The translations under genes were made by a program, and so were the position numbers. 64,000 nt of DNA from Pseudobdellovibrionaceae bacterium. GTDB lineage: Bacteria; Bdellovibrionota; Bdellovibrionia; Bdellovibrionales; Bdellovibrionaceae. The stretch covers positions 124,001 through 188,000 of the forward strand of contig JAEUWH010000113.1 in assembly GCA_016785955.1 (NCBI GenBank). Reading direction: 5' to 3'. A model generated the notes under the pieces. That model had not been told where the DNA came from, searched no databases, and saw only the letters and a program-made list of their open reading frames with translations. Shown here piece by piece: positions 1 to 64,000 of the stretch (positions are counted from its first letter, which is position 1; each line of letters starts with the position of its first letter).

Positions 1-609
1 TCCACTGAGACGCTGAGACAACTTAACTAAATTTTCGTTAACCGCTTCAAAATCAAAAAGACTTACATCTGAAGACTTTAATTTGTTTTCCCAATTTAAT
101 GTCAAAACCTTCATTGATGGGTTGATGTCCTGAGAAAGAGATTTTAAATCGCCCATTAAGCTAATCAGACGATCTAATTCCGTTGGACTGACAAACTCCA
201 GATTTCCACCTAAAAATAATTTCTTAATTTTCATGAACTGTGTTTGCAATTCTGCTGAAATCACTTTTTGCTTAACATTCGCGCCGGTGTTTTCATCTAA
301 AAAATTATCTTCTACAAATTGAGCGATTTCCCCAGGCGAACACTTTTCACGCACTTTACATCGCACTTTGGATTTAAACTCTTTAACCATAGAAGCGAAA
401 CAATCCCAACTCGCCCCGATGGCTTCATGGCTGGCCGTTCCCGAAAAAAAATCTTTAAATGATTCACTTGCCGAGTTCAAACAACTGTCGGCCCGATATT
501 CGGGAATTGCGGCTTCAGGCGGAGTCTCACCAATTTTTAAATTGCACGATAAAGAATAGATCGCCACAAGAACAATCGAAACTATCTTCAACGGCATTTT
601 AGAAAACAT
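1..609 (-). CDS. Putative lipoprotein of unknown function (3' end cut by the window edge)
   Basis: An open frame runs from position 609 off the left edge with no stop. It starts with a short basic N-terminus and a hydrophobic stretch (IVSIVLVAIYSLSC) ending in Cys, so a lipoprotein signal peptide is likely, although the residue at -3 (Ser) is not the usual Leu. The rest is charged and mostly helical, with paired Cys in the N-terminal third. ATG at 609 is preferred over ATG at 597 because a GGGGG stretch lies about 7 bases upstream. It overlaps the end of the outer-membrane protein gene upstream (599-2029) by 11 bases, so the two are probably cotranscribed and translationally coupled. I do not recognise the family. 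Confidence 0.72.
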   Translation of the reverse strand, partial: MFSKMPLKIVSIVLVAIYSLSCNLKIGETPPEAAIPEYRADSCLNSASESFKDFFSGTASHEAIGASWDCFASMVKEFKSKVRCKVREKCSPGEIAQFVEDNFLDENTGANVKQKVISAELQTQFMKIKKLFLGGNLEFVSPTELDRLISLMGDLKSLSQDINPSMKVLTLNWENKLKSSDVSLFDFEAVNENLVKLSQRLSG

Positions 610-2029
610 AGTTTACCCCCGCATAGATTCGATCATTCGCACGATTCTGATTCAGAAATGACGACGCATCATCTTCGACATCAACAGAAATAAAATCGCC
701 ACCCACCAAAATCGCCCAACTTTGAAAAGGATAAAATTGAAATTCAGTATTTACCAAAGATCCCTTCTGGCTAAAATCGCGCAGATACGAAAATTTTGTC
801 GTAAAATCACGGTTGAATAATTTAAACAACTTTCCTTCTGTTTTAAACAGCATCGAATTATAAAAGTAAAATCGCTCGTCAAATAATGTGAAGCTGTCTT
901 TCTCGGATCGAGCATTAATATCACTGATACCACCACCATATATTCGCAAATAACCCAACTGAATTTTCAAATCGCGGATTAATGATGATTCCAAATTGTT
1001 CTCGACCATCAATGAATACCCCTTCATTGCTCCTAGGCTTTGGATAACCCATTCATCTACGGGAATTTTTTCTTTGGGATTGTCTTCGATATAGGACGAA
1101 ATCACTTTAAAGTTTTCAAATGAGTAACCGACATCCAACGAGAGTACAGAATGATAAGTCACATCAGGAGACACCACAACCTTCACACTCTTTTCCGCTG
1201 CGGCAGCATAGCCCTCTCGTTTTAAAATCAAGTCATTCACGGGTTTGTAGCCAGCACTTTGGTTGGCCCAAAAACCACGCGAACGATCTCCCAGCAACAG
1301 ATTAAATCCAACCCCCGGCCGTGAAATCAAGTTGCGCGTTTCCGGCATTGAGAGGTCATAGGTTATCGTCTTAATACGTCCGTTAAAATCATATTTATTG
1401 GAGGGTACACGAAACCAACGACTATCTGACTTCAGTGTCCCACCTTCTTCACGAACATCTATACCCATATTTGGAATAAAAATGGGCGTCGTTAACGCAA
1501 GAAATTGAAAATCAGATCGCTTGTACTCGAAAAATGCGCCCATTAAACCTTGCTCTTCGGGACGCAGATAATCGATCGCATACTTTGGTTGCCACAAACT
1601 GGTTTTCCAATAACTATCTAAAGCACTCCACTCTACTTTTTTACGGCCTAAGACAACCTTAAAAAAACTTTCAAGACGATAGAAAAGAAAAATTTCTTGG
1701 ATCGAATAATTGGACGCCCCGAAATTATATTTACCCGCCTGTAAATCCGCACCATACCCCGCACGACCATCTGGACTTAACCCGGTCAAACCAAAACGTG
1801 CCGAAAAATATTGCTGTCGATTATACTTCTCCGCATCCGGCAATGTCGTAAAATAGTCCATGCTTTCCAAGCGAAGCACGCCAAAAAAATTATGCCCCGT
1901 TGATGATTTTGATGAACTATTCAGTGATGAAAATTGATTGGAATACAGCGAGGCATTTGCTTGAAACATAAAGCAGAAATTGACACAAACTAGTGATAAA
2001 AATAGGCGCTTCCCAAAGTCTTGGTTCAT
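599..2029 (-). CDS. Predicted outer-membrane beta-barrel protein
   Basis: 476 residues with an N-terminal signal peptide (hydrophobic core LFLSLVCVNFCFMF, likely cut after ANA). The body is rich in alternating aromatic and polar residues typical of beta strands. It ends in YAGVNYVF, a C-terminal aromatic residue in the pattern read by the BAM complex. These features indicate an outer-membrane barrel, perhaps of the capsule-assembly (Wzi-like) or general porin type, but no signature names a substrate. It is the first gene of an apparent two-gene unit with the lipoprotein that overlaps its stop codon; a barrel and a partner lipoprotein would both face the outer membrane. Confidence 0.75.
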   Translation of the reverse strand: MNQDFGKRLFLSLVCVNFCFMFQANASLYSNQFSSLNSSSKSSTGHNFFGVLRLESMDYFTTLPDAEKYNRQQYFSARFGLTGLSPDGRAGYGADLQAGKYNFGASNYSIQEIFLFYRLESFFKVVLGRKKVEWSALDSYWKTSLWQPKYAIDYLRPEEQGLMGAFFEYKRSDFQFLALTTPIFIPNMGIDVREEGGTLKSDSRWFRVPSNKYDFNGRIKTITYDLSMPETRNLISRPGVGFNLLLGDRSRGFWANQSAGYKPVNDLILKREGYAAAAEKSVKVVVSPDVTYHSVLSLDVGYSFENFKVISSYIEDNPKEKIPVDEWVIQSLGAMKGYSLMVENNLESSLIRDLKIQLGYLRIYGGGISDINARSEKDSFTLFDERFYFYNSMLFKTEGKLFKLFNRDFTTKFSYLRDFSQKGSLVNTEFQFYPFQSWAILVGGDFISVDVEDDASSFLNQNRANDRIYAGVNYVF

Positions 2030-2180
2030 TCTCTTTTAGTCTCTCATATCAAGTATTTGGAAGTAAAAATGGAATTACTACTCCAGTCAATAATTGAATG
2101 CGTTAAGACCTATTTAAGACTAAAATCGACTAGACGCTGTAAAAAATTCCTTCTCTACCCATGCCTTGGTCAAATAGACA

Positions 2181-2930
2181 TTAGTCAGCGTGGGTTTTCA
2201 ACAAACACTGTTCAACCACAAAATCGGGATCATCTAATGTGATATCATGACCCGCCCATGGGTGGACCGCCGGGGAGATTCCCAGTTGATGTCCCAGATA
2301 AAATGTATTGTCACAATGAACAAGACGATCATTAGCACTGGCCATCAGATGAATATTTTTAAATTCAGCAATACTTGGGTGCCATCGTGTCCTACTCGCC
2401 GCCACGATTTGCTTTAAAAAATTTAACCGACGTGTGGGATACCTTCGAGCCATATCTACAAAATGCTCATACACCTCGTCTTGAACCCGCAAGTTATTTG
2501 TCGTCAAATCCAGAATCAATCGCTCAACAGCAGGAGCATCGGCATTCAGGGATTTTACAATACGCGGGTAGCTCAAATAATTAAGACGCTTATAAAATGG
2601 GCCCGTATCACCCAATGACGTGTTCATAACAAATACTCGCTCAAGCTCACCAGGATGATGAGCAATCCAATCGAGGGCAATCATTCCCCCCAATGAAATC
2701 GCGATCAAGTGAACTCGATCTAACCGACGACACAAAAAACGCAAATCCTCGGTGTATCCTTCAATCGTAATAGGGCTAGCATCCCTATTACGACGGCCAT
2801 TTCCGGGCAGGTCGAACATATGAATTTTGTCATTCGGAAACGCCTTGGCTAACTTTTCTGGAAACTGATGCCAGTGATAAACGCCACGAATAAGGCCACG
2901 CAATAGAACCCAATTTCTACTTTTTGTCAT
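2181..2930 (-). CDS. Alpha/beta-hydrolase fold protein
   Basis: 249 residues without a signal peptide, matching the alpha/beta-hydrolase fold. The nucleophile elbow is AISLGG (Sm-x-Ser-x-Sm) near residue 98, an acidic residue occurs in SANDRLV, and a late His in WAGHDIT completes the Ser-Asp-His triad. The early MFDLPGNGRR segment fits the usual DxPGxG region after strand 4. The substrate cannot be read from sequence; small esters or thioesters (BioH/MenH-like) are possible. The start lies inside the upstream M14 carboxypeptidase gene (14-base overlap), so the two form a tight operon. Confidence 0.85.
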   Translation of the reverse strand: MTKSRNWVLLRGLIRGVYHWHQFPEKLAKAFPNDKIHMFDLPGNGRRNRDASPITIEGYTEDLRFLCRRLDRVHLIAISLGGMIALDWIAHHPGELERVFVMNTSLGDTGPFYKRLNYLSYPRIVKSLNADAPAVERLILDLTTNNLRVQDEVYEHFVDMARRYPTRRLNFLKQIVAASRTRWHPSIAEFKNIHLMASANDRLVHCDNTFYLGHQLGISPAVHPWAGHDITLDDPDFVVEQCLLKTHAD

Positions 2931-4059
2931 ACCATTTTTCCATCGCTAATTTTCGATGAGACTCAAAATCATCAATTCCCAATGGATACCAACTCTGTGG
3001 CGAATACAAAGCACGAATTAAAAATTCAAAAAATGTATTATGCCTCCTTAAGGCACGACGATACCGGTGAGTCTTGACCGGGTTGTAAGCACCCTCCGGA
3101 GTAAAAATCTGCAATGGGTTTTTCTTTACCCACATCCATGAGCCCATTTCTAGACACATCGGTAAATAAACACTTTCTTTTTGGTTGAGCTTTTTTTTCC
3201 AATCGTACAAATAATCCCAAACATCTCCGTGAGTCAGATACGCTTGTGGTTCAATTTTATAAAAATGATTCGGATATGTTTTATTCATCAAACTAATAAA
3301 GGAGTCAAAATAGGCCAAATCTGGAAATGGCTTTCGCGTTTTTGCATAAGGAAACCAAATTTGATCTTGAAATCCAAAACCCGAATGAAAATCCACGGTC
3401 ACCGCCACCGACGCATGTTCAATTTCTTTTTTTACATGCGTTGTTAACGCGAATGTCTCGGGCTCCATATGATCGCCACGATACCAAGGCAACAAATTCG
3501 AAATACGATGCCCACCCAGAAATGATGGCACCTTGTCTTCCGCGTCGATTGGCGCGTTCCGCATGATATCAATACCATTTGGGTTTGAACGACGCTTTTT
3601 TAAAATACCGATCGGGTTTACAACTGGGATAAAAAATACCCTGATTTTTTGCAAATTCCGTCGGATAGTTTCGTCCCATTGATATAACTGAGATAACGAA
3701 TTCAATAGCGCGATCGTCACTTGAGATCCGATGCGTTCCAGCCCATGCACACCACCAATCAACCCCAAGGTCGGCGCGGTCGGGTCTTCGCTGCCAAAAG
3801 TAATTTTATGAATAGGCATCCGCAGGTTCTCTTCTTGTGACTCACCAATAACTTCAAATCGAGCGATGTGGCCTAGCTCTTCTTTTAAATGAATAATTAA
3901 CTCAAGTTCAGGTATCGATTTACGGCTCATTCGTTTATTGTCGACGATGCATGCTAACAACCAAGCGTTAATGCCCTGTATTAATACTTTCATTCGCAGT
4001 CCAGGACCTGACAGGTCACTAGACTTTCTTGGGGATTTAATTTTATTCTGAATAAGCAC
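2917..4059 (-). CDS. M14-family zinc carboxypeptidase-like protein
   Basis: About 380 residues with the M14 zinc-binding pattern: His and Glu in GGVHGLE (H105, E108), an Asn-Gly-Asp-Arg-Asn cluster in NGIDIMRN that binds substrate carboxylate, the third ligand in DFHSG, and a late catalytic-type Glu in CLEMGSW. The family removes C-terminal residues from peptides or cleaves peptidoglycan stem peptides. The GTG at 4059 is the longest start; internal ATGs at codons 23 and 44 are alternatives and none has a convincing ribosome-binding site. No clear signal peptide is seen with this start. It overlaps the downstream hydrolase gene by 14 bases. Confidence 0.85.
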   Translation of the reverse strand: MLIQNKIKSPRKSSDLSGPGLRMKVLIQGINAWLLACIVDNKRMSRKSIPELELIIHLKEELGHIARFEVIGESQEENLRMPIHKITFGSEDPTAPTLGLIGGVHGLERIGSQVTIALLNSLSQLYQWDETIRRNLQKIRVFFIPVVNPIGILKKRRSNPNGIDIMRNAPIDAEDKVPSFLGGHRISNLLPWYRGDHMEPETFALTTHVKKEIEHASVAVTVDFHSGFGFQDQIWFPYAKTRKPFPDLAYFDSFISLMNKTYPNHFYKIEPQAYLTHGDVWDYLYDWKKKLNQKESVYLPMCLEMGSWMWVKKNPLQIFTPEGAYNPVKTHRYRRALRRHNTFFEFLIRALYSPQSWYPLGIDDFESHRKLAMEKWYDKK

Positions 4060-4080
4060 ATTGTAACAAAGGATTTTTTC

Positions 4081-4875
4081 ATGGCGACTTTACCCATTTT
4101 CGAGAAACTTTGGGAAGATTATATTTCACTTAATCCAGAAGCACTCAAAATTTATCGTTTACTCAGCGACCAACATGAAAAAGTTCTCAATGACCACGTG
4201 GCTTTTCGTACATTCAACCTACCCGGCATCGGCCTCTCAACACTTGCCAAACATTTCATCGAACTTGGATATTCAGAAAAAAATGACTACATTTTTAAAG
4301 AAAAAAAACTCTATGCTAAACACTACGAACACTTGGACATAAATCAACCTAAAGTGTTCATCAGCGAACTTGAACTAGACAAGGTCAGCCCGTTTATTCG
4401 TACAACTATTGAAAAAGTTTTTGAAAATTTTGACTACAGTAAAGCCAGCTCCCCTGAATTCCTGTGTTCGGGGGCCACCTGGAAACGATCCTACCAAACC
4501 TACGAAGCTCTTTATAAAGAAAGTGAGTATGCGGCTTGGACATACGCCTACGGCTTTCGCGCCAATCATTTTACGGTGAACGTGAATCAATTGAAAAAAT
4601 TTAGCGATCTTCCTAAACTGAATAATTTTATAAAAACTAATGGTTTCCAATTAAATCAGTCCGGTGGAGAAATCAAAGGCACCCCCGAGGAAATGCTAGA
4701 ACAAAGCTCAACAATGGCTAAAGATGTCGCTATCGAGTTCGAAGATGGTACTCATAAAATTCCAGCGTGTTATTATGAATTTGCAAAACGCTATCCCATG
4801 AACGACGGCAAACTCTATCAAGGTTTTATCGCAAAATCGGCAGACAAAATCTTTGAAAGCACCAATAAAACCTAA
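4081..4875 (+). CDS. DUF1338 family (2-oxoadipate dioxygenase/decarboxylase-like) protein
   Basis: 264 residues matching DUF1338, a VOC-superfamily metalloenzyme group. Characterised members (HglS type) decarboxylate and oxidise 2-oxoadipate to 2-hydroxyglutarate in lysine breakdown. Metal-ligand candidates are His in NDHVAFRTF near residue 40, His in NHFTVNVN and Glu in CYYEFAKRYP. This is the shorter form, smaller than HglS, so the substrate may differ. An AGGA box sits 7 bases before the ATG. It is divergent from the M14 gene (21 bases apart) and its stop overlaps the convergent HD-GYP gene by 4 bases. Confidence 0.82.
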   Translation: MATLPIFEKLWEDYISLNPEALKIYRLLSDQHEKVLNDHVAFRTFNLPGIGLSTLAKHFIELGYSEKNDYIFKEKKLYAKHYEHLDINQPKVFISELELDKVSPFIRTTIEKVFENFDYSKASSPEFLCSGATWKRSYQTYEALYKESEYAAWTYAYGFRANHFTVNVNQLKKFSDLPKLNNFIKTNGFQLNQSGGEIKGTPEEMLEQSSTMAKDVAIEFEDGTHKIPACYYEFAKRYPMNDGKLYQGFIAKSADKIFESTNKT

Positions 4876-5516
4876 GCGGCTCGTTTAAGATATTCAACAA
4901 TGGAATTTTCGTTCTCTTTGGCCTGCTCCCAGAATTTGTGAGAATCTAGAAATATCTTTACAAGCTGGGAATCAAATTGGGTTCCCGAACAACGCTTCAG
5001 CTCGGCATAGACAACCTCGTTCGGTAGACCTTTACGGTATGAACGAGTTTGCGACATGGCATCGTACGTATCGACAATTAAAATTATTCTTGCCAGTAAA
5101 TTAATTTTTTCACCCAAAAGACGATCAGGGTACCCCTCGCCGTCAACACGCTCGTGATGACCACGCACAGGTGCTAGGAGCTGACGAAAAAAAACATCTT
5201 TTTCCGCTAGCGGCTTAATAATACTTTCTGAAATAATGGAATGATTTCTCATAATGTCGATTTCTTTTGGATCTAATTTTCCTGGCTTAGCAATGATTTC
5301 GTTAGAAATACCGATTTTACCAAGATCATGAAATAAACCAGAATACTCGGCGATGGCCTGTTCATATTCATTCAACCCGGCACTCAAGGCCAACTTACGA
5401 CTTAAAGAACCGACGCGACAACAATGTTCGTACGTCATTGGATCTACATAACTTAGTGTTTGCATCAACGCGAGTGCTGTATTATTGGCCCAACTTGGAA
5501 TATCGCCCCATGACAT
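4872..5516 (-). CDS. HD-GYP domain cyclic-di-GMP phosphodiesterase-like protein
   Basis: 214 residues forming essentially a stand-alone HD-GYP domain. The HD pair is in LFHDLGK (H63, D64), followed by HHERVDGEGYP around residues 120-130, which carries the GYP signature, and by DTYDAM. The family hydrolyses c-di-GMP to GMP or pGpG at a di- or tri-iron centre in the cytoplasm. No receiver or sensory domain is attached, so activity may be set by a partner or by expression. A GGGAG box sits 6 bases before the ATG. Confidence 0.9.
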   Translation of the reverse strand: MSWGDIPSWANNTALALMQTLSYVDPMTYEHCCRVGSLSRKLALSAGLNEYEQAIAEYSGLFHDLGKIGISNEIIAKPGKLDPKEIDIMRNHSIISESIIKPLAEKDVFFRQLLAPVRGHHERVDGEGYPDRLLGEKINLLARIILIVDTYDAMSQTRSYRKGLPNEVVYAELKRCSGTQFDSQLVKIFLDSHKFWEQAKENENSIVEYLKRAA

Positions 5517-5662
5517 TAGAAACTCCCATAACTACTCTATCGTGATTTCCCACGAAGTTCTAAAGTCAGAAATCTACTTTTTATGTCACTATTTCAAAAT
5601 GAGACAATAACACGAACGAGAAGCTGGCCTTAGGATCGGCACATGGCCTCAGCCTCAGTGAC

Positions 5663-5714
5663 TCAATCGCCCTAGATAGCTTGTTAATGACACTGGGTAA
5701 CGACAGGGTAATGG
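5663..5714 (-). repeat. Copy of a dispersed intergenic repeat (copy 1)
   Basis: Read on the minus strand this contains CTGTCGTTACCCAG followed by TGTCATTAACAAGCTATCTAGG, the core shared with copies near 9140, 22020 and (more diverged) 44960. It lies in the gap between the HD-GYP gene and the zinc-ribbon gene. It may be a relic of a transposon end or a non-coding element. Confidence 0.55.
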
Positions 5715-5767
5715 CAGAAACTTGGGGTAGGGACAAAGATTAGGTTTGCACACGAAACTGTTAAATT

Positions 5768-6277
5768 TCAATTAGGGTTATGCCAGATCGATCGATCCCG
5801 CACTTGATCACGGGCGGTTATATTCACAGGTGTTCCCCTACCGCTCCAGATTTGCGTTTGGTAACCATTGATTCGTACCTTTTTAGAGGTCAAATCAACA
5901 TCGACAAGTGCATTAAACCCTGCTTTAACAGCTTGAAATGCCAGTCTCATGAGAGTTTCGTCATGATCCAAACAATCCACGACTTGAAAGGGTTTTTCTT
6001 TTCGTTTGATCAATCGGGTTTCTTTTCCCTGATGTGATAAAAACACCTGGATATTTCGAGCCTGCTCCATCGTTTTCTGATAATCGTTCCACGCATCAGC
6101 AATTTGGCCATCAAAGCAATAACCACAATAAACTGAATGCTTCAAATGATCGGGAGCATTTGGAATAAACGAGAAACTACCTTCTGGCAAAATCTGCGCG
6201 CAGTATTTGCAAACATCGGACTCACACAGTCCACACTTCAGCAAGGCTTTGTCTTTTTGGCAACTTATACATCCCAT
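5768..6277 (-). CDS. Cys-rich zinc-ribbon protein of unknown function
   Basis: 169 residues. The first 55 hold four Cys pairs (CISC, CGLC, CKYC and CGYC), likely a small treble-clef or B-box-like zinc domain. The C-terminal part (residues 105-160) is a compact alpha/beta segment with DALVDVDLTSKKV-like spacing that faintly recalls YbjQ-type domains; that likeness is weak. No ribosome-binding site precedes the ATG, but a promoter with an inverted repeat lies just upstream. Function unknown; a nucleic-acid or protein-binding role is only a guess. Confidence 0.7.
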   Translation of the reverse strand: MGCISCQKDKALLKCGLCESDVCKYCAQILPEGSFSFIPNAPDHLKHSVYCGYCFDGQIADAWNDYQKTMEQARNIQVFLSHQGKETRLIKRKEKPFQVVDCLDHDETLMRLAFQAVKAGFNALVDVDLTSKKVRINGYQTQIWSGRGTPVNITARDQVRDRSIWHNPN

Positions 6278-6289
6278 GAAAAAAGCTCT

Positions 6290-6325
6290 AACATAGGGCC
6301 TCGAGTTTTACGATGCAAAACTCGA
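6290..6325 (-). promoter_or_regulatory. Predicted promoter overlapped by a perfect 9-bp inverted repeat
   Basis: On the minus strand TTGCAT (6313-6318) and TATGTT (6290-6295) are separated by 17 bases, upstream of the zinc-ribbon gene. A perfect inverted repeat, TCGAGTTTT (6301-6309) and AAAACTCGA (6317-6325) with a 7-base loop, spans the -35 box and spacer. This is a typical position for a repressor operator, though it could also form an RNA hairpin after ychJ. Confidence 0.45.
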
Positions 6326-6350
6326 AAGATAATTTTATCTCGATTTAAAC

Positions 6351-6875
6351 CTAAGCGGCGCAACACTTTTTGTATTTTTTGCCACTTCCACATGGACACG
6401 CATCATTTCGACCAACCTTTGGCTCCTGACGAACAACCGTTTCCACTTTGGTCGTATGATGATCGTGACCTTCACCCTCTCGATGAGTATGGCCATCCCC
6501 CGTAACAAACAGCCAGCGACCATTTTCATCTTTACGAAACTCTGAGACCTCATGATGTTCCAAATTTTCTTTCTTATTATTGTAGGTCGCGGTAAATTCG
6601 ACTTTACCCTGTTTATCATTCACACCACCCGAGGCTGCGTGGATTTTCAAACCTAGCCACTTTGATTGCTGAGACCATTTTTTCGTCGCAACCATGTCAA
6701 AATCGTGGACCGATTCAGGTGCCAAGGTGTTTTTTATATAGTCAATATCACCTTTTGTATAGGCTGTGTAACGAGACCTCATCAGCTGTTCGGCCGTGTC
6801 TGGAAAAACTTGGCCTTTTAGAAATGGCTCACAACATGTTTCGAAAGATTTATTCGTTCCGCAGGGGCAACTCAC
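6351..6875 (-). CDS. ychJ: YchJ-family protein with two SEC-C motifs
   Basis: 174 residues with the YchJ/UPF0225 layout: an N-terminal SEC-C motif ([13 protein letters not shown]), a central NTF2-like fold with MRSRYTAY, and a C-terminal SEC-C motif ([13 protein letters not shown]). SEC-C motifs bind zinc and also occur at the SecA C-terminus; the role of YchJ is not established. A His-rich linker ([12 protein letters not shown]) precedes the second motif and could bind extra metal. The start is GTG in a GTGA overlap with the stop of the upstream nuclease gene, so the two are translationally coupled. Confidence 0.88.
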
Positions 6876-9055
6876 ACGGTCTCCTTTAATTCATCCACGT
6901 GTTCTAACATGGGTTCTAACACGGGTTTTGGGTTTGGTTCTTTATATCCAGTCATCAGAAATAACAGCTCGGCGGCAGCTTTAGCATCGCAGAGCGCCCG
7001 GTGGTGTTGATCCAATGAGATTTGAAAATACTGAGTCAAATTTTTTAAACCATATGATTTTAGCCCTGGAAAGTTTTTTTTCATTCCCAAACAGGTACAG
7101 ATTTGCGTACGGTGAAATGATTTTTCAGCTCGTTCAAATTCCTTTTGAATAAAACTAAAATCAAATTTCACATTGTGCGCAACGAATATAGCACCATCCA
7201 TAAATTCCATAAATTTATCGGCAATCTCGGCAAACTTTGGAGCTGTTTGAACCATCTCGTCTGTAATACCCGTGAGTTTAGAAATAAATGGCGGGATAGA
7301 CCGCTCGGGATTAATCAATGTCTGAAACTCGTCGACAACTTTACCACCTTGTACTTTAACCGCACCAATTTCCGTCACGCGATGAGATTGTGGGGCGCCT
7401 CCGGTTGTCTCGACATCGATAACAACATAGACTTGATTCGGATCGGATTGCCATTTAACACGCAACACCTCGACTTCAAAACCCGCCTCTTGCAGCAATC
7501 GAGCTTTCGACAATTGCTTATAGCGAAGAGAATCCCCTTCGGCTTTAACCTCGACGAAACTAATTTCATCATTTTTTTCAACTATCAAATCAGGATAACC
7601 ACTGTGATAAACATCAAATCGCTTTGCCATTGTCCGTAAAATATGAGCGACATTTTTAGTTTTAGATTTTTTAATAAAATCTAAAACTAAAGTTGCCAAC
7701 CCCGTATTCCACTGAAAGAGGTCGTTCATCTTACCATAATGTTGAGTCACCGTTTTTAATATAGAAAATTCCATCGCCGCCGGGTTATTCACTTGCGCAA
7801 GTTTGGATTCGATCACGACCTCGTTGCGACCATAGAACTCTGGCCCAGATAAATCCGCCGGTTTACGGTCAAAAGGATTAAACAACATGGATGATGAGCT
7901 ATCAAATAGCTCATCCCAGAATATTAAACCAAACAACCCCAGCCACAGATAATTTTCCGTAAATTGAGCGCGATATCCTTGTTTAGACAAAAGATCGATG
8001 ACTCCTTGCTCGGGCTTCTTTAGATACACGTCGCTGAGGGTCACTTGCTTTGAGTTGTTCAAAATATCTGTTAACGATCCCGTTTTCTTTTTACCAAATT
8101 TACGGGCAAAAAAATCTTCGGCAAATAAAAGCTCTTCATCACAATAAGGGTCCTGAATAATATCTTCCAACACAGATCGTGCCGTTTCAGGCTGCTCCCA
8201 TTTATAAAACAATCGTACTAATCGTTCACGTGCTGGATGAGATAGACATTGCTTTAAAGCCGTGATTGTCACCTCACGATTCACGTTTTCAAATTTAATT
8301 GCAAGGCCCAACAACCATTGGTCTTTCACCGGTGAATATTTAATCCCACGGCTAAATGCCAATTTCGACCATATTTCAACCTCATTCTGGTCTTCGCTAA
8401 GCCGCTCAATTTCGGAGTGAAAAAAATAGTCGTTCTTTGCGTCCTGCAATTCGGCGTACCGAGAACTAAATTCCGTCTTCAGCGAATAGGCCTGCCGAAT
8501 ACCGAGATCCCGAAGAGTATACAAGGTCAGGTTACGTTGTATCCGCCCAAAATAAAGAAACAAAAGGTAATCAAGCTCATCAAAATTTCGCTGCACAAGC
8601 AGTTCCGAAAACGACTCTAACGTTTCTAGCACCAATTGCGATGCATTTTCATAAGCTTTCAAAATCAGATCCCCTCGAGGCTCAGAGGATGACACACGCA
8701 CACCAGACTTTTTCAACCATTTCGCAAGTTCAGTTTTAGTCAAAAATTCGATGAGCATAGGCTTATCATTTTCCGATAGACGAGACACAAAATGATTGGC
8801 CTCAAGCTCACCCAGTGCCGCCAGATAATCAGGAATCTCTATATATTTAGCAAACGAGTTTGCAGCAAATACGCGCCCTTTACGATTAATCATACGAACA
8901 TAAGCACACTGAGCCGTTTCAGACAATCCGTAAAATGAGGTCAAAAACTTTCGGTGAGAGTCCTCTAAAACAAGACTATAATGCCTCTCAAGATGCTGAA
9001 TCAGCTCAAAAAAGTGAGATAAGTAATATTTGTCAGGCAAAACAATATTGGACAT
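6872..9055 (-). CDS. FAN1-like VRR-NUC nuclease fused to a DEDDh exonuclease
   Basis: 727 residues from ATG 9055. The N-terminal two thirds resembles bacterial FAN1: an early [20 protein letters not shown] segment, a helical region, then the VRR-NUC core with GYPDLIV and FVEVKAEGD (PD...ExK) followed by [10 protein letters not shown]. About 40 residues later a complete DEDDh exonuclease begins: VIDVETTG (D and E), AHNVKFDF (D), and HHRALCDA (H and D), as in DnaQ/PolC epsilon-type proofreaders. FAN1 cuts branched and crosslinked DNA; DEDDh domains digest 3' ends. The joining suggests processing of repair intermediates in one protein. No ribosome-binding site is seen; a promoter lies 8 bases from the ATG. 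Confidence 0.85.
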
Positions 9056-9063
9056 CGGAAGCC

Positions 9064-9092
9064 ATTTTAAAACTCTAAAACGCAATAAGCAA
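9064..9092 (-). promoter_or_regulatory. Sigma70-like promoter giving a near-leaderless transcript of the nuclease gene
   Basis: On the minus strand TTGCTT (9087-9092), a 17-base spacer and TAAAAT (9064-9069) end 8 bases before the ATG at 9055. Transcription would start within a few bases of the ATG, and no Shine-Dalgarno sequence is present. Confidence 0.45.
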
Positions 9093-9136
9093 GTTGGTAA
9101 TCAACATCCTGGGGAAAAGTATGACCGGATGGCTTG

Positions 9137-9197
9137 CTGTCGCTTTGATGTTATTACCAACCTATCTAGGTCGATTTAATTACTACCGCAATTTGAC
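9137..9197 (+). repeat. Copy of a dispersed intergenic repeat (copy 2)
   Basis: Contains CTGTCGCTTTGATGTTATT then ACCAACCTATCTAGG, followed by GGTCGATTTAATTAC and, six bases on, AATTTGAC. The first half matches copies 1 and 3; the second half matches copy 4 near 44920. It lies between the nuclease gene and the large outer-membrane protein gene. Confidence 0.6.
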
Positions 9198-9235
9198 CTT
9201 TGAAACATGGCCAAAGCAAATAATGAAATGAACGA

Positions 9236-9262
9236 AAATCCCGTTCTCTAGTCAGACGGGAA
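9236..9262 (-). terminator. Possible terminator after the large outer-membrane protein gene
   Basis: CCCGT and ACGGG flank an 11-base loop with A/T pairs extending the stem (one mismatch). Read on the minus strand the stem is followed by TTTTCGTTC, a modest T tract. It lies 20 bases after the stop of the gene ending at 9282. Confidence 0.4.
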
Positions 9263-9281
9263 TTTCGGATGTAGCTAAAAA

Positions 9282-11198
9282 TTAAAATTTTACGCCTAGC
9301 CCAACAGTTCCATAAAATGTATTCAGTTCTGCTTTTTGATTTAATACCTTGTCAATAAACGCGTATCGCTTCAAACCAAAACCAGCTTCTCCAAAGAAGC
9401 TCTTACTCCATAAAATCTGACCATGAAAGTTGACACTGAACGGAGAGTTCAACGTGATATTTGATTTCAACGAAGTAAAATAATAAATGACTTCCATATC
9501 CACCCATTTTGGGTATCTCATAAATGGCACCCAGTTGAAAATGTTATCAAATACTCGCGGCATTGAGCGCGCCCAAAACCAACCCGCTCCAGCCATTGTG
9601 GATTTAAAATCGCCAAATACTAGATCCTGATATCCAAACATCAAACCCATCGAAGCATCACGAGTCCATACCCCTGGAGTAAACCGATACTTAACATCAC
9701 TCGTCAACGATGTTAAATTCTCTTTTTGCGTTTCAGACACAAACAACGGACTAAAAGATTTAAAATATTTTATATTCAATCCCCAACGCTGAAATGAGAA
9801 CGCATTTCGTCCCAACAGAGCTTCAAACCAACGGTTGTAGGAAACCTCACCTAAAATCACCTGTCCAGAATTTGCCACAATCCCCGTGAAACGACCAGAA
9901 AGCTCGTTTGGTTGCGATCGATAAATTTCAAAAAAAGAAGGAAATTTCTTTCCACCTTGAGTGACCGTCAAATAACTCTTGTTGATTTCGCCTTTTTTAT
10001 CCGCTCGAAAATTCCAAACAAACTCGCGTGCTGTCGCTCCGGGGGCAATCGAATTTTGATCCGACTCAATCGTTGTTCCCAGAGGCTTCACTCCACGAAT
10101 AGCGACTTCACTACTGTATACCGAATTTGGAGTTGACTGATGAACCCACACTCGTGAACGGGCCTTGGGAACCTCGGCCACGGCGATCATCTGACGAAAA
10201 ACACCTCCCGCTGGTCCTGGAAAATAAATATACGGAGTGGACTTTGGAATCGCAGCCTCCCAAAACTCGCGATCATCCTTGATGGTTGCTTCAAAACCAA
10301 ACATTTTCGTCAATGCAGACGTTTCGTCTTTGGTTATCATGCGAACTGGAAAGTTAGGTTTGATTCCATAACCCGTCAGCTTCAAGGTTGTATCGTTGAT
10401 CTCAGCAATATCAACTAAATCTGGCTTGGGAACTTCTGTTTTAAACTCATAACTTCCCCCTAAAGAAAACTCTGCAAAAAATGTCGCGGGAACTAACGGA
10501 TCCGTTCTCACAAGACCTTCAAGCTTGGCGTCCTCATTTTGAATCAATACACGATTTCTCAAGTCGTTTTGTGCAAATAATTTCTTTCCCGCTTTGATTG
10601 CCATCAGTGGCGAGCAGTAGCGAGTGTCCCCTTTATTTCCTTTCGAAAAAACACAAAACTTAAAAGATTTTGCCAAAACTCCCCGAAGGCGATTCACCTC
10701 AACTCCGCCAATCAAACCAAAACTTGAATTCAAAACCGTCGGATTGATTTTAGGCGTGCCTATTCTTTTTTTCCACGTATCCGTTCGTCCCTGCCACTCT
10801 TTCAAATCTGCATCCGTTAAAGCCTTACGCCAAACAGATTGCCCTGCACCCGAGATAATTTCAATTTCAGGCGTCGGAAATAAAGACTTCGGCCAATGCA
10901 CAACAAATGCCCATTCGTTTTTCTGCCCCAACGATTTGAACGCGGGATCTAATTGGTACAACCCCTTTAACTCAATTAAAAATGTATTCTGATTAAAAAC
11001 AGCGTTACCGACTTTCAACTGATTTGGAGCCGCCGGAGTGATCGCATACTCGATCTCCATATTTGGAAAAATAATGCCCTCACCTGGTTCAAACGAAGTG
11101 GCTTTCGTAAACTCAGATTTTGTTCCTTCCTTTTGAGCGTATACCAAAGTCGCAGCCGAAATCACTAAGCCAAAAATAAAGGCAATTCTGGAAATCAT
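9282..11198 (-). CDS. Large secreted or outer-membrane protein of unknown function
   Basis: 638 residues from the ATG at 11198, chosen because GGAGAAAGG lies 6 bases upstream and a clean signal peptide follows (MISRIAFIFGLVISAATLVYA). The N-terminal two thirds looks like beta-rich extracytoplasmic domains. The last 200 residues show alternating aromatic strands and end in GTVGLGVKF, consistent with a C-terminal outer-membrane barrel. No known family or catalytic motif is recognised. It is divergent from the DMT permease gene, about 90 bases away. Confidence 0.7.
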   Translation of the reverse strand: MISRIAFIFGLVISAATLVYAQKEGTKSEFTKATSFEPGEGIIFPNMEIEYAITPAAPNQLKVGNAVFNQNTFLIELKGLYQLDPAFKSLGQKNEWAFVVHWPKSLFPTPEIEIISGAGQSVWRKALTDADLKEWQGRTDTWKKRIGTPKINPTVLNSSFGLIGGVEVNRLRGVLAKSFKFCVFSKGNKGDTRYCSPLMAIKAGKKLFAQNDLRNRVLIQNEDAKLEGLVRTDPLVPATFFAEFSLGGSYEFKTEVPKPDLVDIAEINDTTLKLTGYGIKPNFPVRMITKDETSALTKMFGFEATIKDDREFWEAAIPKSTPYIYFPGPAGGVFRQMIAVAEVPKARSRVWVHQSTPNSVYSSEVAIRGVKPLGTTIESDQNSIAPGATAREFVWNFRADKKGEINKSYLTVTQGGKKFPSFFEIYRSQPNELSGRFTGIVANSGQVILGEVSYNRWFEALLGRNAFSFQRWGLNIKYFKSFSPLFVSETQKENLTSLTSDVKYRFTPGVWTRDASMGLMFGYQDLVFGDFKSTMAGAGWFWARSMPRVFDNIFNWVPFMRYPKWVDMEVIYYFTSLKSNITLNSPFSVNFHGQILWSKSFFGEAGFGLKRYAFIDKVLNQKAELNTFYGTVGLGVKF

Positions 11199-11288
11199 GT
11201 TCATCCTTTCTCCATGGACATCTTTTTTTATTATGATATAGAAGTTCGACAATGAACAAACAAATTTTTACAAGTTCCCTCCGCTGGC

Positions 11289-12176
11289 ATGACTACTAAA
11301 AATCAGGCGGCTATCGAACTTCTTTTTGCCGGAGTGCTGTGGGGTTTTGGATTCCTAGCGGTGAAATGGGCATTGCTTGATTTTTCCGTCGCCGATATTC
11401 TTTTTTTTCGCTACTTTTTAGCTTTCTTTATAGCGGAACTGTATCTCGTACTTTTCAATCGCACTCAATTCATAAACACATTTAAAGAATGGCGTCTTGC
11501 CCTGGTGCCAGGCCTATTGATGGCCTCATTTATTGTTCCGCAAACAATCGGCTTAAAGTACACCACCGCGACCAAAAGTGGCTTCATCACAACACTGTAT
11601 GTTTTGATCGTTCCATTTCTGAACCAGTTTATATTTAAGTCTAAAATTGATCGGAAGTTTTATGGACTGGCCTCGCTGGCATTGATCGGAACTGTGCTCC
11701 TACTGGATATCTTCACCGAAAATCCAGATATGAATCAGGGGGATTGGTGGACGCTGGCCTGTACATTCATGGCGGCACTCCAAATTATTGTGATCGGTAA
11801 ATTGGCCCCCGCCTCGTCCTCGGCATTTCGTTTCAACAATTTTCAAAACTTTTGGACACTTATATGTGTTACACCCATGTTTTTATGGCAAGACAAGATC
11901 ACTTGGTATTCAACCTCGCTGCGCCCCTGGATCGGAATCTTGGCACTCGCGATTGGCTCTAGTATCATTGCTTTCACGATTCAAATCCGCGCACAAAAAG
12001 TATTAAGCCCCGAGACAGCCAGCCAGTTTTTTCTACTGGAATCACCGTTCGCATTTTTATTTGGATATTTATTTTTGAACGAAACCCTGACCATGCTTCA
12101 ATTGTCAGGGGCCATGTTGATTCTGTTTACGACTTACCTGACTCTGAAGCTGGAGCAAACTTCACACTCCAAATAA
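11289..12176 (+). CDS. EamA/DMT-superfamily permease
   Basis: 295 residues with about ten transmembrane helices in two five-helix halves, as in EamA (RhaT/YdcZ) transporters. Diagnostic spots are an N-terminal GVLWGFGFLAVKWAL and a second-half FLLESPFAFLFGYLFLNE, close to the family's ExP..a...G...l.E pattern. Members export amino acids, nucleotides or other small metabolites; the substrate cannot be inferred. There is no obvious ribosome-binding site before the only candidate ATG. The 3' end overlaps the convergent DUF475 gene by 50 bases. Confidence 0.85.
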   Translation: MTTKNQAAIELLFAGVLWGFGFLAVKWALLDFSVADILFFRYFLAFFIAELYLVLFNRTQFINTFKEWRLALVPGLLMASFIVPQTIGLKYTTATKSGFITTLYVLIVPFLNQFIFKSKIDRKFYGLASLALIGTVLLLDIFTENPDMNQGDWWTLACTFMAALQIIVIGKLAPASSSAFRFNNFQNFWTLICVTPMFLWQDKITWYSTSLRPWIGILALAIGSSIIAFTIQIRAQKVLSPETASQFFLLESPFAFLFGYLFLNETLTMLQLSGAMLILFTTYLTLKLEQTSHSK

Positions 12177-13161
12177 ACGACACCGTAATAATGGCAGCGC
12201 CCAGCAGACCAGTGACCCATTCTGGAATATGAAAAAATGGATCCAATAACATCATCAATGCTAATGATAAAATGGCATAAAAGGCACCATGCTCGAGATA
12301 CGCGAATTTATTTAGAGTTTCTTTTTCAACAAACATTATGGTCAAACTACGAACAAAAAAAGCTCCAATACTGAGACCAATCATTATAATAAATAAATTT
12401 TGCGTAATAGCAAATGCCCCGATCACTCCGTCAAAGCTGAACGAGGCATCTAAAACCTCAAGATATAAAAACATACCCGCACTGGCGCGGTTAATATCAT
12501 TTTGCTGTTTTCCGGAAAGCTCTAACCAAGTCCCAATTCCATCCACGGCCACAAACGTGATCACGCCCCATAGCCCAGACTTAATAAAACGTACCTTTTC
12601 ATCCTCAGGTAAAAAACCCATGATCAAAAGTAACACCACCAAACTGACGGCGATTTCAATGGCATCCAAACGACCCAATTTTACCAGCGGTTCTTCAATA
12701 ACCTTAATCCAATGCTCATCTTTATTCTCGTCGTAAAAATACTTTAGCCCCACCAACAACAAAAAGCTGCCACCAAAGGCGGCAACTTCCAGATGCGCCG
12801 ATAGCATTCGATCTGCATATCCTTTGGGGTCAAAAATAGCCATGTTCAACGCCGACCATGGATCAATTTGCGCAACAACACTGACCAGCGCCAATGGAAA
12901 CACAAGCCGCATTCCAAAAACCGCAATCGCAATCCCCCAAGTCAGAAATCGATGCCGCCAGATTGGCGTCATTTGTTTTAAAATAATCGCATTGACGATC
13001 GCATTGTCGAATGAAAGCGAAACCTCCAACACCGCCAAAACCGAAGCAATAAAGACCGTCTGAACTAGACCCGTCATTCCCCCGGCCGAATAACCAAGCC
13101 ATGCTGATAATAGGATTCCAATAAATGTAAATATAAAAGAAACTCGAAAATATTGCATCAT
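12127..13161 (-). CDS. DUF475 (TerC-like) integral membrane protein
   Basis: 344 residues from ATG 13161, which fits the family's usual FRVSFIFT beginning better than the upstream TTG at 13221; GAGAAAACT precedes it. It has about nine transmembrane helices and the signature LEVSLSFDNAIVNAIIL, matched in the second half by DASFSFDGVIGAFAIT. These two acidic Ser-Phe-Asp motifs are typical of TerC/DUF475 proteins, which are linked to tellurite resistance and metal handling, possibly during metalation of exported proteins. The end overlaps the DMT permease gene on the other strand by 50 bases. Confidence 0.85.
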   Translation of the reverse strand: MMQYFRVSFIFTFIGILLSAWLGYSAGGMTGLVQTVFIASVLAVLEVSLSFDNAIVNAIILKQMTPIWRHRFLTWGIAIAVFGMRLVFPLALVSVVAQIDPWSALNMAIFDPKGYADRMLSAHLEVAAFGGSFLLLVGLKYFYDENKDEHWIKVIEEPLVKLGRLDAIEIAVSLVVLLLIMGFLPEDEKVRFIKSGLWGVITFVAVDGIGTWLELSGKQQNDINRASAGMFLYLEVLDASFSFDGVIGAFAITQNLFIIMIGLSIGAFFVRSLTIMFVEKETLNKFAYLEHGAFYAILSLALMMLLDPFFHIPEWVTGLLGAAIITVSFIWSVKFAPASESGKS

Positions 13162-13268
13162 AGTTTTCTCATACTGATACACTTTCCATTTATTTTCAAG
13201 ATCCCTTATTTTTAATTTCAACTTCCCGATAAACTATAAAGAGACGCTGTTTCGAAGGGACTTCGCTG

Positions 13269-14645
13269 ATGCAATCATTGAAAGTTACACTTATTTTAGG
13301 GCTATTTTTTCTTTTCTCTTTGGTTTCACTAGCGCTCTTTTTTAACTTAGACGGAGAAGCCAACTTTTCCAGTTTAGCCACCCGTTCGACAGATGCGACA
13401 AAAAAAAACAGTGCCACCGGGAGTCGTGAATTTGAAAAATCGGAGGTTATTTCTAAAACCGATAAAGTTGAAAATGAACCCAGCGCTCTTTTTAACGACC
13501 CCGCGATCAAACAAGCATGGGGATTAAAAAAATCCGATGCAGCCCGTGCATGGAAAGTCACCAAAGGCAGCAAGGACATCATTGTTGCCGTGATCGATAC
13601 GGGTATCGACATCCATCACGAAGATTTAAAAGATAATTTATGGAAAAACCCAGGCGAAATTGGACTGGATAAAAATGGCAAAGACAAATCCACGAACAAC
13701 ATTGACGATGACAAAAACGGTTACGTAGACGACGTCTATGGTTGGAATTTTGTCAGCAACACAGCCGATCTTACCGACAATCATGGGCATGGGACACATA
13801 TCGCAGGCATCATTGGCGCTATGGCTGGCAATCAAAAAGGCATCAGCGGTATCGCTCCCGACGTCAGCCTGATGATCATTAAATACTACGACCCCAAAGT
13901 TACCAGCACTGATAACTTAAAAAATACGATCAACAGTATTAACTATGCCATTAAAATGGGTGCGCAAATTATTAACTACTCGGGCGGTGGAACAGATTAC
14001 TCTCAAGACGAATTTGATGCCGTTAAAAAAGCCGAGAAAAATGGAATTCTATTTGTGGCAGCCGCAGGCAATGAACGATCGAACTCAGATCAATTTCACT
14101 ATTATCCGGCCGATTATAAGCTTTCAAATATTATCAGCGTGACCGCACTTGACCCCAGCAAGGAAGTTCTAGCTTCCAGTAATTTCGGCATCGAAACGGT
14201 AGACCTTGCAGCTCCCGGTCAAAATATTATTTCAACATTACCGGGAAACTCATACGGATTTATGACCGGAACATCACAAGCAACAGCGTTTGTCAGCGGC
14301 GCCGCTGTTTTAGTCAAAGCCAACAAAACAGAATTCAAATTTGACGATATAAAACGTTACATTTTGTCAACCGGGGACCCATCGACCACATTAGCACAAA
14401 AAACGCGCACATCCCGCTCTTTAAATCTATTTAAATCACTGACAATACTCGATCAGGGAATGTCCGCTAATGGTATTGTCGTCAGCACACCAGTTAACGA
14501 AGTTTTCACTACTAAATCTGATGCAAAATTAAACCCCGACTCTTCGACCGGTAGCCTCTTTGGCAAAAGCTTATTGGAAGCCGTACAAAAATCAAACCCG
14601 AAACCAAGATTGGGCGGCAAAAAAGACTCCCAAGATATTCCATAG
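13269..14645 (+). CDS. Secreted subtilisin-like (S8) serine protease
   Basis: 458 residues. An N-terminal hydrophobic segment (VTLILGLFFLFSLVSLALFF) acts as signal peptide or membrane anchor, followed by a Ser/Thr-rich linker. The S8 triad is clear: Asp in VIDTGID (D110), His in GHGTHIAG (H174) and Ser in GTSQATAF (S336), with Asn in AAAGNE for the oxyanion hole. A Ca-binding-like DDDKNGYVDD segment follows the Asp motif. There is no clear I9 propeptide. The C-terminal 80 residues are a low-complexity tail. AAGGGA lies about 9 bases before the ATG. It probably acts in the periplasm or outside the cell. Confidence 0.93.
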   Translation: MQSLKVTLILGLFFLFSLVSLALFFNLDGEANFSSLATRSTDATKKNSATGSREFEKSEVISKTDKVENEPSALFNDPAIKQAWGLKKSDAARAWKVTKGSKDIIVAVIDTGIDIHHEDLKDNLWKNPGEIGLDKNGKDKSTNNIDDDKNGYVDDVYGWNFVSNTADLTDNHGHGTHIAGIIGAMAGNQKGISGIAPDVSLMIIKYYDPKVTSTDNLKNTINSINYAIKMGAQIINYSGGGTDYSQDEFDAVKKAEKNGILFVAAAGNERSNSDQFHYYPADYKLSNIISVTALDPSKEVLASSNFGIETVDLAAPGQNIISTLPGNSYGFMTGTSQATAFVSGAAVLVKANKTEFKFDDIKRYILSTGDPSTTLAQKTRTSRSLNLFKSLTILDQGMSANGIVVSTPVNEVFTTKSDAKLNPDSSTGSLFGKSLLEAVQKSNPKPRLGGKKDSQDIP

Positions 14646-14648
14646 AAT

Positions 14649-15485
14649 TTACTTTTTCTTATGATGAGGGTTATTTCTAAAAATATAGAAGCCCAATGAA
14701 CTTAACAATAAGGCTATACCCAAACCAATTTGGTTGCGCTTACCAGGCATCGCCATACCCATCAATATCAGCAAAACACCAGAAAAACTGCCCACTAAAT
14801 AGAACCAATTATGCTTGGCTAAGTACGCAAACACGGCATACACTTTCTGAATAATCTTAGGTAATGGCTTAGCCGCTGTCGATACCACACTCGGCTTGGA
14901 TTTAACCAACGTTGTCTCGACTAATTTCTCTTGGTAATTAGGAATGTATTTATAAGGATATATTTTTTCCAGCCACGGCATAACCATAGACTCATCACCC
15001 GCACGCTTGCCTAACTCTTTATACTTAAATTCCGCGTAGTCCAACTTTTGTTTGCTGCCACAGTTACGAATAAATAATTCGTGAATGTAACCATTTTCAA
15101 ATTCTTGCAAAACATCATTCCACTGCTTAATCAAATCCACGCTGACCTTTGGTGGATACGTTTCGTTCTTGATCAGCAGATAGTTCTCGATGACGACTCC
15201 ACACGCCGTACACACTTCATTTTTTTCACTTTGCATGAAGTCGCACTTTGGACATTTTTTTTTAAATTCAAATTGGGTGGGAGCAATTTGAAAAGTCACG
15301 ACAGATTCACGATTAGGGGCCGGGTATTCAAATGCAAAATGACATTGGCACCCCGTGCAGGTGAACTCGGGATAAACTGTCTTTATTTGGTCTTCTTGAA
15401 CCATATAAAGCTTCAGACACTGTGGACAGCGAATATTCAAATAATCGATCGTTGTATCTAATTTTTCAGTTGTTATTTTATCCAT
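14649..15485 (-). CDS. Zinc-ribbon membrane protein of unknown function
   Basis: 278 residues from ATG 15485. An N-terminal MJ0042-type zinc ribbon (CPQCLKLY ... CTGC) and a second ribbon (CPKC ... CTAC) are followed by a helical middle. Two C-terminal transmembrane helices follow (near WFYLVGSFSGVLLILMGMAM and IGLGIALLLSSLGFYIF). Such ribbon-plus-TM proteins are common in delta-type bacteria, where their role is mostly unknown. A longer frame to 15575 would run into lnt on the other strand and is less likely. It ends 3 bases from the convergent subtilase gene. Confidence 0.72.
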   Translation of the reverse strand: MDKITTEKLDTTIDYLNIRCPQCLKLYMVQEDQIKTVYPEFTCTGCQCHFAFEYPAPNRESVVTFQIAPTQFEFKKKCPKCDFMQSEKNEVCTACGVVIENYLLIKNETYPPKVSVDLIKQWNDVLQEFENGYIHELFIRNCGSKQKLDYAEFKYKELGKRAGDESMVMPWLEKIYPYKYIPNYQEKLVETTLVKSKPSVVSTAAKPLPKIIQKVYAVFAYLAKHNWFYLVGSFSGVLLILMGMAMPGKRNQIGLGIALLLSSLGFYIFRNNPHHKKK

Positions 15486-15507
15486 ATGTTCATTCAATAT
15501 AACAATC

Positions 15508-17148
15508 ATGAACAAGATTTTAGGGTTTTTCAAGAAATATCGTCTGGGTATATTAAGTGGTCTGATTGTTGGCACTTGCTATATCCCATTTCATCCTTGG
15601 GGAATCTTCTTTAGTTATATTCCACTATGGTATTGGGTTTTTTTTAAAGCACAAAACGGACGAGACGCTTTTATTGCGGGCTGGACCACTCAGTTCGTGC
15701 TTACTCTGATCGGCTTTCATTGGATTGCCTATACTGCAAAAGCATTCGGTGGATTCCCTTGGCCCCTGGCGCTTATCGTACTTTTTCTTTTTTGTTTACT
15801 TGCCCATCTTTACATCCCTATTTCCATGTATCTTATTTTTCAAATCCGAAAAAAATTTGATTGGGGTATAGGCCATGGCATATTTTCTTGTGTCGCCCTT
15901 GTTTTTCTTTTGGAATGGTTCTGGCCCGGAATTTTTCCTTGGCATTTGGGCTATACGGTTTTCTGGTCAAAACTGCCCATTTATCAATTTGCCGATGTTA
16001 TTGGATTCGCGGGACTATCATTTCTCATCTTTGCAGGCCAGGGGCTTATTTTTTATTTTCTATTCCGTTCTGGAGAAGGATCTTTTACACCAAAACGGGG
16101 TCTTTTTCATCTCGGAATTGCGCTGGCTATTTTTGCTTTGCTCAATATCGCTGGATATTTCCACGGTTTAAAATGGCGTTCTACAAATGCAGAACTAAAA
16201 ATTCTTCAGGTTCAAGCCAACATTGGAAACCTAGAGCGCATGTACGCGGAAGTCGGTAAAGGATTCCGTGATGAAATTGTTAAACAATACATCGACCTTA
16301 GCCACTCTGGGCTCAGCGACAACGCCGATGTGGATATGGTTATCTGGCCCGAGGTCGCCATCCCTGAATATTTAGATGCAAACTACCTTAACAAACCAAA
16401 TCAGGCTCACATTGTCGACTTTCTGAATCGTAGCCAGAAAACTTTACTCGCGGGAGCTTTTTCGAAAGACGAGTCCATTGCCGATGCAGATCGATCGGTC
16501 TTCAACGCCTTATTCCTTCTTGATCCCAATAAACGTGAAATGCCCCGCACCTATCGCAAAACTCACTTGCTGGCATTCGGAGAATACCTTCCCGGCAGTC
16601 AAATGTTTCCCTTCCTGACGAAGCTCTTACCCTTTGTTTCAAATTTTGGCCGAGGACCAGGGCCCTCGATTTTGATTTTCCCCAAAGATCAAGCCAAAGG
16701 GGACTTCGTTCATTTAGGCGCCCAGATTTGCTATGAAGGACTATTCCCCGAGTTTACCGTCGGCCTCGCTCAAAAAGGTGCTGAAATTTTAGTGAACGTC
16801 ACCAATGATTCTTGGTTTGGAAGTACTTTTGAACCACATCAGCATCTTTACATGACTCTTGCTCGGGCCATAGAAGTGCGTCGACCACTGATCCGTTCGA
16901 CTAATACTGGGATAACGACATTTGTCACTGCTTATGGTGACGTCGCCGAAAAATCTCCGATCAACACAGTTTGGGTTAAACGACAAATTGTGCCGTATCG
17001 AGATAATCCAGAACCTACACTCTTTGTGCAATTTGGCCATCACTTGTGGATCGTCATCATGATTGCATTTTTCGCCCATTTGTTGATAAATGGAGTGTAT
17101 GACAAGTTTAGAAAATCTAGATTGGGATTTACTGCTCAAAAAAATTGA
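15508..17148 (+). CDS. lnt: Apolipoprotein N-acyltransferase
   Basis: 546 residues. About six N-terminal transmembrane helices are followed by a periplasmic nitrilase-type domain and a last helix (HLWIVIMIAFFAHLLI). The catalytic triad is visible: Glu in IWPEVAIPE (E282), Lys in YRKTHLLAFGEYLP (K351) and Cys in AQICYEGLFPE (C408). Lnt adds the third acyl chain to the N-terminal Cys of lipoproteins in the inner membrane, which fits the many lipoproteins here. The start is head to head with the zinc-ribbon gene. The 3' end overlaps mutS2 by 50 bases. Confidence 0.95.
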   Translation: MNKILGFFKKYRLGILSGLIVGTCYIPFHPWGIFFSYIPLWYWVFFKAQNGRDAFIAGWTTQFVLTLIGFHWIAYTAKAFGGFPWPLALIVLFLFCLLAHLYIPISMYLIFQIRKKFDWGIGHGIFSCVALVFLLEWFWPGIFPWHLGYTVFWSKLPIYQFADVIGFAGLSFLIFAGQGLIFYFLFRSGEGSFTPKRGLFHLGIALAIFALLNIAGYFHGLKWRSTNAELKILQVQANIGNLERMYAEVGKGFRDEIVKQYIDLSHSGLSDNADVDMVIWPEVAIPEYLDANYLNKPNQAHIVDFLNRSQKTLLAGAFSKDESIADADRSVFNALFLLDPNKREMPRTYRKTHLLAFGEYLPGSQMFPFLTKLLPFVSNFGRGPGPSILIFPKDQAKGDFVHLGAQICYEGLFPEFTVGLAQKGAEILVNVTNDSWFGSTFEPHQHLYMTLARAIEVRRPLIRSTNTGITTFVTAYGDVAEKSPINTVWVKRQIVPYRDNPEPTLFVQFGHHLWIVIMIAFFAHLLINGVYDKFRKSRLGFTAQKN

Positions 17149-19432
17149 GGGTTTTTGCACCAGCGCGTTTGTAAAAAGCCAAATCGAAAAAAAATTAGCT
17201 CCTAAAAAGGAGCAATCGGAAGCCATTCGGTCCTTTGACGAAATCGCCGAAGCCTCTCAAGTAATCAGTAGTGGTGTTCGCCCGTTTATGGAATCTTTAG
17301 ACCACTACGCAAACTGGATCATCCGCTTAAGAAAAAAGGCCGTTTTGAAAACGATCGAGCTGCGTGACATCCGCACCTTTTGTATGGAAATCCTAGCTCT
17401 GCGAGAAGCTTTAAAAGATTTCAATAGCCCTTGGTGCCGACACGTTCATGATCAACTCATGAAGGCCGAAGAACCGTTATCGGCTATTGATCAACTGATG
17501 AGCCCCTCGGGCGAAATTCGTACCGATGCTAGCGAAAAACTGTATCGTTTATATAATGAAAAAAATCGTCTTCGTAATGAACTCGAAAACCAGCTCGATC
17601 GTTTAGTCAAAGATTTCCAAATGGAATCGTACCTACAAGAAAAATATGTAACTCTTCGCGAGGGACGATTGGTCATTCCGGTAAAATCAGGCATGCAACA
17701 CTATGTCCCAGGGGTGATTCACGCCTCCTCACAGACAAAACAAACCGTGTATATCGAACCCGAAAAGGTGATTCCCTTAAATAACCGCCTACGCCAAATA
17801 GATGTTGAAATCGAAGAAGAAATTGATCGTTTACTAGAGGAAATATCGAAATATCTTTTCCATAAAATAAATGATTTTGAAACTTCATTTCAAATTCTAG
17901 AACATGCGGATCTACGGTTGGCTCAAGCTCAACTAACGATTGCCCTAGAAGCAAAAGTTCCCGAGTTCTCGACCGAAGAAATCGATCTCATCGAGCTGAA
18001 GCACCCCTCTTTGATTCTTAGTCAAAAATCAGTCATTTCCAACTCGGTTCAGCTGAATTCGGACAAATCTATTTTACTTTTATCGGGACCTAATGCCGGT
18101 GGAAAAACGGTATTGCTAAAATCGATTGGTTTAGCTGCCCAAATGGCCCGCAGTGGAATGCCGATCTGCGCTCAGGCTCAGTCCAAACTGCCATTTTTTA
18201 AAGAAATTATTATCAGTATCGGCGACTCACAAAGTGTCGATCAAGAACTGTCGACATTTGCGGCTCACCTAAAGGTCTTACAAGAGTCATCAAAAAAACA
18301 ATCTCATGATTCTCTCATTCTGATCGATGAAATATGTGGGTCCACAGATCCTGAAGAAGGCTCGTCATTAGCTCGCAGCTTTATCGAATGCTATAGTCGA
18401 AACAATGTTTTTGCTGTAATCACATCCCACTTGAGCCAATTAAAAATGGGCTGGAACGAATCAGACCGCGTGATGAATGGCAGTCTTGAATACGATCAGG
18501 CCTCTGGCAAACCCACCTATCAGTTTCTACCAGGCATTCCCGGGCAATCATTTGCAATTCAAATGGCCAAGCGCCAAGGTGTCTCGAATGAGATCATTAC
18601 TCGCGCTGTCGAACTGTTATCACCCGAAACACGCGCGCGTATGCAAACACGAGAAAACATAGAGGAACTCAAGAAGGAAGTGCAACTTCTTCAGCAGAAA
18701 TTAAAGAAAGAAATTCATGATTTCAATACTCAAAAAAACAAGTATGAAAAGCTAGTTAAAGAATTCAACGATGAAAAATCGAAGATTCTTGAGCGCGAAG
18801 TTAAAAGTGCCAAAAAGAAAGTTGAAGACGCTATTCAATCTGCAAATGCCCAAGCCACGATGGATAAACATCGCCAGCTACAAGAGATCAAATTTAATTT
18901 ACCCGAAATCGTAAAAGCACAAACCGTCGAAATTAAAAAAATTGAAACGGCGGACGAGTTTATCGCCAAGTTTCCTGCCGGCTCAAAAGTATTCATAACG
19001 TCATTAGGGCAGGATGGCATCATCCAAAGTCATCCCAATGCCAAAGGTGAAATCACTGTATTTTCTAACTCTCTACGATTGCAAGTGCATTGGACCGAAT
19101 TAAAACCACCTGATAAACAATCTAATCCGACCGCAAACCTTGTCCGAAAATCCAGTCACTTTTCAGCCGCGTTGGTAGATGAAGATCGCACCGTTGACCT
19201 TCGAGGTAAAACGGTGGAAGAGGCGATCAATGAGCTTGAGGACATCATCGACCGCGCCGTTCAAAATCAAGAAGATCGTATCAAAGTCATTCACGGCCAT
19301 GGCACAGAAGTATTAAAAAAATCGATTCGCTCGTATCTTTCTCGCAGCGTTTTGATCAAACAATGGAAGGCCGGTACTCCTGAAAATGGCGGAGACGGCG
19401 TCACCTGGGTGGTCTTAGCCAAGGGGGATTAA
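17099..19432 (+). CDS. mutS2: Endonuclease MutS2
   Basis: 777 residues from ATG 17099, preferred over the ATG at 17090 because GGAG lies 4 bases upstream and the product begins MTSLENLDWD as in the family. The order is an N-terminal helical core and clamp, an ABC-type ATPase with Walker A GPNAGGKT (330-337) and Walker B LILIDEICGSTDPEEG, a long coiled coil (about 520-600), and a C-terminal Smr nuclease domain with DLRGKTVEEA and IHGHGTEVLK. MutS2 acts on branched DNA and, in some bacteria, on collided ribosomes. It overlaps the end of lnt. Confidence 0.95.
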   Translation: MTSLENLDWDLLLKKIEGFCTSAFVKSQIEKKLAPKKEQSEAIRSFDEIAEASQVISSGVRPFMESLDHYANWIIRLRKKAVLKTIELRDIRTFCMEILALREALKDFNSPWCRHVHDQLMKAEEPLSAIDQLMSPSGEIRTDASEKLYRLYNEKNRLRNELENQLDRLVKDFQMESYLQEKYVTLREGRLVIPVKSGMQHYVPGVIHASSQTKQTVYIEPEKVIPLNNRLRQIDVEIEEEIDRLLEEISKYLFHKINDFETSFQILEHADLRLAQAQLTIALEAKVPEFSTEEIDLIELKHPSLILSQKSVISNSVQLNSDKSILLLSGPNAGGKTVLLKSIGLAAQMARSGMPICAQAQSKLPFFKEIIISIGDSQSVDQELSTFAAHLKVLQESSKKQSHDSLILIDEICGSTDPEEGSSLARSFIECYSRNNVFAVITSHLSQLKMGWNESDRVMNGSLEYDQASGKPTYQFLPGIPGQSFAIQMAKRQGVSNEIITRAVELLSPETRARMQTRENIEELKKEVQLLQQKLKKEIHDFNTQKNKYEKLVKEFNDEKSKILEREVKSAKKKVEDAIQSANAQATMDKHRQLQEIKFNLPEIVKAQTVEIKKIETADEFIAKFPAGSKVFITSLGQDGIIQSHPNAKGEITVFSNSLRLQVHWTELKPPDKQSNPTANLVRKSSHFSAALVDEDRTVDLRGKTVEEAINELEDIIDRAVQNQEDRIKVIHGHGTEVLKKSIRSYLSRSVLIKQWKAGTPENGGDGVTWVVLAKGD

Positions 19433-21333
19433 TCTTTAGATTTACTTTGAATGTAGTTTTCGCGAACCCAGAGACGGATATTCTTTAAATAAAAATCGGT
19501 CATCCCAAAAAAAACATAGTGATGAATGTAAAAGACCGTTTTTCCGTCCTTTACTTGTTCAAAATAGTTGCAGTTTGCGTGATAATCACGAAGCTCAAAT
19601 TCATTCGGCGTCCAAAGATAAAAACGTCGAAAACTGCCTACCTCCAAAGTGCGATGATATTTAAAAATTAGTCCGGCCTCTGAAATTTCGTCAATTTGCA
19701 CCTGCTGTGCAGACTGTATATCTTTCTGAGTCGTATTGAAATGCTTCACCGTCCATGCAAATTTCTCTAGAAACGATAAGTATATTTTTTTGACTAAATA
19801 ATTCCGATCAATAGGATTTGTGAATACATCATGAACCAAAGGAGCCCAGCGTTTCTTTTCTTTATCTGAAATTTGCTTTTCCGTAACAAGAATACGCTTG
19901 GCATTTTGATAGAGCCCACCTTCCAAAATTTTATTCATAAAATATTCAGATGCAACAACAACATCAACCCGACTCGGCAAAGGACTTTTTGATTTCAAAA
20001 ATGCAATTTTTTCCGCCAGCGACAAAGCCGATAACACAATTTGAATTTGAGGCATTTGTCCCTCGTTCTGAATTCTTTTTAACTGAGTCAGTCGTACAAA
20101 AAAAACCTTTCCGACATTTTCGATAGTAAGAATAGGTTCTTTGCCCCGCTCGACATTTTTAACATTGAACACTTCTAGCCATGTTTTTTTTGATTCGGCA
20201 GTCAAAACATGATGCCAATCTTTCCTTTTCAAATCTTTGAATATTTCACCAAAAACTAAATCACTTTCGCTGTACGGTTCATGGTTTAAAAAATATCGTC
20301 CGGTTGAATCTAGGTAGATTGAAAAATTAAATGAAACAGGAATATCCTTTTCAACCAGAAAATCTGTAGATTCTGGAGCCGCATCAAATGAAAATCTTTC
20401 CCAGCTGCTATAAGAAAACGCAAAGGATTGCGGGAAAAACCGCCTCATAGAAGAAGCCAGTTCTTCCCCGTCTACTGGCTCCATTATTAAAATATTTTTC
20501 TTAAAATCATTTATTCTTGCATTCATATGACTGGCGGGAAACTCATTAACCAATTCCTTACGAAACTTTTTAATCTGTCCCTCGTCCAAACCAAAATACT
20601 CCATCCAACACAGATAGCCAGTTTCGTTACGGCCAGTACGCGCAATTGATTTTACACATTTTGCCATCACGCTGCGCAGAGTATCCGAGGCAAATTCATC
20701 AGAATAAAATTTTGAAACTTCTCCAGTACGCAATTCTCGATCACTCAATGTTATAAAACCTAAATCGGAAAATCCAGCACAGGGAATATCCTTAACCATC
20801 TCCACCTGAGCCTCTAACTTATTACTTTTGAAGTTTTCTTCACTGGGCTTTTTTCTGCCGACAAATGCAAACCGCATATGCTCTTCCAAAATTAAGGAAT
20901 CAAAGGGCTTGAAAATAACATTATTGATAAATGGGGACTCCATCGACTTGATATCAAAATCTTCTCGGTCAAATGCCGTCAAAACCACGGATGTCTTTTC
21001 TTCCGTGGTGCATGCATTTTTTCGGATAAACAGTTCTACTGATTTAGCAACTAATGATACAGAACGAGAACCCAACGTCTCGGCTTTACACACCAATAAT
21101 CTTATCACTTTCTCACTACTGATAGACTCTATATCAGTATCTTCTTCTAAACGAAATCCCGCATTCTCGATTACGGAAATGCCGTCTTTTACAAACAAAG
21201 CAATCCAAGCCGAAAACTCTTCCAAAGTTCGAAAGAAACGAACCTTAACTTGAGGGTTGATTTTCCTAAGCGCCTTAAATATCTGAGTCTGAAGTTTAGG
21301 TTCATCCTCAAGTACAAACGCGAATATATCCAT
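19429..21333 (-). CDS. Large cytoplasmic protein with a C-terminal PilZ-like domain
   Basis: 634 residues with no signal peptide or membrane segment. The N-terminus (MDIFAFVLEDEPKLQTQIFKAL) resembles a receiver-like fold, but the typical phosphorylated Asp is not obvious. The C-terminal 110 residues look like a PilZ fold with IDEISEAGLIF in place of the [DN]xSxxG motif; the upstream RxxxR motif of c-di-GMP binders is not evident, so it may not bind the nucleotide. It could be a regulator of surface motility, but this is inferred only from the domain. The stop overlaps that of mutS2 by 4 bases. Confidence 0.65.
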   Translation of the reverse strand: MDIFAFVLEDEPKLQTQIFKALRKINPQVKVRFFRTLEEFSAWIALFVKDGISVIENAGFRLEEDTDIESISSEKVIRLLVCKAETLGSRSVSLVAKSVELFIRKNACTTEEKTSVVLTAFDREDFDIKSMESPFINNVIFKPFDSLILEEHMRFAFVGRKKPSEENFKSNKLEAQVEMVKDIPCAGFSDLGFITLSDRELRTGEVSKFYSDEFASDTLRSVMAKCVKSIARTGRNETGYLCWMEYFGLDEGQIKKFRKELVNEFPASHMNARINDFKKNILIMEPVDGEELASSMRRFFPQSFAFSYSSWERFSFDAAPESTDFLVEKDIPVSFNFSIYLDSTGRYFLNHEPYSESDLVFGEIFKDLKRKDWHHVLTAESKKTWLEVFNVKNVERGKEPILTIENVGKVFFVRLTQLKRIQNEGQMPQIQIVLSALSLAEKIAFLKSKSPLPSRVDVVVASEYFMNKILEGGLYQNAKRILVTEKQISDKEKKRWAPLVHDVFTNPIDRNYLVKKIYLSFLEKFAWTVKHFNTTQKDIQSAQQVQIDEISEAGLIFKYHRTLEVGSFRRFYLWTPNEFELRDYHANCNYFEQVKDGKTVFYIHHYVFFGMTDFYLKNIRLWVRENYIQSKSKD

Positions 21334-21419
21334 ACCAAAACTTTATCATAACTTATTGAAAAAAGGTGGTTTTAACTTTTAACTCGACTTTTGAATGGTG
21401 ATTGTTCTATATACCTGCT

Positions 21420-21881
21420 ATGAAAAAATTTTGGCTGATGAAAACCGAACCTGACGTATTTTCCATCGATGATCTTAAAAAACACAAAAGCACGCTTTGG
21501 GAAGGTGTCCGAAACTACCAAGCACGCAATTTTATGATGAACGATATGAAAATTGGTGATGAGGTTCTGTTTTATCACTCCAGTACGGACCCTTCGGGTA
21601 TCGCCGGTCTAGCCAAGGTGATTTCAGAAAAGAAACCCGATCCCACCCAGTTCGACAAAAAATCAAGTTATTTTGACAGTAAAGCAACAAAACAGAAACC
21701 AGTTTGGTATTGCGTTGAAGTCGAGTATGTCAAAAAATTCCCGCACATTATTCCGCTTGCCCATTTGAAAAAGACGGCAGAACTCGAGGATATGTTAGTC
21801 ATTAAGCAAGGGCAACGACTCAGCATTCAACCCGTCACAGAATACCAATTCCAATGGATCATCCAAAACCTAGCAAAATAA
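21420..21881 (+). CDS. EVE-domain protein
   Basis: 153 residues that are essentially one EVE domain: WLMKTEPDVFSIDDL at the start, then WEGVRNYQARNFM, GDEVLFYHSS, GIAGLAKV and a closing region around ISIQPVTE-like residues. EVE/PUA-like domains bind modified bases in DNA or RNA, and stand-alone members are widespread. The ATG at 21420 is chosen because homologs begin right at the WLMK motif. There is no ribosome-binding site; TATATA lies 6 bases upstream, suggesting a leaderless transcript. Confidence 0.9.
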   Translation: MKKFWLMKTEPDVFSIDDLKKHKSTLWEGVRNYQARNFMMNDMKIGDEVLFYHSSTDPSGIAGLAKVISEKKPDPTQFDKKSSYFDSKATKQKPVWYCVEVEYVKKFPHIIPLAHLKKTAELEDMLVIKQGQRLSIQPVTEYQFQWIIQNLAK

Positions 21882-22013
21882 GAACAGTTGTTACTAGGGC
21901 CCGCTCTTATTTGCCTAGCCGTCACCAGAAAATGAGGACAGGCCCTAAATTTAAATTGATTACAGAATTTTTTAAATCGTTTTTTCGAAAATCTATTATT
22001 GTACGGCTGGCAA

Positions 22014-22058
22014 CTGTCACTACCAACCTATCTAATGTCATTACCAAACTATCTAGGG
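22014..22058 (+). repeat. Copy of a dispersed intergenic repeat with a 21-bp tandem duplication (copy 3)
   Basis: Two direct units, TGTCACTACCAACCTATCTA and TGTCATTACCAAACTATCTA, lie 21 bases apart, followed by GGG. The core matches copies near 5690 and 9150. The repeat overlaps the last codons and the stop (TAG) of the minus-strand gene that ends at 22049. Confidence 0.6.
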
Positions 22059-22897
22059 ACTAACTCTCGTTTTTTATAAGAATCCATCAATTGCATCTGA
22101 ATTTCTTTTCCTGTTTCACCTATAATTTCTTGGATTTGAGACTTTGGCATTTGGCGAGCGAACTCTGCCGCCTGAATATAAAAGTCAATTTCACGTCCCA
22201 AGAAATGCTTCCAAATTTTTTCATAACGATGTTTGGTGAAATTAATTTTCTTTTCCATCATCAAGTATTCTAGTTGCTCATTCACATCACGCGGAGAAAA
22301 GTCTTTATAAACCAAGACCTCTTGCGAAATACCCATTTCTAAATAACTATAATAATTTTCAAATCTCTGCCAAAATTCATGTCCCGATTGCCCAAAACTG
22401 GATTCACAAAAGAAACTTGTACACACACTGCCACGATACAACCACAAACTGCAATTATTGTTCACTTTCGAATAGTAGGGGCAAAGAAACTTAGATTCCT
22501 GGCCAAATATTTTTGATTTTTTTTCCTTAAATTCGAATTGATAACGGGACGGCGCTACTAACCCCATCGGCAAATTCCATTGATGGCTTTTTACGTGCGA
22601 GCGAATTAATTCTTGCACAGACTTATACTTTTGCTCAGTGCTTAAAAGAATTTCACCAACAATATAATTGGGAATAAAGGGCCAGAACGTACAACACTTC
22701 AAATCCTTATCATATTTATGCGGCGCTTGAATACATCGATCGCAGGTCGCCTTGGTTTCCTGAACGGCCGAATTCCAAAAAGACTTTGGATAAAAGCGCT
22801 CATAAATGGAAGGCAAAATGTATTTAAATTTCACATGTTTGGTAGTATACATCCGCGCCAGGGATGTCACGCAATTATAGGTTTTTAGTTCACGCAT
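22049..22897 (-). CDS. Cys-rich protein of unknown function
   Basis: 282 residues, cytoplasmic by prediction. Clustered Cys (CDRC, CC, CPYY...C and VCTSFFC) could bind an Fe-S cluster or zinc, somewhat like YkgJ-type CxxxCxxCC proteins, but the match is not strong. The C-terminal third is helical. AAAGG lies 6 bases before the ATG. The last codons and stop lie inside the dispersed repeat at 22014-22058, so the natural C-terminus may have been altered. Function unknown. Confidence 0.65.
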   Translation of the reverse strand: MRELKTYNCVTSLARMYTTKHVKFKYILPSIYERFYPKSFWNSAVQETKATCDRCIQAPHKYDKDLKCCTFWPFIPNYIVGEILLSTEQKYKSVQELIRSHVKSHQWNLPMGLVAPSRYQFEFKEKKSKIFGQESKFLCPYYSKVNNNCSLWLYRGSVCTSFFCESSFGQSGHEFWQRFENYYSYLEMGISQEVLVYKDFSPRDVNEQLEYLMMEKKINFTKHRYEKIWKHFLGREIDFYIQAAEFARQMPKSQIQEIIGETGKEIQMQLMDSYKKRELVPR

Positions 22898-22990
22898 TTC
22901 TAGCCTTTCTATGTATTGATTTCATTAAACAACTCTTCAATACAGATTTAGCCTTGCTGGCCCTCAAAAACCTGGATACCACTAGTACCC

Positions 22991-23890
22991 ATGAAACTGA
23001 GTCATCTTTTAAAACTCCACAAAAAAAACTCACCGCTACTGAGTCTACCTAAGAATCTTGGTGATGGTTTTTTACTGCAAAACAACTTTCTTTATCGAAT
23101 CATCAGAGAAAAAGCTCAACAATTAAACTATCACTACTCATCCACAGTTAACGAATTCTATTTGGCACTACCGCTCAGTCAATTGGAAGCAGTTTTGAAC
23201 TCAAAATCAATTCCCTACTCGGATAATGTTTCTGTCTTGGAGACTGTCCAAGATGTCGCAACTTGGGATGACATAACCGACAATCTAAAAAGAAATAATA
23301 TCTTTCATGAATCCTGTCATGCCGTCGCCCGCAGCTTATCGACCCCCTTATTTAAAAATGCGAGTGCCGTTCCACACTCAAACGTCGTTCGCCTCCTTGT
23401 TGAAGAATCATTTGCTAACGCCTGTGAACTTTTAGGCATCGTTGATGCTGAAGATCCCGCTCATCGAATTTTTTACGAAGCTAACTCGTATATTTTTATG
23501 TATGAAGATCGGTTTCAGCTCAAAAAACTACTCGGCCTACTGGGCTATCCTCGTACTCTCAAGTTTTTGATTCTCAGCTATCTGTTTTCAAATTTTTTGC
23601 ATGAGCGTATTACAGACAACGATTTTGAGCGCATTTTGGCCTTGATCGGTCTGGGCCAAAATCAAATGATAGATTTAAAAGTGCTGCGCTCGACCGCGAA
23701 GATTGCCTTTGAATTAAATCCCCGCTTTCGCTGGGTCACGACCACATTTTATCTCAAGCTCAATGGGCTGGCCTATACAGCTAGCCAGCTGAATGAAATT
23801 GATTTTTTAAGCCTACTGGAAAGCAACTCGCCCCATTTAAATCTCGTTGACCAGCTCAGCCAGTTTGTTTCTGAAAATGCCTCGTATTAA
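22991..23890 (+). CDS. Putative HExxH metallopeptidase-like protein
   Basis: 299 residues without a signal peptide. It contains HESCH (residues 106-110), a zinc-binding HExxH pattern, and 29 residues after the second His an EESFANACE segment that could give the third, Glu ligand of a gluzincin. The rest is helical. I do not recognise a named peptidase family, so activity is inferred from the motif alone. No ribosome-binding site is evident. It is divergent from the Cys-rich gene and followed 67 bases later by a glutaredoxin gene. Confidence 0.6.
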   Translation: MKLSHLLKLHKKNSPLLSLPKNLGDGFLLQNNFLYRIIREKAQQLNYHYSSTVNEFYLALPLSQLEAVLNSKSIPYSDNVSVLETVQDVATWDDITDNLKRNNIFHESCHAVARSLSTPLFKNASAVPHSNVVRLLVEESFANACELLGIVDAEDPAHRIFYEANSYIFMYEDRFQLKKLLGLLGYPRTLKFLILSYLFSNFLHERITDNDFERILALIGLGQNQMIDLKVLRSTAKIAFELNPRFRWVTTTFYLKLNGLAYTASQLNEIDFLSLLESNSPHLNLVDQLSQFVSENASY

Positions 23891-23957
23891 CCCCTGCTTG
23901 ACCTGTTGTTCGACATGATCACTGTCTTTTTATCAAAAAAGGTGTAGACTGAAATCT

Positions 23958-24221
23958 ATGAAAACAAATGCGAAAGTCGTTATTTATACAAAAGATCCCT
24001 GCCCCTTCTGCGTGCGCGCTATAAATTTTCTTACAAATCGAGATATCACGTTTACCGAAGTTGATCTCACCGGAAATCAGGCGGAAATGGACCGCATGAA
24101 AAGCGAAACGGGTTGGGCCACAATGCCAATCATTTTAATCAACGATCAGTTAGTTGGCGGCTATACAGATCTGGTTGAGCTTGAAAATAGCAACCAGCTT
24201 GAGTCCATGCTTAAAGCATAG
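23958..24221 (+). CDS. Glutaredoxin
   Basis: 87 residues with the glutaredoxin fold: KVVIYTKDPCPFC (dithiol active site C15 and C18), the cis-Pro in TMPIILIND and the GGYTDL glutathione-binding loop. It is a cytoplasmic thiol-disulfide reductant, closest to the GrxC class by length and CPFC motif. There is no close ribosome-binding site; TAGACT lies 7 bases before the ATG. Confidence 0.93.
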   Translation: MKTNAKVVIYTKDPCPFCVRAINFLTNRDITFTEVDLTGNQAEMDRMKSETGWATMPIILINDQLVGGYTDLVELENSNQLESMLKA

Positions 24222-24314
24222 GGCGTAATAAATTCAGGTCCATTTGTTTTTGTTTTCTTCTTGTCCCGATGTTCAGAAAAGGATATGAGCAAGTCTTTTC
24301 CGGGAGGCCTATTT

Positions 24315-25631
24315 ATGAAACTTCTCCAGCTTGTTCTTGTCAGTTTTGCACTCTTAACTTTAGCGGGCTGCAAAGAGGAAGTCGACGATCAGACGATGAC
24401 ACCCGCGAATGCAATGAAAATTGTAAATCCGATACCGACTCAACGAAATTTTCGTTTAAACAATCAGAATCATAAGGTCATCGTGGCCGCCATTGATTCC
24501 GGTACGGACTATAATCATCCACAAATGATCAATAACATGCATTTTAATTTGGATGAAAATGGCAACCCCATTGGGCTGGGTTATGATTTTATTGGGCAAG
24601 ATTATTGGCCCGCACCCTATGTCGCACGCACCCTAGATATAAATCCTGATGCCGATCAAAAGGAAGCGGCAGAGACTCGAACAATACGCACACAAGCCGC
24701 TGTGCTGGTGAAGGCCTATCCACAATTGAACAGGTATATAGACCCTCGACGAAACTTCGAGCAAGAAGCAGAATCGGGGGCATTTCATGGAACTCATGTT
24801 TCCGCACTGATGGTCTACGACGAGCCTCGCATTGGTTTAATTTCCTATCGAGTTTTACCCATCAACATTAAATACAAAAATGGTCGCGAAGATAGGCCGC
24901 AAGATAAGTTGAGCCTCGTCATAGCAAACATTATGCAAGCAATGGCCCTGGCTGTTAAATCGGGCGCGCGCGTGATCAATATGTCTCTTGCGCTGAAATC
25001 AAATTCCAACGATAGCATTTTCAGCACATTAGAAAGCGACAACGATCGCCTCAAAAAATGGATGAAACAGCTGCAAAGTTTTATGAACGCCCACCCTCAT
25101 GTGGTCTTTGTCGCCGCCGCTGGGAACGATGGTCAGTGGGTGGATGACAAAGCGAATCTGCAACTCCCCTGTGGCGTTTCCGCGGATAATTTGGTTTGCG
25201 TGGGTGCTTTAAACGCCGCCGGAAATCTGGCTGATTTTTCAAACTTGGTCTTGAGCCAAGCCACCTTCGTGGCCGCAAATGGAGTGGAAATCGAATCAGC
25301 TCGTCCTACCGATATGTGCGAATCAAATGCCCTTAGCTACTTTAAAAATGAAAAAACGTTCTCTGATGAATCTATTGCCCGTCGACTGCTGTCTGATTGC
25401 ATAGGCAAAAAACCGATGCGCACGTCATCGGGTACAAGCATGGCATCACCCATCGTGGCGCGTGTGGTAGCGAAATTAATTCTAGAAAACCAAAATTTAT
25501 CGGCCCAAGAGATTATTAAAATTTTGGTAAGTAAATCAGAAAAAATACAACTGGGTCCCTTGTTACTAAATAAGATCCCTTTTGAAACTCCGTCTTGGAC
25601 TAAAACGAAAATGGTGTTTATAAAACCATAG
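24315..25631 (+). CDS. Subtilisin-like (S8) protease lipoprotein
   Basis: 438 residues from ATG 24315, chosen for a GGGAGG box 7 bases upstream and a textbook lipoprotein signal (LLTLAGC). The S8 triad is Asp in AIDSGTD (D61), His in FHGTHVS (H158) and Ser in SGTSMASP (S375), with AAAGND for the oxyanion Asn. A longer insertion than usual lies between Asp and His. The mature enzyme would be lipid-anchored in the periplasm or outer membrane. A tandem repeat lies just after the stop. Confidence 0.92.
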   Translation: MKLLQLVLVSFALLTLAGCKEEVDDQTMTPANAMKIVNPIPTQRNFRLNNQNHKVIVAAIDSGTDYNHPQMINNMHFNLDENGNPIGLGYDFIGQDYWPAPYVARTLDINPDADQKEAAETRTIRTQAAVLVKAYPQLNRYIDPRRNFEQEAESGAFHGTHVSALMVYDEPRIGLISYRVLPINIKYKNGREDRPQDKLSLVIANIMQAMALAVKSGARVINMSLALKSNSNDSIFSTLESDNDRLKKWMKQLQSFMNAHPHVVFVAAAGNDGQWVDDKANLQLPCGVSADNLVCVGALNAAGNLADFSNLVLSQATFVAANGVEIESARPTDMCESNALSYFKNEKTFSDESIARRLLSDCIGKKPMRTSSGTSMASPIVARVVAKLILENQNLSAQEIIKILVSKSEKIQLGPLLLNKIPFETPSWTKTKMVFIKP

Positions 25632-25652
25632 CAACGACAACGATCCCAATCA

Positions 25653-25758
25653 GAAGTTTATTTAAGAAGTTTAGCTCAGCAGTTTATCTATGCAGTTTAT
25701 CTATGCAGTTTATCTCAGCAGCCTAGCTAAGCAGTCTATTTAAGTAGTCTCCAGCTAA
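25653..25758. repeat. Tandem array of eight degenerate 13-bp units
   Basis: Eight consecutive units begin at 25653, 25666, 25679, 25692, 25705, 25718, 25731 and 25744. The central ones are GCAGTTTATCTAT (twice, identical) and GCAGTTTATCTCA; the outer ones have drifted (GAAGTTTATTTAA, GCAGCCTAGCTAA, GCAGTCTATTTAA) and the last is 15 bases. The array fills most of the gap between the convergent subtilase and dus genes. Confidence 0.85.
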
Positions 25759-25798
25759 GCCTTCCATTTTTTAAGCAACCCCGTCAAGCATTCCGGTT

Positions 25799-26824
25799 TC
25801 ACAAGCGAAGTTCCGTGCGTTCAGACATTTGGTGATTGTATTTAAAGAAATCAATAACATTCATTTCTAATTCTTGTGTTGATTTTGCTTTATGGCCAAG
25901 ACCAATAAGCGAATGACCGAACTCCAGCCAAGGCGTTGTCATACGCAGATAAAAATTAATTTTTCGCAGGGCCAAGCTTTCACCGAAGTACTTTCTTGAT
26001 AACTGGATAAATTTCAAAAGACATAGTCCATACTCATGGCCTTCTTCCTGTTTTGTACGAGGCACGAAGCCGACGTTGAATCCCATGTCGTCTGCGATTT
26101 GAGCCGCCATCCACGGACGGGCTGCCAGTGCTCGTCCCGCCATGACCAAATCACATCCGGTCTGATTTTTCATACGCCATACATCGGCGGCGGTTTGAAT
26201 ATCACCGTTACCAATGATCGGTACGTTCACCGCCTGTTTGAGCAATTTGATTTGCTCCCAATCGGCAACTCCCCGACGCTGTTGCGATGGCACGCGCGGG
26301 TGTAAACATATCCAGCCAGCCCCGGCCTCGATCAATCGACCGACAAAGCGGATCAAATCCACGTCGGATTGCTGACTCTCGATGGCTCGAAGTTTTACCG
26401 AAACTGGCAGTACACTGCTTTCGGCGGCCATGCGCACAACTCCAGCTGCATATTCGATATCGCCCATCAAAGCGACGCCGTAATTATGCTTCAGCGCCTT
26501 TTGCACCGGGCACCCCATATTGATATCAATGCCGTGAGCCCCCCACTGCTGTAGCTTTTTTATTGTCTCTTGAATCGGTTTTTCTTCGTTTCCCAAAATT
26601 TGGGGGACATAGTAGGTTTCGTTCGCTAATTTTAACGTCTCGGGTGTGGTGGCTAAATTTTCACCCGGGACTCGTCGTGAATTCAGCATTTCTGATGGCC
26701 AAATCGTCAGCGCATCGGCGGGCATATAGCTTTGAATGATTTCCCTTAATACGATGTGACTCAAACCCACCATCGGGGCTAAAGATAAGGGAAAATTAAT
26801 CAGCGTCCAGTCAACCTTGTTCAT
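25799..26824 (-). CDS. dus: tRNA-dihydrouridine synthase
   Basis: 341 residues in the Dus TIM-barrel family. LSLAPMVGLS starts the FMN barrel. NMGCPVQKA holds the catalytic Cys that protonates uridine. VSVKLRA, LHPRVPSQQ and PIIGNGDIQTAAD with VMAGRALAARPW give the FMN phosphate site and C-terminal half of the barrel. The family reduces specific uridines in the tRNA D-loop using NADPH; the site (DusA, B or C type) cannot be fixed by eye. GAGGG sits just before the ATG. Confidence 0.92.
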   Translation of the reverse strand: MNKVDWTLINFPLSLAPMVGLSHIVLREIIQSYMPADALTIWPSEMLNSRRVPGENLATTPETLKLANETYYVPQILGNEEKPIQETIKKLQQWGAHGIDINMGCPVQKALKHNYGVALMGDIEYAAGVVRMAAESSVLPVSVKLRAIESQQSDVDLIRFVGRLIEAGAGWICLHPRVPSQQRRGVADWEQIKLLKQAVNVPIIGNGDIQTAADVWRMKNQTGCDLVMAGRALAARPWMAAQIADDMGFNVGFVPRTKQEEGHEYGLCLLKFIQLSRKYFGESLALRKINFYLRMTTPWLEFGHSLIGLGHKAKSTQELEMNVIDFFKYNHQMSERTELRL

Positions 26825-26869
26825 GCCCTCATCTGTAGATCATGCCCTCTTAGACTTCAAGCCTAAACC

Positions 26870-26897
26870 TTGTATTTTAACGGTCGCCATGTATAGT
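26870..26897 (+). promoter_or_regulatory. Sigma70-like promoter for a leaderless purK transcript
   Basis: TTGTAT (26870-26875), a 16-base spacer and TATAGT (26892-26897) end 5 bases before the purK ATG at 26903, so transcription would start at or next to the A of the ATG. No Shine-Dalgarno sequence is present. Confidence 0.5.
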
Positions 26898-26902
26898 AGG
26901 AC

Positions 26903-28030
26903 ATGCCTTTAAAAACTTCACACACAGTTGGAATTCTGGGTGGCGGCCAATTGGCCCGCTATCTGGTGGAAAAAGGTCAGAACCTGGGGTTAACCATGAC
27001 GGTTCTATCTGAAGATAAAAACGATCCCGCCGCCCAGGTGACACGTCACTGGGTAAAAGGCAGTCCAAAGAACCGTAAAGACATCGCTGATTTTTTAAAA
27101 AACATTTCCATTTTGACATTTGAAAGCGAGTTCGCCGATGCCGCTTTAATTCAAGAACTGGCCCCAAAGAATTTGCAAATTTTTCCAGCGTTAGAGCATA
27201 TCAAGATATTTCAGGATCGTTTTTCACAAAAGACTTTGCTGGAAAATCATTTGATCGCAACATCACCATTTTTGAAAGTTTCTAACTCAGAAGAATTGGC
27301 CTACTGTGGTCCGTTTTTTAGCTACAAATATGTTTTAAAAAAACGCATCGGTGGCTATGACGGCTATGGCACATTTATCGTTAAAAATAAAAAAGATCAT
27401 CAGTCAGTCCTGAAATCTGTTACCGATTTCAGTGTTGGTTTTATCGCGGAAGCCTTTATTCCGTTTGATTACGAATGCGCGGCTTCATTCTTTAGAAATG
27501 AAAATGGTCAGTGGACTCACACCCCACTGGTATTTTCCAAACAAAGCCAATCGAAATGTGATTTTGTGTATGGCCCTATTCATCACAAAGCCTTTGCAAC
27601 GATGAAGAATAAAATTAAGTCATTAATGCAGAAAACAAATTATGTAGGAACCCTGACGTTCGAGTTTTTCGTTCAAAAGAACCAGCTCATCGTGAATGAG
27701 ACAGCACCGCGCGTACATAACTCGGCTCACTATTCGCTGGATGCCCTGACTCAAGATCAGTTTACGTTGCACCTGAAATCTGTTTTAAATTGGGATATTG
27801 GTATTCCCATTCAAATCCGATCACGACGATTTTGCATGGTGAACTTAGTGGGTCAATCCGATATGCCGGTCGTAATTCCCAAAAACTTATCGGGAAATTT
27901 ATATTGGTACGGCAAAACGCAAAACCGGGCGGGTCGAAAAATGGGACATATCAACTACACATCCCAGGCGACAGATGCTCAAATAATATTGAAACTCGCG
28001 CAGAAAGAACGCAGCCGTTTTAAACTTTAG
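26903..28030 (+). CDS. purK: N5-carboxyaminoimidazole ribonucleotide synthase
   Basis: 375 residues of the ATP-grasp PurK family: VGILGGGQLARYL at the N-terminus, TFESEF, KKRIGGYDGYGT (ATP-binding loop), IAEAFIPFDYE and NETAPRVHNSAHY near the metal site. PurK converts AIR, bicarbonate and ATP to N5-CAIR in purine synthesis. It is followed 9 bases later by purE, the partner enzyme. Confidence 0.96.
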   Translation: MPLKTSHTVGILGGGQLARYLVEKGQNLGLTMTVLSEDKNDPAAQVTRHWVKGSPKNRKDIADFLKNISILTFESEFADAALIQELAPKNLQIFPALEHIKIFQDRFSQKTLLENHLIATSPFLKVSNSEELAYCGPFFSYKYVLKKRIGGYDGYGTFIVKNKKDHQSVLKSVTDFSVGFIAEAFIPFDYECAASFFRNENGQWTHTPLVFSKQSQSKCDFVYGPIHHKAFATMKNKIKSLMQKTNYVGTLTFEFFVQKNQLIVNETAPRVHNSAHYSLDALTQDQFTLHLKSVLNWDIGIPIQIRSRRFCMVNLVGQSDMPVVIPKNLSGNLYWYGKTQNRAGRKMGHINYTSQATDAQIILKLAQKERSRFKL

Positions 28031-28039
28031 GAGTCGGGT

Positions 28040-28558
28040 ATGAAAAAAACAAAATCCAATTCATCAGGTTCAGTCCGTGTCGCCGTCGTCATGGGCAGCG
28101 ATAGTGATTTAGGCATTATGAATGATGCCGGCAAAGCGTTAAACGAATTTGGTGTTTCTTTTCATATGGAAGTTGTCTCGGCTCATCGTACACCAAAAAA
28201 AATGTACGAATTCGCGCAAACAGCTGTCGATCAAGGTTTTCACGTCATTATTGCCGGTGCCGGTGGGGCGGCTCATCTGCCGGGAATGATCGCTTCGTTG
28301 ACGACATTACCGGTGATCGGAGTTCCCATCAGACTGAAAAACTTAGAAGGCATGGACTCGTTACTATCCATCGTGCAAATGCCCAAGGGCGTACCGGTCG
28401 CCACGGTAGCGATTGATAATGCCTACAATGCAGGAATTCTAGCCGTATCGATTTTAGCCACCGGAGACTCCAAACTGCGTACAAAACTTGAAAAATTTAA
28501 AAATCAGCAAATTGATCGCGTGGCCGACATGAACGCTAAACTAAAATCTTCAAAATAG
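28040..28558 (+). CDS. purE: N5-carboxyaminoimidazole ribonucleotide mutase
   Basis: 172 residues, the class I PurE fold with [10 protein letters not shown] near the N-terminus, [10 protein letters not shown] (catalytic His) and [12 protein letters not shown]. It moves the carboxyl group of N5-CAIR to C4, giving CAIR. GGAG stands before its ATG, in contrast to purK. Together with purK and the GNAT gene that follows it forms a three-gene unit. Confidence 0.96.
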
Positions 28559-28569
28559 GTCATTCATCT

Positions 28570-29118
28570 ATGATCCCCACTTTTGAAACGCAAAGATTGA
28601 TATTAAAAAATATTTCGTTGAACGACGTACTGTCTTACGAAAAGCATTTCATCGACTACGAAGTCGTCCGAAACTTAAGCTCGCGCGTACCATGGCCTTA
28701 TCCCGCCGGAGGTATTGCTGACTTTATCCAAAACCAGATACTGGCCCGCCAAGGACAGAACCGGTGGTTCTGGGGCATCTATCTGAAAACACATCCCGCT
28801 GAAATTATCGGTGGTATCGAGTTTTGGAAACCAGCTTCTCCTGAAAATCGAGGGTTCTGGCTCGGTAGAAAATACTGGAACCAAGGGTTGATGAGCGAAG
28901 CCACCACAGCCGTGATGGATTATGCATTTGACCAACTTGAGTTTGAAACTCTGATTTTCTCGAATGCCTTGGGAAATATCGGCTCTCGGCGTATAAAGGA
29001 AAAAACAGGCGCGACCTTTTTAAGAAACGAGCCCGCCTCGTTTGTAGACCCCACACTGACCCAACGCGAGCTTTGGGAACTAACTAAAAAAAATTGGAAA
29101 AACAGAAAAAAATCTTAA
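28570..29118 (+). CDS. GNAT-family N-acetyltransferase (RimJ/RimL-like)
   Basis: 182 residues starting TFETQRLILKN, the usual beginning of the RimJ/RimL-like group (Acetyltransf_3). The acetyl-CoA loop corresponds to WLGRKYWNQGLMSEA, followed by SNALGNIGSRRIKEKTG. The substrate could be a ribosomal-protein N-terminus or another amine. It follows purE by 11 bases and probably shares its transcript, which does not imply a role in purine synthesis. Confidence 0.88.
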   Translation: MIPTFETQRLILKNISLNDVLSYEKHFIDYEVVRNLSSRVPWPYPAGGIADFIQNQILARQGQNRWFWGIYLKTHPAEIIGGIEFWKPASPENRGFWLGRKYWNQGLMSEATTAVMDYAFDQLEFETLIFSNALGNIGSRRIKEKTGATFLRNEPASFVDPTLTQRELWELTKKNWKNRKKS

Positions 29119-29197
29119 CAGCCTCCTCTGAGACCCAATGGATTAAGCCCAATAAATGAGGTCAAGTGAATGAAGCCGCAAGTAGACGAGGGCAGTC

Positions 29198-29752
29198 CTA
29201 TGCAAGATTGGATTGCGGCGTTTGCTTGGGCGCGACGAGTATTTCATACACGCCAAAAATAATCGCACCGTAAAACCAGTCGCCACCCATCTGATTGAAC
29301 AAGAATGGCAAGCCAGCCGCAAAGCTGGTCATCAAACCCGAAAAATCTTGAGTGTAAATAGGATTTGATTTCCAAGCTCCAAAGTTAGTCACTAAGAAAA
29401 ATACAAAACTAGAAACCAAGGACAAAGCCGCGACACTCATCGCACGTTGCCCGAAAGAAAGTGAAATCGCCCTACGAAAATATCCCGCAGAAATAAGCAT
29501 GGCGATCAAAAAGCCACCGTAGACATAAACCATCCCCTCGTAGGGACCAATGATCATGTCAGAAATGACTAAGCTTAAAAAGGTGACTAACATGGGCCAT
29601 CGACTCGTGCGTACAGAAAATCCAGAAAACAACGCCATCGCCCCGATGGCCGTGAAATTCCATGGATGTGGCACTAGGCGACTCATCACGCTTAAAGCGG
29701 CCAGAAATAACACAAATAAAATTTCCGATTTTTCTAATTTCCATGCGTTCAT
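29198..29752 (-). CDS. DUF6580-like integral membrane protein
   Basis: 184 residues with about five transmembrane helices. The segments RLVPHPWNFTAIGAMALFSG, SDMIIG, FFLVTNFGAW and GLPFLFNQMGGDWFYGAIIFG fit the DUF6580 pattern of conserved Pro, Gly and Asn in membrane helices. These resemble small ECF-type substrate-binding membrane proteins, but no transport partner is adjacent. GGGGTAAAG lies directly before the ATG. Confidence 0.75.
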   Translation of the reverse strand: MNAWKLEKSEILFVLFLAALSVMSRLVPHPWNFTAIGAMALFSGFSVRTSRWPMLVTFLSLVISDMIIGPYEGMVYVYGGFLIAMLISAGYFRRAISLSFGQRAMSVAALSLVSSFVFFLVTNFGAWKSNPIYTQDFSGLMTSFAAGLPFLFNQMGGDWFYGAIIFGVYEILVAPKQTPQSNLA

Positions 29753-29873
29753 CTTTACCCCAATGTCTACCTAGGCTTTTCAAAATAAGCCACAGCTTTA
29801 ACGGTCAAAATTTAAGTTCTGTTCCCTCGTACTATACCTGTGAAATCCGTATAGGTCAAAAACAAGAACCTAT

Positions 29874-31820
29874 CTATTTTTTTCCATTCAATCGGTTTTT
29901 GACCAAGTCATCGACCACTGATGGATCGGCCAACGTCGAAATATCGCCTAGTTTATCGATCTCATTTTCGGCAATCTTGCGCAGAATACGTCTCATGATT
30001 TTACCAGATCGTGTTTTAGGCAATCCTGGTGCCCACTGAATTAAATCCAACGAAGCAATGGGACCGATCTCTTTGCGTACCCATTGATTGAGTTCCTTTT
30101 TTATCTCCTCGGACGGAACAACCCCCACCTTGAGAGTTACATACACGTATATCCCCTGCCCTTTAATATCATGCGGATATCCTACCACTGCGGCCTCGGA
30201 CACACCGCTATGACCGACCAACGCACTCTCAACCTCGGCTGTTCCAATACGGTGACCTGAAACATTCAACACGTCATCCACACGTCCCGTGATCCAGTAA
30301 TATCCATCTTTATCACGGCGACATCCATCGCCGGTAAAATAATAACCTTTGTAAGCAGAAAAATAGGTGTCCTCAAAACGTTCATGGTCTCGGTACACGG
30401 TACGCATTTGCCCAGGCCATGAGTCCGCAAGCACCAATACGCCTTCACACTCGCCGGTCAGCTCGATCCCTTCGGGCGAAAGAATTTTAGGCTGTACCCC
30501 AAAAAATGGCAAAGTTGCAGAACCCGGCTTCAAGGGGGTCGCTCCGGGCAGAGGTGAAATCAAAACTCCACCAGTTTCCGTCTGCCACCAGGTATCGATC
30601 ACCGGGCATTGTTCATGCCCCACGTATTTGTAATACCACAACCAAGCCTCGGGATTAATCGGTTCGCCCACACTGCCTAGAATGCGCAGGGACGTACGTT
30701 TGGTCGACTTCAAAGGTTCTTCCCCTTCACGCATCAATGCTCGCAAAGCGGTCGGTGCCGTATAGAAAATCGAAACCTGATGTTTATCAATCACGTCCCA
30801 AAAACGAGACGAGTTCGGATAGCTCGGTATGCCTTCAAAAATCACACTGGTCGCACCGTTACTCAAAGGTCCATAGACACTGTATGAATGCCCCGTCACC
30901 CAACCCACATCGGCCGTACACCAATAGACATCATTATCTTTCATATCAAAAACATATTTATAAGTCAGCGACGTGTATACCAGATACCCGCCCGTCGTAT
31001 GCAGCACACCTTTTGGTTTTCCCGTAGAGCCCGAGGTGTACAATAAAAACAGTGGGTCTTCCGAGTTCATTCGTTCCGGTTCACATACATCAGAAACTTT
31101 TGTCACTTCGTCATGAAACCAAACATCACGACCGTTCTTCATCGTCACATTATTTCCCGTATGACGAACCACCAAAACTTTTTTTATTAAATTTGTTTTT
31201 TCTAAAGCCGCGTCGACGTTACTCTTTAGAGGAATTGTTTTACCGCCCCGATAACCTTCGTCCGCAGTGATAAAAAAGTGCGACTCGGCATCGATGATGC
31301 GATCTTTAATAGAATCAGCCGCAAAACCGCCAAACACAACCGAATGGATAGCTCCAATGCGCGCACATGCCAGCATTGCAAAGACTGTTTCTGGAATCAT
31401 CGGCATGTAGATCGTCACGCGATCACCTTTTTTCACCCCTTGATTTTTCAAGACATTCGCAAAACGATTTACACTGACAGAGAGTTGCTTGTAGGTGATT
31501 TTTCTGGACGCTGTTTTAGGATTGTCAGGTTCCCATATCAAAGCCACTTTATCCGCATTTTTTTCCAAATGGCGATCAATGCAGTTGTACGATACGTTTA
31601 ACTCTCCACCCAGAAACCATTTAATACTGACGGGCTTGTTAAAACTGGTTTCTTTGACTTTGTTCCATTTTTTAAACCACGTAATGCGTTCGGCTTGCGC
31701 GGCCCAAAAATCATCTGGCTTTTCGATCGATTGCCGATATTGCTTTTCATACTGATCCCAGTTCATGTCTGTTTTTTCTAGAATGTTTTTCTTAACGGCA
31801 ATTGTTTGTTCCATCGTCAT
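29874..31820 (-). CDS. acs: Acetyl-CoA synthetase
   Basis: 648 residues from ATG 31820, which has GGAG 6 bases upstream. It is full length for Acs: N-terminal ACAS_N region, [10 protein letters not shown] (ATP P-loop), [28 protein letters not shown] (hinge) and TRSGKIMRR with the regulatory and catalytic Lys. It activates acetate through acetyl-AMP to acetyl-CoA. Acetate recovery is useful when growing on amino acids, which suits a proteolytic lifestyle. Confidence 0.97.
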
Positions 31821-31850
31821 TTTATACTCCAAATTATTTAGACCGAGTCG

Positions 31851-31877
31851 TTAAATTTATTCACTCTCTAAATTTAA
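31851..31877. promoter_or_regulatory. AT-rich inverted repeat upstream of acs
   Basis: TTAAATTTA (31851-31859) and TAAATTTAA (31869-31877) form a perfect 9-bp inverted repeat with a 9-base centre in the cysK-acs gap. It has no T tract, so an operator or promoter element for acs is more likely than a terminator. Such AT-rich palindromes can also arise by chance. Confidence 0.3.
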
Positions 31878-31931
31878 TGAACCTATTGCAAACTTGAATA
31901 AAAGCGTAACTCTAATGTTCTCTCTTTGAGA

Positions 31932-32924
31932 TTAAATCAGATTTTCGGATGGAGTCAGTTTTTTTTCACTAAGCCACTCAGAGTTAAAAACCTTTGATTG
32001 ATAGCGTAAAGCGCTATCGCATAAGACCGTTACGATTGTTTTCTGCGAATCTTTGTATGTCAGTCCCATTTTGTAGGCACCATACAGATTCAACGCTGCG
32101 GAAGTGCCGACCAACAGCCCTTCCGTTTTTGCCACATAGTACAGCATTGAAATCATTTGCTCATCATTGATTTGAAGAGCCTCATCAATTTTCGCGCGTT
32201 TAAAATTCTGGGTCAAACGCATGATTCCAATTCCTTCCGTAACGGACCCTCCCGTGGACTTAATCTGGCCATTTTTCACATATTCAAATAGCCCAGAGCC
32301 CATTGGGTCCAAAAGCACGATCTGACATTTTGGATTTTGTTCTTTCAGATACTGCGACACACCCGCTAAGGTGCCTCCCGTTCCCACCGCTGAGCAAAAC
32401 ACATCCACCTTATGATTCGTTTGACGCCAAATCTCGGGGCCAGTCGTTTCGTAATGAACTTGAAAGTTTGCTGTATTTTCAAATTGATTAGCCCAAAAAT
32501 ATTTGGCGGGTTCAGACTCGGAAATTCGCCGGGCTTGATGATAAAAATGGTTTTGATCCGCAAACGGACACGGTGGCACCTTAAGAACTTCGACATTCAA
32601 GGCCTCGAGCGTTTGATATTTCTCGACACTTTGATTGTTGGGCAACACCATCAAACAGCGATAACCTTTTTGCGCTGCGATTGTAGCGATCCCAATCCCC
32701 GTGTTACCGGCCGTGCCTTCTACGATGGTCATTCCCGGTTTCAACACGCCCCGCTTTTCGGCATCTAAAATAATACCCAAAGCCGTGCGATCTTTCACCG
32801 AGCCCCCGGGATTCAAGAACTCGGCCTTCGCGTAGATCTGGCATCCTGTTCTTTGGCTCAAACTGGGGATAAAAAGCAACGGAGTGTTCCCGACAATATC
32901 TTGAATAAGTGTGTGTTTTTCCAT
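31932..32924 (-). CDS. cysK: Cysteine synthase (O-acetylserine sulfhydrylase)
   Basis: 330 residues, fold type II PLP enzyme. GNTPLLFIP opens the fold, NPGGSVKDRTA carries the PLP Lys (K44), EGTAGNTGIG binds the substrate carboxylate and SAVGTGGTLAGVS binds the PLP phosphate. The substitution TAGNTG for the bacterial TSGNTG occurs in some eukaryotic and related cysteine synthases. It makes cysteine from O-acetylserine and sulfide. It may cotranscribe with acs, though a 112-base gap separates them. Confidence 0.88.
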   Translation of the reverse strand: MEKHTLIQDIVGNTPLLFIPSLSQRTGCQIYAKAEFLNPGGSVKDRTALGIILDAEKRGVLKPGMTIVEGTAGNTGIGIATIAAQKGYRCLMVLPNNQSVEKYQTLEALNVEVLKVPPCPFADQNHFYHQARRISESEPAKYFWANQFENTANFQVHYETTGPEIWRQTNHKVDVFCSAVGTGGTLAGVSQYLKEQNPKCQIVLLDPMGSGLFEYVKNGQIKSTGGSVTEGIGIMRLTQNFKRAKIDEALQINDEQMISMLYYVAKTEGLLVGTSAALNLYGAYKMGLTYKDSQKTIVTVLCDSALRYQSKVFNSEWLSEKKLTPSENLI

Positions 32925-33012
32925 TTTATTACGCTATAGCATACTCAGGATTTGACCAACAAAAATTTCTATTATCAGATGGGGGGCCAAGTCCAAAATT
33001 CGCGGAGGTTAT

Positions 33013-34782
33013 ATGAGAATAGGTTTATTGATCCTGTCTTTTTTCTATCAATTTAGTTCAGCACAAATAATTGGTAAATCATTGCAATCGGCCCGCATAG
33101 AAAAAACAAAAGACGGCTTTTCTTTGAAGGTCATTCCGAATAAAGAGCATCATTATAATTTGGATGCGCCAACAAGCGTGACTAAAAACGGGCAAAAACA
33201 AACGCTCACCTCATTGACCCCCAGCCAACTGATTTTGCCGGTCGCGACCGATGGAAAATGTGACTATGTTATTCACACCTATGTCTGTGATGATAAAAAA
33301 ACTTTCTGTGCGCCTCAAAAAATGACGTTATCGTGCGAAGATCTCAAGAAACTCAGCACACGACCCGAATTTTCTCGGCAAGGTTCTATTGATGTATCGG
33401 CCTCTTTGAATGAAAAAAATGACAAAGCAGAACCGATGGCTGACGATAAAAAATCTGGTGCGATAAACTCGGCCAAAAAAAAAGAGATTTTCATCGTTAA
33501 CGACCCTAAAATGGCTTTCGATCTGGCAAAAAAAACGGGTAAGCCTTTATTCATAGATTTCTTCGGGGCTTGGTGCCCACCCTGCAATACTTTGGATGAA
33601 ACAGTCTTCAACACCCCCGGCTTTGTTCAGACGGCCAAAGGCATGGTACTTTTGAAACTAGATGCCGACGATAAAATCTCTTGGGACTTAAAATCTAAAT
33701 ATACGATCGGAGGATACCCCACGGTCGTCCTGGCGACCGCCCACGGCGAAGAAATCACGCGATTTGTGGGAACACTGCCGCAATCTCAAATCGTCAAAAT
33801 GATGAACTACGCCATTCAAAACAAGCACTTCAGTTTGGCCCAAAAGATGGAACAATATGAAAAAAAAGCGTCTCCTAAAATAGCGCTAGAAATTATTGAA
33901 TCCTTGGTCGCTAGCGAAAAATACGCGGAAACCCTGCCGTATATACCCGAGGCTTTCAAACAAGCCAAACTGACGCTTTCTGAAAAAGAAATGCTGCTGT
34001 TAATGCCGATACTGGTCCTAAGTAAAATAAAATCAGATGACGTTCCCAAGTCGATACTGCCGATAGCTAAAAACTTATTCGCCTCGTACCCCGTCAGCGA
34101 CCTTTATTTCCCCAAGCAAGAGATGATGAAGGCGCTTGCGGAATCAATGAAAGATGACGCCTTGAAAAAATGGGTGCTAGAAACTCAGATCAAAAATGTG
34201 CATACGGCTCTAGCGAATACGAAATGGGAATTAAACACGCTGACACGCGTGGATTTAATGCACCTTCGCGCCAGCGCACACGAGGAACTTGGCCAGACAG
34301 AAGAATTTAAAAAAGACCATGCCGAAATTGCCACCGAATATGCGCACCTGATCAATCTGTATAAACAAAATCCTCAAACCAATCGCGGCTACAATTTAGA
34401 AAGAATCCATTCTCTTTACAAATCCGGCTCTGTCGAGGAGGCCCGCCAAGAATATGAAAAAATTATCACGATTTACCCGCACGAATTTGCCTTCCACTAT
34501 AATTATGCAAACGTTTTGAAAGGTCTGAAAAATTGGGATGAGGCTCTTAAATACGCGCAAAATTCTTTGACGTATTCCTACGGTGATAATCAGTTGCGAT
34601 CGATATATCTTATTTCAGAATTAGAATACCGAAAAGGTTTAAAGAAAGAACCTATCGAGCGCTTAACCAAAGCCATCGAAACGACGGAACTTCCCAAAGA
34701 CGAGACCGTCCGCACTCATCGTTACGTCAAACGCCTAGTGGACCTGAAAAAAATAATTCAAGAAGGCAAAACCATCAAATAG
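33013..34782 (+). CDS. Secreted thioredoxin-domain protein with TPR tail
   Basis: 589 residues with a signal peptide (LLILSFFYQFSSAQ). The first 110 residues resemble the N-terminal domain of DsbD (a Cys pair in CDYVIHTYVC region). A thioredoxin fold follows with WCPPC (C188, C191) and cis-Pro in GGYPTVV. The C-terminal half has helical repeats with TPR character (NYANVLKGLKNWDEALKYA). It lacks the DsbD membrane core. It probably handles periplasmic disulfides, with the TPR part presenting or docking a partner. GGAGG precedes the ATG. Confidence 0.82.
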   Translation: MRIGLLILSFFYQFSSAQIIGKSLQSARIEKTKDGFSLKVIPNKEHHYNLDAPTSVTKNGQKQTLTSLTPSQLILPVATDGKCDYVIHTYVCDDKKTFCAPQKMTLSCEDLKKLSTRPEFSRQGSIDVSASLNEKNDKAEPMADDKKSGAINSAKKKEIFIVNDPKMAFDLAKKTGKPLFIDFFGAWCPPCNTLDETVFNTPGFVQTAKGMVLLKLDADDKISWDLKSKYTIGGYPTVVLATAHGEEITRFVGTLPQSQIVKMMNYAIQNKHFSLAQKMEQYEKKASPKIALEIIESLVASEKYAETLPYIPEAFKQAKLTLSEKEMLLLMPILVLSKIKSDDVPKSILPIAKNLFASYPVSDLYFPKQEMMKALAESMKDDALKKWVLETQIKNVHTALANTKWELNTLTRVDLMHLRASAHEELGQTEEFKKDHAEIATEYAHLINLYKQNPQTNRGYNLERIHSLYKSGSVEEARQEYEKIITIYPHEFAFHYNYANVLKGLKNWDEALKYAQNSLTYSYGDNQLRSIYLISELEYRKGLKKEPIERLTKAIETTELPKDETVRTHRYVKRLVDLKKIIQEGKTIK

Positions 34783-34872
34783 CGTGCGTAAAGCCCACTC
34801 CGGACAAATTTAAGCTTCAAGCCGTTGGCCAAAAATCTCTGCCAAAAGTCTGCTGCCGGACGCACCAAAAAA

Positions 34873-34899
34873 AAGAGGCGGTATTTCTACCCGCCTCTT
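34873..34899 (-). terminator. Rho-independent terminator, dnaK side (bidirectional)
   Basis: AAGAGGCGG (34873-34881) pairs perfectly with CCGCCTCTT (34891-34899) around a 9-base loop. On the minus strand the hairpin is followed by eight T, terminating dnaK; on the plus strand CTTTTT follows, so it can also end the thioredoxin-TPR transcript. Confidence 0.9.
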
Positions 34900-34932
34900 C
34901 TTTTTGGATGACTATCTTTTTTAGAAAATTCG

Positions 34933-36852
34933 TTAGTTAACGTCCTTATAATCAGCATCGATCACATCATCACCATTTGCATTCTTAGCCGCGCCTTCGG
35001 TTTTAGCACCCGCGTCCTGCTGAGGACCACCGGCCGCGCCCGGAGCCGCACCTGTTTTTTTGTACATTTCAGACGACAGCTTATGAGACGCTTCTTGCAA
35101 TTTATCAAAATGTTTTTTCAACTCTTCCGGCGTCGACGCTTTATCATCTAGAACTTTCTTAGCATCAGCCACCATCGTGTCTAAATTCTTTTTGTCCGCC
35201 TCTGGGATTTGCGCCGCAGAGTCTTTCATCAATTTTTCATTTTGGTAAACCAAGTTTTCCAATTCATTTCTAGCTTTAGCGGCTTCCAGTTTTTGCTTGT
35301 CTTCATCCGCGCGCAATTCCGCTTCGTTAATGGCTTTTTTGATTTCCTCTTCACTTAAACCACTTTGCGCCGTGATTTTGATCTGTTGTGTTTTACCGCT
35401 GGCCATATCTTTTGCCGATACGTTCAGAATACCATTCGCATCAATATCAAAAGTCACTTCGATCTGAGGCACGCCTCGTGGCGCAGTCGGAATTCCCGTC
35501 AATTCAAAACGACCCAATGATTTATTACCTTCCGCCATTTTTCGTTCCCCTTGAAGAACATGGATCTCAACGCCCGGCTGGTTATCAGCGGCGGTCGAAA
35601 AGATTTGCGATTTCTTGGTCGGAATTGTTGTATTTTTCTCGATCAGCGGGGTCATGACACCACCTAGAGTTTCAATACCCAAAGACAATGGATTCACGTC
35701 TAGTAGTAATACGTCTTTCACGTCCCCGGCTAATACACCACCCTGAACGGCCGCACCGATGGCCACCACTTCGTCCACATTCACAGAACGATTTGGCTCT
35801 TTACCAAAAAAGTCTTTTACGGCTTTTTGGATCGCAGGAACGCGAGTTGAACCACCGACGAGAACGATTTCATCAATCTCCGTCGCCTTTAAACCCGCAT
35901 CCTTCAATGCTTGTCGACAAGGCTCGATCGATTTAGTCACTAAGTCTTCGACCATCTGTTCGAACTTAGAACGAGATAACTTTAATTGTAAATGCTTCGG
36001 ACCAGATTGATCCATCGTGATAAATGGCAAGTTGATGTCCGTCTCTTGAGACGATGACAAATCAATTTTTGCTTTCTCTGCCGCTTCTTTCAAACGTTGA
36101 AGCGCCATTTTATCATTTTTCAAATCGATCCCTTGATCTTTTTTGAATTCTGCAATCATCCACTCAAGGATACGAATATCAAAGTTATCACCACCTAAAT
36201 GCGTGTCCCCGTTGGTTGAACGCACTTCAACAACACCGTCACCCACTTCAAGGATCGAGATATCAAATGTACCGCCACCGAAATCGTAGATCGCAATTTT
36301 TTCATTTTTCTTTTTATCTAAACCGTAGGCTAACGCCGCCGCCGTTGGCTCGTTGATAATACGCTTAATCTCTAAGCCCGCGATACGACCCGCGTCCTTA
36401 GTCGCCTGCCTTTGAGCATCGTTAAAATAGGCAGGAACAGTCACAACCGCTTCGGTCACTTCTTGGCCTAAGTAATCTTCTGCTACTTTTTTTAATTTAG
36501 CCAAAACCGCCGCGCCAATTTCTTCTGGAGAAATGACTTTGTCGCGGACTTTAAAGCCCAGATCGTTGCCTTTTTCAACAACTGTGTAAGGAACTAATTT
36601 AATTTCTTCTTGAATTTCAGAATAGCGACGTCCGATAAAACGTTTCGCTGAATATATTGTATTTTCTGGATTTGTAACGGCCTGACGTTTAGCAATTTGA
36701 CCGGCCAATCGCTCGTTATCTTTAGTATAGGCTACAACCGAGGGAGTCGTTCTCGCTCCTTCTTCGTTCACAAGAACTTTAGGCTCGCCGCCTTCCATAA
36801 TTGCTACGACCGAGTTTGTTGTCCCTAAGTCTATACCAATAATTTTTCCCAT
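34933..36852 (-). CDS. dnaK: Chaperone DnaK (Hsp70)
   Basis: 639 residues, the usual length. It starts [13 protein letters not shown] and has Hsp70 motifs [24 protein letters not shown], the [15 protein letters not shown] linker region, substrate-binding beta domain and helical lid with a Gly/Ala-rich tail ending in DADYKDVN-type residues. It works with DnaJ, encoded upstream on the same strand, rather than downstream as is common. GGGAG lies before the ATG; a strong terminator follows. Confidence 0.98.
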
Positions 36853-36933
36853 ATGCTTATCTCCCTTTATGATGATTCAATCTCATAGTTCAAATTGAGA
36901 ATGAAATCAATGAGGTCAAGCTATTGGGGAGTA

Positions 36934-37377
36934 TTATTTTAACAGTTTAGACCACTCGTAAACCAGTCTATAGACCGCAGAATTAATGTCTTCTTGTGAG
37001 ATGTCTGAACTTTCACCCTGACGCCACTTTTGAAAGGCAATCGTGTTTTTAATGCCTATTTTATAAACAACCGTACCCGAGGTATTACTGCCAAAAGGGC
37101 TTAAAAACGTTTGGAGCTTGTTTTCCAAAAATACCACACCAATCGTGTTCGAGGACAAAATCTGAGCCCGTCCTGAAATATCTTCGATGGCCATTTTAAC
37201 GACACTTAGTTTTAGGCTCTTTAGATCCTCGAAACGGGAACCAAAATTTTCATCATTATAAATCATCAGGACATTATTGCCCCGATTCACCTCGGCTTGA
37301 TTGAGTTCTTTTGGATTTTCAGCTAAAATGGTGGCAAATTCTTCTGCTGGATTTAAAACATTCGCCCTATCATTCAT
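36934..37377 (-). CDS. Unknown protein encoded between dnaJ and dnaK
   Basis: 147 residues from ATG 37377, which has GGAG 5 bases upstream (the frame can extend 4 codons to TTG 37389). It is cytoplasmic, with no membrane segment and no known motif. The middle predicts alternating strands and helices (NVLMIYNDENFG, VGVVFLENKL-like). The position 57 bases after dnaJ and 81 before dnaK, all on one strand, suggests cotranscription with both chaperones. I do not recognise the family; GrpE resemblance was checked and not found. Confidence 0.65.
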   Translation of the reverse strand: MNDRANVLNPAEEFATILAENPKELNQAEVNRGNNVLMIYNDENFGSRFEDLKSLKLSVVKMAIEDISGRAQILSSNTIGVVFLENKLQTFLSPFGSNTSGTVVYKIGIKNTIAFQKWRQGESSDISQEDINSAVYRLVYEWSKLLK

Positions 37378-37434
37378 GGCCACTCCCAAACTCGGATCAA
37401 CTCAACTCAAAATCAAACGAAACTCAAGCCAGAC

Positions 37435-38553
37435 TTATTTCTTTTTACCAAAAAAGCCTTTTGATTCGTTCTCATCCAGTTTGTAGAGTTTCGCAATTTC
37501 CTTCAACAACTTTTCCTCGTCGGACGAGACTTTCTTTGGATATTCCGCCTCAAGATGAAAAAACATGTCCCCACGTCGCTGTGAACGCAATGATGGAAAG
37601 CCATGCCCCACCAATCGCACTTGTGAACCCGGCTGGGACGCCTTGGGAATTTCCAATTTTTCTTCAGTTGTTAAGGTATCAACCATCACGTGGCCACCCA
37701 AAAGCAATTGGACATACGGAACCTTCAAAATAGTATGCAAATCACTGTCATGGCGTTCGTACTTGGCATCGTCTTTAACCCGAATCTCAACGTACAAGTC
37801 TCCCGAGGGCCCACCTCGGTAACCGCCCTCTCCCTCACCAGCGATTCGTAATCGAGTCCCCGTATCCACTCCAGCTGGAATCGTAACTTGGATACGTTTA
37901 GATTTACTGCTTCGCCCAGACCCTTTGCAGGTTCGACAAGGCTTTTTAATAACTTGTCCTTCCCCACGACACTGGGGACATGCCGTCTGCATCGAGAAAA
38001 ATCCCTGGCGGGTAACAACCTGCCCCTGACCTCCACACATCGAACAAGTCTCCACTTGCGAGCCTTTTTCAGCACCAGTACCATTACAATCTTTGCAATT
38101 TTCGTCGGTTTCAAACTCGACTTCTTTTTCTAGGCCAGTAATAATATCTTTTAAAGTAATCTCACACAAATAACGAAGATCAGCGCCCTTACGAGGTTCC
38201 GTGCGCGATCGACTTGAACGTTTTTGGCCGCCCATTCCAAAAAAATCACCAAAGATATCTCCAAAACTGGCAAAAATATCATCCGCATTTTCAAACCCGC
38301 CACCAAAACCACGACCACCCGATTGTTTAAATGCGGCATGACCGAATCGATCATACTGCGAACGTTTTTCTGGATTACTGAGAACATCATAAGCCTCGGC
38401 CGCTTCCTTGAACTTATCTTCCGCTTCCTTATCACCAGGATTGCGATCAGGATGAAATTGCATCGCCAATTTACGATAGGCCTTTTTGATTGTGTCTCCG
38501 TCAGCATCGCGTGCGACACCTAACGTTTGATAGTAATCCTGATTGCTGGACAT
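37435..38553 (-). CDS. dnaJ: Chaperone DnaJ (Hsp40)
   Basis: 372 residues with all type I parts in order: J domain with FHPDRN (HPD), a short Gly/Phe region (GGRGFGGGF), four CxxCxGxG zinc motifs ([32 protein letters not shown]) and the C-terminal substrate domains. It stimulates DnaK ATPase. A promoter lies upstream, and no CIRCE-type operator was seen. It is the first gene of a dnaJ-unknown-dnaK set. Confidence 0.98.
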
Positions 38554-38577
38554 GCAAACTCCTGTAAGATGCTGACA

Positions 38578-38605
38578 ATTATGTTTTTTTTATAACTTGT
38601 GTCAA
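38578..38605 (-). promoter_or_regulatory. Strong sigma70-type promoter of dnaJ
   Basis: On the minus strand TTGACA (38600-38605), a 16-base A-rich spacer and CATAAT (38578-38583) lie 25 bases before the dnaJ ATG, with ACAGGAG as ribosome-binding site. No CIRCE inverted repeat (TTAGCACTC/GAGTGCTAA) is present. Confidence 0.7.
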
Positions 38606-38635
38606 GTAAGACTGCGGGAAATAGTACATTGAAGG

Positions 38636-39178
38636 CTATCTCAAACTCTTAAAATACTCTAATGAGTCCGAAGTGTGCCAATTAATTGTACCAGTGATTT
38701 TTTTAACCATCTCACCTTTAGTATTAAAAATATAGCTTTCAGGAAGTTTTTCGACATTAAACTGTTTGGTCAAAGCGTCCGCTTCCGCTTGAACCACATA
38801 TATGGGGGCCTTGTTGAAATCAGGGAATGATTTTAAGAATGCATAAATGTCGTCCTTATTTTGGTCCCCCGAAACAGCCACAACAACAATGTTAGGGTCA
38901 GCTTTAACCAATGAAACAAGTGACGGAACCTCCTCAATACATGGCGAGCACCAGCTAGCCCAAAAATTAAAAATCACGACCTTACCCGTAAAAAACTTTA
39001 TATTAATTTTTTTCCCGTCCAATAAGGTCATATCGCTATCCGGCATAGTCATAGGCGTCGTATTCGAAACCGGGGTTTCAGTCGACACTGAATTTCGTGA
39101 GGAAATCCATTTATACCCTCCGACCATCAAAAGAAATGCTAAAATTGTAACGACTAAAGCTTTTAAATGTGTTTTCAT
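38636..39178 (-). CDS. TlpA/ResA-like membrane-anchored thioredoxin
   Basis: 180 residues with an N-terminal transmembrane anchor (ALVVTILAFLLMVGGY) and a thioredoxin fold on the periplasmic side. The active site is FWASWCSPCIEEVPSL, with cis-Pro in KLPESYIF. TlpA/ResA enzymes reduce periplasmic disulfides, often in cytochrome maturation; the partner is unknown here. Its ATG overlaps the stop of the TPR gene upstream (ATGA), so the two are coupled. Confidence 0.88.
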   Translation of the reverse strand: MKTHLKALVVTILAFLLMVGGYKWISSRNSVSTETPVSNTTPMTMPDSDMTLLDGKKINIKFFTGKVVIFNFWASWCSPCIEEVPSLVSLVKADPNIVVVAVSGDQNKDDIYAFLKSFPDFNKAPIYVVQAEADALTKQFNVEKLPESYIFNTKGEMVKKITGTINWHTSDSLEYFKSLR

Positions 39179-39870
39179 TTTTCGGTTTTGCTTTCTTCAT
39201 TAGGGTTAGCAAAATAATTTTTCATTTTACTTTCCAGTTTCAGTTTTAATCGTTCAGCTAAGATCGGATCCTTAGCCTCTGCCAGCATTTCATTGTAGAT
39301 CTGTTCAGCCATTTTTCGATTACCACTTTCGTTAAAAAGACCGCCAGCTAAACTTAAAACCCACGGTGGCGCCCCATTTTTACCCGCACGATATAACAAC
39401 TGCGCGGCCTTTTCATTATTTTTTTCCTCGATCTGAGCCTGATAAGACGCTCGATATAACACACGCCAATCATTTGGGAAATTCATAACGGCCTTATCAA
39501 ACAGGACTGAAGCCCCACGAGCATCACCAATTGATACAGAAATAAGCAGTGGTACATACAACATCAGTTCATAAAACTTTGGATCCAAATCAAAGGCCGC
39601 ATTCATGATGTGAAAATGCCAACTCGAAACTTTATCCGGACATAAATGAGACTCGGCAATGGTCAGTTGATTGTAAGCATCTAACTCTTGCAAAAAACGA
39701 ATCCAGAAAATGTCGGCAATTTGAGAATCGTTTCCAAAACTAAAATATTTGATATAGTCATTTACGCAAATAAGTGGGGCTTGGTATTTTTGAGGAATAA
39801 GACTAGCTAAATTAAAGTTCAAGTAAACGATAACCAATCCAATAGAGAAAAAAGAAATTACAGAAGCCAT
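39175..39870 (-). CDS. Membrane-anchored TPR-like protein of unknown function
   Basis: 231 residues from ATG 39870 (an ATG two codons upstream at 39876 is an alternative). One N-terminal transmembrane helix (ASVISFFSIGLVIVYLNF) is followed by helical repeats with TPR-type spacing (LLYRAGKNGAPPWVLSLAGGL). It could dock partners for the coupled TlpA-like protein. No ribosome-binding site is seen; a promoter lies 6 bases from the chosen start. Confidence 0.68.
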   Translation of the reverse strand: MASVISFFSIGLVIVYLNFNLASLIPQKYQAPLICVNDYIKYFSFGNDSQIADIFWIRFLQELDAYNQLTIAESHLCPDKVSSWHFHIMNAAFDLDPKFYELMLYVPLLISVSIGDARGASVLFDKAVMNFPNDWRVLYRASYQAQIEEKNNEKAAQLLYRAGKNGAPPWVLSLAGGLFNESGNRKMAEQIYNEMLAEAKDPILAERLKLKLESKMKNYFANPNEESKTEK

Positions 39871-39876
39871 ATACAT

Positions 39877-39906
39877 ATATTAATGACATCTTACCCTAAA
39901 TCGCAA
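39877..39906 (-). promoter_or_regulatory. Possible promoter for a leaderless TPR-gene transcript
   Basis: On the minus strand TTGCGA (39901-39906), an 18-base spacer and TAATAT (39877-39882) end 6 bases before the ATG at 39870. No Shine-Dalgarno sequence is seen. Confidence 0.35.
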
Positions 39907-39940
39907 GCACCAGACGACAAGCCATCCTTTGCACTAAAGT

Positions 39941-40594
39941 CTAGCTTTTCTGTGTACAATCAACGATTCTAAAAAAGGTAAAAACCGGAAAAATTCTACG
40001 AATGAGTCGAACATGAAAGTGATTTGCCAAGGCTGCTTCCACTTCTTTTGCCGCGCGCACGTGAAATTCTCCTTGAAATCCTTTGCCACCAAAATTACGC
40101 ATGAACTTGTATATCCAGTTTTCCGTTGGTGATGAAACTACAATATGTCCGTTCGGCTTTAAAAGTTTTTTAAATTCGACAAGAACTTCATCAAGCTCAT
40201 CAATATGTTCCAAAACATCCAATGCAAAAATTGTATCGATGCAGCCGGCGTCAGTTTGGACTAACTCTCCAAGATTCTTTAGAAATTGAACATTAGAAAT
40301 CTTTAATTCGCTACACAGCTTCGAGCATTGTTCCAAACTGCGAGGATCTAAATCAAAAGCAAATACATTTCTATAACCACCCGCAAGCAAAGGAATCAGC
40401 GCCCCAACCCCACAACCAAAATCTAGCACTTTTACCCCTGATGGATGGCAAGAAAATGCGCTTTGCACACGTTGCCAAAAAACAGAGCGCACAACAGAAA
40501 CAGAATGAGTGTATGAGGGGATTGCCTGTTCATCCCATGCATGCGGCTCGCTGATTTTGACAAGTTTCTCGAAAAAGTATTTCGCTTTAGCCAT
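39941..40594 (-). CDS. SAM-dependent methyltransferase (class I)
   Basis: 217 residues with the class I Rossmann motifs: VLDFGCGVGALIPLLAG (motif I), AFDLDPRSL (acidic loop), FALDVLEHIDEL (motif near DVLEH of the UbiG-like group) and GHIVVSSPTENW. The substrate is unknown; members of this group modify lipids, quinones or sugars. It overlaps the TVP38-like gene upstream by 8 bases. Confidence 0.88.
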   Translation of the reverse strand: MAKAKYFFEKLVKISEPHAWDEQAIPSYTHSVSVVRSVFWQRVQSAFSCHPSGVKVLDFGCGVGALIPLLAGGYRNVFAFDLDPRSLEQCSKLCSELKISNVQFLKNLGELVQTDAGCIDTIFALDVLEHIDELDEVLVEFKKLLKPNGHIVVSSPTENWIYKFMRNFGGKGFQGEFHVRAAKEVEAALANHFHVRLIRRIFPVFTFFRIVDCTQKS

Positions 40595-41240
40595 TTTTTA
40601 CCTTGGTTCCAATAAAGTGACTCACAAATGTAATTGCTAATAATATAAAAAAAATTCCATAAATATAAACCACCGTAGAGACATCTAATGCCCTAACAAT
40701 CTCCGAGTTCAACTGGCTACCGAAATAAGAATAGATCAGAGACGCCGGTGCCATCCCTACTAAACTGCCTAAAATAAAATGACGTCGACCGATCGACAAA
40801 TGACTTAGTAAATAATTTGTCACTTGCAAAGGGAACAACGGAAACAACCGTAATCGCACGACAGTCAGAAAAGGATTCATTTCAATTTCTTGACGAATTT
40901 TCTGGTTCAACAAATCATTGATTTTTTTTGTATCAATTTTAAAAAAAACGGCAGAGAATCGAAATGCGAGGTACGACGCCCAAAGCGTAAACAATAAGCT
41001 TAAGGCAAAGCCAAATACACTGCCAAATAAGTACCCCCCTAGTAACTTATAAAACACCCCCAATGGTACAAAGAAAAAATTAATCGCCATCCCGATAAGA
41101 AAATAGACGAAAATTTTAAGGGGAATGTACTCAATGGTTGAACCCATTAACTGAAAGAGTATGGTTTTATTACTTTCGTAATTTAAACTAAAAACTAGTG
41201 AAGCCATCACAAAAAATAAAAAGGCCAGGGCACGTTTCAT
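40587..41240 (-). CDS. TVP38/TMEM64-family (VTT domain) membrane protein
   Basis: 217 residues from ATG 41240 (a TTG at 41249 would add three residues). About six transmembrane helices and the VTT core: FFVPLGVFYKLLGGYLFG, then a re-entrant region and FPLFPLQVTNYLLSHLSIGRRHF, close to the family's F.RL.p..P....n...g. motif. The DedA/TVP38 superfamily includes proteins that move lipid carriers or scramble lipids, for example undecaprenyl phosphate. That fits a neighbour that uses lipid-linked sugars, though this is inferred. Confidence 0.85.
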   Translation of the reverse strand: MKRALAFLFFVMASLVFSLNYESNKTILFQLMGSTIEYIPLKIFVYFLIGMAINFFFVPLGVFYKLLGGYLFGSVFGFALSLLFTLWASYLAFRFSAVFFKIDTKKINDLLNQKIRQEIEMNPFLTVVRLRLFPLFPLQVTNYLLSHLSIGRRHFILGSLVGMAPASLIYSYFGSQLNSEIVRALDVSTVVYIYGIFFILLAITFVSHFIGTKVKNG

Positions 41241-41248
41241 TCTCAGCA

Positions 41249-41277
41249 ATAGTCCGACGAAAGACAGATGGTGTCAA
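41249..41277 (-). promoter_or_regulatory. Promoter for a near-leaderless TVP38-gene transcript
   Basis: On the minus strand a consensus TTGACA (41272-41277), a 17-base spacer and GACTAT (41249-41254) end 8 bases before the ATG at 41240. The nearby GAGA touches the ATG and is too close for a normal ribosome-binding site. Confidence 0.5.
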
Positions 41278-41385
41278 TATTGTTCATCCAAACTGAAAAC
41301 CAGCGGAAAAAGAACGTCGAGACTCAAAGCAAAAGCATCTGGGGATAAGCGTCTAGAGACTTTGCGATAAAAGTACCTTTAGGAT

Positions 41386-43182
41386 TTATATAGTCTTTTC
41401 AAGACTTTTCCTTTTTTTTTCGTACTGATCGTACATAAAGGTCAAATCCTCTTTATCGAATTCACTCTTAGCGTTCTTTATTGCTGCTTGTAGTTCCTCG
41501 CCAAGCTCCGGGTATTCTTTATTGTAATACAAATACAACGCCAGCTTTACAACGACGTATTTATACATATCATATTTTTTAAATTCGTTTCTATACTCGT
41601 CAACCAATAGACGATTAGCCACCACAAAAAAACCAAAAATCGATGTAAAATATTGATCTTGCAAACGAACATAAATACGAAGCTGTTTCGCAAGCACATA
41701 AGCCGCATCTGCGGCTTTCGGCAAATCGTTTTCCACGTTAGAAAAATCATCTAAAAATATTTTACTTAACGTAAATCGAGAATAAGGAACCAATTCCCTT
41801 TTCAACATCAAATCACTGAATTTTGTAAAATACTCCGCCCGTTTTTCAGGATTTTTATAGTAGCCAAAGATATCATCCAAAATATCCATATCGTGCGCCA
41901 CCAAACCAATTTTTTTATAGTTTTCCAAGATTGGACCGACTTCATCAAAATGCCCTGCACGCAATAAATAAAAAGATAACATGAAGCTAGTATACGTATA
42001 TTGAGTCGAGTTTTGCAGGGTATGAACGGCCCAATCTCCCCAACGTTTAATTTCTAGGTTACGAGATTGATTTACCAGCACAAAAATCACCAATATAAAG
42101 GACGTTACCAATTGAAAAATGGGTTTACGAACCTCGTTTAATTTTTCGGAAATCAGCAAGCCCAACAACAAAAATAAAAAAATCAAAGAAAAATAGGTGC
42201 GATGTTCAAAGGCGGTGTGATTGATCGAAAAGAAACTGGATTCAGGAAGAAATGTTAAATAAAATCCCACCCACATGAGCTGGGTCAATTTCGAAGGTAA
42301 TTTTCTATAGACACCGAAAAATAATACAATATGCCCCAGCAGGTAAAGCAAGTTCCAATTCCAAAAAATATTTTTAGGAACGCTAAAGTCGTAAAGGAAC
42401 TTAAGACCATACGGCAAAATCATCAATTTAAAATATGTAAATACCACTTGCGTTTGCACTAGAAAGTACTGGATCGGATTCAATTCATGAGTTTGCTGAT
42501 TTTGTCCTAAAATAAAGTAATAACCCATCGGTATCGTCAAAACAGCCGCAGTTAGACCTAGAAACGTCCATTCTCTTTCTTTTATCCGATATAACATATG
42601 AAACCCGAAGAAAAAGAAAAATGGAATAAAAAATATATTCGGCTTTGCCAAAACTCCGACAAGGAAAAAAAATATCGACAACCAAAAGTTTGTATTCGAC
42701 TGAGCCTCTAAATATTTAAAAAAATACCGAATCGACAAAATACCAAATATTCCCGAAAACAACACCCCCGCTTGAATGGACGTCGTGACGGCTTGACTGT
42801 TCAGAGGATGAAGGGCGAACAAAAATGCCATAAACACGGGTACTGATTTATTTTCATTGGTTAGTTTCTTTCCGATAAGCTCGGTCAAAAGAAGAAACAA
42901 TTGGTAGGCAACGAAGGCATGCAACACGTAACTAAAAAAATGAAACATTGTCGAATTCATACCAAACGCTTGGTATATTGTAGCCACATACAACATCAGC
43001 AATGGACGATCCGCCAGAATTCCGGTGATGACTTCTTTGTAGGAACCTAACTGATGGTTAAAGTTAATACGATCTACGTCATCGCCAATAAAATCACCAT
43101 TTAAAACGTAGGCATAACTGACCAAGATACTTAGAAATAATAAAGCAAAAATCAGATACTTTTTAAAAATTAAATTTTTCAT
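41386..43182 (-). CDS. TMTC-like GT-C glycosyltransferase with C-terminal helical repeats
   Basis: 598 residues: about ten transmembrane helices then a roughly 200-residue helical-repeat region. The first loop after helix 1 is GDFIGDDVDRI, matching the DD motif of TMTC/DUF1736 O-mannosyltransferases. RPLLMLYVATIYQAF and FALHPLNSQAV also match that family closely. TMTC enzymes move mannose from polyprenyl-phosphate mannose to Ser/Thr on the outside of the membrane. It lies just after pilA, with a GT2 gene on the other side, which points to the pilin as substrate. No ribosome-binding site is present. Confidence 0.75.
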   Translation of the reverse strand: MKNLIFKKYLIFALLFLSILVSYAYVLNGDFIGDDVDRINFNHQLGSYKEVITGILADRPLLMLYVATIYQAFGMNSTMFHFFSYVLHAFVAYQLFLLLTELIGKKLTNENKSVPVFMAFLFALHPLNSQAVTTSIQAGVLFSGIFGILSIRYFFKYLEAQSNTNFWLSIFFFLVGVLAKPNIFFIPFFFFFGFHMLYRIKEREWTFLGLTAAVLTIPMGYYFILGQNQQTHELNPIQYFLVQTQVVFTYFKLMILPYGLKFLYDFSVPKNIFWNWNLLYLLGHIVLFFGVYRKLPSKLTQLMWVGFYLTFLPESSFFSINHTAFEHRTYFSLIFLFLLLGLLISEKLNEVRKPIFQLVTSFILVIFVLVNQSRNLEIKRWGDWAVHTLQNSTQYTYTSFMLSFYLLRAGHFDEVGPILENYKKIGLVAHDMDILDDIFGYYKNPEKRAEYFTKFSDLMLKRELVPYSRFTLSKIFLDDFSNVENDLPKAADAAYVLAKQLRIYVRLQDQYFTSIFGFFVVANRLLVDEYRNEFKKYDMYKYVVVKLALYLYYNKEYPELGEELQAAIKNAKSEFDKEDLTFMYDQYEKKRKSLEKTI

Positions 43183-43190
43183 TTAAATGT

Positions 43191-43219
43191 ATCATAGGAT
43201 AAAAAAAGAGGGGTTGCAA
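43191..43219 (-). promoter_or_regulatory. Promoter for the GT-C gene, embedded in the pilA terminator
   Basis: On the minus strand TTGCAA (43214-43219), a 17-base spacer and TATGAT (43191-43196) end 8 bases before the ATG at 43182. The -35 box lies in the loop region of the pilA terminator hairpin and the spacer covers its T tract. Leaderless or nearly leaderless expression is predicted. Confidence 0.5.
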
Positions 43220-43235
43220 ACAACCCCTCTTTTTT
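43202..43235 (-). terminator. Rho-independent terminator of pilA
   Basis: Read on the minus strand, AGAGGGGTTG and CAACCCCTCT form a perfect stem, extended by A-T pairs, around a 4-base loop, followed by seven T. It lies 44 bases after the pilA stop. The A tract on the other side makes it nearly symmetric. Confidence 0.92.
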
Positions 43236-43278
43236 ATTGAACTTTAAATATTTTTTAAACTAGATTATCTAATTATAA

Positions 43279-43866
43279 TTACAAACCAACTTGAACATGA
43301 GTTAACAATCGTGTTTGATTGATTGTAAACTGGTCATCGTTGTTATTCGTAGTGGGTGTGTTTGTCGGATTTCCCCAAGCGCCCGCTGCATAAGTTGCCG
43401 AAGTCGCTGTATATGAACACACGCCTAAAGATGTATCCAAACCTGTTTCAGTCAAAGAAGCTCCGTACGTCCAAGCTGCCGAAGAACCCGCGATTCCGAT
43501 AAGATCATTATCAGCTGCACCACCCAAAGGAGGTGCGCCCGTACCCACAGGTTGACCACCCGTACATCCTGTTGTTCCAACACCCACAAAACCCGCATTG
43601 TAGCGTAGATTTTGTCCTACAGCACCACCACCGATGGCTCTTAAATTATTTGTATAGTGATTATACTCGGTAAAGTAACTAGACTCACCTTGAAAGATCG
43701 CGTTCAAGTGAGACTTAGCTTCAGCTTGACGAGCTTTCGACATGAACTTTTGATACTGTGGAATACCGATAACCGCTAAAATCCCGATGATCGCAACAAC
43801 AACCATCAACTCTACCAGAGAAAACCCTTTTTTCTTAAGCGCTTTCTTTTTCATCATTTTTTTCAT
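43279..43866 (-). CDS. pilA: Type IV pilin (PilA-like)
   Basis: 195 residues. A basic leader ends in KKKG and is followed by FSLVELMVVVAIIGILAVIG, the class IVa pilin helix with Glu5 of the mature protein, so prepilin peptidase would cut after Gly. The C-terminal globular part is Gly-, Thr- and Asn-rich (NPTNTPTTNNNDD) with three Cys. It is expected to be the major pilin. Such a Thr/Asn-rich tail is a good candidate for glycosylation by the neighbouring enzymes. AAGGAG lies just before the ATG and a strong terminator follows. Confidence 0.93.
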   Translation of the reverse strand: MKKMMKKKALKKKGFSLVELMVVVAIIGILAVIGIPQYQKFMSKARQAEAKSHLNAIFQGESSYFTEYNHYTNNLRAIGGGAVGQNLRYNAGFVGVGTTGCTGGQPVGTGAPPLGGAADNDLIGIAGSSAAWTYGASLTETGLDTSLGVCSYTATSATYAAGAWGNPTNTPTTNNNDDQFTINQTRLLTHVQVGL

Positions 43867-43936
43867 AAGTTCTCCTTAAACTTTTTATTTTTAAAAACCT
43901 TTTAAAATTTGTTTATATCCTTATACTCTAAAATAA

Positions 43937-43965
43937 ATAATTTGATTCCACACACATATCGTCAA
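43937..43965 (-). promoter_or_regulatory. Possible sigma70-type promoter of pilA
   Basis: On the minus strand TTGACG (43960-43965), a 17-base spacer and AATTAT (43937-43942) lie about 70 bases before the ATG. The whole 254-base gap is strongly AT-rich. No clear sigma54 -24/-12 pair was found. Confidence 0.4.
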
Positions 43966-44120
43966 GCTACACATTACTTTATAGCCTAGATTTAATAAAT
44001 TTATACGTTTATTCAAATGTTCACATATATTACAATTGTATTCAAGCAGTTTCACTGAATAAGTTTTAAGCGACTCAACTTGAGTCAGCACACAGAATAT
44101 TAGAAAAATTATTGCTACAT

Positions 44121-44849
44121 TTAAGCCTTATGTCTTGCCGACGCCGAATGTTTAAATCGGGTCTTTGCCATCACTCGCAATACGCGATAGGAATCTAAAA
44201 AAGGTCTAAAATGAGACGATTTATTTTGCATCAAGTAGACGGTATCAATTTGAGTTTCTGCAATACACACCTTGGACTGCATGGCCCGAATGATAGCCTC
44301 CATCTCAAAGTCGTAACGATCACTTTGTAAACTTAAAAGCGTCGGAAAAAAATGTTTAGGATAAGCCCTTAGCCCTGATTGCGTATCTTTCAGCTCACTC
44401 CCATAAAGACAAGAAAAAAGCATTCGGGAAAAAAAATTACCGAAAAAGCTTCGCCATGGGGTTTTGTCTTTTTCTAATCGGCGAGAACCCACATGAATCG
44501 CCGTCGTATTTTGTGATGCTGATTCAATCACTCGACTGACATCTTTAGCCAAGTGCTGCCCATCAGAATCAACGGTCACAAGAAACTCAACAGGCCAACC
44601 TTGGCTTAAAATATAGCGAATGGCTTCTTTGATGGCTGCGCCTTTTCCTCTGTTTGTCTTCAATTGAATCAAAAAAAAACTCTGATCGCTGGCTACCTGT
44701 TGTAAAAAATTAAGACCGTTCGTCGAACCGTCATTAACAACGACTTTATTCATCCCCGCGATACAGGGATCATCATTTAAATCCGCCAAGGTTTTCATAA
44801 GCAGCGCGGATGGATTATAAGTAGGAATAACAATCGCTATTTTCGACAA
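44121..44849 (-). CDS. GT2 glycosyltransferase, polyprenyl-phosphate sugar synthase-like
   Basis: 242 residues of the GT-A fold: IAIVIPTYNPS, VVNDGSTNG, KTNRGKGAAIKEAI and VTVDSDGQHL (DxD), then RRLEKDKTPWRSFFGNFFSR and DTQSGLRAYPK, all typical of DPM1-like synthases. These load a sugar from a nucleotide donor onto a polyprenyl phosphate in the cytoplasm. No transmembrane tail is present. The start codon is TTG with GGAGAG about 13 bases upstream. Next to pilA and the TMTC-like gene, it could supply the lipid-linked sugar. Confidence 0.85.
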   Translation of the reverse strand: MSKIAIVIPTYNPSALLMKTLADLNDDPCIAGMNKVVVNDGSTNGLNFLQQVASDQSFFLIQLKTNRGKGAAIKEAIRYILSQGWPVEFLVTVDSDGQHLAKDVSRVIESASQNTTAIHVGSRRLEKDKTPWRSFFGNFFSRMLFSCLYGSELKDTQSGLRAYPKHFFPTLLSLQSDRYDFEMEAIIRAMQSKVCIAETQIDTVYLMQNKSSHFRPFLDSYRVLRVMAKTRFKHSASARHKA

Positions 44850-44900
44850 AAGGGTTCATCTCTCCGTTGAACTTTAAAGATTATACAACAAAATAAATTT

Positions 44901-44990
44901 GTCAAATTACCGTCGTAATTAAATCGACCTAAATGGGCTGATAAAGACAGACAGTTAGTAATGACATCGTAAAGACAACAACGACACAAA
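44901..44990 (-). repeat. Copy of a dispersed intergenic repeat (diverged, copy 4)
   Basis: On the minus strand it carries TGTCATTACTAACTGTC, then AGGTCGATTTAATTAC and, six bases on, AATTTGAC, matching copy 2 near 9137-9197. It lies between the diguanylate cyclase gene and the GT2 gene, and its last bases give TTGACA, a possible -35 box for the GT2 gene (with TATAAT only 14 bases away). Confidence 0.5.
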
Positions 44991-44997
44991 TGAGTGA

Positions 44998-46314
44998 TCA
45001 GGCCGACTGTAACACCGTGATTCGATCACGGCCATTGGCCTTACTTTCATAAAGCGCCTCATCCGTTTTCTTATAAAAATCCCGCACTGTTTGCACTTCG
45101 GGGTTCCAACTGCAAATTCCGATGCTAATAGTACATTTGATCTGCTTTGTTTCGTAATAAACAATACTTGATTTAATTTGCTCGGATATCTTAGCCGCCA
45201 TATCCAATGTTTGATCTAATGTTTGGTCCGGAGCTAAAATTGCGAACTCTTCGCCCCCTACACGCGACACTAAAACTTCGTTGTTCTGGTGCAGTCTCAA
45301 AATTTGACCAACATGGACCAATACAGCATCCCCACCTGGATGCCCATAGCTGTCATTGATTTTTTTAAAAAAATCAATATCCAGCAAGACCAGATTTAAC
45401 TTCTCGTAGCGATTCGTATAGTCCGTCAATTTTTCGCGGAAAAAGCGCGAGTTATGCAATTTGGTCAAATCATCAAATATCGACAGACGCTCTAACGTCA
45501 TATTTTGGATCAACAGTTTCATCTGCTCGGCCAAAGTAATGACTTTCTGGTGATCAAACTGCTGCGCCTTCTCGGGGTTATGAATAGGGATAAAAATCTC
45601 GTACAGATCTTTTGACTGAACTTGAATAGGTAAGACAACCATGCTGTGTATATGACTTGTCGACAACAATTCCTTAACCTTGTCACTATCGATATAAGTA
45701 TATTTTGTCGTCGCGGGCAATCCTTGAATTTTCTTATTTAATGAGTCAAATACGGATGATTGACCTAGATAATTTGAATTAATAATTTTAACAATTTCTT
45801 TTTCATTACTTTTTAAAAGCCCTACGCCCAGCCCAAAATTATTTAAGATATGCTTAATAAACTCTTCTAAAATTTTGCTAGGTTCTTTAACTAAGCGAGT
45901 ATTATGGAGAAGCTCAATTAACGAGTCCATTTCTTCGATCTTCTTATCTTTAAGACCCATTTCTCGACGGTACTTCTTGTGTAATTCTTCCTCAATTGTT
46001 ACATCCTTGAAAAACAGGATATATTTCCCCTCAAAGGGAACAATGGAGTACTGACCTAAACCTTTTTCAACACTTTTGGTTTTGAATGAAATCACTTTCA
46101 TCGGACGAGCTTCTTTTACACCAATGAATGAATTCAGTTTTAATGGCTGCTCATCAATTTCTATAAAGACTTTACCTAACGTCATCTTACCAATCACCCG
46201 GGCCACAGATAAACCCGAAAATAAATAAAATGACGAGTTAGCATACTCAATTAATCCAGAGTCGTCATAAACAACAACGACATCGAAAGAACTCTCAAAT
46301 ATATTAAAATCCAT
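44998..46314 (-). CDS. PAS-GGDEF diguanylate cyclase
   Basis: 438 residues with an N-terminal PAS domain (DVVVVYDDSGLIEYANSSFY), a helical linker, a GAF-like region (about 140-270) and a C-terminal GGDEF domain. The active site is RVGGEEFAIL, and LHNSRFFREKL with LDIDFFKKINDSYGH also fits. No RxxD inhibitory site lies before the GGEEF, so product feedback may be absent. It is likely an active c-di-GMP synthase. No ribosome-binding site precedes the ATG; a promoter lies 5 bases upstream. Confidence 0.93.
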   Translation of the reverse strand: MDFNIFESSFDVVVVYDDSGLIEYANSSFYLFSGLSVARVIGKMTLGKVFIEIDEQPLKLNSFIGVKEARPMKVISFKTKSVEKGLGQYSIVPFEGKYILFFKDVTIEEELHKKYRREMGLKDKKIEEMDSLIELLHNTRLVKEPSKILEEFIKHILNNFGLGVGLLKSNEKEIVKIINSNYLGQSSVFDSLNKKIQGLPATTKYTYIDSDKVKELLSTSHIHSMVVLPIQVQSKDLYEIFIPIHNPEKAQQFDHQKVITLAEQMKLLIQNMTLERLSIFDDLTKLHNSRFFREKLTDYTNRYEKLNLVLLDIDFFKKINDSYGHPGGDAVLVHVGQILRLHQNNEVLVSRVGGEEFAILAPDQTLDQTLDMAAKISEQIKSSIVYYETKQIKCTISIGICSWNPEVQTVRDFYKKTDEALYESKANGRDRITVLQSA

Positions 46315-46319
46315 ACTGT

Positions 46320-46347
46320 ATTATCGGACTCGTTTTATAAAATTCAA
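46320..46347 (-). promoter_or_regulatory. Promoter for a leaderless GGDEF-gene transcript
   Basis: On the minus strand TTGAAT (46342-46347), a 16-base spacer and GATAAT (46320-46325) end 5 bases before the ATG at 46314, the same geometry as at purK. No Shine-Dalgarno sequence is present. Confidence 0.5.
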
Positions 46348-46645
46348 GTCTATGTACTCAAGACGCCATGATATAATTATGATGCAACCCAGACTAGACG
46401 TTACGGCTAGAAAATAATTAAGTGCCAATCTACAAAAAATAATGCCCCCCTTTGTTTTCAATACGTTTTCGTTAAAATCTTTTTACTGGAAAAACTAGCC
46501 ATACAACGTCCATTCGACCGCCCCCCCCACACTGCGGATACTGGCTTTTTTTTTATTTATGCGCATATTAAAATTAGGTTTGTCGAGGATGCAGATAGAC
46601 AGCCGCTTTAGACACTATTAAACTGATAAGATGACGGAAGTGCGA
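46348..46645. other. Intergenic region between the GGDEF and clpS genes
   Basis: About 300 bases, AT-rich, with no ORF I can support. It contains a C8 run (46521-46528) and a T9 run (46546-46554) with a weak CCGC/GCGG stem between them. They lie 92-125 bases before the clpS start. They could be mutable tracts or a weak terminator; I see no clear promoter for clpS. Confidence 0.4.
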
Positions 46646-46972
46646 ATGTCTCAAGATAATAAAAATCTACCATTTTCACCGGATGGCGATTCATCGGTTC
46701 AAATCATCCCTAAGGTGGAAACTCCTAAAATGTATCAAGTTATTCTTATGAACGATGACTATACCCCCATGGATTTTGTCGTCCTCGTGCTTAAAAAATT
46801 TTTTGGTAAAAAAGAGGAAGAGGCCATTAAGGTCATGCTGGATGTGCATCAAAAAGGAGCCGGCGTCGCCGGGGTTTACACCCTAGAGATTGCCGAAATG
46901 AAAGTGATGCAAACAAATCAATTTGCCCAACTGAATCAATACCCTCTGAAAAGTATTTTAGAGGAAACCTAA
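46646..46972 (+). CDS. clpS: ATP-dependent Clp protease adaptor ClpS
   Basis: 108 residues from ATG 46646, chosen because GGAAG lies about 5 bases upstream (an ATG at 46631 would add five residues). ClpS motifs are visible: MYQVILMNDDYTPMDFVV for N-degron binding, then VMLDVHQKGAGVAGVYT. It hands N-end-rule substrates to ClpAP. clpA follows 16 bases downstream, so the pair forms an operon. Confidence 0.96.
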   Translation: MSQDNKNLPFSPDGDSSVQIIPKVETPKMYQVILMNDDYTPMDFVVLVLKKFFGKKEEEAIKVMLDVHQKGAGVAGVYTLEIAEMKVMQTNQFAQLNQYPLKSILEET

Positions 46973-46988
46973 AAAAAGGGGTTTACGT

Positions 46989-49304
46989 ATGATGACACGA
47001 GAACTGGAGCGCCGCCTCGCCGAAGCCACAGAGATGGCAAAAAAACAACGTCACGAATTTGTGACGCTGGAACATATCCTGTATTGTTTAGCGCAGTCTC
47101 CCCGCTCGGCAGAAATTTTGGAAACGTGCGGAGTCAAAATTCCGGAGTTAAAGAAAGATCTCCTAAGTTATCTAGAGACAAACACCCCCGAGATAACCGA
47201 AGATCAACTGGACAGCTATGGCGGCTACGAATCTTGGACTCCAGAATTCACGCTGGCGTGCCATCGTTTGATTCAACGCTCGGCCTTGCAAATGAAAAGT
47301 GCGGGGAAAAATCAAATCTCGGAAGGCAATTTGCTGGTTTCATTTTTCTATGAACAAGATTCTCACGCCGTTTTTTCACTGTCCAGACAAGGCATCAGTC
47401 AATTTGACATCATCAATTATATTTCGCACGGAATTCAAAAAGATCCCGAAATCCCTCAGGCCGAGGATGCCGTTAAAAAAGAATTTGATGGTCAACCCGC
47501 CGACGAAAGCAAAGTCAACGTGCTGGAGCAGTTCTGCACGAATTTGAATGAAAAAGCACGACGAGGCAAAGTCGATCCTCTGATCGGGCGCCACGACTTG
47601 ATTTTAAGAATGACCCAAATTTTAGCTCGTCGAACCAAGAACAACCCGTTACTGATTGGCGAGCCGGGCGTAGGCAAAACGGCCGTTGTTGAGGGCCTAG
47701 CGAAAAAAATCAATGATGGCGAAGTCCCAGATTCTTTAAAACAAAAAATCATTTATTCGCTGGATATGGGCTCTCTGCTGGCCGGAACAAAATTTCGTGG
47801 TGATTTTGAAAACCGTATCAAAGCGGTTGTGAAAGAGATCAAAAAGAATCCTAATTTTGTACTTTTTATCGACGAAATTCACACCCTTGTCGGCGCCGGC
47901 GCCACCAGCGGCGGCAGCCTAGACGCCTCTAATTTGCTGAAGCCGGCCTTAGCCTCGGGAGAAGTTTCGTGTGTCGGTTCCACAACCCATTCTGAATATC
48001 GTCAATATTTCGAAAAAGATCGCGCGCTTAATCGACGTTTCCAACGCTTGGATGTTCCCGAACCTTCCCTTGCCGATTGTTTTGAAATTCTAAAAGGATT
48101 GGCTCCTCAATACGAACAGTTCCACAATGTCAAATACACCCCTGAATCATTGAAAGCAGCGATTGATTTATCTCAAAAACATATCTCGGGAAAATTACTT
48201 CCGGATAAGGCCATTGATGTGATGGATGAATGCGGCAGCAGTTTGAAATTGAAAAATCAAGATGGTCAACCCATCACCGTCACGGTCGATTTCATCGAAG
48301 AGACCATTGCGCAAATGACGGGTTTGCCGTTAACGCAAATTTCATCTAATGAACGCGTGAAATTAAAAGATTTAGATAAAAAACTAAAAGCGCTTATTTA
48401 CGGTCAAGACGATGCCATCGACAAGCTCGCCACCAGTGTAAAACTGGCGCGCAGTGGACTGGGTCGCCCCGACAAACCCATTGGCAGTTATTTATTTGCA
48501 GGTCCTACGGGGGTCGGAAAAACGGAAGTCTGTAAACAACTCGCAAATATTTTAGGTTTACCGTTCCATCGGTTTGACATGAGTGAATACATGGAAAAAC
48601 ACGCCGTCGCCAAGCTGATCGGAGCGCCTCCCGGGTATGTCGGTTACGAATCAGGTGGTCTGTTAACAGAAGCTGTCAGTAAACAGCCGTATTCGATCAT
48701 TTTACTCGATGAAATTGAAAAGGCACATCCCGATATCACGCATTCATTACTACAAGTCATGGATGCCGGGCGATTGACAGACTCCCAAGGACGAGTCGCC
48801 GATTTCAGAAATACGATTGTCGTGTTAACAACGAATGCGGGCGCGTTCGAAGTTTCCAAAGGCAGCATCGGCATTGTGGACGAAGGCAGCGCCCGTCTCA
48901 GCCAAGAGGCCATCAAAAAGGCATTTGCTCCAGAGTTTTTAAATCGCTTGGACGCCGTCGTTCACTTTCGTGATCTCAGCGAAGATATTATCGTCAAAGT
49001 CGCATTTAAGTTTGTCGATGATCTAAAAATGAACCTGGCCGAAAAGAAAATTGAACTGATCGTTTCTACCGAGGCCATGAAGTGGCTGGCAAAAAAAGGA
49101 TACGACCGTGCCTATGGCGCCCGTCCGATGGCCCGTGCTGTGGAAGAACATTTCAAAAAACCATTGGTGGATGAAATCCTCTTCGGTCGACTCACCGACG
49201 GCGGAAAAGTGGTTATCGAATTGGAACAATCCGCACTTAAGTTCCATTTTAGCACCAGCCATCCCCCTCTCATAAGCAGTAAAAATCGACCTGAGACAGT
49301 CTGA
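46989..49304 (+). CDS. clpA: ATP-dependent Clp protease ATP-binding subunit ClpA
   Basis: 771 residues, the expected length. An N-terminal Clp_N repeat domain precedes AAA1 with Walker [12 protein letters not shown] and Walker [17 protein letters not shown]2 has [11 protein letters not shown] and [12 protein letters not shown], followed by the ClpB_D2-small domain ([17 protein letters not shown]). No ClpB-type middle coiled coil is seen, consistent with ClpA. It unfolds substrates for ClpP, which is not in this window. Confidence 0.96.
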
Positions 49305-49386
49305 ACGCTGTCTCATTGACAAAATCGGAAAGCTCCTCAAAATTGAATCTGTAGACTTTTTTGATACAAAGTCATGAGGAGCATTT

Positions 49387-50286
49387 ATGCAAGTTTTCAA
49401 ACGTATCGGTTTGTTTCTTTTAACGAATATCCTGGTGGTAGTGACCATCGGTATTGCCTGGTCATTGATCTCGGCATTTTTCGGCCTTGAAGGCATCAAT
49501 AAATCCATGGGATCACTTCTGGTGTTCTGCTCGTTATTTGGTTTCGGCGGCGCTTTGATTTCGTTGCTTTTATCCAAAGTTATGGCCAAGTGGATGGCTG
49601 GCGTTAAAGTCATTGATCCTAACACAAATGATCCCACGCTAAGACATCTCGTGAATCGCGTCCATGAACTGGCGGCTCGCAGTGGCTTACCTCGTCCACC
49701 CGAAGTGGGGATCTACGAATCCGATGATGTCAATGCCTTCGCCACTGGACCAAGTAAAAGAAACGCCTTAGTCGCAGTTTCCACAGGTTTGTTACGTCGC
49801 ATGAGTGATGATGAAGTCGATGGCGTTTTAGGACACGAAATTGCCCATATTGCCAACGGTGATATGGTGACGTTAACGTTGATCACGGGCGTGGTGAATA
49901 CATTCGCCATGTTTTTCTCGCGCATTCTGGCAAATTTGATCGCTAGCAATGTGGATGAGAAAATTCGTCCGGTGGTTCATTTCGCAGTGGTGATCGTCGG
50001 TGATATTTTATTCACGATGTTAGGCTCAATGGTGGTCAGTTATTTTTCTAGACAACGTGAATTCCGCGCCGACTTGGGCGGCGCTAAATATTCAGGCCGT
50101 CAGAATATGATTGCAGCTCTGCGACGACTTCAAACGGTGTATCAAATTCCGGCCGATACCGAGGAAAAAGACATGTTGGCTACAATGAAAATCTCAAATC
50201 GCAAGGGTGGTGGTTTAATGTCATTATTTAAAACTCACCCCGATTTGGAAGATCGCATTCAAGCCCTTCAAAGAGCGGCTGTTTAA
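49387..50286 (+). CDS. htpX: Protease HtpX
   Basis: 299 residues of the M48B family: two N-terminal transmembrane helices, then the zinc motif GHEIAHIANGD (H150, E151, H154), two further helices, and REFRADLGGAKYSG with the third ligand Glu. HtpX degrades misfolded inner-membrane proteins. The active site faces the cytoplasm. GAGGAG lies 6 bases before the ATG. It follows clpA by 82 bases, suggesting shared quality-control regulation. Confidence 0.96.
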   Translation: MQVFKRIGLFLLTNILVVVTIGIAWSLISAFFGLEGINKSMGSLLVFCSLFGFGGALISLLLSKVMAKWMAGVKVIDPNTNDPTLRHLVNRVHELAARSGLPRPPEVGIYESDDVNAFATGPSKRNALVAVSTGLLRRMSDDEVDGVLGHEIAHIANGDMVTLTLITGVVNTFAMFFSRILANLIASNVDEKIRPVVHFAVVIVGDILFTMLGSMVVSYFSRQREFRADLGGAKYSGRQNMIAALRRLQTVYQIPADTEEKDMLATMKISNRKGGGLMSLFKTHPDLEDRIQALQRAAV

Positions 50287-50365
50287 TTTCTTTGTAACAA
50301 AAAATAACAGCCTCGTTTAGAAAAAATACATTCCCAGATTTCTTCGGCCATATCATAATGGATAC

Positions 50366-52525
50366 ATGAAAAAGGCCACTTGGAAATCTGGGATTTGTTT
50401 TTTTATCATCAATGCATTGCTTTCATGTACGTCTAAAGACAATCCCACCAGACTCAGCGAACCCAGTTTTTTGCCTCCCGACGAGCATGAAATCGCCACG
50501 CTAAAAGGCGTTTCCTCTTGGGAAACGTTAAACACCGAAAAAAATCAAAATAAAAAGTGGTGGCTGCAATTGCATTGGTCCCAAATGTATCTGCAAGATC
50601 AAAATCAAATCGCGACGGCTTGTCGTCTGCTCGAAGAACTCTATTTAGAAAAGAAGTTTCCTTTGCACCCATATGCCGGCCTTTTACTGAAGGCCCGTTG
50701 TCCGGACAAAGCGGCTATTGATATTTCACTTTCGGAAAAACAGAAAGTGATTTACAAAAAATGGACACGAGAAATTGAACTCGCCCAGGCCGTGCAAACT
50801 AATAATCAAGAAAATCGTTTTGTCTTATTGATGGAGCTGAACGCGGATGAAAAAGACCGCTTTTTAAGGAAAGAAACATACCTTAAACTTTTAAATGAAG
50901 CGAAACGACTGAAAAATGATAGTTTAGTTAACCTGGTATCCTCTGAACTGAAAAAAGAGTTTCCGCAATATCTGGAAGACCTACAAAAAAATTACTACGA
51001 AATCAGTTTAGATCTTATCAAAGATCGCTCGTTCCCGGACGCTCTTCGTCGCTTGAACACTCTTGTTCACGATAAAAGCGTCAGGGCCGAGCAAAAATTC
51101 AGATCATTTAAAACGATGTTCCGTATTTATAAAAGCACCCAAAACAAAACAGACCAGTGGTCTTTGATTGAACGGTGGGGAAAATGGATTAAAACTCAGA
51201 AAAAAGTCGCTGAATACGAATCTTGGCTGAATGAATGGGAAATCCTGAAAGCACGTTGGTTGTGGACCGAATCGCAAACCAGTAAAGCCATCGAAATCTT
51301 GGCGTCCTACGAAAATCGAAAAATCCGTAACTCTTTAAAAGAAGAGGCCTCTTACACATTGGGCCGTATATATGACGAAAAAAAAGACTATGAAAAAGCC
51401 AAACGTCTGTATCAAAACAGTCATGACCAGTCCCCTCTTAAAAAAGAAGCCTTAATCAAAGCCAAGAACTCTCTGTATGAGAAAAATCTTTGGAGCTTGG
51501 CATGGCTAGAATATAAAAATAAAAAATATGAAGACTCTCGGAAATGGCTACAAGAAATAGTCGACAAACTAGGGGGCGAATCCGACTCGAAATATCTGTA
51601 CTGGCTGGCCCAATCCTATCGGCAGTTGGGGCAAGACGATCTCTTTAAAACCACACTGATCAATTTACGAAAGAAAGAACCGCTGTCATTTTACACCTTG
51701 CTTTCTTATCGTGACTTGCGCGAGCCCATTCCTCTTTTAAAAAAATCGTCCCTGACCAACAAACGAGAGTTCCTGGTTGAAAACTTGAAAAACAATCTTG
51801 CAGAACTTGAAATCGCGGAAATATTGTGGCTTATCAGTCTAGAACAAAATGAAATTTTACAAAATTGGGCCAAGGTTTTAGAAAAAGAAGCTTTGGATAA
51901 CTACTTGCCGATTCTGCTGCTGTATTCACAGTCGGGGCAATACCAAAACCTGCTGAACTCTATCCAGGCCCTTAGCAGCGAACAAAAAAATACAATCACA
52001 TATCAGTTTCCAGAATTACTTTTTCCGAAACCTTATTTTGATGAGGTTCAGAAAAACAGTCAGCTGCAGTCCGTCCCTATGAGTTTTGTCTATTCGATTA
52101 TGCGCCAAGAATCAGCCTTTAATCCCTATGCCCGAAGTTCTGTGGATGCGTTGGGCTTGTTGCAGCTGATGCCCAATTTAGCAAAAAAACTGGCCGCAGG
52201 GGAATCCATTAACTATCGTAATGAATTCGATTTGTTTGATCCCGCAATTAACATCGCGTTGGGTACAAAAGAGCTAAAGAATTTACTGACTCACTACCAA
52301 AACCGATTCATCCCCGCCATTTCTGGCTATAATGCCTCATCGGCCGCCTATAAAGGTTGGATTCAAGTGCGTGGGCGCGACAACGTCGTCGAATTCATAG
52401 AGGAGATTCCTTACGAGGAAACACGGACCTACATCAAACTGATCCTGCGCAATATGCTTTTCTACGAACGTATTTACTTTCAAAATCAACCCTTTGAATT
52501 CCCTGCCCAATGGTTGGAAAAATAA
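50366..52525 (+). CDS. slt: Soluble lytic murein transglycosylase
   Basis: 719 residues with a signal peptide whose CFFIINALLSC could be a lipobox, so the enzyme may be a lipoprotein. A long alpha-helical superhelix (TPR-like, about 60-550) precedes the SLT catalytic domain, with Glu582 in MRQESAFNPYARSS, then GLLQLMP and a late SGYNASSAAYKGW. It cleaves peptidoglycan to 1,6-anhydro muropeptides. No ribosome-binding site is clear; CATAAT lies 6 bases before the ATG. Confidence 0.93.
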   Translation: MKKATWKSGICFFIINALLSCTSKDNPTRLSEPSFLPPDEHEIATLKGVSSWETLNTEKNQNKKWWLQLHWSQMYLQDQNQIATACRLLEELYLEKKFPLHPYAGLLLKARCPDKAAIDISLSEKQKVIYKKWTREIELAQAVQTNNQENRFVLLMELNADEKDRFLRKETYLKLLNEAKRLKNDSLVNLVSSELKKEFPQYLEDLQKNYYEISLDLIKDRSFPDALRRLNTLVHDKSVRAEQKFRSFKTMFRIYKSTQNKTDQWSLIERWGKWIKTQKKVAEYESWLNEWEILKARWLWTESQTSKAIEILASYENRKIRNSLKEEASYTLGRIYDEKKDYEKAKRLYQNSHDQSPLKKEALIKAKNSLYEKNLWSLAWLEYKNKKYEDSRKWLQEIVDKLGGESDSKYLYWLAQSYRQLGQDDLFKTTLINLRKKEPLSFYTLLSYRDLREPIPLLKKSSLTNKREFLVENLKNNLAELEIAEILWLISLEQNEILQNWAKVLEKEALDNYLPILLLYSQSGQYQNLLNSIQALSSEQKNTITYQFPELLFPKPYFDEVQKNSQLQSVPMSFVYSIMRQESAFNPYARSSVDALGLLQLMPNLAKKLAAGESINYRNEFDLFDPAINIALGTKELKNLLTHYQNRFIPAISGYNASSAAYKGWIQVRGRDNVVEFIEEIPYEETRTYIKLILRNMLFYERIYFQNQPFEFPAQWLEK

Positions 52526-52703
52526 TTGACCTTCTGAAAAAAGAGGCAGCGACGGCTTGGCCACTTTTTTAATTGGCCATAAAAGAAACTGTTTTTTGGG
52601 AAAGGCGAATCGTCTTGCTCATAGCGTAAACATTCTGCAGCGCTGTGTTTTTATTTGAAAAATTTAAGCTCCCCCTACATGGTCAATCGTTAGAGGGGAA
52701 ATT

Positions 52704-53507
52704 ATGGGCTACTTTTTTATACTTTTATGTTTGGTCATTAATGGGTGGGGACAGCAGCTGTACTTACCAAGAACAATAAGTCATCACCTTCATTCCGCAC
52801 AGCGGGGCCCCAACGAATCTGCAAATGCTGCATTTCAACGTTATCTTTCTCGGCTATCCTCGACAGGTGTTCGCCGAATCAACAATGACACACCTGTTGC
52901 GATCGCTAGGCCTTACAGTCAGCTGGCCTACCAAGGCATTCCGGTTTATCAAAGTCCCATTATGACACAAAAAGCATTCATGAGTATACGTGATGTACGA
53001 TATCTTAAAGACTCTAACCACAATATGATAAGACGCTCGAGTTGGTTATTTCCCGACGATGGCTGTTTTGCCCGTGCGGCCTTAATGGTACAAAAATTAA
53101 GTCAATGGAACCTTTTGCCACCAGCAAAAGTTTTTATTTTTGGCAACCTCTCGGTCAAAACGAAAAATTCCCCTTATGGATCTGTCGACTGGTGGTATCA
53201 TGTTGTACCAATAATCATTGTGGGAAACCAACCTATCGTGTTTGATCCAGCCATCGAACCCGGTCAACCCATGTTATTAAAAGATTGGATCCTGGCTATG
53301 ACTCCAGAAATTAACTCGGTAAAATTAGCGATCTGCCATCCCTCTAGTTACACTCCCGACAGCCCCTGCCGTGTAGACTCGAATTCAAGTGAACCCGCGA
53401 TGGATGACCAATTATTTTTCTTAAATATGGAATGGAATCGGCTAGTTGAAATGAACCGCAATCCTGTCCGTGAACTTGGCGATTTTCCGCCATGGTTAGG
53501 TCATTGA
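52704..53507 (+). CDS. Secreted protein-glutaminase-like deamidase
   Basis: 267 residues with a signal peptide (FFILLCLVINGWGQ). The core matches the protein-glutaminase fold: LFPDDGCFARAALM gives the nucleophile Cys (C121), SVDWWYHVVPI the His (H166) and IVFDPAIEPGQP the Asp (D181), with about 50 residues before the Cys free to act as propeptide. Such enzymes deamidate Gln side chains in proteins. An excreted form in this organism could act on prey or host proteins. GAGGGG lies just before the ATG. Confidence 0.82.
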   Translation: MGYFFILLCLVINGWGQQLYLPRTISHHLHSAQRGPNESANAAFQRYLSRLSSTGVRRINNDTPVAIARPYSQLAYQGIPVYQSPIMTQKAFMSIRDVRYLKDSNHNMIRRSSWLFPDDGCFARAALMVQKLSQWNLLPPAKVFIFGNLSVKTKNSPYGSVDWWYHVVPIIIVGNQPIVFDPAIEPGQPMLLKDWILAMTPEINSVKLAICHPSSYTPDSPCRVDSNSSEPAMDDQLFFLNMEWNRLVEMNRNPVRELGDFPPWLGH

Positions 53508-53557
53508 AAAAGCCTGCGTACATTATGTGGTCAATATAAAATTGCTAGCTACAATCG

Positions 53558-53584
53558 AAACCGGAGGCAGAACACCTCCGGTTT
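53558..53584. terminator. Perfect 10-bp inverted repeat between convergent genes
   Basis: AAACCGGAGG (53558-53567) pairs with CCTCCGGTTT (53575-53584) around a 7-base loop. It lies between the convergent glutaminase and subtilase-PilZ genes. The stem is stable, but no long T tract follows on either side, so termination is likely but not certain. Confidence 0.55.
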
Positions 53585-53627
53585 CCTTAACTTATAATCG
53601 TCTTTAACTTGTCTTATTGATTAACGA

Positions 53628-55493
53628 TCAATTATCGCTTTTCACCAACTGATTGGTCCAAGACTCTATGGTTTGCGAAATACCTTGTTTCGCCTCCGAA
53701 AATTTAACACCATACGATTGATTTGCTTCTGACCATACGACACGACCTTCAACTTCGACTTCGGCACCATCTGGTCCCTTGATTTTCATGGTTAGCGAAC
53801 CACCCTTCTCTAGCATTTCATCGACATTAAAGCTAATACCACCCATCGAGATTGTATTCATATGCGCGACTAACTCGCGACCACCAATATTGACCTTGAT
53901 ATCTGATTTCATCACAAACCGATCGTGTTTACGTCGAGACGCCGGCCTGCTTGCACGCATGTAAAAATAATAGGCCAATGGCAAAGACAAAATAAGTGCT
54001 AACGACACCGCATTTGCTGGCGTCATTCCACCGCCGCCTCCCCCACGACCAAATTGATTCATCAATGCCGTACTCACCAATCCACAACCACCGCTGGATT
54101 TGGGTGCCGCCTGTGCTTCAGATGCAGGCTCGCGCGTTTCGGCATATAAAGGTTTGTAATCTGGTTGAGATGCAGCCGTTTGCACATTCGATTTCGCCTG
54201 CGATACTAACGAATACGCATCAACGCGTGAACCCGATTGAATTTTGCCAGATAAAGGCCCAACCTGCACAGACGTTGAGATAATTAATTTTTTTAATTGA
54301 TAACCAGTCAAAGACGGCGCTTCCCTTAATGCTAAGGCCGCAATACCAGAAACAAACGGGGCCGCCATTGATGTGCCAGACATCGAGCCAAACATATTCC
54401 CTGGCAGTGAAGAATAGATATACACCCCAGGACTCGAGATATGAACCATTTGAACACCAAAGTTAGAGAACGAAGCTAAACGGTCAGTATCGCTTGAGGC
54501 GGCAATACTGATATTACTTGGAACAATATAGTTCGCCGGATACATTTCATTAGAATCATTGTTTTTTGCGCTATTACCGGCCGCTGATACAATCAGAACT
54601 TGTTGATTGTAGGCATAGGAAAGTGCTTCAAGCAATGCACTGGAATAACCAGGACCACCCCACGAATTGTTGATAATTTTAGCCCCATTATTAACGGCAT
54701 AGTAAATAGCCTTCACCGCATTTGATGTCGAGCCCGCCCCATGGGCATCTAAAAACTTTAATGGCATAATTTGAATTTTTGATTGATCCAATTGCGGCGA
54801 AAAAATATCTAATCCCGCACCAATCACAATTCCAGCCACATGAGTCCCATGGCCTTCGTCATCAGCAAAATTTGCAGAATTGCTGATAAAGTTCCAACCA
54901 TTGATATCGTCAATATATCCATTCTGATCGTCATCAATACCATTGCCTGGAATTTCTTTTTGATTTATCCACAGAGCGTTTGTTCTTCTGAAAAGGTCAT
55001 GCTGACCATCCATACCTGTATCCAGAATCGCCACAATCGGACGCTTATTCACGGCGTAGGGCGATGAAACCGACCACGCCTGCTCGACACGAACTGCGGC
55101 ATAGTTTTGCGAAAACGACAACGATGATTGCATTTGGACTTCACTCATCGAAAGCCGATCCACAACTTCTCCGGGACGCTCTTCATCTAATTTTTCTAAA
55201 ATATAATTTGGTTCAACAAATAAAACTTCAGGATCATTTTTAATATCGTTGATCGCCGACTCCTGCCCCGGCTTAACCGAAAAATGAAGCATATTCATTT
55301 CGGGAAATGCTGCTTTTAGATTCACCTTACTTTGGATTTTACTAATGACCTGAGACGATCCTATATCGACGCGATACTTAATAAGATATTCTCCAGGAAC
55401 AACCTTAGGCGTTTGCGACCATGCGGACAACGAAAGCAAAAGCCCGCCTAACAAACAAATGAACCAATGTACTGACCTCGCAATTACAATCAC
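53628..55493 (-). CDS. Subtilisin-like (S8) protease fused through a membrane segment to a PilZ domain
   Basis: 621 residues. Signal peptide (1-26), I9-type propeptide (about 33-100), then the S8 domain with D158 (AILDTGMD), H215 (GHGTHVAG), N307 (AAGNS) and S375 (SGTSMAAP). A Gly-rich linker (about 483-489) leads to a transmembrane helix (about 495-512) and a PilZ domain (516-605). PilZ motifs are R521-K-H-D-R525 (RxxxR) and TISMGG, where Thr replaces the usual Asp/Asn. The protease would be periplasmic and the PilZ part cytoplasmic, linking c-di-GMP or PilZ partners to a periplasmic enzyme. Confidence 0.9.
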   Translation of the reverse strand: MIVIARSVHWFICLLGGLLLSLSAWSQTPKVVPGEYLIKYRVDIGSSQVISKIQSKVNLKAAFPEMNMLHFSVKPGQESAINDIKNDPEVLFVEPNYILEKLDEERPGEVVDRLSMSEVQMQSSLSFSQNYAAVRVEQAWSVSSPYAVNKRPIVAILDTGMDGQHDLFRRTNALWINQKEIPGNGIDDDQNGYIDDINGWNFISNSANFADDEGHGTHVAGIVIGAGLDIFSPQLDQSKIQIMPLKFLDAHGAGSTSNAVKAIYYAVNNGAKIINNSWGGPGYSSALLEALSYAYNQQVLIVSAAGNSAKNNDSNEMYPANYIVPSNISIAASSDTDRLASFSNFGVQMVHISSPGVYIYSSLPGNMFGSMSGTSMAAPFVSGIAALALREAPSLTGYQLKKLIISTSVQVGPLSGKIQSGSRVDAYSLVSQAKSNVQTAASQPDYKPLYAETREPASEAQAAPKSSGGCGLVSTALMNQFGRGGGGGGMTPANAVSLALILSLPLAYYFYMRASRPASRRKHDRFVMKSDIKVNIGGRELVAHMNTISMGGISFNVDEMLEKGGSLTMKIKGPDGAEVEVEGRVVWSEANQSYGVKFSEAKQGISQTIESWTNQLVKSDN

Positions 55494-55632
55494 GCAGCCT
55501 CCGATGGATTACCCTAAAGTCATCGGACATAGGTCTAGAACCCTTTAGAACTTTTATGATACACCTGCCTGAGCCAAGGCGACGAGATTTCCACTCAACT
55601 ATAAGAATTTAGTCTCAAAGTGATTCATCTCA

Positions 55633-55646
55633 TCATAAATTTATGA
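55633..55646. promoter_or_regulatory. Perfect 14-bp palindrome between the subtilase-PilZ and DUF502 genes
   Basis: TCATAAATTTATGA is its own reverse complement and lies 15 bases before the chosen DUF502 start. It is a candidate dimeric-repressor site, though AT-rich palindromes can arise by chance. Confidence 0.25.
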
Positions 55647-55660
55647 GACACTCAGTACAT

Positions 55661-56281
55661 ATGTTAAAACGAATTACCGATATTTTCCTGCGTGGCCTGC
55701 TGACCATTTTGCCCATCGTTATTACTTTCTATCTCATTTATACGGGCGTCGTTATTTTCGAAAATATTCTGGGACAATTTTTTCGAGATGTCCTAAAAGA
55801 ATCGTATATTCCAGGCTTGGGACTTCTTACCACCCTCGTTATAATTTTTATCTTTGGTTTAATTTTAACTCATTTCATTTCGAAATCAATTTGGGAACAA
55901 ATTGAAAAACGACTGACTCAAGTTCCCCTGATCAAAGCGGTCTATTCTCCACTAAAAGATCTGATGGGTTTATTCAGTAGTGACGGGCAAAAAGATTTAA
56001 AAAGTGTCGTAATGGTGGAACTCTCTAATGGCACTCATGTCGTAGGTCTTGTGACGCGTGATCATTTCGAAGACGTTCAAGGAACGCAAGAACCCAATAT
56101 CAAAAGCACGTTCGATGGAAAAGTAGCAGTGTATGTTCCCTTAAGCTATGCCTTGGGAGGATATACACTTTTGATTGATAAATCCAAAATTCAAAAACTG
56201 AATATTCCCGTAGAAAAAGCATTAAGCTTGGCCATCACAGGCTGGGTAAAATCTAATGCGCAAGGAGATAAGCATGTCTGA
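55661..56281 (+). CDS. DUF502-family membrane protein
   Basis: 206 residues from ATG 55661, which fits the family's LKRITDIFLRGLLTILPIVIT beginning; an ATG at 55643 would add six residues. It has two transmembrane helices (ILPIVITFYLIY and LGLLTTLVIIFIFGLIL) then an amphipathic cytoplasmic domain with KAVYSPLKDLMGLFSS. The family is broadly conserved and uncharacterised. No ribosome-binding site is evident. It overlaps the next gene by 8 bases. Confidence 0.88.
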   Translation: MLKRITDIFLRGLLTILPIVITFYLIYTGVVIFENILGQFFRDVLKESYIPGLGLLTTLVIIFIFGLILTHFISKSIWEQIEKRLTQVPLIKAVYSPLKDLMGLFSSDGQKDLKSVVMVELSNGTHVVGLVTRDHFEDVQGTQEPNIKSTFDGKVAVYVPLSYALGGYTLLIDKSKIQKLNIPVEKALSLAITGWVKSNAQGDKHV

Positions 56282-57692
56282 TCAGACTGGTTCACGAACG
56301 ACTGCCGGCAAAGCCCTGCGAGTGAACTTAGACTTGAATATCTACGGAGCATTTGCCGAAATTGGCGCCGGGCAAGAGGTCGCTCGCCATTTTTTTCAAG
56401 CCGGTCGAGCTTCGCAGACGATTGCAAAAACGATTTCTGCATACGACATGATTTATAGCGATGAAATATACGGTAAAGAGAAAAATGGCCGTTACGTCTG
56501 TGAATCACGTTTAAACCGAATGTTGGAAAAAGAATACTCGCTGCTGCTGCGACGACTAAATGAACATCGCGGTGGCAAGACAACATTTTTTTCCTATGCG
56601 AATACGGTGGCGACCGGTTCGGCGGAAACACCTAAGTGTCATGGCTGGATGGGTATCCGGTTCCAGAAAAAGCCTGGTGGTGAATTCAATGATATCGTAT
56701 TACACGTGCGTATGATGGATCGTCACCGCCTGCAACAACAGGAAGCCTTGGGTATGCTTGGCGTGAATTTGGTTTACTCTGCTTTTTATCATAACCAAAA
56801 CCCGTCGGATTTTATGACTTTTCTAGTGGACGGCCTGAAAAAGGGGCAAATCGTTATCGACGTCATCAAATTTGCCGGTCCTGACCTGAAACACTTTAAC
56901 AATAAAAAAATGAATCTCGAGCTTGTGAAGCGCGGGCTGGCAGAAGCCGTGCTTTTTGCTCCCCAAAATGGAATTGGCTCGGACGATGTGGCCACTATCT
57001 CTGATACGGTGTGGGGCAAAGGATTACTGATTCAACGCGGATTTTATCGGCCAGTGACCCAAACACATTTGGATGTCATGTCAAAAGGATTTGAACAACT
57101 TAAATCCGAGATCAAAGCGCAAAAAATCAAGGCCAGCGATACAATTCAAATTTTAGAAATTACAAGTGAATTTGATATTGATGTCGACGAGTTTTGGCAT
57201 CGCGTACAAATTATTACCAGTCTAGGATACTATGTCCTGATTTCTAATTTTAAATATTTTTATGAAATGAAAAGATTCTTCCGTAACTATACTCAAGCCC
57301 CGCTTGTTATGGTCATGAGTGCGCGCCACCTGCAAGAATTATTTGATCCCGACAAATATAAACAGTTGGAAGGCCATATTTTTGAAGCACTCGGAAAACT
57401 TTTAGACGAACAAACAAAACTATATATTTATCCGCATAAAAATGATCTTCTTTGCCTGACTACAAAATCCTTTTTTCCAGATAAAAAAGTCAATCATCTG
57501 TACCGTCATTTTATCGAAAACTCGCAAATTTTAGATATCTCGGGTTGTGATGATACCGAAACCTACTTTCATTCTAGCGACGTTCAAAAAAAGATTGAGA
57601 CTAAAGAAAAAGGCTGGGAAAAACTAGTCCCAGCACCCGTTGCAGAGTATCTAAAGAAAAACAAACTCTGGGGTTACGCCAAGGCTAAATAG
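56274..57692 (+). CDS. Conserved cytoplasmic protein of unknown function
   Basis: 472 residues from ATG 56274, with AAGGAG 6 bases upstream. It has segments LNIYGAFAEIGAGQEVARHFF, GWMGIRFQ, LGMLGVNLVYSAFYH and a closing KKNKLWGYAKAK that I recall as conserved across a wide family. From memory, members sometimes carry misleading labels such as TonB receptor; nothing here supports that, since there is no signal peptide or barrel. Its start lies inside the DUF502 gene, so the two are coupled. Confidence 0.78.
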   Translation: MSDQTGSRTTAGKALRVNLDLNIYGAFAEIGAGQEVARHFFQAGRASQTIAKTISAYDMIYSDEIYGKEKNGRYVCESRLNRMLEKEYSLLLRRLNEHRGGKTTFFSYANTVATGSAETPKCHGWMGIRFQKKPGGEFNDIVLHVRMMDRHRLQQQEALGMLGVNLVYSAFYHNQNPSDFMTFLVDGLKKGQIVIDVIKFAGPDLKHFNNKKMNLELVKRGLAEAVLFAPQNGIGSDDVATISDTVWGKGLLIQRGFYRPVTQTHLDVMSKGFEQLKSEIKAQKIKASDTIQILEITSEFDIDVDEFWHRVQIITSLGYYVLISNFKYFYEMKRFFRNYTQAPLVMVMSARHLQELFDPDKYKQLEGHIFEALGKLLDEQTKLYIYPHKNDLLCLTTKSFFPDKKVNHLYRHFIENSQILDISGCDDTETYFHSSDVQKKIETKEKGWEKLVPAPVAEYLKKNKLWGYAKAK

Positions 57693-57726
57693 CACGTTGA
57701 ACGCCCCACTTGATTTCAGTAGGCCC

Positions 57727-59256
57727 CTAGGCCCGATACTTTGTCACAAAATCAATTAACAGGGCGACACCTTGTCCACTGCCGCCGGCAAAACTTAAGC
57801 TGCCCGTGGGTTTATCATTCCATGCGTATATATCCAAATGTGCCCACTTCTTTTGATTCACAAATTTTTGCAAGAAAAGCGCTGCCGTAATCGCACCACC
57901 AAATCCCTCTGAGGAGTTTTTAAAGTCTGCGAATGAACTGTTCAGACTTGAAAAATATTTATCAACCAGTGGCATTCTCCAGCAGTGATCTCCCGTACGA
58001 CGTCCGGCCGCCATCAACTCGTCTGCTAACTGATCATCGTTAGTGAATAACCCCGCAACATCTGCACCAAGAGCCACTTTGATTGCCCCTGTCAATGTTG
58101 CCACATTGATTACGCAATCTAATTTTGCGTTGTCTTTCGTCGCTAAATCCAAGGCATCTGCCAAAACCAAACGACCTTCCGCATCCGTGTTGTCGATCTC
58201 AACCAAATAGCCAGCTCGTGATTGTATCACATCACTAGGACGAAATGCATTTCCACTGATCGAGTTTTCAGCTAAGGCCATATAAAAATCAAAATCAACC
58301 GTCCAATCGTGCTGCGAAATATAGTGAGCCAATCCCAAAATCGAGGCGGCACCGCCCATGTCTTTTTTCATCAATCGCATTCCTGAGGCCGGTTTAATAT
58401 CCAGCCCCCCTGTATCAAACGTTATGCCTTTACCGACAAAAGCGACTGATTTTTTATTTCCTCGGCGCGAGTACCTAATATGTACTAAATAGGGTGAATT
58501 TTCTGAGCCCTGACCAACTGCTAAATGGAGATTCATTTTTTCTTTTTTTAAACGACGCTGATCCCACACTTCGACCTTTACATTTTTACCCCATTTCAAG
58601 CTTCTTGCATATTGAACAAAATCTTGAGGTGCCATTTGGTTGGGCGGGGTATTCACAAGGTGCCGCGCAAGGTTGATGCTGGTGGCAATCGCTTGTGCTT
58701 CTTTGACGTCGTCTTTTGTTAGTTGATCAAAAAATATTTCTGGCAACTCATTAGCATCTATATTTTGAAAATTCTTGAACTGGTAGAAAGCCATTTCAAG
58801 ACCAACTAAGGCTGGCATTACGACCGATTTTTTTTCCTCACCAGTGTAGACATACACACGCTTTAATTTGTGCAGTTTAAAATGCCCCAACAATGATCCA
58901 AAGGCCTCTTTTGCCCATGTCCATTGAGAATCCGAGAAAAATTTTGTCGCTATTTTTCCAGGACTGCATAGCCAAACAGGCCCCCATTCTGACTGAAAAT
59001 ACAACGTATCCATGGCGAACGTTTTTGCACTGGTTTTTTTCTCCCATGTCAAAGCTAATTTGTCGAAAACGGCCTTAAATAATTGATCTTTCTGATCTTG
59101 ATCAAATGCTTGAATAACAAGGACCAGCCCTTGTCTTGCTTCACTCGGATGCTCTTGGTTTTTCTTAAATTGAGCCTTAAAAAGGTCGACGGCTTTCATA
59201 AGATTTTTTATATCGACGTTCCAAAGTTTAGTTTTAGAAAATATTAACGATTTCAT
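57727..59256 (-). CDS. pepA: Leucyl aminopeptidase (M17 family)
   Basis: 509 residues, the usual PepA length. The N-terminal macro-like domain precedes the catalytic domain with GKGITFDTGGLDIKPA (Lys and Asp), MKKDMGGAA and the NTDAEGRLVLADAL signature with both metal ligands. It removes N-terminal residues from peptides in the cytoplasm and is well placed to finish breakdown of imported peptides. AAGGA lies about 6 bases before the ATG. Confidence 0.96.
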   Translation of the reverse strand: MKSLIFSKTKLWNVDIKNLMKAVDLFKAQFKKNQEHPSEARQGLVLVIQAFDQDQKDQLFKAVFDKLALTWEKKTSAKTFAMDTLYFQSEWGPVWLCSPGKIATKFFSDSQWTWAKEAFGSLLGHFKLHKLKRVYVYTGEEKKSVVMPALVGLEMAFYQFKNFQNIDANELPEIFFDQLTKDDVKEAQAIATSINLARHLVNTPPNQMAPQDFVQYARSLKWGKNVKVEVWDQRRLKKEKMNLHLAVGQGSENSPYLVHIRYSRRGNKKSVAFVGKGITFDTGGLDIKPASGMRLMKKDMGGAASILGLAHYISQHDWTVDFDFYMALAENSISGNAFRPSDVIQSRAGYLVEIDNTDAEGRLVLADALDLATKDNAKLDCVINVATLTGAIKVALGADVAGLFTNDDQLADELMAAGRRTGDHCWRMPLVDKYFSSLNSSFADFKNSSEGFGGAITAALFLQKFVNQKKWAHLDIYAWNDKPTGSLSFAGGSGQGVALLIDFVTKYRA

Positions 59257-59266
59257 GATTTTTCCT

Positions 59267-59296
59267 TTTACATAGAGTATTTATTCACAGCATAAT
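59267..59296 (+). promoter_or_regulatory. Promoter for a near-leaderless EEP-gene transcript
   Basis: TTTACA (59267-59272), an 18-base spacer and CATAAT (59291-59296) lie 9 bases before the ATG at 59306. No Shine-Dalgarno sequence is present. Confidence 0.45.
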
Positions 59297-59305
59297 AGTA
59301 TTAAT

Positions 59306-60310
59306 ATGTCCTGGTCCGAATCAATTGATTTAAAGATCGCCCTTCTCAATGCGGAAAACTTGTTTCTTCTGTTTGATCAAACACCGACATTAGAACATAC
59401 TAAATTAGATGAAATTCAGTGGCAAAAACTATCCACATCTATTTTTCCAAACAAAAATTTAAGTAAAATCAAAGAACTGGTTCGCTCGTTTAAAGACATG
59501 GACCCTGATATTGTTTTATTGTGCGAGGTCGGCGGCCCCGAATCATTAAAGAACTTTAATGATATATTTCTAGAGCAGAAATATTCCACGGCACTTATCG
59601 AAGGGAATTCAGATCGCAATATCGATGTCGGTTTTTTAGTGCGTAAAGATCTACCGTTTTACTTTGATCTTTCCACAAACAAACACCGCTTAATTAATTT
59701 CAACTATGACTCGGAGAAGTATTTAAAAACACCACCAGAACACAAACTTTCTCGAGATTGTGCAGAGCTGCGTCTGTTTCAGCGAGACGTCGACAAACCA
59801 TTCCTAAATATTTTATTAACTCATCTGAAGTCTCGATTAGACCCTGAAAAGAAAGACCCTAATGGTTTTGCTCGTCGACAAGCCGAACTGAAAACAGTTA
59901 TCGATATTGCCAACGACGTTTATAAACGAAACCCTAATGTTCCACTTATTTTAGCCGGCGATTTTAATGGCAATGCTTCCTTAAGATCTACAGATGAAGA
60001 GTTTAAATATTTGTATGAAAACACTGAATTGATCGATGTTCTGGAGGTTGCAGGGTTAGCTGACGACCGTCGCGCCACCTTTGCTCAAGTCCGCTCTGGG
60101 CAACGCAGTGATGGCCGCCAAATCGACTTTTGCTTTTTAACACCAAAGGCTGCACAATACCTGGATAAAAGCTCTGCCGGAGTCTATCGCTACAAAGACA
60201 GTTACGGCTTTGCCCTGGACCTACCCTCTACGCTAGAACAAAAATTAGAATTGCCATCCGATCACTACCCGATCTTTTTCAAGCTACAACAATTACCATT
60301 TAAAGCTTGA
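59306..60310 (+). CDS. Endonuclease/exonuclease/phosphatase (EEP) family protein
   Basis: 334 residues of the EEP fold without a signal peptide. LLNAENLFLLF holds the first metal-binding Asn, DPDIVLLCEVGG the Glu, LLTHLKSR the His, LILAGDFNGNAS the catalytic Asp/Asn pair, and PSDHYPIFF the closing Asp-His. The family hydrolyses phosphodiesters in DNA, RNA or lipids; the target is not readable. apaG follows 37 bases downstream. Confidence 0.9.
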   Translation: MSWSESIDLKIALLNAENLFLLFDQTPTLEHTKLDEIQWQKLSTSIFPNKNLSKIKELVRSFKDMDPDIVLLCEVGGPESLKNFNDIFLEQKYSTALIEGNSDRNIDVGFLVRKDLPFYFDLSTNKHRLINFNYDSEKYLKTPPEHKLSRDCAELRLFQRDVDKPFLNILLTHLKSRLDPEKKDPNGFARRQAELKTVIDIANDVYKRNPNVPLILAGDFNGNASLRSTDEEFKYLYENTELIDVLEVAGLADDRRATFAQVRSGQRSDGRQIDFCFLTPKAAQYLDKSSAGVYRYKDSYGFALDLPSTLEQKLELPSDHYPIFFKLQQLPFKA

Positions 60311-60347
60311 AATCAAACATGAGATTGTTTAATTTTTGAAGACAGAT

Positions 60348-60737
60348 ATGTCGAAAATTAAAACTACACAGCCGTCGTTTCAAATTAGCACTAAAGTTGT
60401 TTATATCGAGAGCGAGTCTCGCCCTCAGCAGAACTACTATTTTTTCACATATAAAATTCATATCAAAAACACGGGAAACGTCCCAGCCCAACTTCTTCAT
60501 CGTCATTGGATCATCACCGATGCCTTTGGCCGAATCGAGGAAGTTAAAGGTCCCGGTGTTATCGGGATGCAACCCAAAATTCAGCCGGGCCAATCATTCG
60601 AATATGATAGCGCTTGCCCTTTGGGAACATCCTGTGGATCAATGAAAGGTTTTTATCAAATGTTGACGGACAATGGGGATGAATATCCTATAGAAATTCC
60701 GGAGTTCTATCTTGTTTGCCCCGAAAGTCTTCACTAG
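60348..60737 (+). CDS. apaG: ApaG domain protein
   Basis: 129 residues from ATG 60348 (a TTG at 60336 could add four). It matches ApaG: YFFTYKIHIKNTGNVPAQLLHRHWIITDAFG, the central GPGVIGMQPKIQPGQ and CGSMKGFYQM. ApaG has a fibronectin-III-like fold, and its role, often linked with diadenosine tetraphosphate or magnesium resistance, is unclear. Its stop overlaps the pcp stop on the other strand by 4 bases. Confidence 0.94.
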   Translation: MSKIKTTQPSFQISTKVVYIESESRPQQNYYFFTYKIHIKNTGNVPAQLLHRHWIITDAFGRIEEVKGPGVIGMQPKIQPGQSFEYDSACPLGTSCGSMKGFYQMLTDNGDEYPIEIPEFYLVCPESLH

Positions 60738-61333
60738 ATCACAAAGCTTATAATTTGCTGAGCAATTTTACAAACGGCCTCTTGATACCTTTTATCATGT
60801 GAGGACCATTCATGATCTCCATATTTTATACATAAAGGGATATGCGTAAATAGACATTTCGACGTTTTTGACAAAGACAGATAATAGACAAAATTACACA
60901 AAAAGGCACCCGCTGTGAAAGAAACCTCTGAGCATGCATGATTACATCTTTGATTAAGGTCTTTGCTCAGAGTCGCCAAATCTAGGCTGCTAAAAAAAGC
61001 ATCTGGACTGTTAGTCAAAATTTTTTTCTGGCTCGGCTGTAAACCCGAGCTATCAGATAAGGTTGACTCGATCCAATTCAAGGCGACTCGCTCTAGGCTT
61101 ACTTTTCTTCGTTCGGCGGCAACTCCAAACTGGAAAACGAAATCGTATTGGGAAAAATCAAGCCCACTCATTATCTCGCCCGCTTTTTGATAGTCTACAG
61201 GCAGAACTATCTTTTCACACTGATAGCCGGCTCCCGAGTGAATCGAATCAAATAACTGATTGACTAAAGTTTCACTAGGATTAACGACGATATCGTGAAA
61301 TGACTCAAACCCCGTAAGCAAAATATGTTTCAT
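60734..61333 (-). CDS. pcp: Pyroglutamyl-peptidase I (C15 family)
   Basis: 199 residues with the C15 triad: Glu in VSLERVALNW, Cys in AGAFLCNFVYY and His in LFTHIPL. The N-terminal ILLTGFESF fits the family's GFxPF motif. It removes N-terminal pyroglutamate from peptides in the cytoplasm. It starts right after the pdxH stop (1-base gap) and is the last gene of the fkpA-like-pdxH-pcp unit. Confidence 0.92.
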   Translation of the reverse strand: MKHILLTGFESFHDIVVNPSETLVNQLFDSIHSGAGYQCEKIVLPVDYQKAGEIMSGLDFSQYDFVFQFGVAAERRKVSLERVALNWIESTLSDSSGLQPSQKKILTNSPDAFFSSLDLATLSKDLNQRCNHACSEVSFTAGAFLCNFVYYLSLSKTSKCLFTHIPLCIKYGDHEWSSHDKRYQEAVCKIAQQIISFVI

Positions 61334-61334
61334 A

Positions 61335-61928
61335 TTAAGGATTCAGAAAAAAACGGTCCCAATCAGATCCATTTCGCACATACTGATAACGTTCATGCAT
61401 GCGTCCTTGACGACCAAACCAGAACTCAATGGCCTCTGGTATTATAATATACCCCCCCCAATGTGGAGGACAGGGAATCTCTTGATGTGCATATCTCTGA
61501 TCTAGCTCTTGAAAATGACTCTCTAAAGTTTCCAAAGACGTTAGCCTTTGACTCTGCTTCGAAGCCCACGCCCCCAACTGAGACACTCGCGGACGTGATT
61601 TAAAGTAGGCCTCCGACTCTGCACGAGTCACTTTCTCGGCCTGTCCCTCTATCCGTATTTGGCGCTCCAATTGAGGCCAAAAAAAATTCACACATACATT
61701 TGGGTTTTGGGAAATCTCGAGCGCTTTACGACCTTGATAATTGGTATAAAATGAAAAACCGCCTCGTAAGATGCCTTTATACAAAACAGTTCTTACAGAC
61801 GGTTTATTGTTTTCACCGACCGTTGCCAGAGCCATCGCGTTCGGTTCTGGCATTTTCTTTTCAACGGCCTCTTCATACAAAGAAACAAAATTCACAAAAG
61901 GATCTAAGTTAAATTTAAATCCACTCAT
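61335..61928 (-). CDS. pdxH: Pyridoxine/pyridoxamine 5'-phosphate oxidase
   Basis: 197 residues from ATG 61928, just after the upstream stop; a longer frame inside the FKBP gene is less likely. FMN-binding residues lie in VRTVLYKGI and FYTNYQGRKALE. WPQLERQIRIEG and the C-terminal FWFGRQGRMHER and WDRFFLNP are diagnostic. The enzyme makes pyridoxal 5'-phosphate, used by CysK and others. The ribosome-binding site is weak. Confidence 0.95.
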   Translation of the reverse strand: MSGFKFNLDPFVNFVSLYEEAVEKKMPEPNAMALATVGENNKPSVRTVLYKGILRGGFSFYTNYQGRKALEISQNPNVCVNFFWPQLERQIRIEGQAEKVTRAESEAYFKSRPRVSQLGAWASKQSQRLTSLETLESHFQELDQRYAHQEIPCPPHWGGYIIIPEAIEFWFGRQGRMHERYQYVRNGSDWDRFFLNP

Positions 61929-61932
61929 CTCG

Positions 61933-62658
61933 TTAGTTTGTTTTCTTTTTACTTGGTTTAGGAGCTGGAGCACTGGCCTGAGCCGCTTTTACTTCAAGTA
62001 ATTCGACGTCAAACAACAATACTGAGTTTGGCGGAATACCAGGACGACCCATTGGACCATACGCCAGATCAGCTGGAATAGTCAGTTTGTACTTTGAACC
62101 CTCTTTCATCAGTTTCAAAGCTTCTGTCCAACCCTTGATCACACCGTTTACTGGAAACTCAGCCGGTTGACCACGATCAACAGATGAATCGAATTTAGTT
62201 CCATCGGTCAGAGTACCCGTGTAATGAACTTTCACTTCATCAGTTTCAGCCGGAGACTTTCCCGTACCTTCTTTTTCCACAACGTACTGAAGACCTGACT
62301 CCGTCGTTTTTACGTTAGGATTAGATTTATTTTTTTCAAGAAACTCTTCGCCTTTTTTCTTGTTATCTTCAGCAACTTGGCCTTGCTTTTGGGTAGCCAT
62401 TTCCTGCAATTTTTGCATTGCTTTTCCCATTTCGTCTGGGGTCATTTTACTTGTTTTATTTTCTTTTACATCTTTAAGAGCCATTACCAAAACATCAGCG
62501 TCGAATTCAACATTGTTGTCTTTAAAGTTCTTACCCAATTGTTGCCCAATTGCGTAGCTTGCTCTTTTTTGATCTGTATCTAATTTTTTTTCACAAGCAA
62601 CCATTCCAAAAGCAACAGTCACTGTTAATCCCACTAAAAGTTTTGATTTAGAAATCAT
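61933..62658 (-). CDS. FKBP-type peptidyl-prolyl isomerase lipoprotein (FkpA/Mip-like)
   Basis: 241 residues. A signal peptide ends in MVAC, a plausible lipobox, so the protein is probably lipid-anchored in the periplasm. An N-terminal helical dimerisation domain (DQKRASYAIGQQLGKNF) is followed by the FKBP domain with VKVHYTGTLTDGTKFDSS and a closing IPPNSVLLFDVELLEV. The tail is rich in Ala, Pro and Lys. It helps envelope proteins fold. AAGGAG lies close to the ATG; pdxH follows 4 bases after its stop. Confidence 0.94.
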   Translation of the reverse strand: MISKSKLLVGLTVTVAFGMVACEKKLDTDQKRASYAIGQQLGKNFKDNNVEFDADVLVMALKDVKENKTSKMTPDEMGKAMQKLQEMATQKQGQVAEDNKKKGEEFLEKNKSNPNVKTTESGLQYVVEKEGTGKSPAETDEVKVHYTGTLTDGTKFDSSVDRGQPAEFPVNGVIKGWTEALKLMKEGSKYKLTIPADLAYGPMGRPGIPPNSVLLFDVELLEVKAAQASAPAPKPSKKKTN

Positions 62659-62757
62659 TCCTATCTCCTTGATATCCGAAAATAGTAGCCAAAGAAAAAT
62701 ATAGTGTCACTCCTAAACACAGCCAGAGCTGGATGCAAAGCGTGATCGTTGAAACTG

Positions 62758-63546
62758 CTAATTACGATAGCAACGGGTACCCAAGCTTTTACGAGAATGA
62801 ACTAAGTCAAAAAGCGAGTTTTCACTGCGAGCATCAATGATATCCACCTCATCCACTCCGTCCCGAAGCGCCTGCAATACGGATTTAACCTTCACCAGCA
62901 TGCCGCCTTGAACCACTTTGGTTTCCATTAGTTGATACAGCCCCAAAGAATCGATTTCTTTAATAGTTTCCTTGGCTTGGTCCCAAATTCCCTTTTGGTC
63001 AGTCATATAGATCAGATTTTTGGCCTTGAGGGCCGTTGCCAAACTCATGGCCGCCATATCAGCATTGATATTAAACTTATTTCCCTTTTCATCACTGCCA
63101 ACTGGGGTTACGAGCGGAATGATCGGCAACTGGAGCAGACTGCTTAACAGATCTTTATTCACCTGAGTGACCTGACCCACCAGCCCCAAGTCATCGTTCA
63201 ATGGATGACAACGCAAAATCCCCATATCAGAACCTGAAATGCCAAGTATCGGAATATTCAAAGCTGCAAAGTGCGACTGAAGACGACGATTGACAATTCC
63301 AAACAGTGTCGCTTCAATCACTTTCATCATTTCAGGAGTGGTCTTTCTTTGGCCATCTACAAACTCCCAAATAATATTTCGTTCCGTTAAAGCCGCATTA
63401 ATCGCAGGGCCACCACCATGAATAAGCAACATCGTGTAGCCCAGCTCATGAAGCTTTTTGATATCTCGGGCCAAGGATTGAATAACATCTTCGTTTTCCA
63501 ACGAAGCCCCACCGAGTTTGATAACCAACAAATTGTCTCGCTTCAT
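62758..63546 (-). CDS. argB: Acetylglutamate kinase
   Basis: 262 residues of the amino-acid kinase fold: VIKLGGASLENEDV, LLIHGGGPAINAAL, FVDGQRKTTPEMM and NINADMAAMSLA, then LIYMTDQKGIWD. It phosphorylates N-acetylglutamate, the second step of arginine synthesis. Its start overlaps the argJ stop by 4 bases (ATGA). The C-terminus is shorter than in arginine-inhibited forms, and no N-terminal arginine-binding helix is seen, so feedback inhibition may be absent. Confidence 0.95.
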   Translation of the reverse strand: MKRDNLLVIKLGGASLENEDVIQSLARDIKKLHELGYTMLLIHGGGPAINAALTERNIIWEFVDGQRKTTPEMMKVIEATLFGIVNRRLQSHFAALNIPILGISGSDMGILRCHPLNDDLGLVGQVTQVNKDLLSSLLQLPIIPLVTPVGSDEKGNKFNINADMAAMSLATALKAKNLIYMTDQKGIWDQAKETIKEIDSLGLYQLMETKVVQGGMLVKVKSVLQALRDGVDEVDIIDARSENSLFDLVHSRKSLGTRCYRN

Positions 63547-64000
63547 GTTGTGTACTCCGTGTTAATTTCAACATATTTTTTAGATAAATCACAACCCCAA
63601 GCCACCGACTCAAACTCACCCGAGTTAAGTTCGATTTCGATCCTGACAACATTCGACTTAAGAAGATCACGAACATGAGACCGATCAAATGATGTCGGGC
63701 GGCCATTTTCAAACAACACTTGCCCCTGTATACGTAAAACCATCTTTTCGATAGCCGTCGCCGGAACACCCTCCGCCCCAAGTCGAGCCAGTATCCGCCC
63801 CCAATTTGGATCTTCACCATGTATTGCGGTTTTAATTAATGGACTGACTGTAATTCCGCGAGTGGCTTTGTCGGCAATTTCCTGAGCCGAAGAACCCGTC
63901 AGCGTCACCTCAATCAGTTTTGTCGCCCCCTCGCCATCAATCGCGATCTTTTTCGCCAGAGCCTGGGAGACATCAACCAGTGCGCGAAAGAAAATCTCTT
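63543..64000 (-). CDS. argJ: Arginine biosynthesis bifunctional protein ArgJ (C-terminal part, cut by the window edge)
   Basis: The frame is open to the right edge, so only the C-terminal 151 residues are seen. They carry GEGATKLIEVTL, HGEDPNWGRILARLG and a DLSKKYVEINTEYTT end, all typical of ArgJ (ornithine acetyltransferase). ArgJ moves the acetyl group from acetylornithine to glutamate, so the argJ-argB pair supports the cyclic arginine pathway. The self-cleavage site (AMATML-type) lies outside the window. Confidence 0.95.
   Translation of the reverse strand, partial: EIFFRALVDVSQALAKKIAIDGEGATKLIEVTLTGSSAQEIADKATRGITVSPLIKTAIHGEDPNWGRILARLGAEGVPATAIEKMVLRIQGQVLFENGRPTSFDRSHVRDLLKSNVVRIEIELNSGEFESVAWGCDLSKKYVEINTEYTT

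What the first reader, a model, noticed from the sequence alone, without database searches (positions are those of the whole stretch)
52704..53507. Secreted protein-glutaminase-like enzyme
C121, H166 and D181 lie in contexts matching protein glutaminases, with a signal peptide and a possible propeptide. Side-chain deamidation is a known effector activity in other bacteria. In a predatory-type bacterium it could modify prey proteins or peptidoglycan-associated targets.
Basis: partly seen in the sequence, partly recalled or inferred. Interest (0 to 1): 0.5.

Follow-up and report, generated by a model that had tools for sequence, protein, structure and literature searches.

The report
Exported protein-deamidating enzyme, no pro-domain
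The gene encodes an exported enzyme of the protein-glutaminase family, which probably changes glutamine to glutamate in other proteins; it belongs to a family branch that lacks the built-in safety domain of the known enzymes.

Summary
The 267-aa ORF at 52704-53507 matches Pfam PF18626 Gln_deamidase_2 (E 1.7e-26). Its model (mean pLDDT 91.6) matches the protein-glutaminase fold (best VIA Z 16.1; next fold, NTAQ1, 6.5). C121, H166 and D181 align with C42, H83 and D103 of Chryseobacterium protein-glutaminase and are invariant in 62 of 62 branch members. Best reading: an exported cysteine deamidase acting on protein-bound glutamine; activity and substrate are untested. (1) The N-terminal 'propeptide' is not the known pro-domain: it is helical, and a pro-domain profile finds none in it. 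Its conserved residues suggest it stays in the mature enzyme. (2) Nothing shows a prey or peptidoglycan target: the gene stands alone, Bdellovibrio relatives sit among housekeeping genes, and Legionella species carry the same branch. An unplanned result: in sister branches the missing pro-domain is a separate gene directly downstream (17 of 29 loci, against 0 of 68 in this branch), resembling the solved pro-domain in fold and sequence.

The parts
52704..53507 (+). CDS of a 267-aa exported protein-glutaminase-fold enzyme (PF18626), window-type branch
52692..52698 (+). AGAGGGG, ribosome-binding-site-like, 5 nt before the ATG
   Evidence: read from the sequence
52704..52751 (+). probable Sec signal peptide (about residues 1-16; exact cleavage not determined)
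   Evidence: hydrophobicity; helix 3-15; relatives with clearer signal peptides
52770..52970 (+). N-terminal segment, residues about 23-89: helical, S31 and R34 conserved; no match to the protein-glutaminase pro-domain
52971..53297 (+). Gln_deamidase_2 domain, residues 90-198
53064..53066 (+). C121, catalytic cysteine (aligns with C42 of 2zk9)
   Evidence: 62 of 62 rows
53199..53201 (+). H166, catalytic histidine (aligns with H83 of 2zk9)
   Evidence: 62 of 62 rows
53244..53246 (+). D181, catalytic aspartate (aligns with D103 of 2zk9)
   Evidence: 62 of 62 rows
53334..53336 (+). C211, possible disulfide partner of C222
   Evidence: 60 of 62 rows hold C; the bond itself is inference
53367..53369 (+). 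C222, possible disulfide partner of C211
   Evidence: 61 of 62 rows hold C; the bond itself is inference
53472..53495 (+). C-terminal signature ELGDFPPW (residues 257-264) that marks the branch
53559..53583 (.). perfect 9-bp inverted repeat AACCGGAGG-7-CCTCCGGTT between this gene and the convergent one; possible terminator without a T run
   Evidence: read from the sequence; not flagged by the consensus scan

Best explanation
The gene makes an exported cysteine amidohydrolase of the protein-glutaminase fold. C121 would attack the side-chain amide of protein-bound glutamine, helped by H166 and D181; ammonia leaves, a thioester forms, and water releases glutamate. Shown here: family, fold, triad register, invariance of the triad. 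Inferred: export, the reaction, the substrate. The enzyme lacks the N-terminal OB-barrel pro-domain of characterised protein-glutaminases. Its short helical N-terminal segment and its ELGDxPPW tail are conserved and modelled with high confidence, so they are probably permanent parts of the mature enzyme. It therefore probably needs no pro-domain removal. Its likely job is general deamidation of periplasmic or extracellular protein (nutrition, or making proteins easier to digest) rather than a single-target effector role.
For: PF18626 E 1.7e-26. PDB sequence hits to protein-glutaminases. Fold: 8z3i Z 16.1 (189 aligned, rmsd 4.0), 3a54 15.3, 3a56 15.2, 2zk9 14.9 (156, 3.4), 2ksv 14.1 (154, 2.8); next NTAQ1 6.5 (129, 4.2). 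Triad 62 of 62. Two rows have lipobox-like N-ends (L058, L095), in line with an envelope location. No fused pro-domain in any PF18626 ORF examined, and a pro-domain gene downstream in 0 of 68 window-type loci with at least 300 nt downstream. Model: helices at 26-29, 40-53, 64-67; ten-residue pLDDT means of 81-98 from residue 31 on, mostly 94 or more. Full-length orthologue in 20 of 22 genomes of genus g6, which holds Bdellovibrio sp. UBA4095.
Against: No activity data. NCBIfam's protein-glutamine glutaminase equivalog is far below its cut-off (34.5 against 250 bits), so substrate and even reaction may differ. Identity to solved enzymes is about 20%. The fold is shared with amidases of other kinds (NTAQ1) and, weakly, with LapG, arylamine N-acetyltransferases and transglutaminase (Z 3.7-6.5). 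VIA also aligned the model from residue 17 or 28 with pro-forms, so some pro-region overlap in space is not excluded. The gene is patchy in its own genus: intact in 2 of 6 genomes, in two broken pieces in 1, not found in 3.
Confidence: 0.72

Rival explanations
1. It is a secreted effector that deamidates one particular prey or host protein.
For: Present in 20 of 22 genomes of the Bdellovibrio genus and in Legionella species, that is, in lineages that live off other cells. In 8 Legionella-type loci an M64 peptidase gene lies directly downstream. PMC10318531 (passage read) places PF18626 near Dot/Icm genes.
Against: A plain Sec-type N-end, no injection signal seen, housekeeping neighbours in Bdellovibrio. 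The Legionella loci here show purine genes, M64 peptidase and alpha-2-macroglobulin and no Dot/Icm gene among the proteins scanned. Also present in uncultured Oligoflexia and other bins whose way of life is unknown.
Confidence: 0.12
2. The protein uses the same fold and triad for another acyl-transfer reaction: transglutaminase-like cross-linking, a peptidase, or an amidase on a small peptide.
For: NTAQ1, transglutaminase 3, LapG and arylamine N-acetyltransferases appear in the structure list; the equivalog cut-off is not reached.
Against: All five protein-glutaminase entries stand 7 or more Z units above every other fold, and the motifs DGCxARA, WxYH and DP[AS] are shared with them.
Confidence: 0.12
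3. It is a zymogen after all: the helical N-terminal segment is a different kind of propeptide, cut off by a protease such as the subtilase encoded next door.
For: VIA aligned residues from 17 or 28 on with pro-forms. Exported subtilase-PilZ gene adjacent at 53628-55493. Bacillus proteases activate Chryseobacterium protein-glutaminase (PMC12791059, passages read).
Against: S31 is invariant in the 21-row alignment and R34 is kept in 57 of 62 rows, not far after the predicted cleavage site; pLDDT means of 96 there. The subtilase is convergent, not co-directional, and is kept in genomes without this enzyme.
Confidence: 0.2

Closest known systems
Protein-glutaminase of Chryseobacterium proteolyticum (EC 3.5.1.44; PDB 2zk9, 2ksv, 3a54, 3a56)
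   Same: Catalytic fold (Z 14.1-15.3); Cys-His-Asp in register; exported
   Different: That enzyme has an N-terminal pro-sequence of 114 aa and a mature part of 185 aa (PMC9396377, passages). Here there is no such pro-domain; instead a helical N-terminal segment, a C211/C222 pair and an ELGDxPPW tail
Protein glutaminase FBPG of Flavobacterium sp. 316 (PDB 8z3i)
   Same: Best fold and sequence match (Z 16.1; phmmer E 4.9e-10)
   Different: 18% identity over 189 aligned residues; longer chain of 312 residues
Other PF18626 branches of Bdellovibrionota (L104-L113, L116-L119, L122, L124 and others)
   Same: Same Pfam domain and Cys-His-Asp motifs
   Different: They lack the ELGDxPPW tail and are often followed by a separate pro-domain-like gene (17 of 29)
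Human NTAQ1, N-terminal glutamine amidohydrolase
   Same: Next-nearest solved fold (Z 6.5), also a Gln amidohydrolase
   Different: Acts on N-terminal Gln (recalled and from the abstract listed); far weaker match

Membership tests
Pfam PF18626 Gln_deamidase_2 | Profile score above the curated cut-off | tested here: met
   92.9 bits against 25, positions 3-105 of 106
Pfam PF18626 Gln_deamidase_2 | Cys-His-Asp triad in register with solved members | tested here: met
   C121/H166/D181 align with C42/H83/D103 of 2zk9; 62 of 62 rows
Pfam PF18626 Gln_deamidase_2 | Protein-glutaminase fold | tested here: met
   Foldseek ranks 1-6 and VIA ranks 1-5 are protein-glutaminases
Pfam PF18626 Gln_deamidase_2 | The three residues close in space | tested here: inconclusive
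Characterised protein-glutaminase (NCBIfam NF040782, EC 3.5.1.44) | Equivalog score above cut-off | tested here: not met
   34.5 bits against 250
Characterised protein-glutaminase (NCBIfam NF040782, EC 3.5.1.44) | N-terminal pro-domain of about 110 residues with an OB-like barrel | tested here: not met
   Segment of about 65 residues, helical in the model; no match of the pro-domain profile A3 in any PF18626 ORF examined
Characterised protein-glutaminase (NCBIfam NF040782, EC 3.5.1.44) | Deamidation of protein-bound glutamine | not testable with these tools
   Needs an enzyme assay
Injected or host-directed deamidase effector | Delivery signal or linked secretion system | tested here: inconclusive
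   No such gene among the neighbours scanned; only neighbours within the loci were looked at, and no predictor of delivery signals was available

The most novel reading that the evidence does not exclude
In Bdellovibrionota the inhibitory pro-domain of protein-glutaminases has come loose from the enzyme. In sister branches it is a small secreted protein of its own, encoded directly downstream, which keeps the active-site loop (its HAG/HAA motif falls on Ala47 of the solved pro-domain) and would act as a trans inhibitor or folding partner. In the branch of the window gene it has been dropped altogether, so this enzyme is exported without a covering domain and is either active at once or held by another, unlinked protein.
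Probability: 0.45. Interest if true: 0.6.

Novelty: new variant of a known kind. Interest (0 to 1): 0.42.

Why it matters
Protein-glutaminases are known from a few Bacteroidota enzymes used in food processing, where pro-sequence removal is a production step (PMC12791059, passages). A large natural branch that seems to do without the pro-domain, next to branches that carry it as a separate gene, would show how this safety device evolves and could supply enzymes that need no activation step. For predatory bacteria it adds a widely kept exported deamidase, in 20 of 22 genomes of the Bdellovibrio genus, for which the searches found no report.

Tried and rejected
Operon context: no conserved neighbour across the branch. 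The widest neighbour clusters reached 9 of 78 loci, and Bdellovibrio neighbours are LolA, UPF0004/radical-SAM, Obg, RsfS/cytidylyltransferase, SPOUT methyltransferase and L21 families. A Dot/Icm neighbourhood, stated for PF18626 in PMC10318531, was not seen in the Legionella loci held here; 9 named genomes were searched for PF18626, 8 of them Legionella, and each Legionella holds only this gene (in G258 as two pieces).

Recent transfer into the window: base composition is ordinary (44.2% G+C against 41.8%); no match on plasmids or phages; no viral fold match with E at or below 0.001. Transfer between Bdellovibrionota and Legionella is possible (12 Legionella rows group together inside a mostly Bdellovibrionota tree) but deep branches are weak.

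The unlinked pro-domain-like proteins as partners of this enzyme: no co-occurrence in genus g6. By my reading, G137 and G148 have an unlinked copy without the enzyme, and G141, G143, G033, G145 and G150 have the enzyme without any copy. Rejected for now. A first sequence attempt with the 9-row profile A2 found no pro-domain in the PDB; the 25-row profile A3 did.

Promoter and terminator scans gave nothing clearly above chance for this gene. The search for related loci with the single sequence found no relative; with the alignment, 73 loci.

Rows dropped: A1 took 21 full-length rows out of the matches; cut, broken and distant ones were left out. From one search's 73 loci plus the window and four G-genome loci, the glutaminase cluster of 82 ORFs gave 73 tree rows after removing rows without WW[YF]H, cut pieces and two duplicates; 62 of these, without 11 rows of the other branch, were used for conservation. 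In one search, loci from L125 on were left out because the partner search itself had fetched them. L122 counts as having a partner (E 2.5e-13; the script overwrote it with a weaker neighbour, E 0.14). Of the 17 partner sequences, 12 were also rows of A3.

Full report
What is there. The window holds one clear gene at 52704-53507 (+), 267 codons, with a ribosome-binding-like AGAGGGG just before its ATG. It stands alone. The upstream gene is a lytic transglycosylase on the same strand (50366-52525, 178 nt away), and the downstream gene is a convergent subtilase-PilZ gene (53628-55493).

Family. Pfam PF18626 Gln_deamidase_2 matches residues 90-198 at E 1.7e-26, well over its cut-off. The only PDB sequences with E below 0.01 are protein-glutaminases. 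The NCBIfam model for protein-glutamine glutaminase reaches only 34.5 of the 250 bits asked. So the protein is in the family but is not the characterised enzyme.

Fold. A 21-sequence alignment A1 gave a model with mean pLDDT 91.6. Foldseek ranks 1-6 are protein-glutaminases. VIA gives Z 16.1 (8z3i), 15.3, 15.2, 14.9 and 14.1 for them and 6.5 for the next fold, NTAQ1.

Catalytic residues. C121, H166 and D181 align with C42, H83 and D103 of 2zk9 (residue numbers counted from the printed alignments). That these three are the protein-glutaminase triad is recalled; PMC9396377 (passages) states that the predicted active-site residues are Cys, His and Asp. All three are invariant in 21 of 21 and 62 of 62 rows. 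Distances could not be measured.

Branch. The window protein belongs to a branch marked by R34, RR110-111, WW163-164, the C211/C222 pair and an ELGDxPPW tail. In 59 relatives, 29 have some match at E 0.001 or better. In 241 genomes of the phylum, 136 match the A1 profile, many of them only distant paralogues. In genus g6, which contains Bdellovibrio sp. UBA4095 (its 1326452-bp contig, L061, has the same length as G033:C14), 20 of 22 genomes hold a full-length copy. The branch also occurs in a series of Legionella species; in the tree these group together inside mostly Bdellovibrionota rows, with weak deep support.

No pro-domain. Chryseobacterium protein-glutaminases carry a pro-sequence of 114-118 residues before a 185-residue mature part (PMC9396377, passages). 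The window protein has about 65 residues between signal peptide and domain. The model makes them helical with high confidence, whereas the solved pro-domain is of the OB type (inferred from the match lists). S31 is invariant in A1, R34 is kept in 57 of 62 rows; S31 did not reach 85% in the wider set. I take this segment to be part of the mature enzyme; that is inference.

The detached pro-domain. While checking neighbours I found that in a sister branch (L104-L113) a small secreted protein of 95-119 residues lies directly downstream, overlapping the stop codon or within 29 nt of it. Pfam has no match for it. Its model (pLDDT 79.9 overall, 93-95 over residues 41-100) has as Foldseek ranks 1-3 the pro-form of protein-glutaminase (E 1.9e-3 to 3.4e-3). 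VIA gives 3a54 Z 11.2, 72 aligned, rmsd 1.8, chain residues 20-91, against 9.5 for the best ordinary OB fold. The margin is under 2 Z units, so the fold alone would not settle it. A 25-row profile A3 of these proteins then found pro-protein-glutaminase as its first and second hits by sequence (E 0.0022 and 0.0083, chain 31-90), and no other chain below 0.05. In that alignment Ala47, the residue changed to Gln in 3a54, falls on the A of the conserved HAG/HAA loop. The title of the structure paper describes the pro-forms as converted into an enzyme-substrate complex (reference entry seen; the paper itself is not held), so this loop is probably the one that sits at the active site.

How general it is. 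Leaving out loci fetched by the partner search itself, 17 of 29 PF18626 genes of other branches with at least 300 nt downstream have such a gene directly downstream; window-type genes have it in 0 of 68; none has it fused. 12 of the 17 were also rows of A3, so for those the count is partly by construction; L026, L027, L028, L113 and L122 were not. Unlinked copies occur in many Bdellovibrio genomes, beside unrelated genes where I looked, and a weak one in the window's own genome (C62:26311-26568, E 5.8e-8). Presence of unlinked copies does not follow presence of the window-type enzyme, so I do not call them its partner.

Function. The best reading is a general exported protein-glutamine deamidase (0.72). 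Single-target effector action is possible (0.12) but nothing points to it: neighbours in Bdellovibrio are housekeeping genes. In Legionella an M64 peptidase gene lies directly downstream in 8 loci and an alpha-2-macroglobulin gene nearby in 8, which fits dealing with extracellular protein. PMC10318531 (passage) mentions Dot/Icm genes near PF18626 members; I did not see that in the loci held. Peptidoglycan as a target is unlikely on general grounds: Gram-negative wall peptides usually carry D-Glu without amidation (recalled).

Novelty. The enzyme class is known; the branch without pro-domain and the split pro-domain in sister branches were in no paper found (PubMed Central open-licence papers only, search listings; passages read from PMC10318531, PMC11297309, PMC12791059, PMC9396377 and PMC10707025). 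Propeptide-like inhibitors encoded beside a protease are known elsewhere (Spi and streptopain, recalled; and the passage did not bear it out). Hence 'new variant of a known kind'.

Noticed in passing
L104:8483-8842, L105:8438-8758, L107:8525-8845, L108:8438-8758, L109:8464-8757, L110:8441-8767, L111:8467-8799, L112:6564-6851, L113:8439-8726; also L116, L117, L118, L122, L124: A small secreted protein directly downstream of PF18626 genes of other branches, matching the pro-domain of protein-glutaminase in fold (Z 11.2) and sequence (E 0.0022), with a HAG/HAA loop at the Ala47 position: a candidate trans-acting pro-domain.
   Followed up: yes
G000:C62:26311-26568 (L155:1501-1788): The window's own genome has a weak unlinked relative of that small protein (E 5.8e-8), right after an ORF with a transglutaminase-like GDCKDY motif (my reading, no profile run).
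   Followed up: partly
53628-55493 (-): Exported subtilase whose C-terminal end carries a PilZ domain after a hydrophobic stretch, so possibly a protease whose cytoplasmic tail senses c-di-GMP; all 39 relatives searched have a match, mostly over the full length.
   Followed up: partly
L120:577-2556 (G000:C123): A 659-aa exported protein in the window's genome with a weak PF18626 match at residues 500-571 (18.3 bits, below cut-off) and C, H and D in plausible places.
   Followed up: partly
L116:369-2078, L117:523-2148, L118:2037-3896, L122:1847-3616: Long PF18626 proteins (541-619 aa) whose large N-terminal region reaches no Pfam cut-off in the two scanned (L116, L118), also followed by the pro-domain-like gene.
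   Followed up: partly
L054, L059, L065, L067, L079, L090, L100, L101: In Legionella-type loci the window-type gene is followed by an M64 peptidase gene, often with a bacterial alpha-2-macroglobulin gene nearby.
   Followed up: partly
L035:4503-5284 (G001) and L100:7971-8755: Broken copies of the window-type gene, each in two pieces, in a same-genus genome and in Legionella norrlandica; assembly error not excluded.
   Followed up: no
L096, L097, L098: Gammaproteobacterial window-type enzymes with an extra N-terminal region of over 200 residues; in L096, the only one scanned, it has no Pfam match.
   Followed up: no

Follow-up and report, generated by a model that had tools for sequence, protein, structure and literature searches.

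Introduction

Proteolysis in the periplasm under the control of c-di-GMP is established for LapD-LapG of Pseudomonas fluorescens (PMC3032553, PMC3032545). That system consists of two polypeptides: LapD, which combines a degenerate GGDEF-EAL with HAMP and a periplasmic output, and LapG, a cysteine protease that is held by LapD. Alg44, a co-factor of alginate polymerisation and not a protease, has an N-terminal cytoplasmic PilZ domain that a membrane helix connects to a periplasmic part, and deseasin MCP-01 is a secreted extracellular enzyme with neither a membrane helix nor a PilZ domain. Sorting signals of the MYXO-CTERM Cys-type are processed in M. xanthus by the CPBP protease MrtX (PMC11980579).

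The life cycle of the predator Bdellovibrio bacteriovorus is tied to c-di-GMP, and few PilZ outputs are known. Strain HD100 has been credited with 15 PilZ proteins (PMC3271064), three B. bacteriovorus pilZ genes drop after the attack phase on microarrays (PMC2797640), and a Subt-PilZ protein of this species, NP_969350.1, was tabulated under 'Signalling' in 2008 (PMC2605481). Here we analyse an S8-TM-PilZ gene in a 64,000-nucleotide stretch of DNA (the window) from a Bdellovibrio relative with a genome of 4.34 Mb. Its product is a membrane-anchored subtilase with a predicted periplasmic S8 domain and a predicted cytoplasmic PilZ domain. The best overall explanation, which we consider about equally likely to be right or wrong, is that of a membrane zymogen-type subtilase whose PilZ domain would steer its location or assembly.

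Results

Domain architecture and predicted topology

The gene and the features of its product are located in the window as follows.

53628..55493, minus strand: S8-TM-PilZ gene, GTG start, 621 aa, full-length orthologs found
55413..55493, minus strand: signal peptide, residues 1-27 (approximate), n-, h- and c-regions to SAWSQ
55194..55412, minus strand: subtilisin-type propeptide, residues 28-100, from a weak PF22148 match and the AlphaFold2 model
54270..55046, minus strand: Peptidase_S8 catalytic domain, residues 150-408, PF00082 at E=3e-50, far above cut-off
55020..55022, minus strand: catalytic Asp158, invariant in alignments
54849..54851, minus strand: catalytic His215, invariant in alignments
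54369..54371, minus strand: catalytic Ser375, invariant in alignments
54075..54092, minus strand: GGCG[LMT][VI] motif, residues 468-473, with invariant Gly469-Cys470, from conserved columns
53952..54017, minus strand: transmembrane helix, residues 493-514, with near-invariant Pro505, from hydropathy, the positive-inside rule and model helices
53655..53936, minus strand: PilZ domain, residues 520-613, PF07238 at E=2.2e-15, far above cut-off, and Foldseek
53919..53933, minus strand: PilZ motif 1, RxxxR, R521 and R525, from alignments
53838..53855, minus strand: PilZ motif 2, T-I-S-M-G-G, Thr547 replacing Asp/Asn, from the alignment

The initial annotation had proposed a signal peptide, an I9-like propeptide, an S8 domain with the triad D158, H215 and S375, a membrane helix at about residues 495-512 and a PilZ domain with RxxxR (R521, R525), with the protease outside and PilZ inside. 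The Pfam search matched both the S8 and the PilZ profile, and these were the only domains among the matches of the protein, with no GGDEF-EAL receptor and no LapG cysteine protease. The triad is invariant in 93 aligned homologs, together with the oxyanion residue N307. The proposed signal peptide has the expected n-h-c regions, its h-region is likewise hydrophobic in the orthologs, and the AlphaFold2 model has a helix at its residues 2-23. For the putative propeptide, the model shows at residues 31-99 the beta-alpha-beta-beta-alpha-beta order of subtilisin prodomains (block pLDDT about 77-96), and the Pfam search of the protein returned for this segment a Fervidolysin_NPro-like match (PF22148, E=0.007) under the cut-off, with no I9 match and nothing at any Pfam cut-off.

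The AlphaFold2 model of the full protein, for which a 56-row alignment was the input, has a mean pLDDT of 88 and contains an S8 fold and a PilZ barrel with a C-terminal helix. Between the two, residues 454-490 form a Gly-rich, disordered linker with pLDDT values mostly <50, followed by a membrane helix that is broken near residue 503 (492-502 and 504-514). The segment is hydrophobic, and the positive-inside rule favours a cytoplasmic PilZ domain for 75 of the 79 orthologs, in agreement with the opposite-side topology first proposed; the predicted topology is consistent over the class. Features that had been overlooked at that stage are the Cys470 motif, Pro505, the gene neighbourhood and conservation across the class.

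Conservation and constraint on both domains

The invariant columns among 56 aligned orthologs include D158, H215, N307 and S375 in the protease, G469, C470 and P505 in the linker and helix, and R521, R525, G551 and G552 in the PilZ domain. In a larger set of 79 PilZ-containing rows, in which a few species may be counted twice, once from each of two collections, R521 and R525 were retained in 77 rows, P505 in 78, S549 in 75, G551 in 78 and G552 in 77.

Mean identity to the window protein was 0.56 for the S8 domain, 0.50 for PilZ and 0.74 for the Cys motif, with 0.38 for the propeptide, 0.25-0.34 for the linkers and 0.24 for the helix. We relied on dN alone because dS was saturated in most comparisons; to the nearest species, dN was 0.041 for PilZ and 0.086 for S8. 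Since the identity of the PilZ domain is near that of S8 and far above those of the linkers and helix, and its dN is no higher, PilZ is constrained about as strongly as S8.

The PilZ domain as a candidate c-di-GMP binder

Both the PF07238 match and a six-stranded barrel fold identify the domain as PilZ, and of the 18 PilZ domains in the host genome it scores highest. When it was modelled alone, as the initial annotation had suggested, it again gave a PilZ barrel, for which the best Foldseek match was the c-di-GMP-bound PilZ domain of Alg44, followed by MotI, BcsA, MapZ, PlzA, VCA0042 and YcgR. A phmmer search of the isolated domain against the PDB returned spurious matches only.

The Thr noted earlier in place of the [DN] of the second PilZ motif proved to be a family-wide trait. 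Of the [D/N]xSxxG pattern the Ser and Gly are retained, and position 547 is T in 48 of the 79 rows, S in 22, C in 3, D in 2, N in 1 and other residues in three, so that Thr/Ser stands for Asp/Asn in 70 rows and D or N in 3. In the six other PilZ domains read from the host genome, this position is D, N or E. This difference would fit a PilZ domain that no longer binds c-di-GMP and has become a protein-protein docking module, placing the protease independently of the second messenger, and there is a precedent in PixB of Myxococcus, whose PilZ domains miss a conserved motif 2 residue (PMC8316039). However, a pure docking domain does not need the ligand arginines, and here RxxxR and GG are invariant over the class and D or N is still found in a few family members. 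We regard loss of binding as unlikely. With RxxxR and GG in place and Foldseek matches to c-di-GMP-bound PilZ domains, the domain looks like a c-di-GMP binder, and probably is one, with the Thr/Ser at the Asp/Asn position as the limit on that reading.

The window also encodes a PAS-GGDEF protein (44998-46314, minus strand, 438 aa, GGDEF E=2.6e-37), some 7-8 kb distant from S8-PilZ, which may be a source of c-di-GMP encoded on the same contig.

An invariant Gly-Cys motif ahead of the membrane helix

The invariant Gly-Cys motif ahead of the helix is a new observation. C470 was present in 77 of 77 readable PilZ-containing rows and in 10 of 11 readable PilZ-free rows, at a median of 21 residues from the helix. 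Cys470 may be a site of rhomboid cleavage, lipidation or an intermolecular disulfide.

A disulfide between two chains would make the protein a constitutive dimer, with the PilZ pair joined by c-di-GMP or the reverse. PilZ proteins often act via dimer changes, and a single Cys is found in the mature protein of 37 of the 79 orthologs. By sequence inspection, these include the window protein, in which an internal disulfide is therefore impossible. The remaining 42 orthologs have another Cys count in the mature protein, which argues against a general dimer of this kind. We consider it rather improbable; it would be compatible with a PilZ domain that steers location or assembly and would specify the mechanism.

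Another reading takes the Cys motif, the helix and the Arg cluster as a tripartite sorting or release signal like MYXO-CTERM, with the protease cut off or lipidated at Cys470. PilZ would then be left behind, and c-di-GMP would either have no role in the mature enzyme or only gate its release. The Pro in the helix and the PilZ-free relatives, which like sorting signals stop just past the Arg cluster, are in line with such a signal, but a PilZ domain behind the helix would be pointless, though it is strongly constrained. The processing enzymes are also patchy. CPBP (myxosortase-type) genes were found in 24 of 60 relatives and are missing from 36, including complete genomes that carry S8-PilZ; the window's genome has two Rce1-like genes. 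Rhomboid proteases, which could serve instead, were found in 60 of 60 genomes, and because they are universal their presence leaves rhomboid release undecided. No CTERM model matched the protein at its cut-off. In the window's genome the pattern GCG[LIM][VI] had 18 matches versus 24 for a control, which is no enrichment, and among the 15 of the 18 that were read no other match precedes a terminal membrane helix. As the motif lies before a helix only in S8-PilZ among those read, it is not a genome-wide shared tag. CPBP processing at Cys470 as a general mechanism and GCG[LIM][VI] as a shared sorting tag were both rejected on these grounds, and a sorting or release signal as a whole seems quite improbable.

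Distribution within Bdellovibrionota

We searched 291 genomes of the phylum, of which 99 belong to the class Bdellovibrionia and 192 fall outside it. The same S8-TM-PilZ order, with a match through the PilZ domain, was present in 89 of the 99 class genomes at 40-85% identity. In two others (G001 and G004) the orthologs are interrupted by contig ends, and in G039 and G151 the protease and helix are present and PilZ is absent. The 6 class genomes without a clear ortholog are five small genomes (1.2-2.0 Mb) and a draft in 230 contigs (G290). That the gene is a functionless local fusion or an artefact of assembly, as absence from all relatives would have suggested, has virtually no chance of being correct and was rejected, given the class-wide full-length orthologs and the purifying selection on both domains, and with nothing found in its favour.

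Among the matches listed, none in the 192 non-class genomes extends past about residue 515; a fusion would outrank the matches listed, so its absence outside the class is supported for these 192 genomes. Beyond the phylum, the relatives among the best 80 loci of a genome scan are S8-only.

The family f4 small genomes (G210, G238, G247, G256 and G288, 1.2-2.0 Mb) lack S8-PilZ, keep GGDEF genes and have one PilZ domain or none. A coupling of PilZ loss to c-di-GMP loss was considered and is unsupported: GGDEF genes occur in 28 of 28 genomes checked, and five other PilZ matches remain in each of G039 and G151.

Origin of the PilZ fusion

PilZ-free relatives in two families outside the class (f14 and f15) have the signal peptide, S8, a GC[GA] motif and the helix, and most have an Arg-rich end. 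In a protease-domain tree (a quick search with SH-aLRT only and some long branches) they branch outside a group with SH-aLRT 99 that comprises all PilZ-bearing proteins plus five PilZ-free proteins. The Cys-helix anchor is thus older than the PilZ domain, and the RxxxR of PilZ appears now to stand where an Arg cluster closes such anchors. The PilZ-free proteins with Cys motif and helix inside the class are L066, L161, L162, L214 and L215, of which L066, L162 and L215 are second copies in genomes that also have the PilZ-bearing ortholog. The labels need six changes on the tree, most simply explained by one putative gain of PilZ and five losses. In several lineages the Cys-helix protease persists on its own, so that PilZ is not needed for it to work.

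Gene neighbourhood

In families other than that of the window, the gene often adjoins a PpiD-type gene (SurA_N plus PPIC rotamase), with mreC, mreD and PBP2 divergent. This arrangement is seen in families from both orders of the class, and several examined loci outside the window's family lack it. The block of S8-PilZ, PpiD-type chaperone and mreC-mreD-PBP2 is conserved in sister families at L060:835-7863, L136, L151, L218, L224 and L226. The window's family retains the divergent ppiD/mreC pair, with the protease gene elsewhere, beside a DUF502 gene and a gene for a 478-aa protein. The position beside ppiD and mreCD-PBP2 is probably the ancestral one, and as the gene left it in its own family, the neighbourhood is not obligatory. 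The context suggests a role in envelope growth or protein quality control.

Three further observations concern the window. The DUF502 membrane protein and the 478-aa protein (55643-57692, plus strand) form a conserved pair that, in most members of the family, is divergent from S8-PilZ; the 478-aa protein has no Pfam or NCBIfam match. An exported protein-glutaminase-like enzyme (Gln_deamidase_2, E=1.7e-26) is encoded at 52704-53507 on the plus strand, convergent with S8-PilZ, and its gene was not found beside S8-PilZ in the relatives examined. A further S8 protease (13545-14432, plus strand) is 37% identical over residues 138-427, and its C-terminal 90 residues contain no hydrophobic helix like that of S8-PilZ.

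Discussion

Proposed mechanism

Computed sequence data support the domains, the catalytic residues, the predicted topology, class-wide selection on both domains and the putative ancestral gene position. In the zymogen-type subtilase that we favour, the signal peptide would export the propeptide and S8 domain, which would fold and mature in the periplasm. The Gly-rich flexible linker with its invariant Cys would join S8 to the single membrane helix, and the protein would stay tied to the inner membrane with PilZ in the cytoplasm. Binding of c-di-GMP by PilZ would set the location, partners or oligomer state of the protease, and the cutting of envelope proteins would follow the predator's c-di-GMP state. 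A disordered linker of ~40 residues is a poor rod for transmitting a conformational change, which favours location, partners or oligomer state over simple transmembrane allostery; on the model, control by c-di-GMP through location or assembly, as opposed to direct allostery, is a serious possibility that falls somewhat short of an even chance. That the substrates belong to envelope growth or quality control is, from the gene context, a slightly more tentative suggestion.

The most specific version of this proposal is an envelope protease of one polypeptide, gated by c-di-GMP and already present in the ancestor of Bdellovibrionia, in which PilZ was added once behind the older S8-Cys-helix anchor and which couples the attack/growth signal to the cutting of periplasmic or elongation-machinery proteins. 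Taken in all its parts it is doubtful. If true, a near-universal single-gene link between PilZ and a periplasmic protease would give the c-di-GMP network a concrete and testable output. As to the process served, the ppiD and mreCD-PBP2 position in sister families offers an initial hint.

Comparison with known systems

The closest solved S8 structure is deseasin MCP-01 (PDB 3vv3; phmmer E=2.4e-62, Foldseek E=1.7e-31, 39% identity), and in structure the PilZ domain is matched best by that of Alg44 (PDB 4rt0, 4xrn). With MYXO-CTERM and myxosortase (PMC11980579) the protein shares a Cys motif, membrane helix and Arg cluster after a signal-peptide-exported protein. It differs in that PilZ follows the helix, so that the tail is not C-terminal, in the Cys-to-helix spacing, in the lack of a CTERM match and of a motif shared among the proteins read, and in that the cognate CPBP is missing from most genomes with the gene.

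The initial annotation had called the arrangement a system not known to be described. This holds in part. The Subt-PilZ survey (PMC2605481) lists the same domain pair from the same bacterial class as one example, and the control of periplasmic proteolysis by c-di-GMP was known from LapD-LapG; the membrane helix, topology, Cys motif, conservation and mechanism are not in the 2008 survey. The likeness to LapD-LapG is that the cytoplasmic c-di-GMP state would govern a periplasmic protease via an inner-membrane protein, whereas S8-TM-PilZ has a receptor-type domain and a serine protease in one chain, with one helix and a flexible linker. The logic is the same with other parts, which makes S8-TM-PilZ a candidate one-polypeptide variant of it and, if true, a second and simpler way of achieving what LapD-LapG does.
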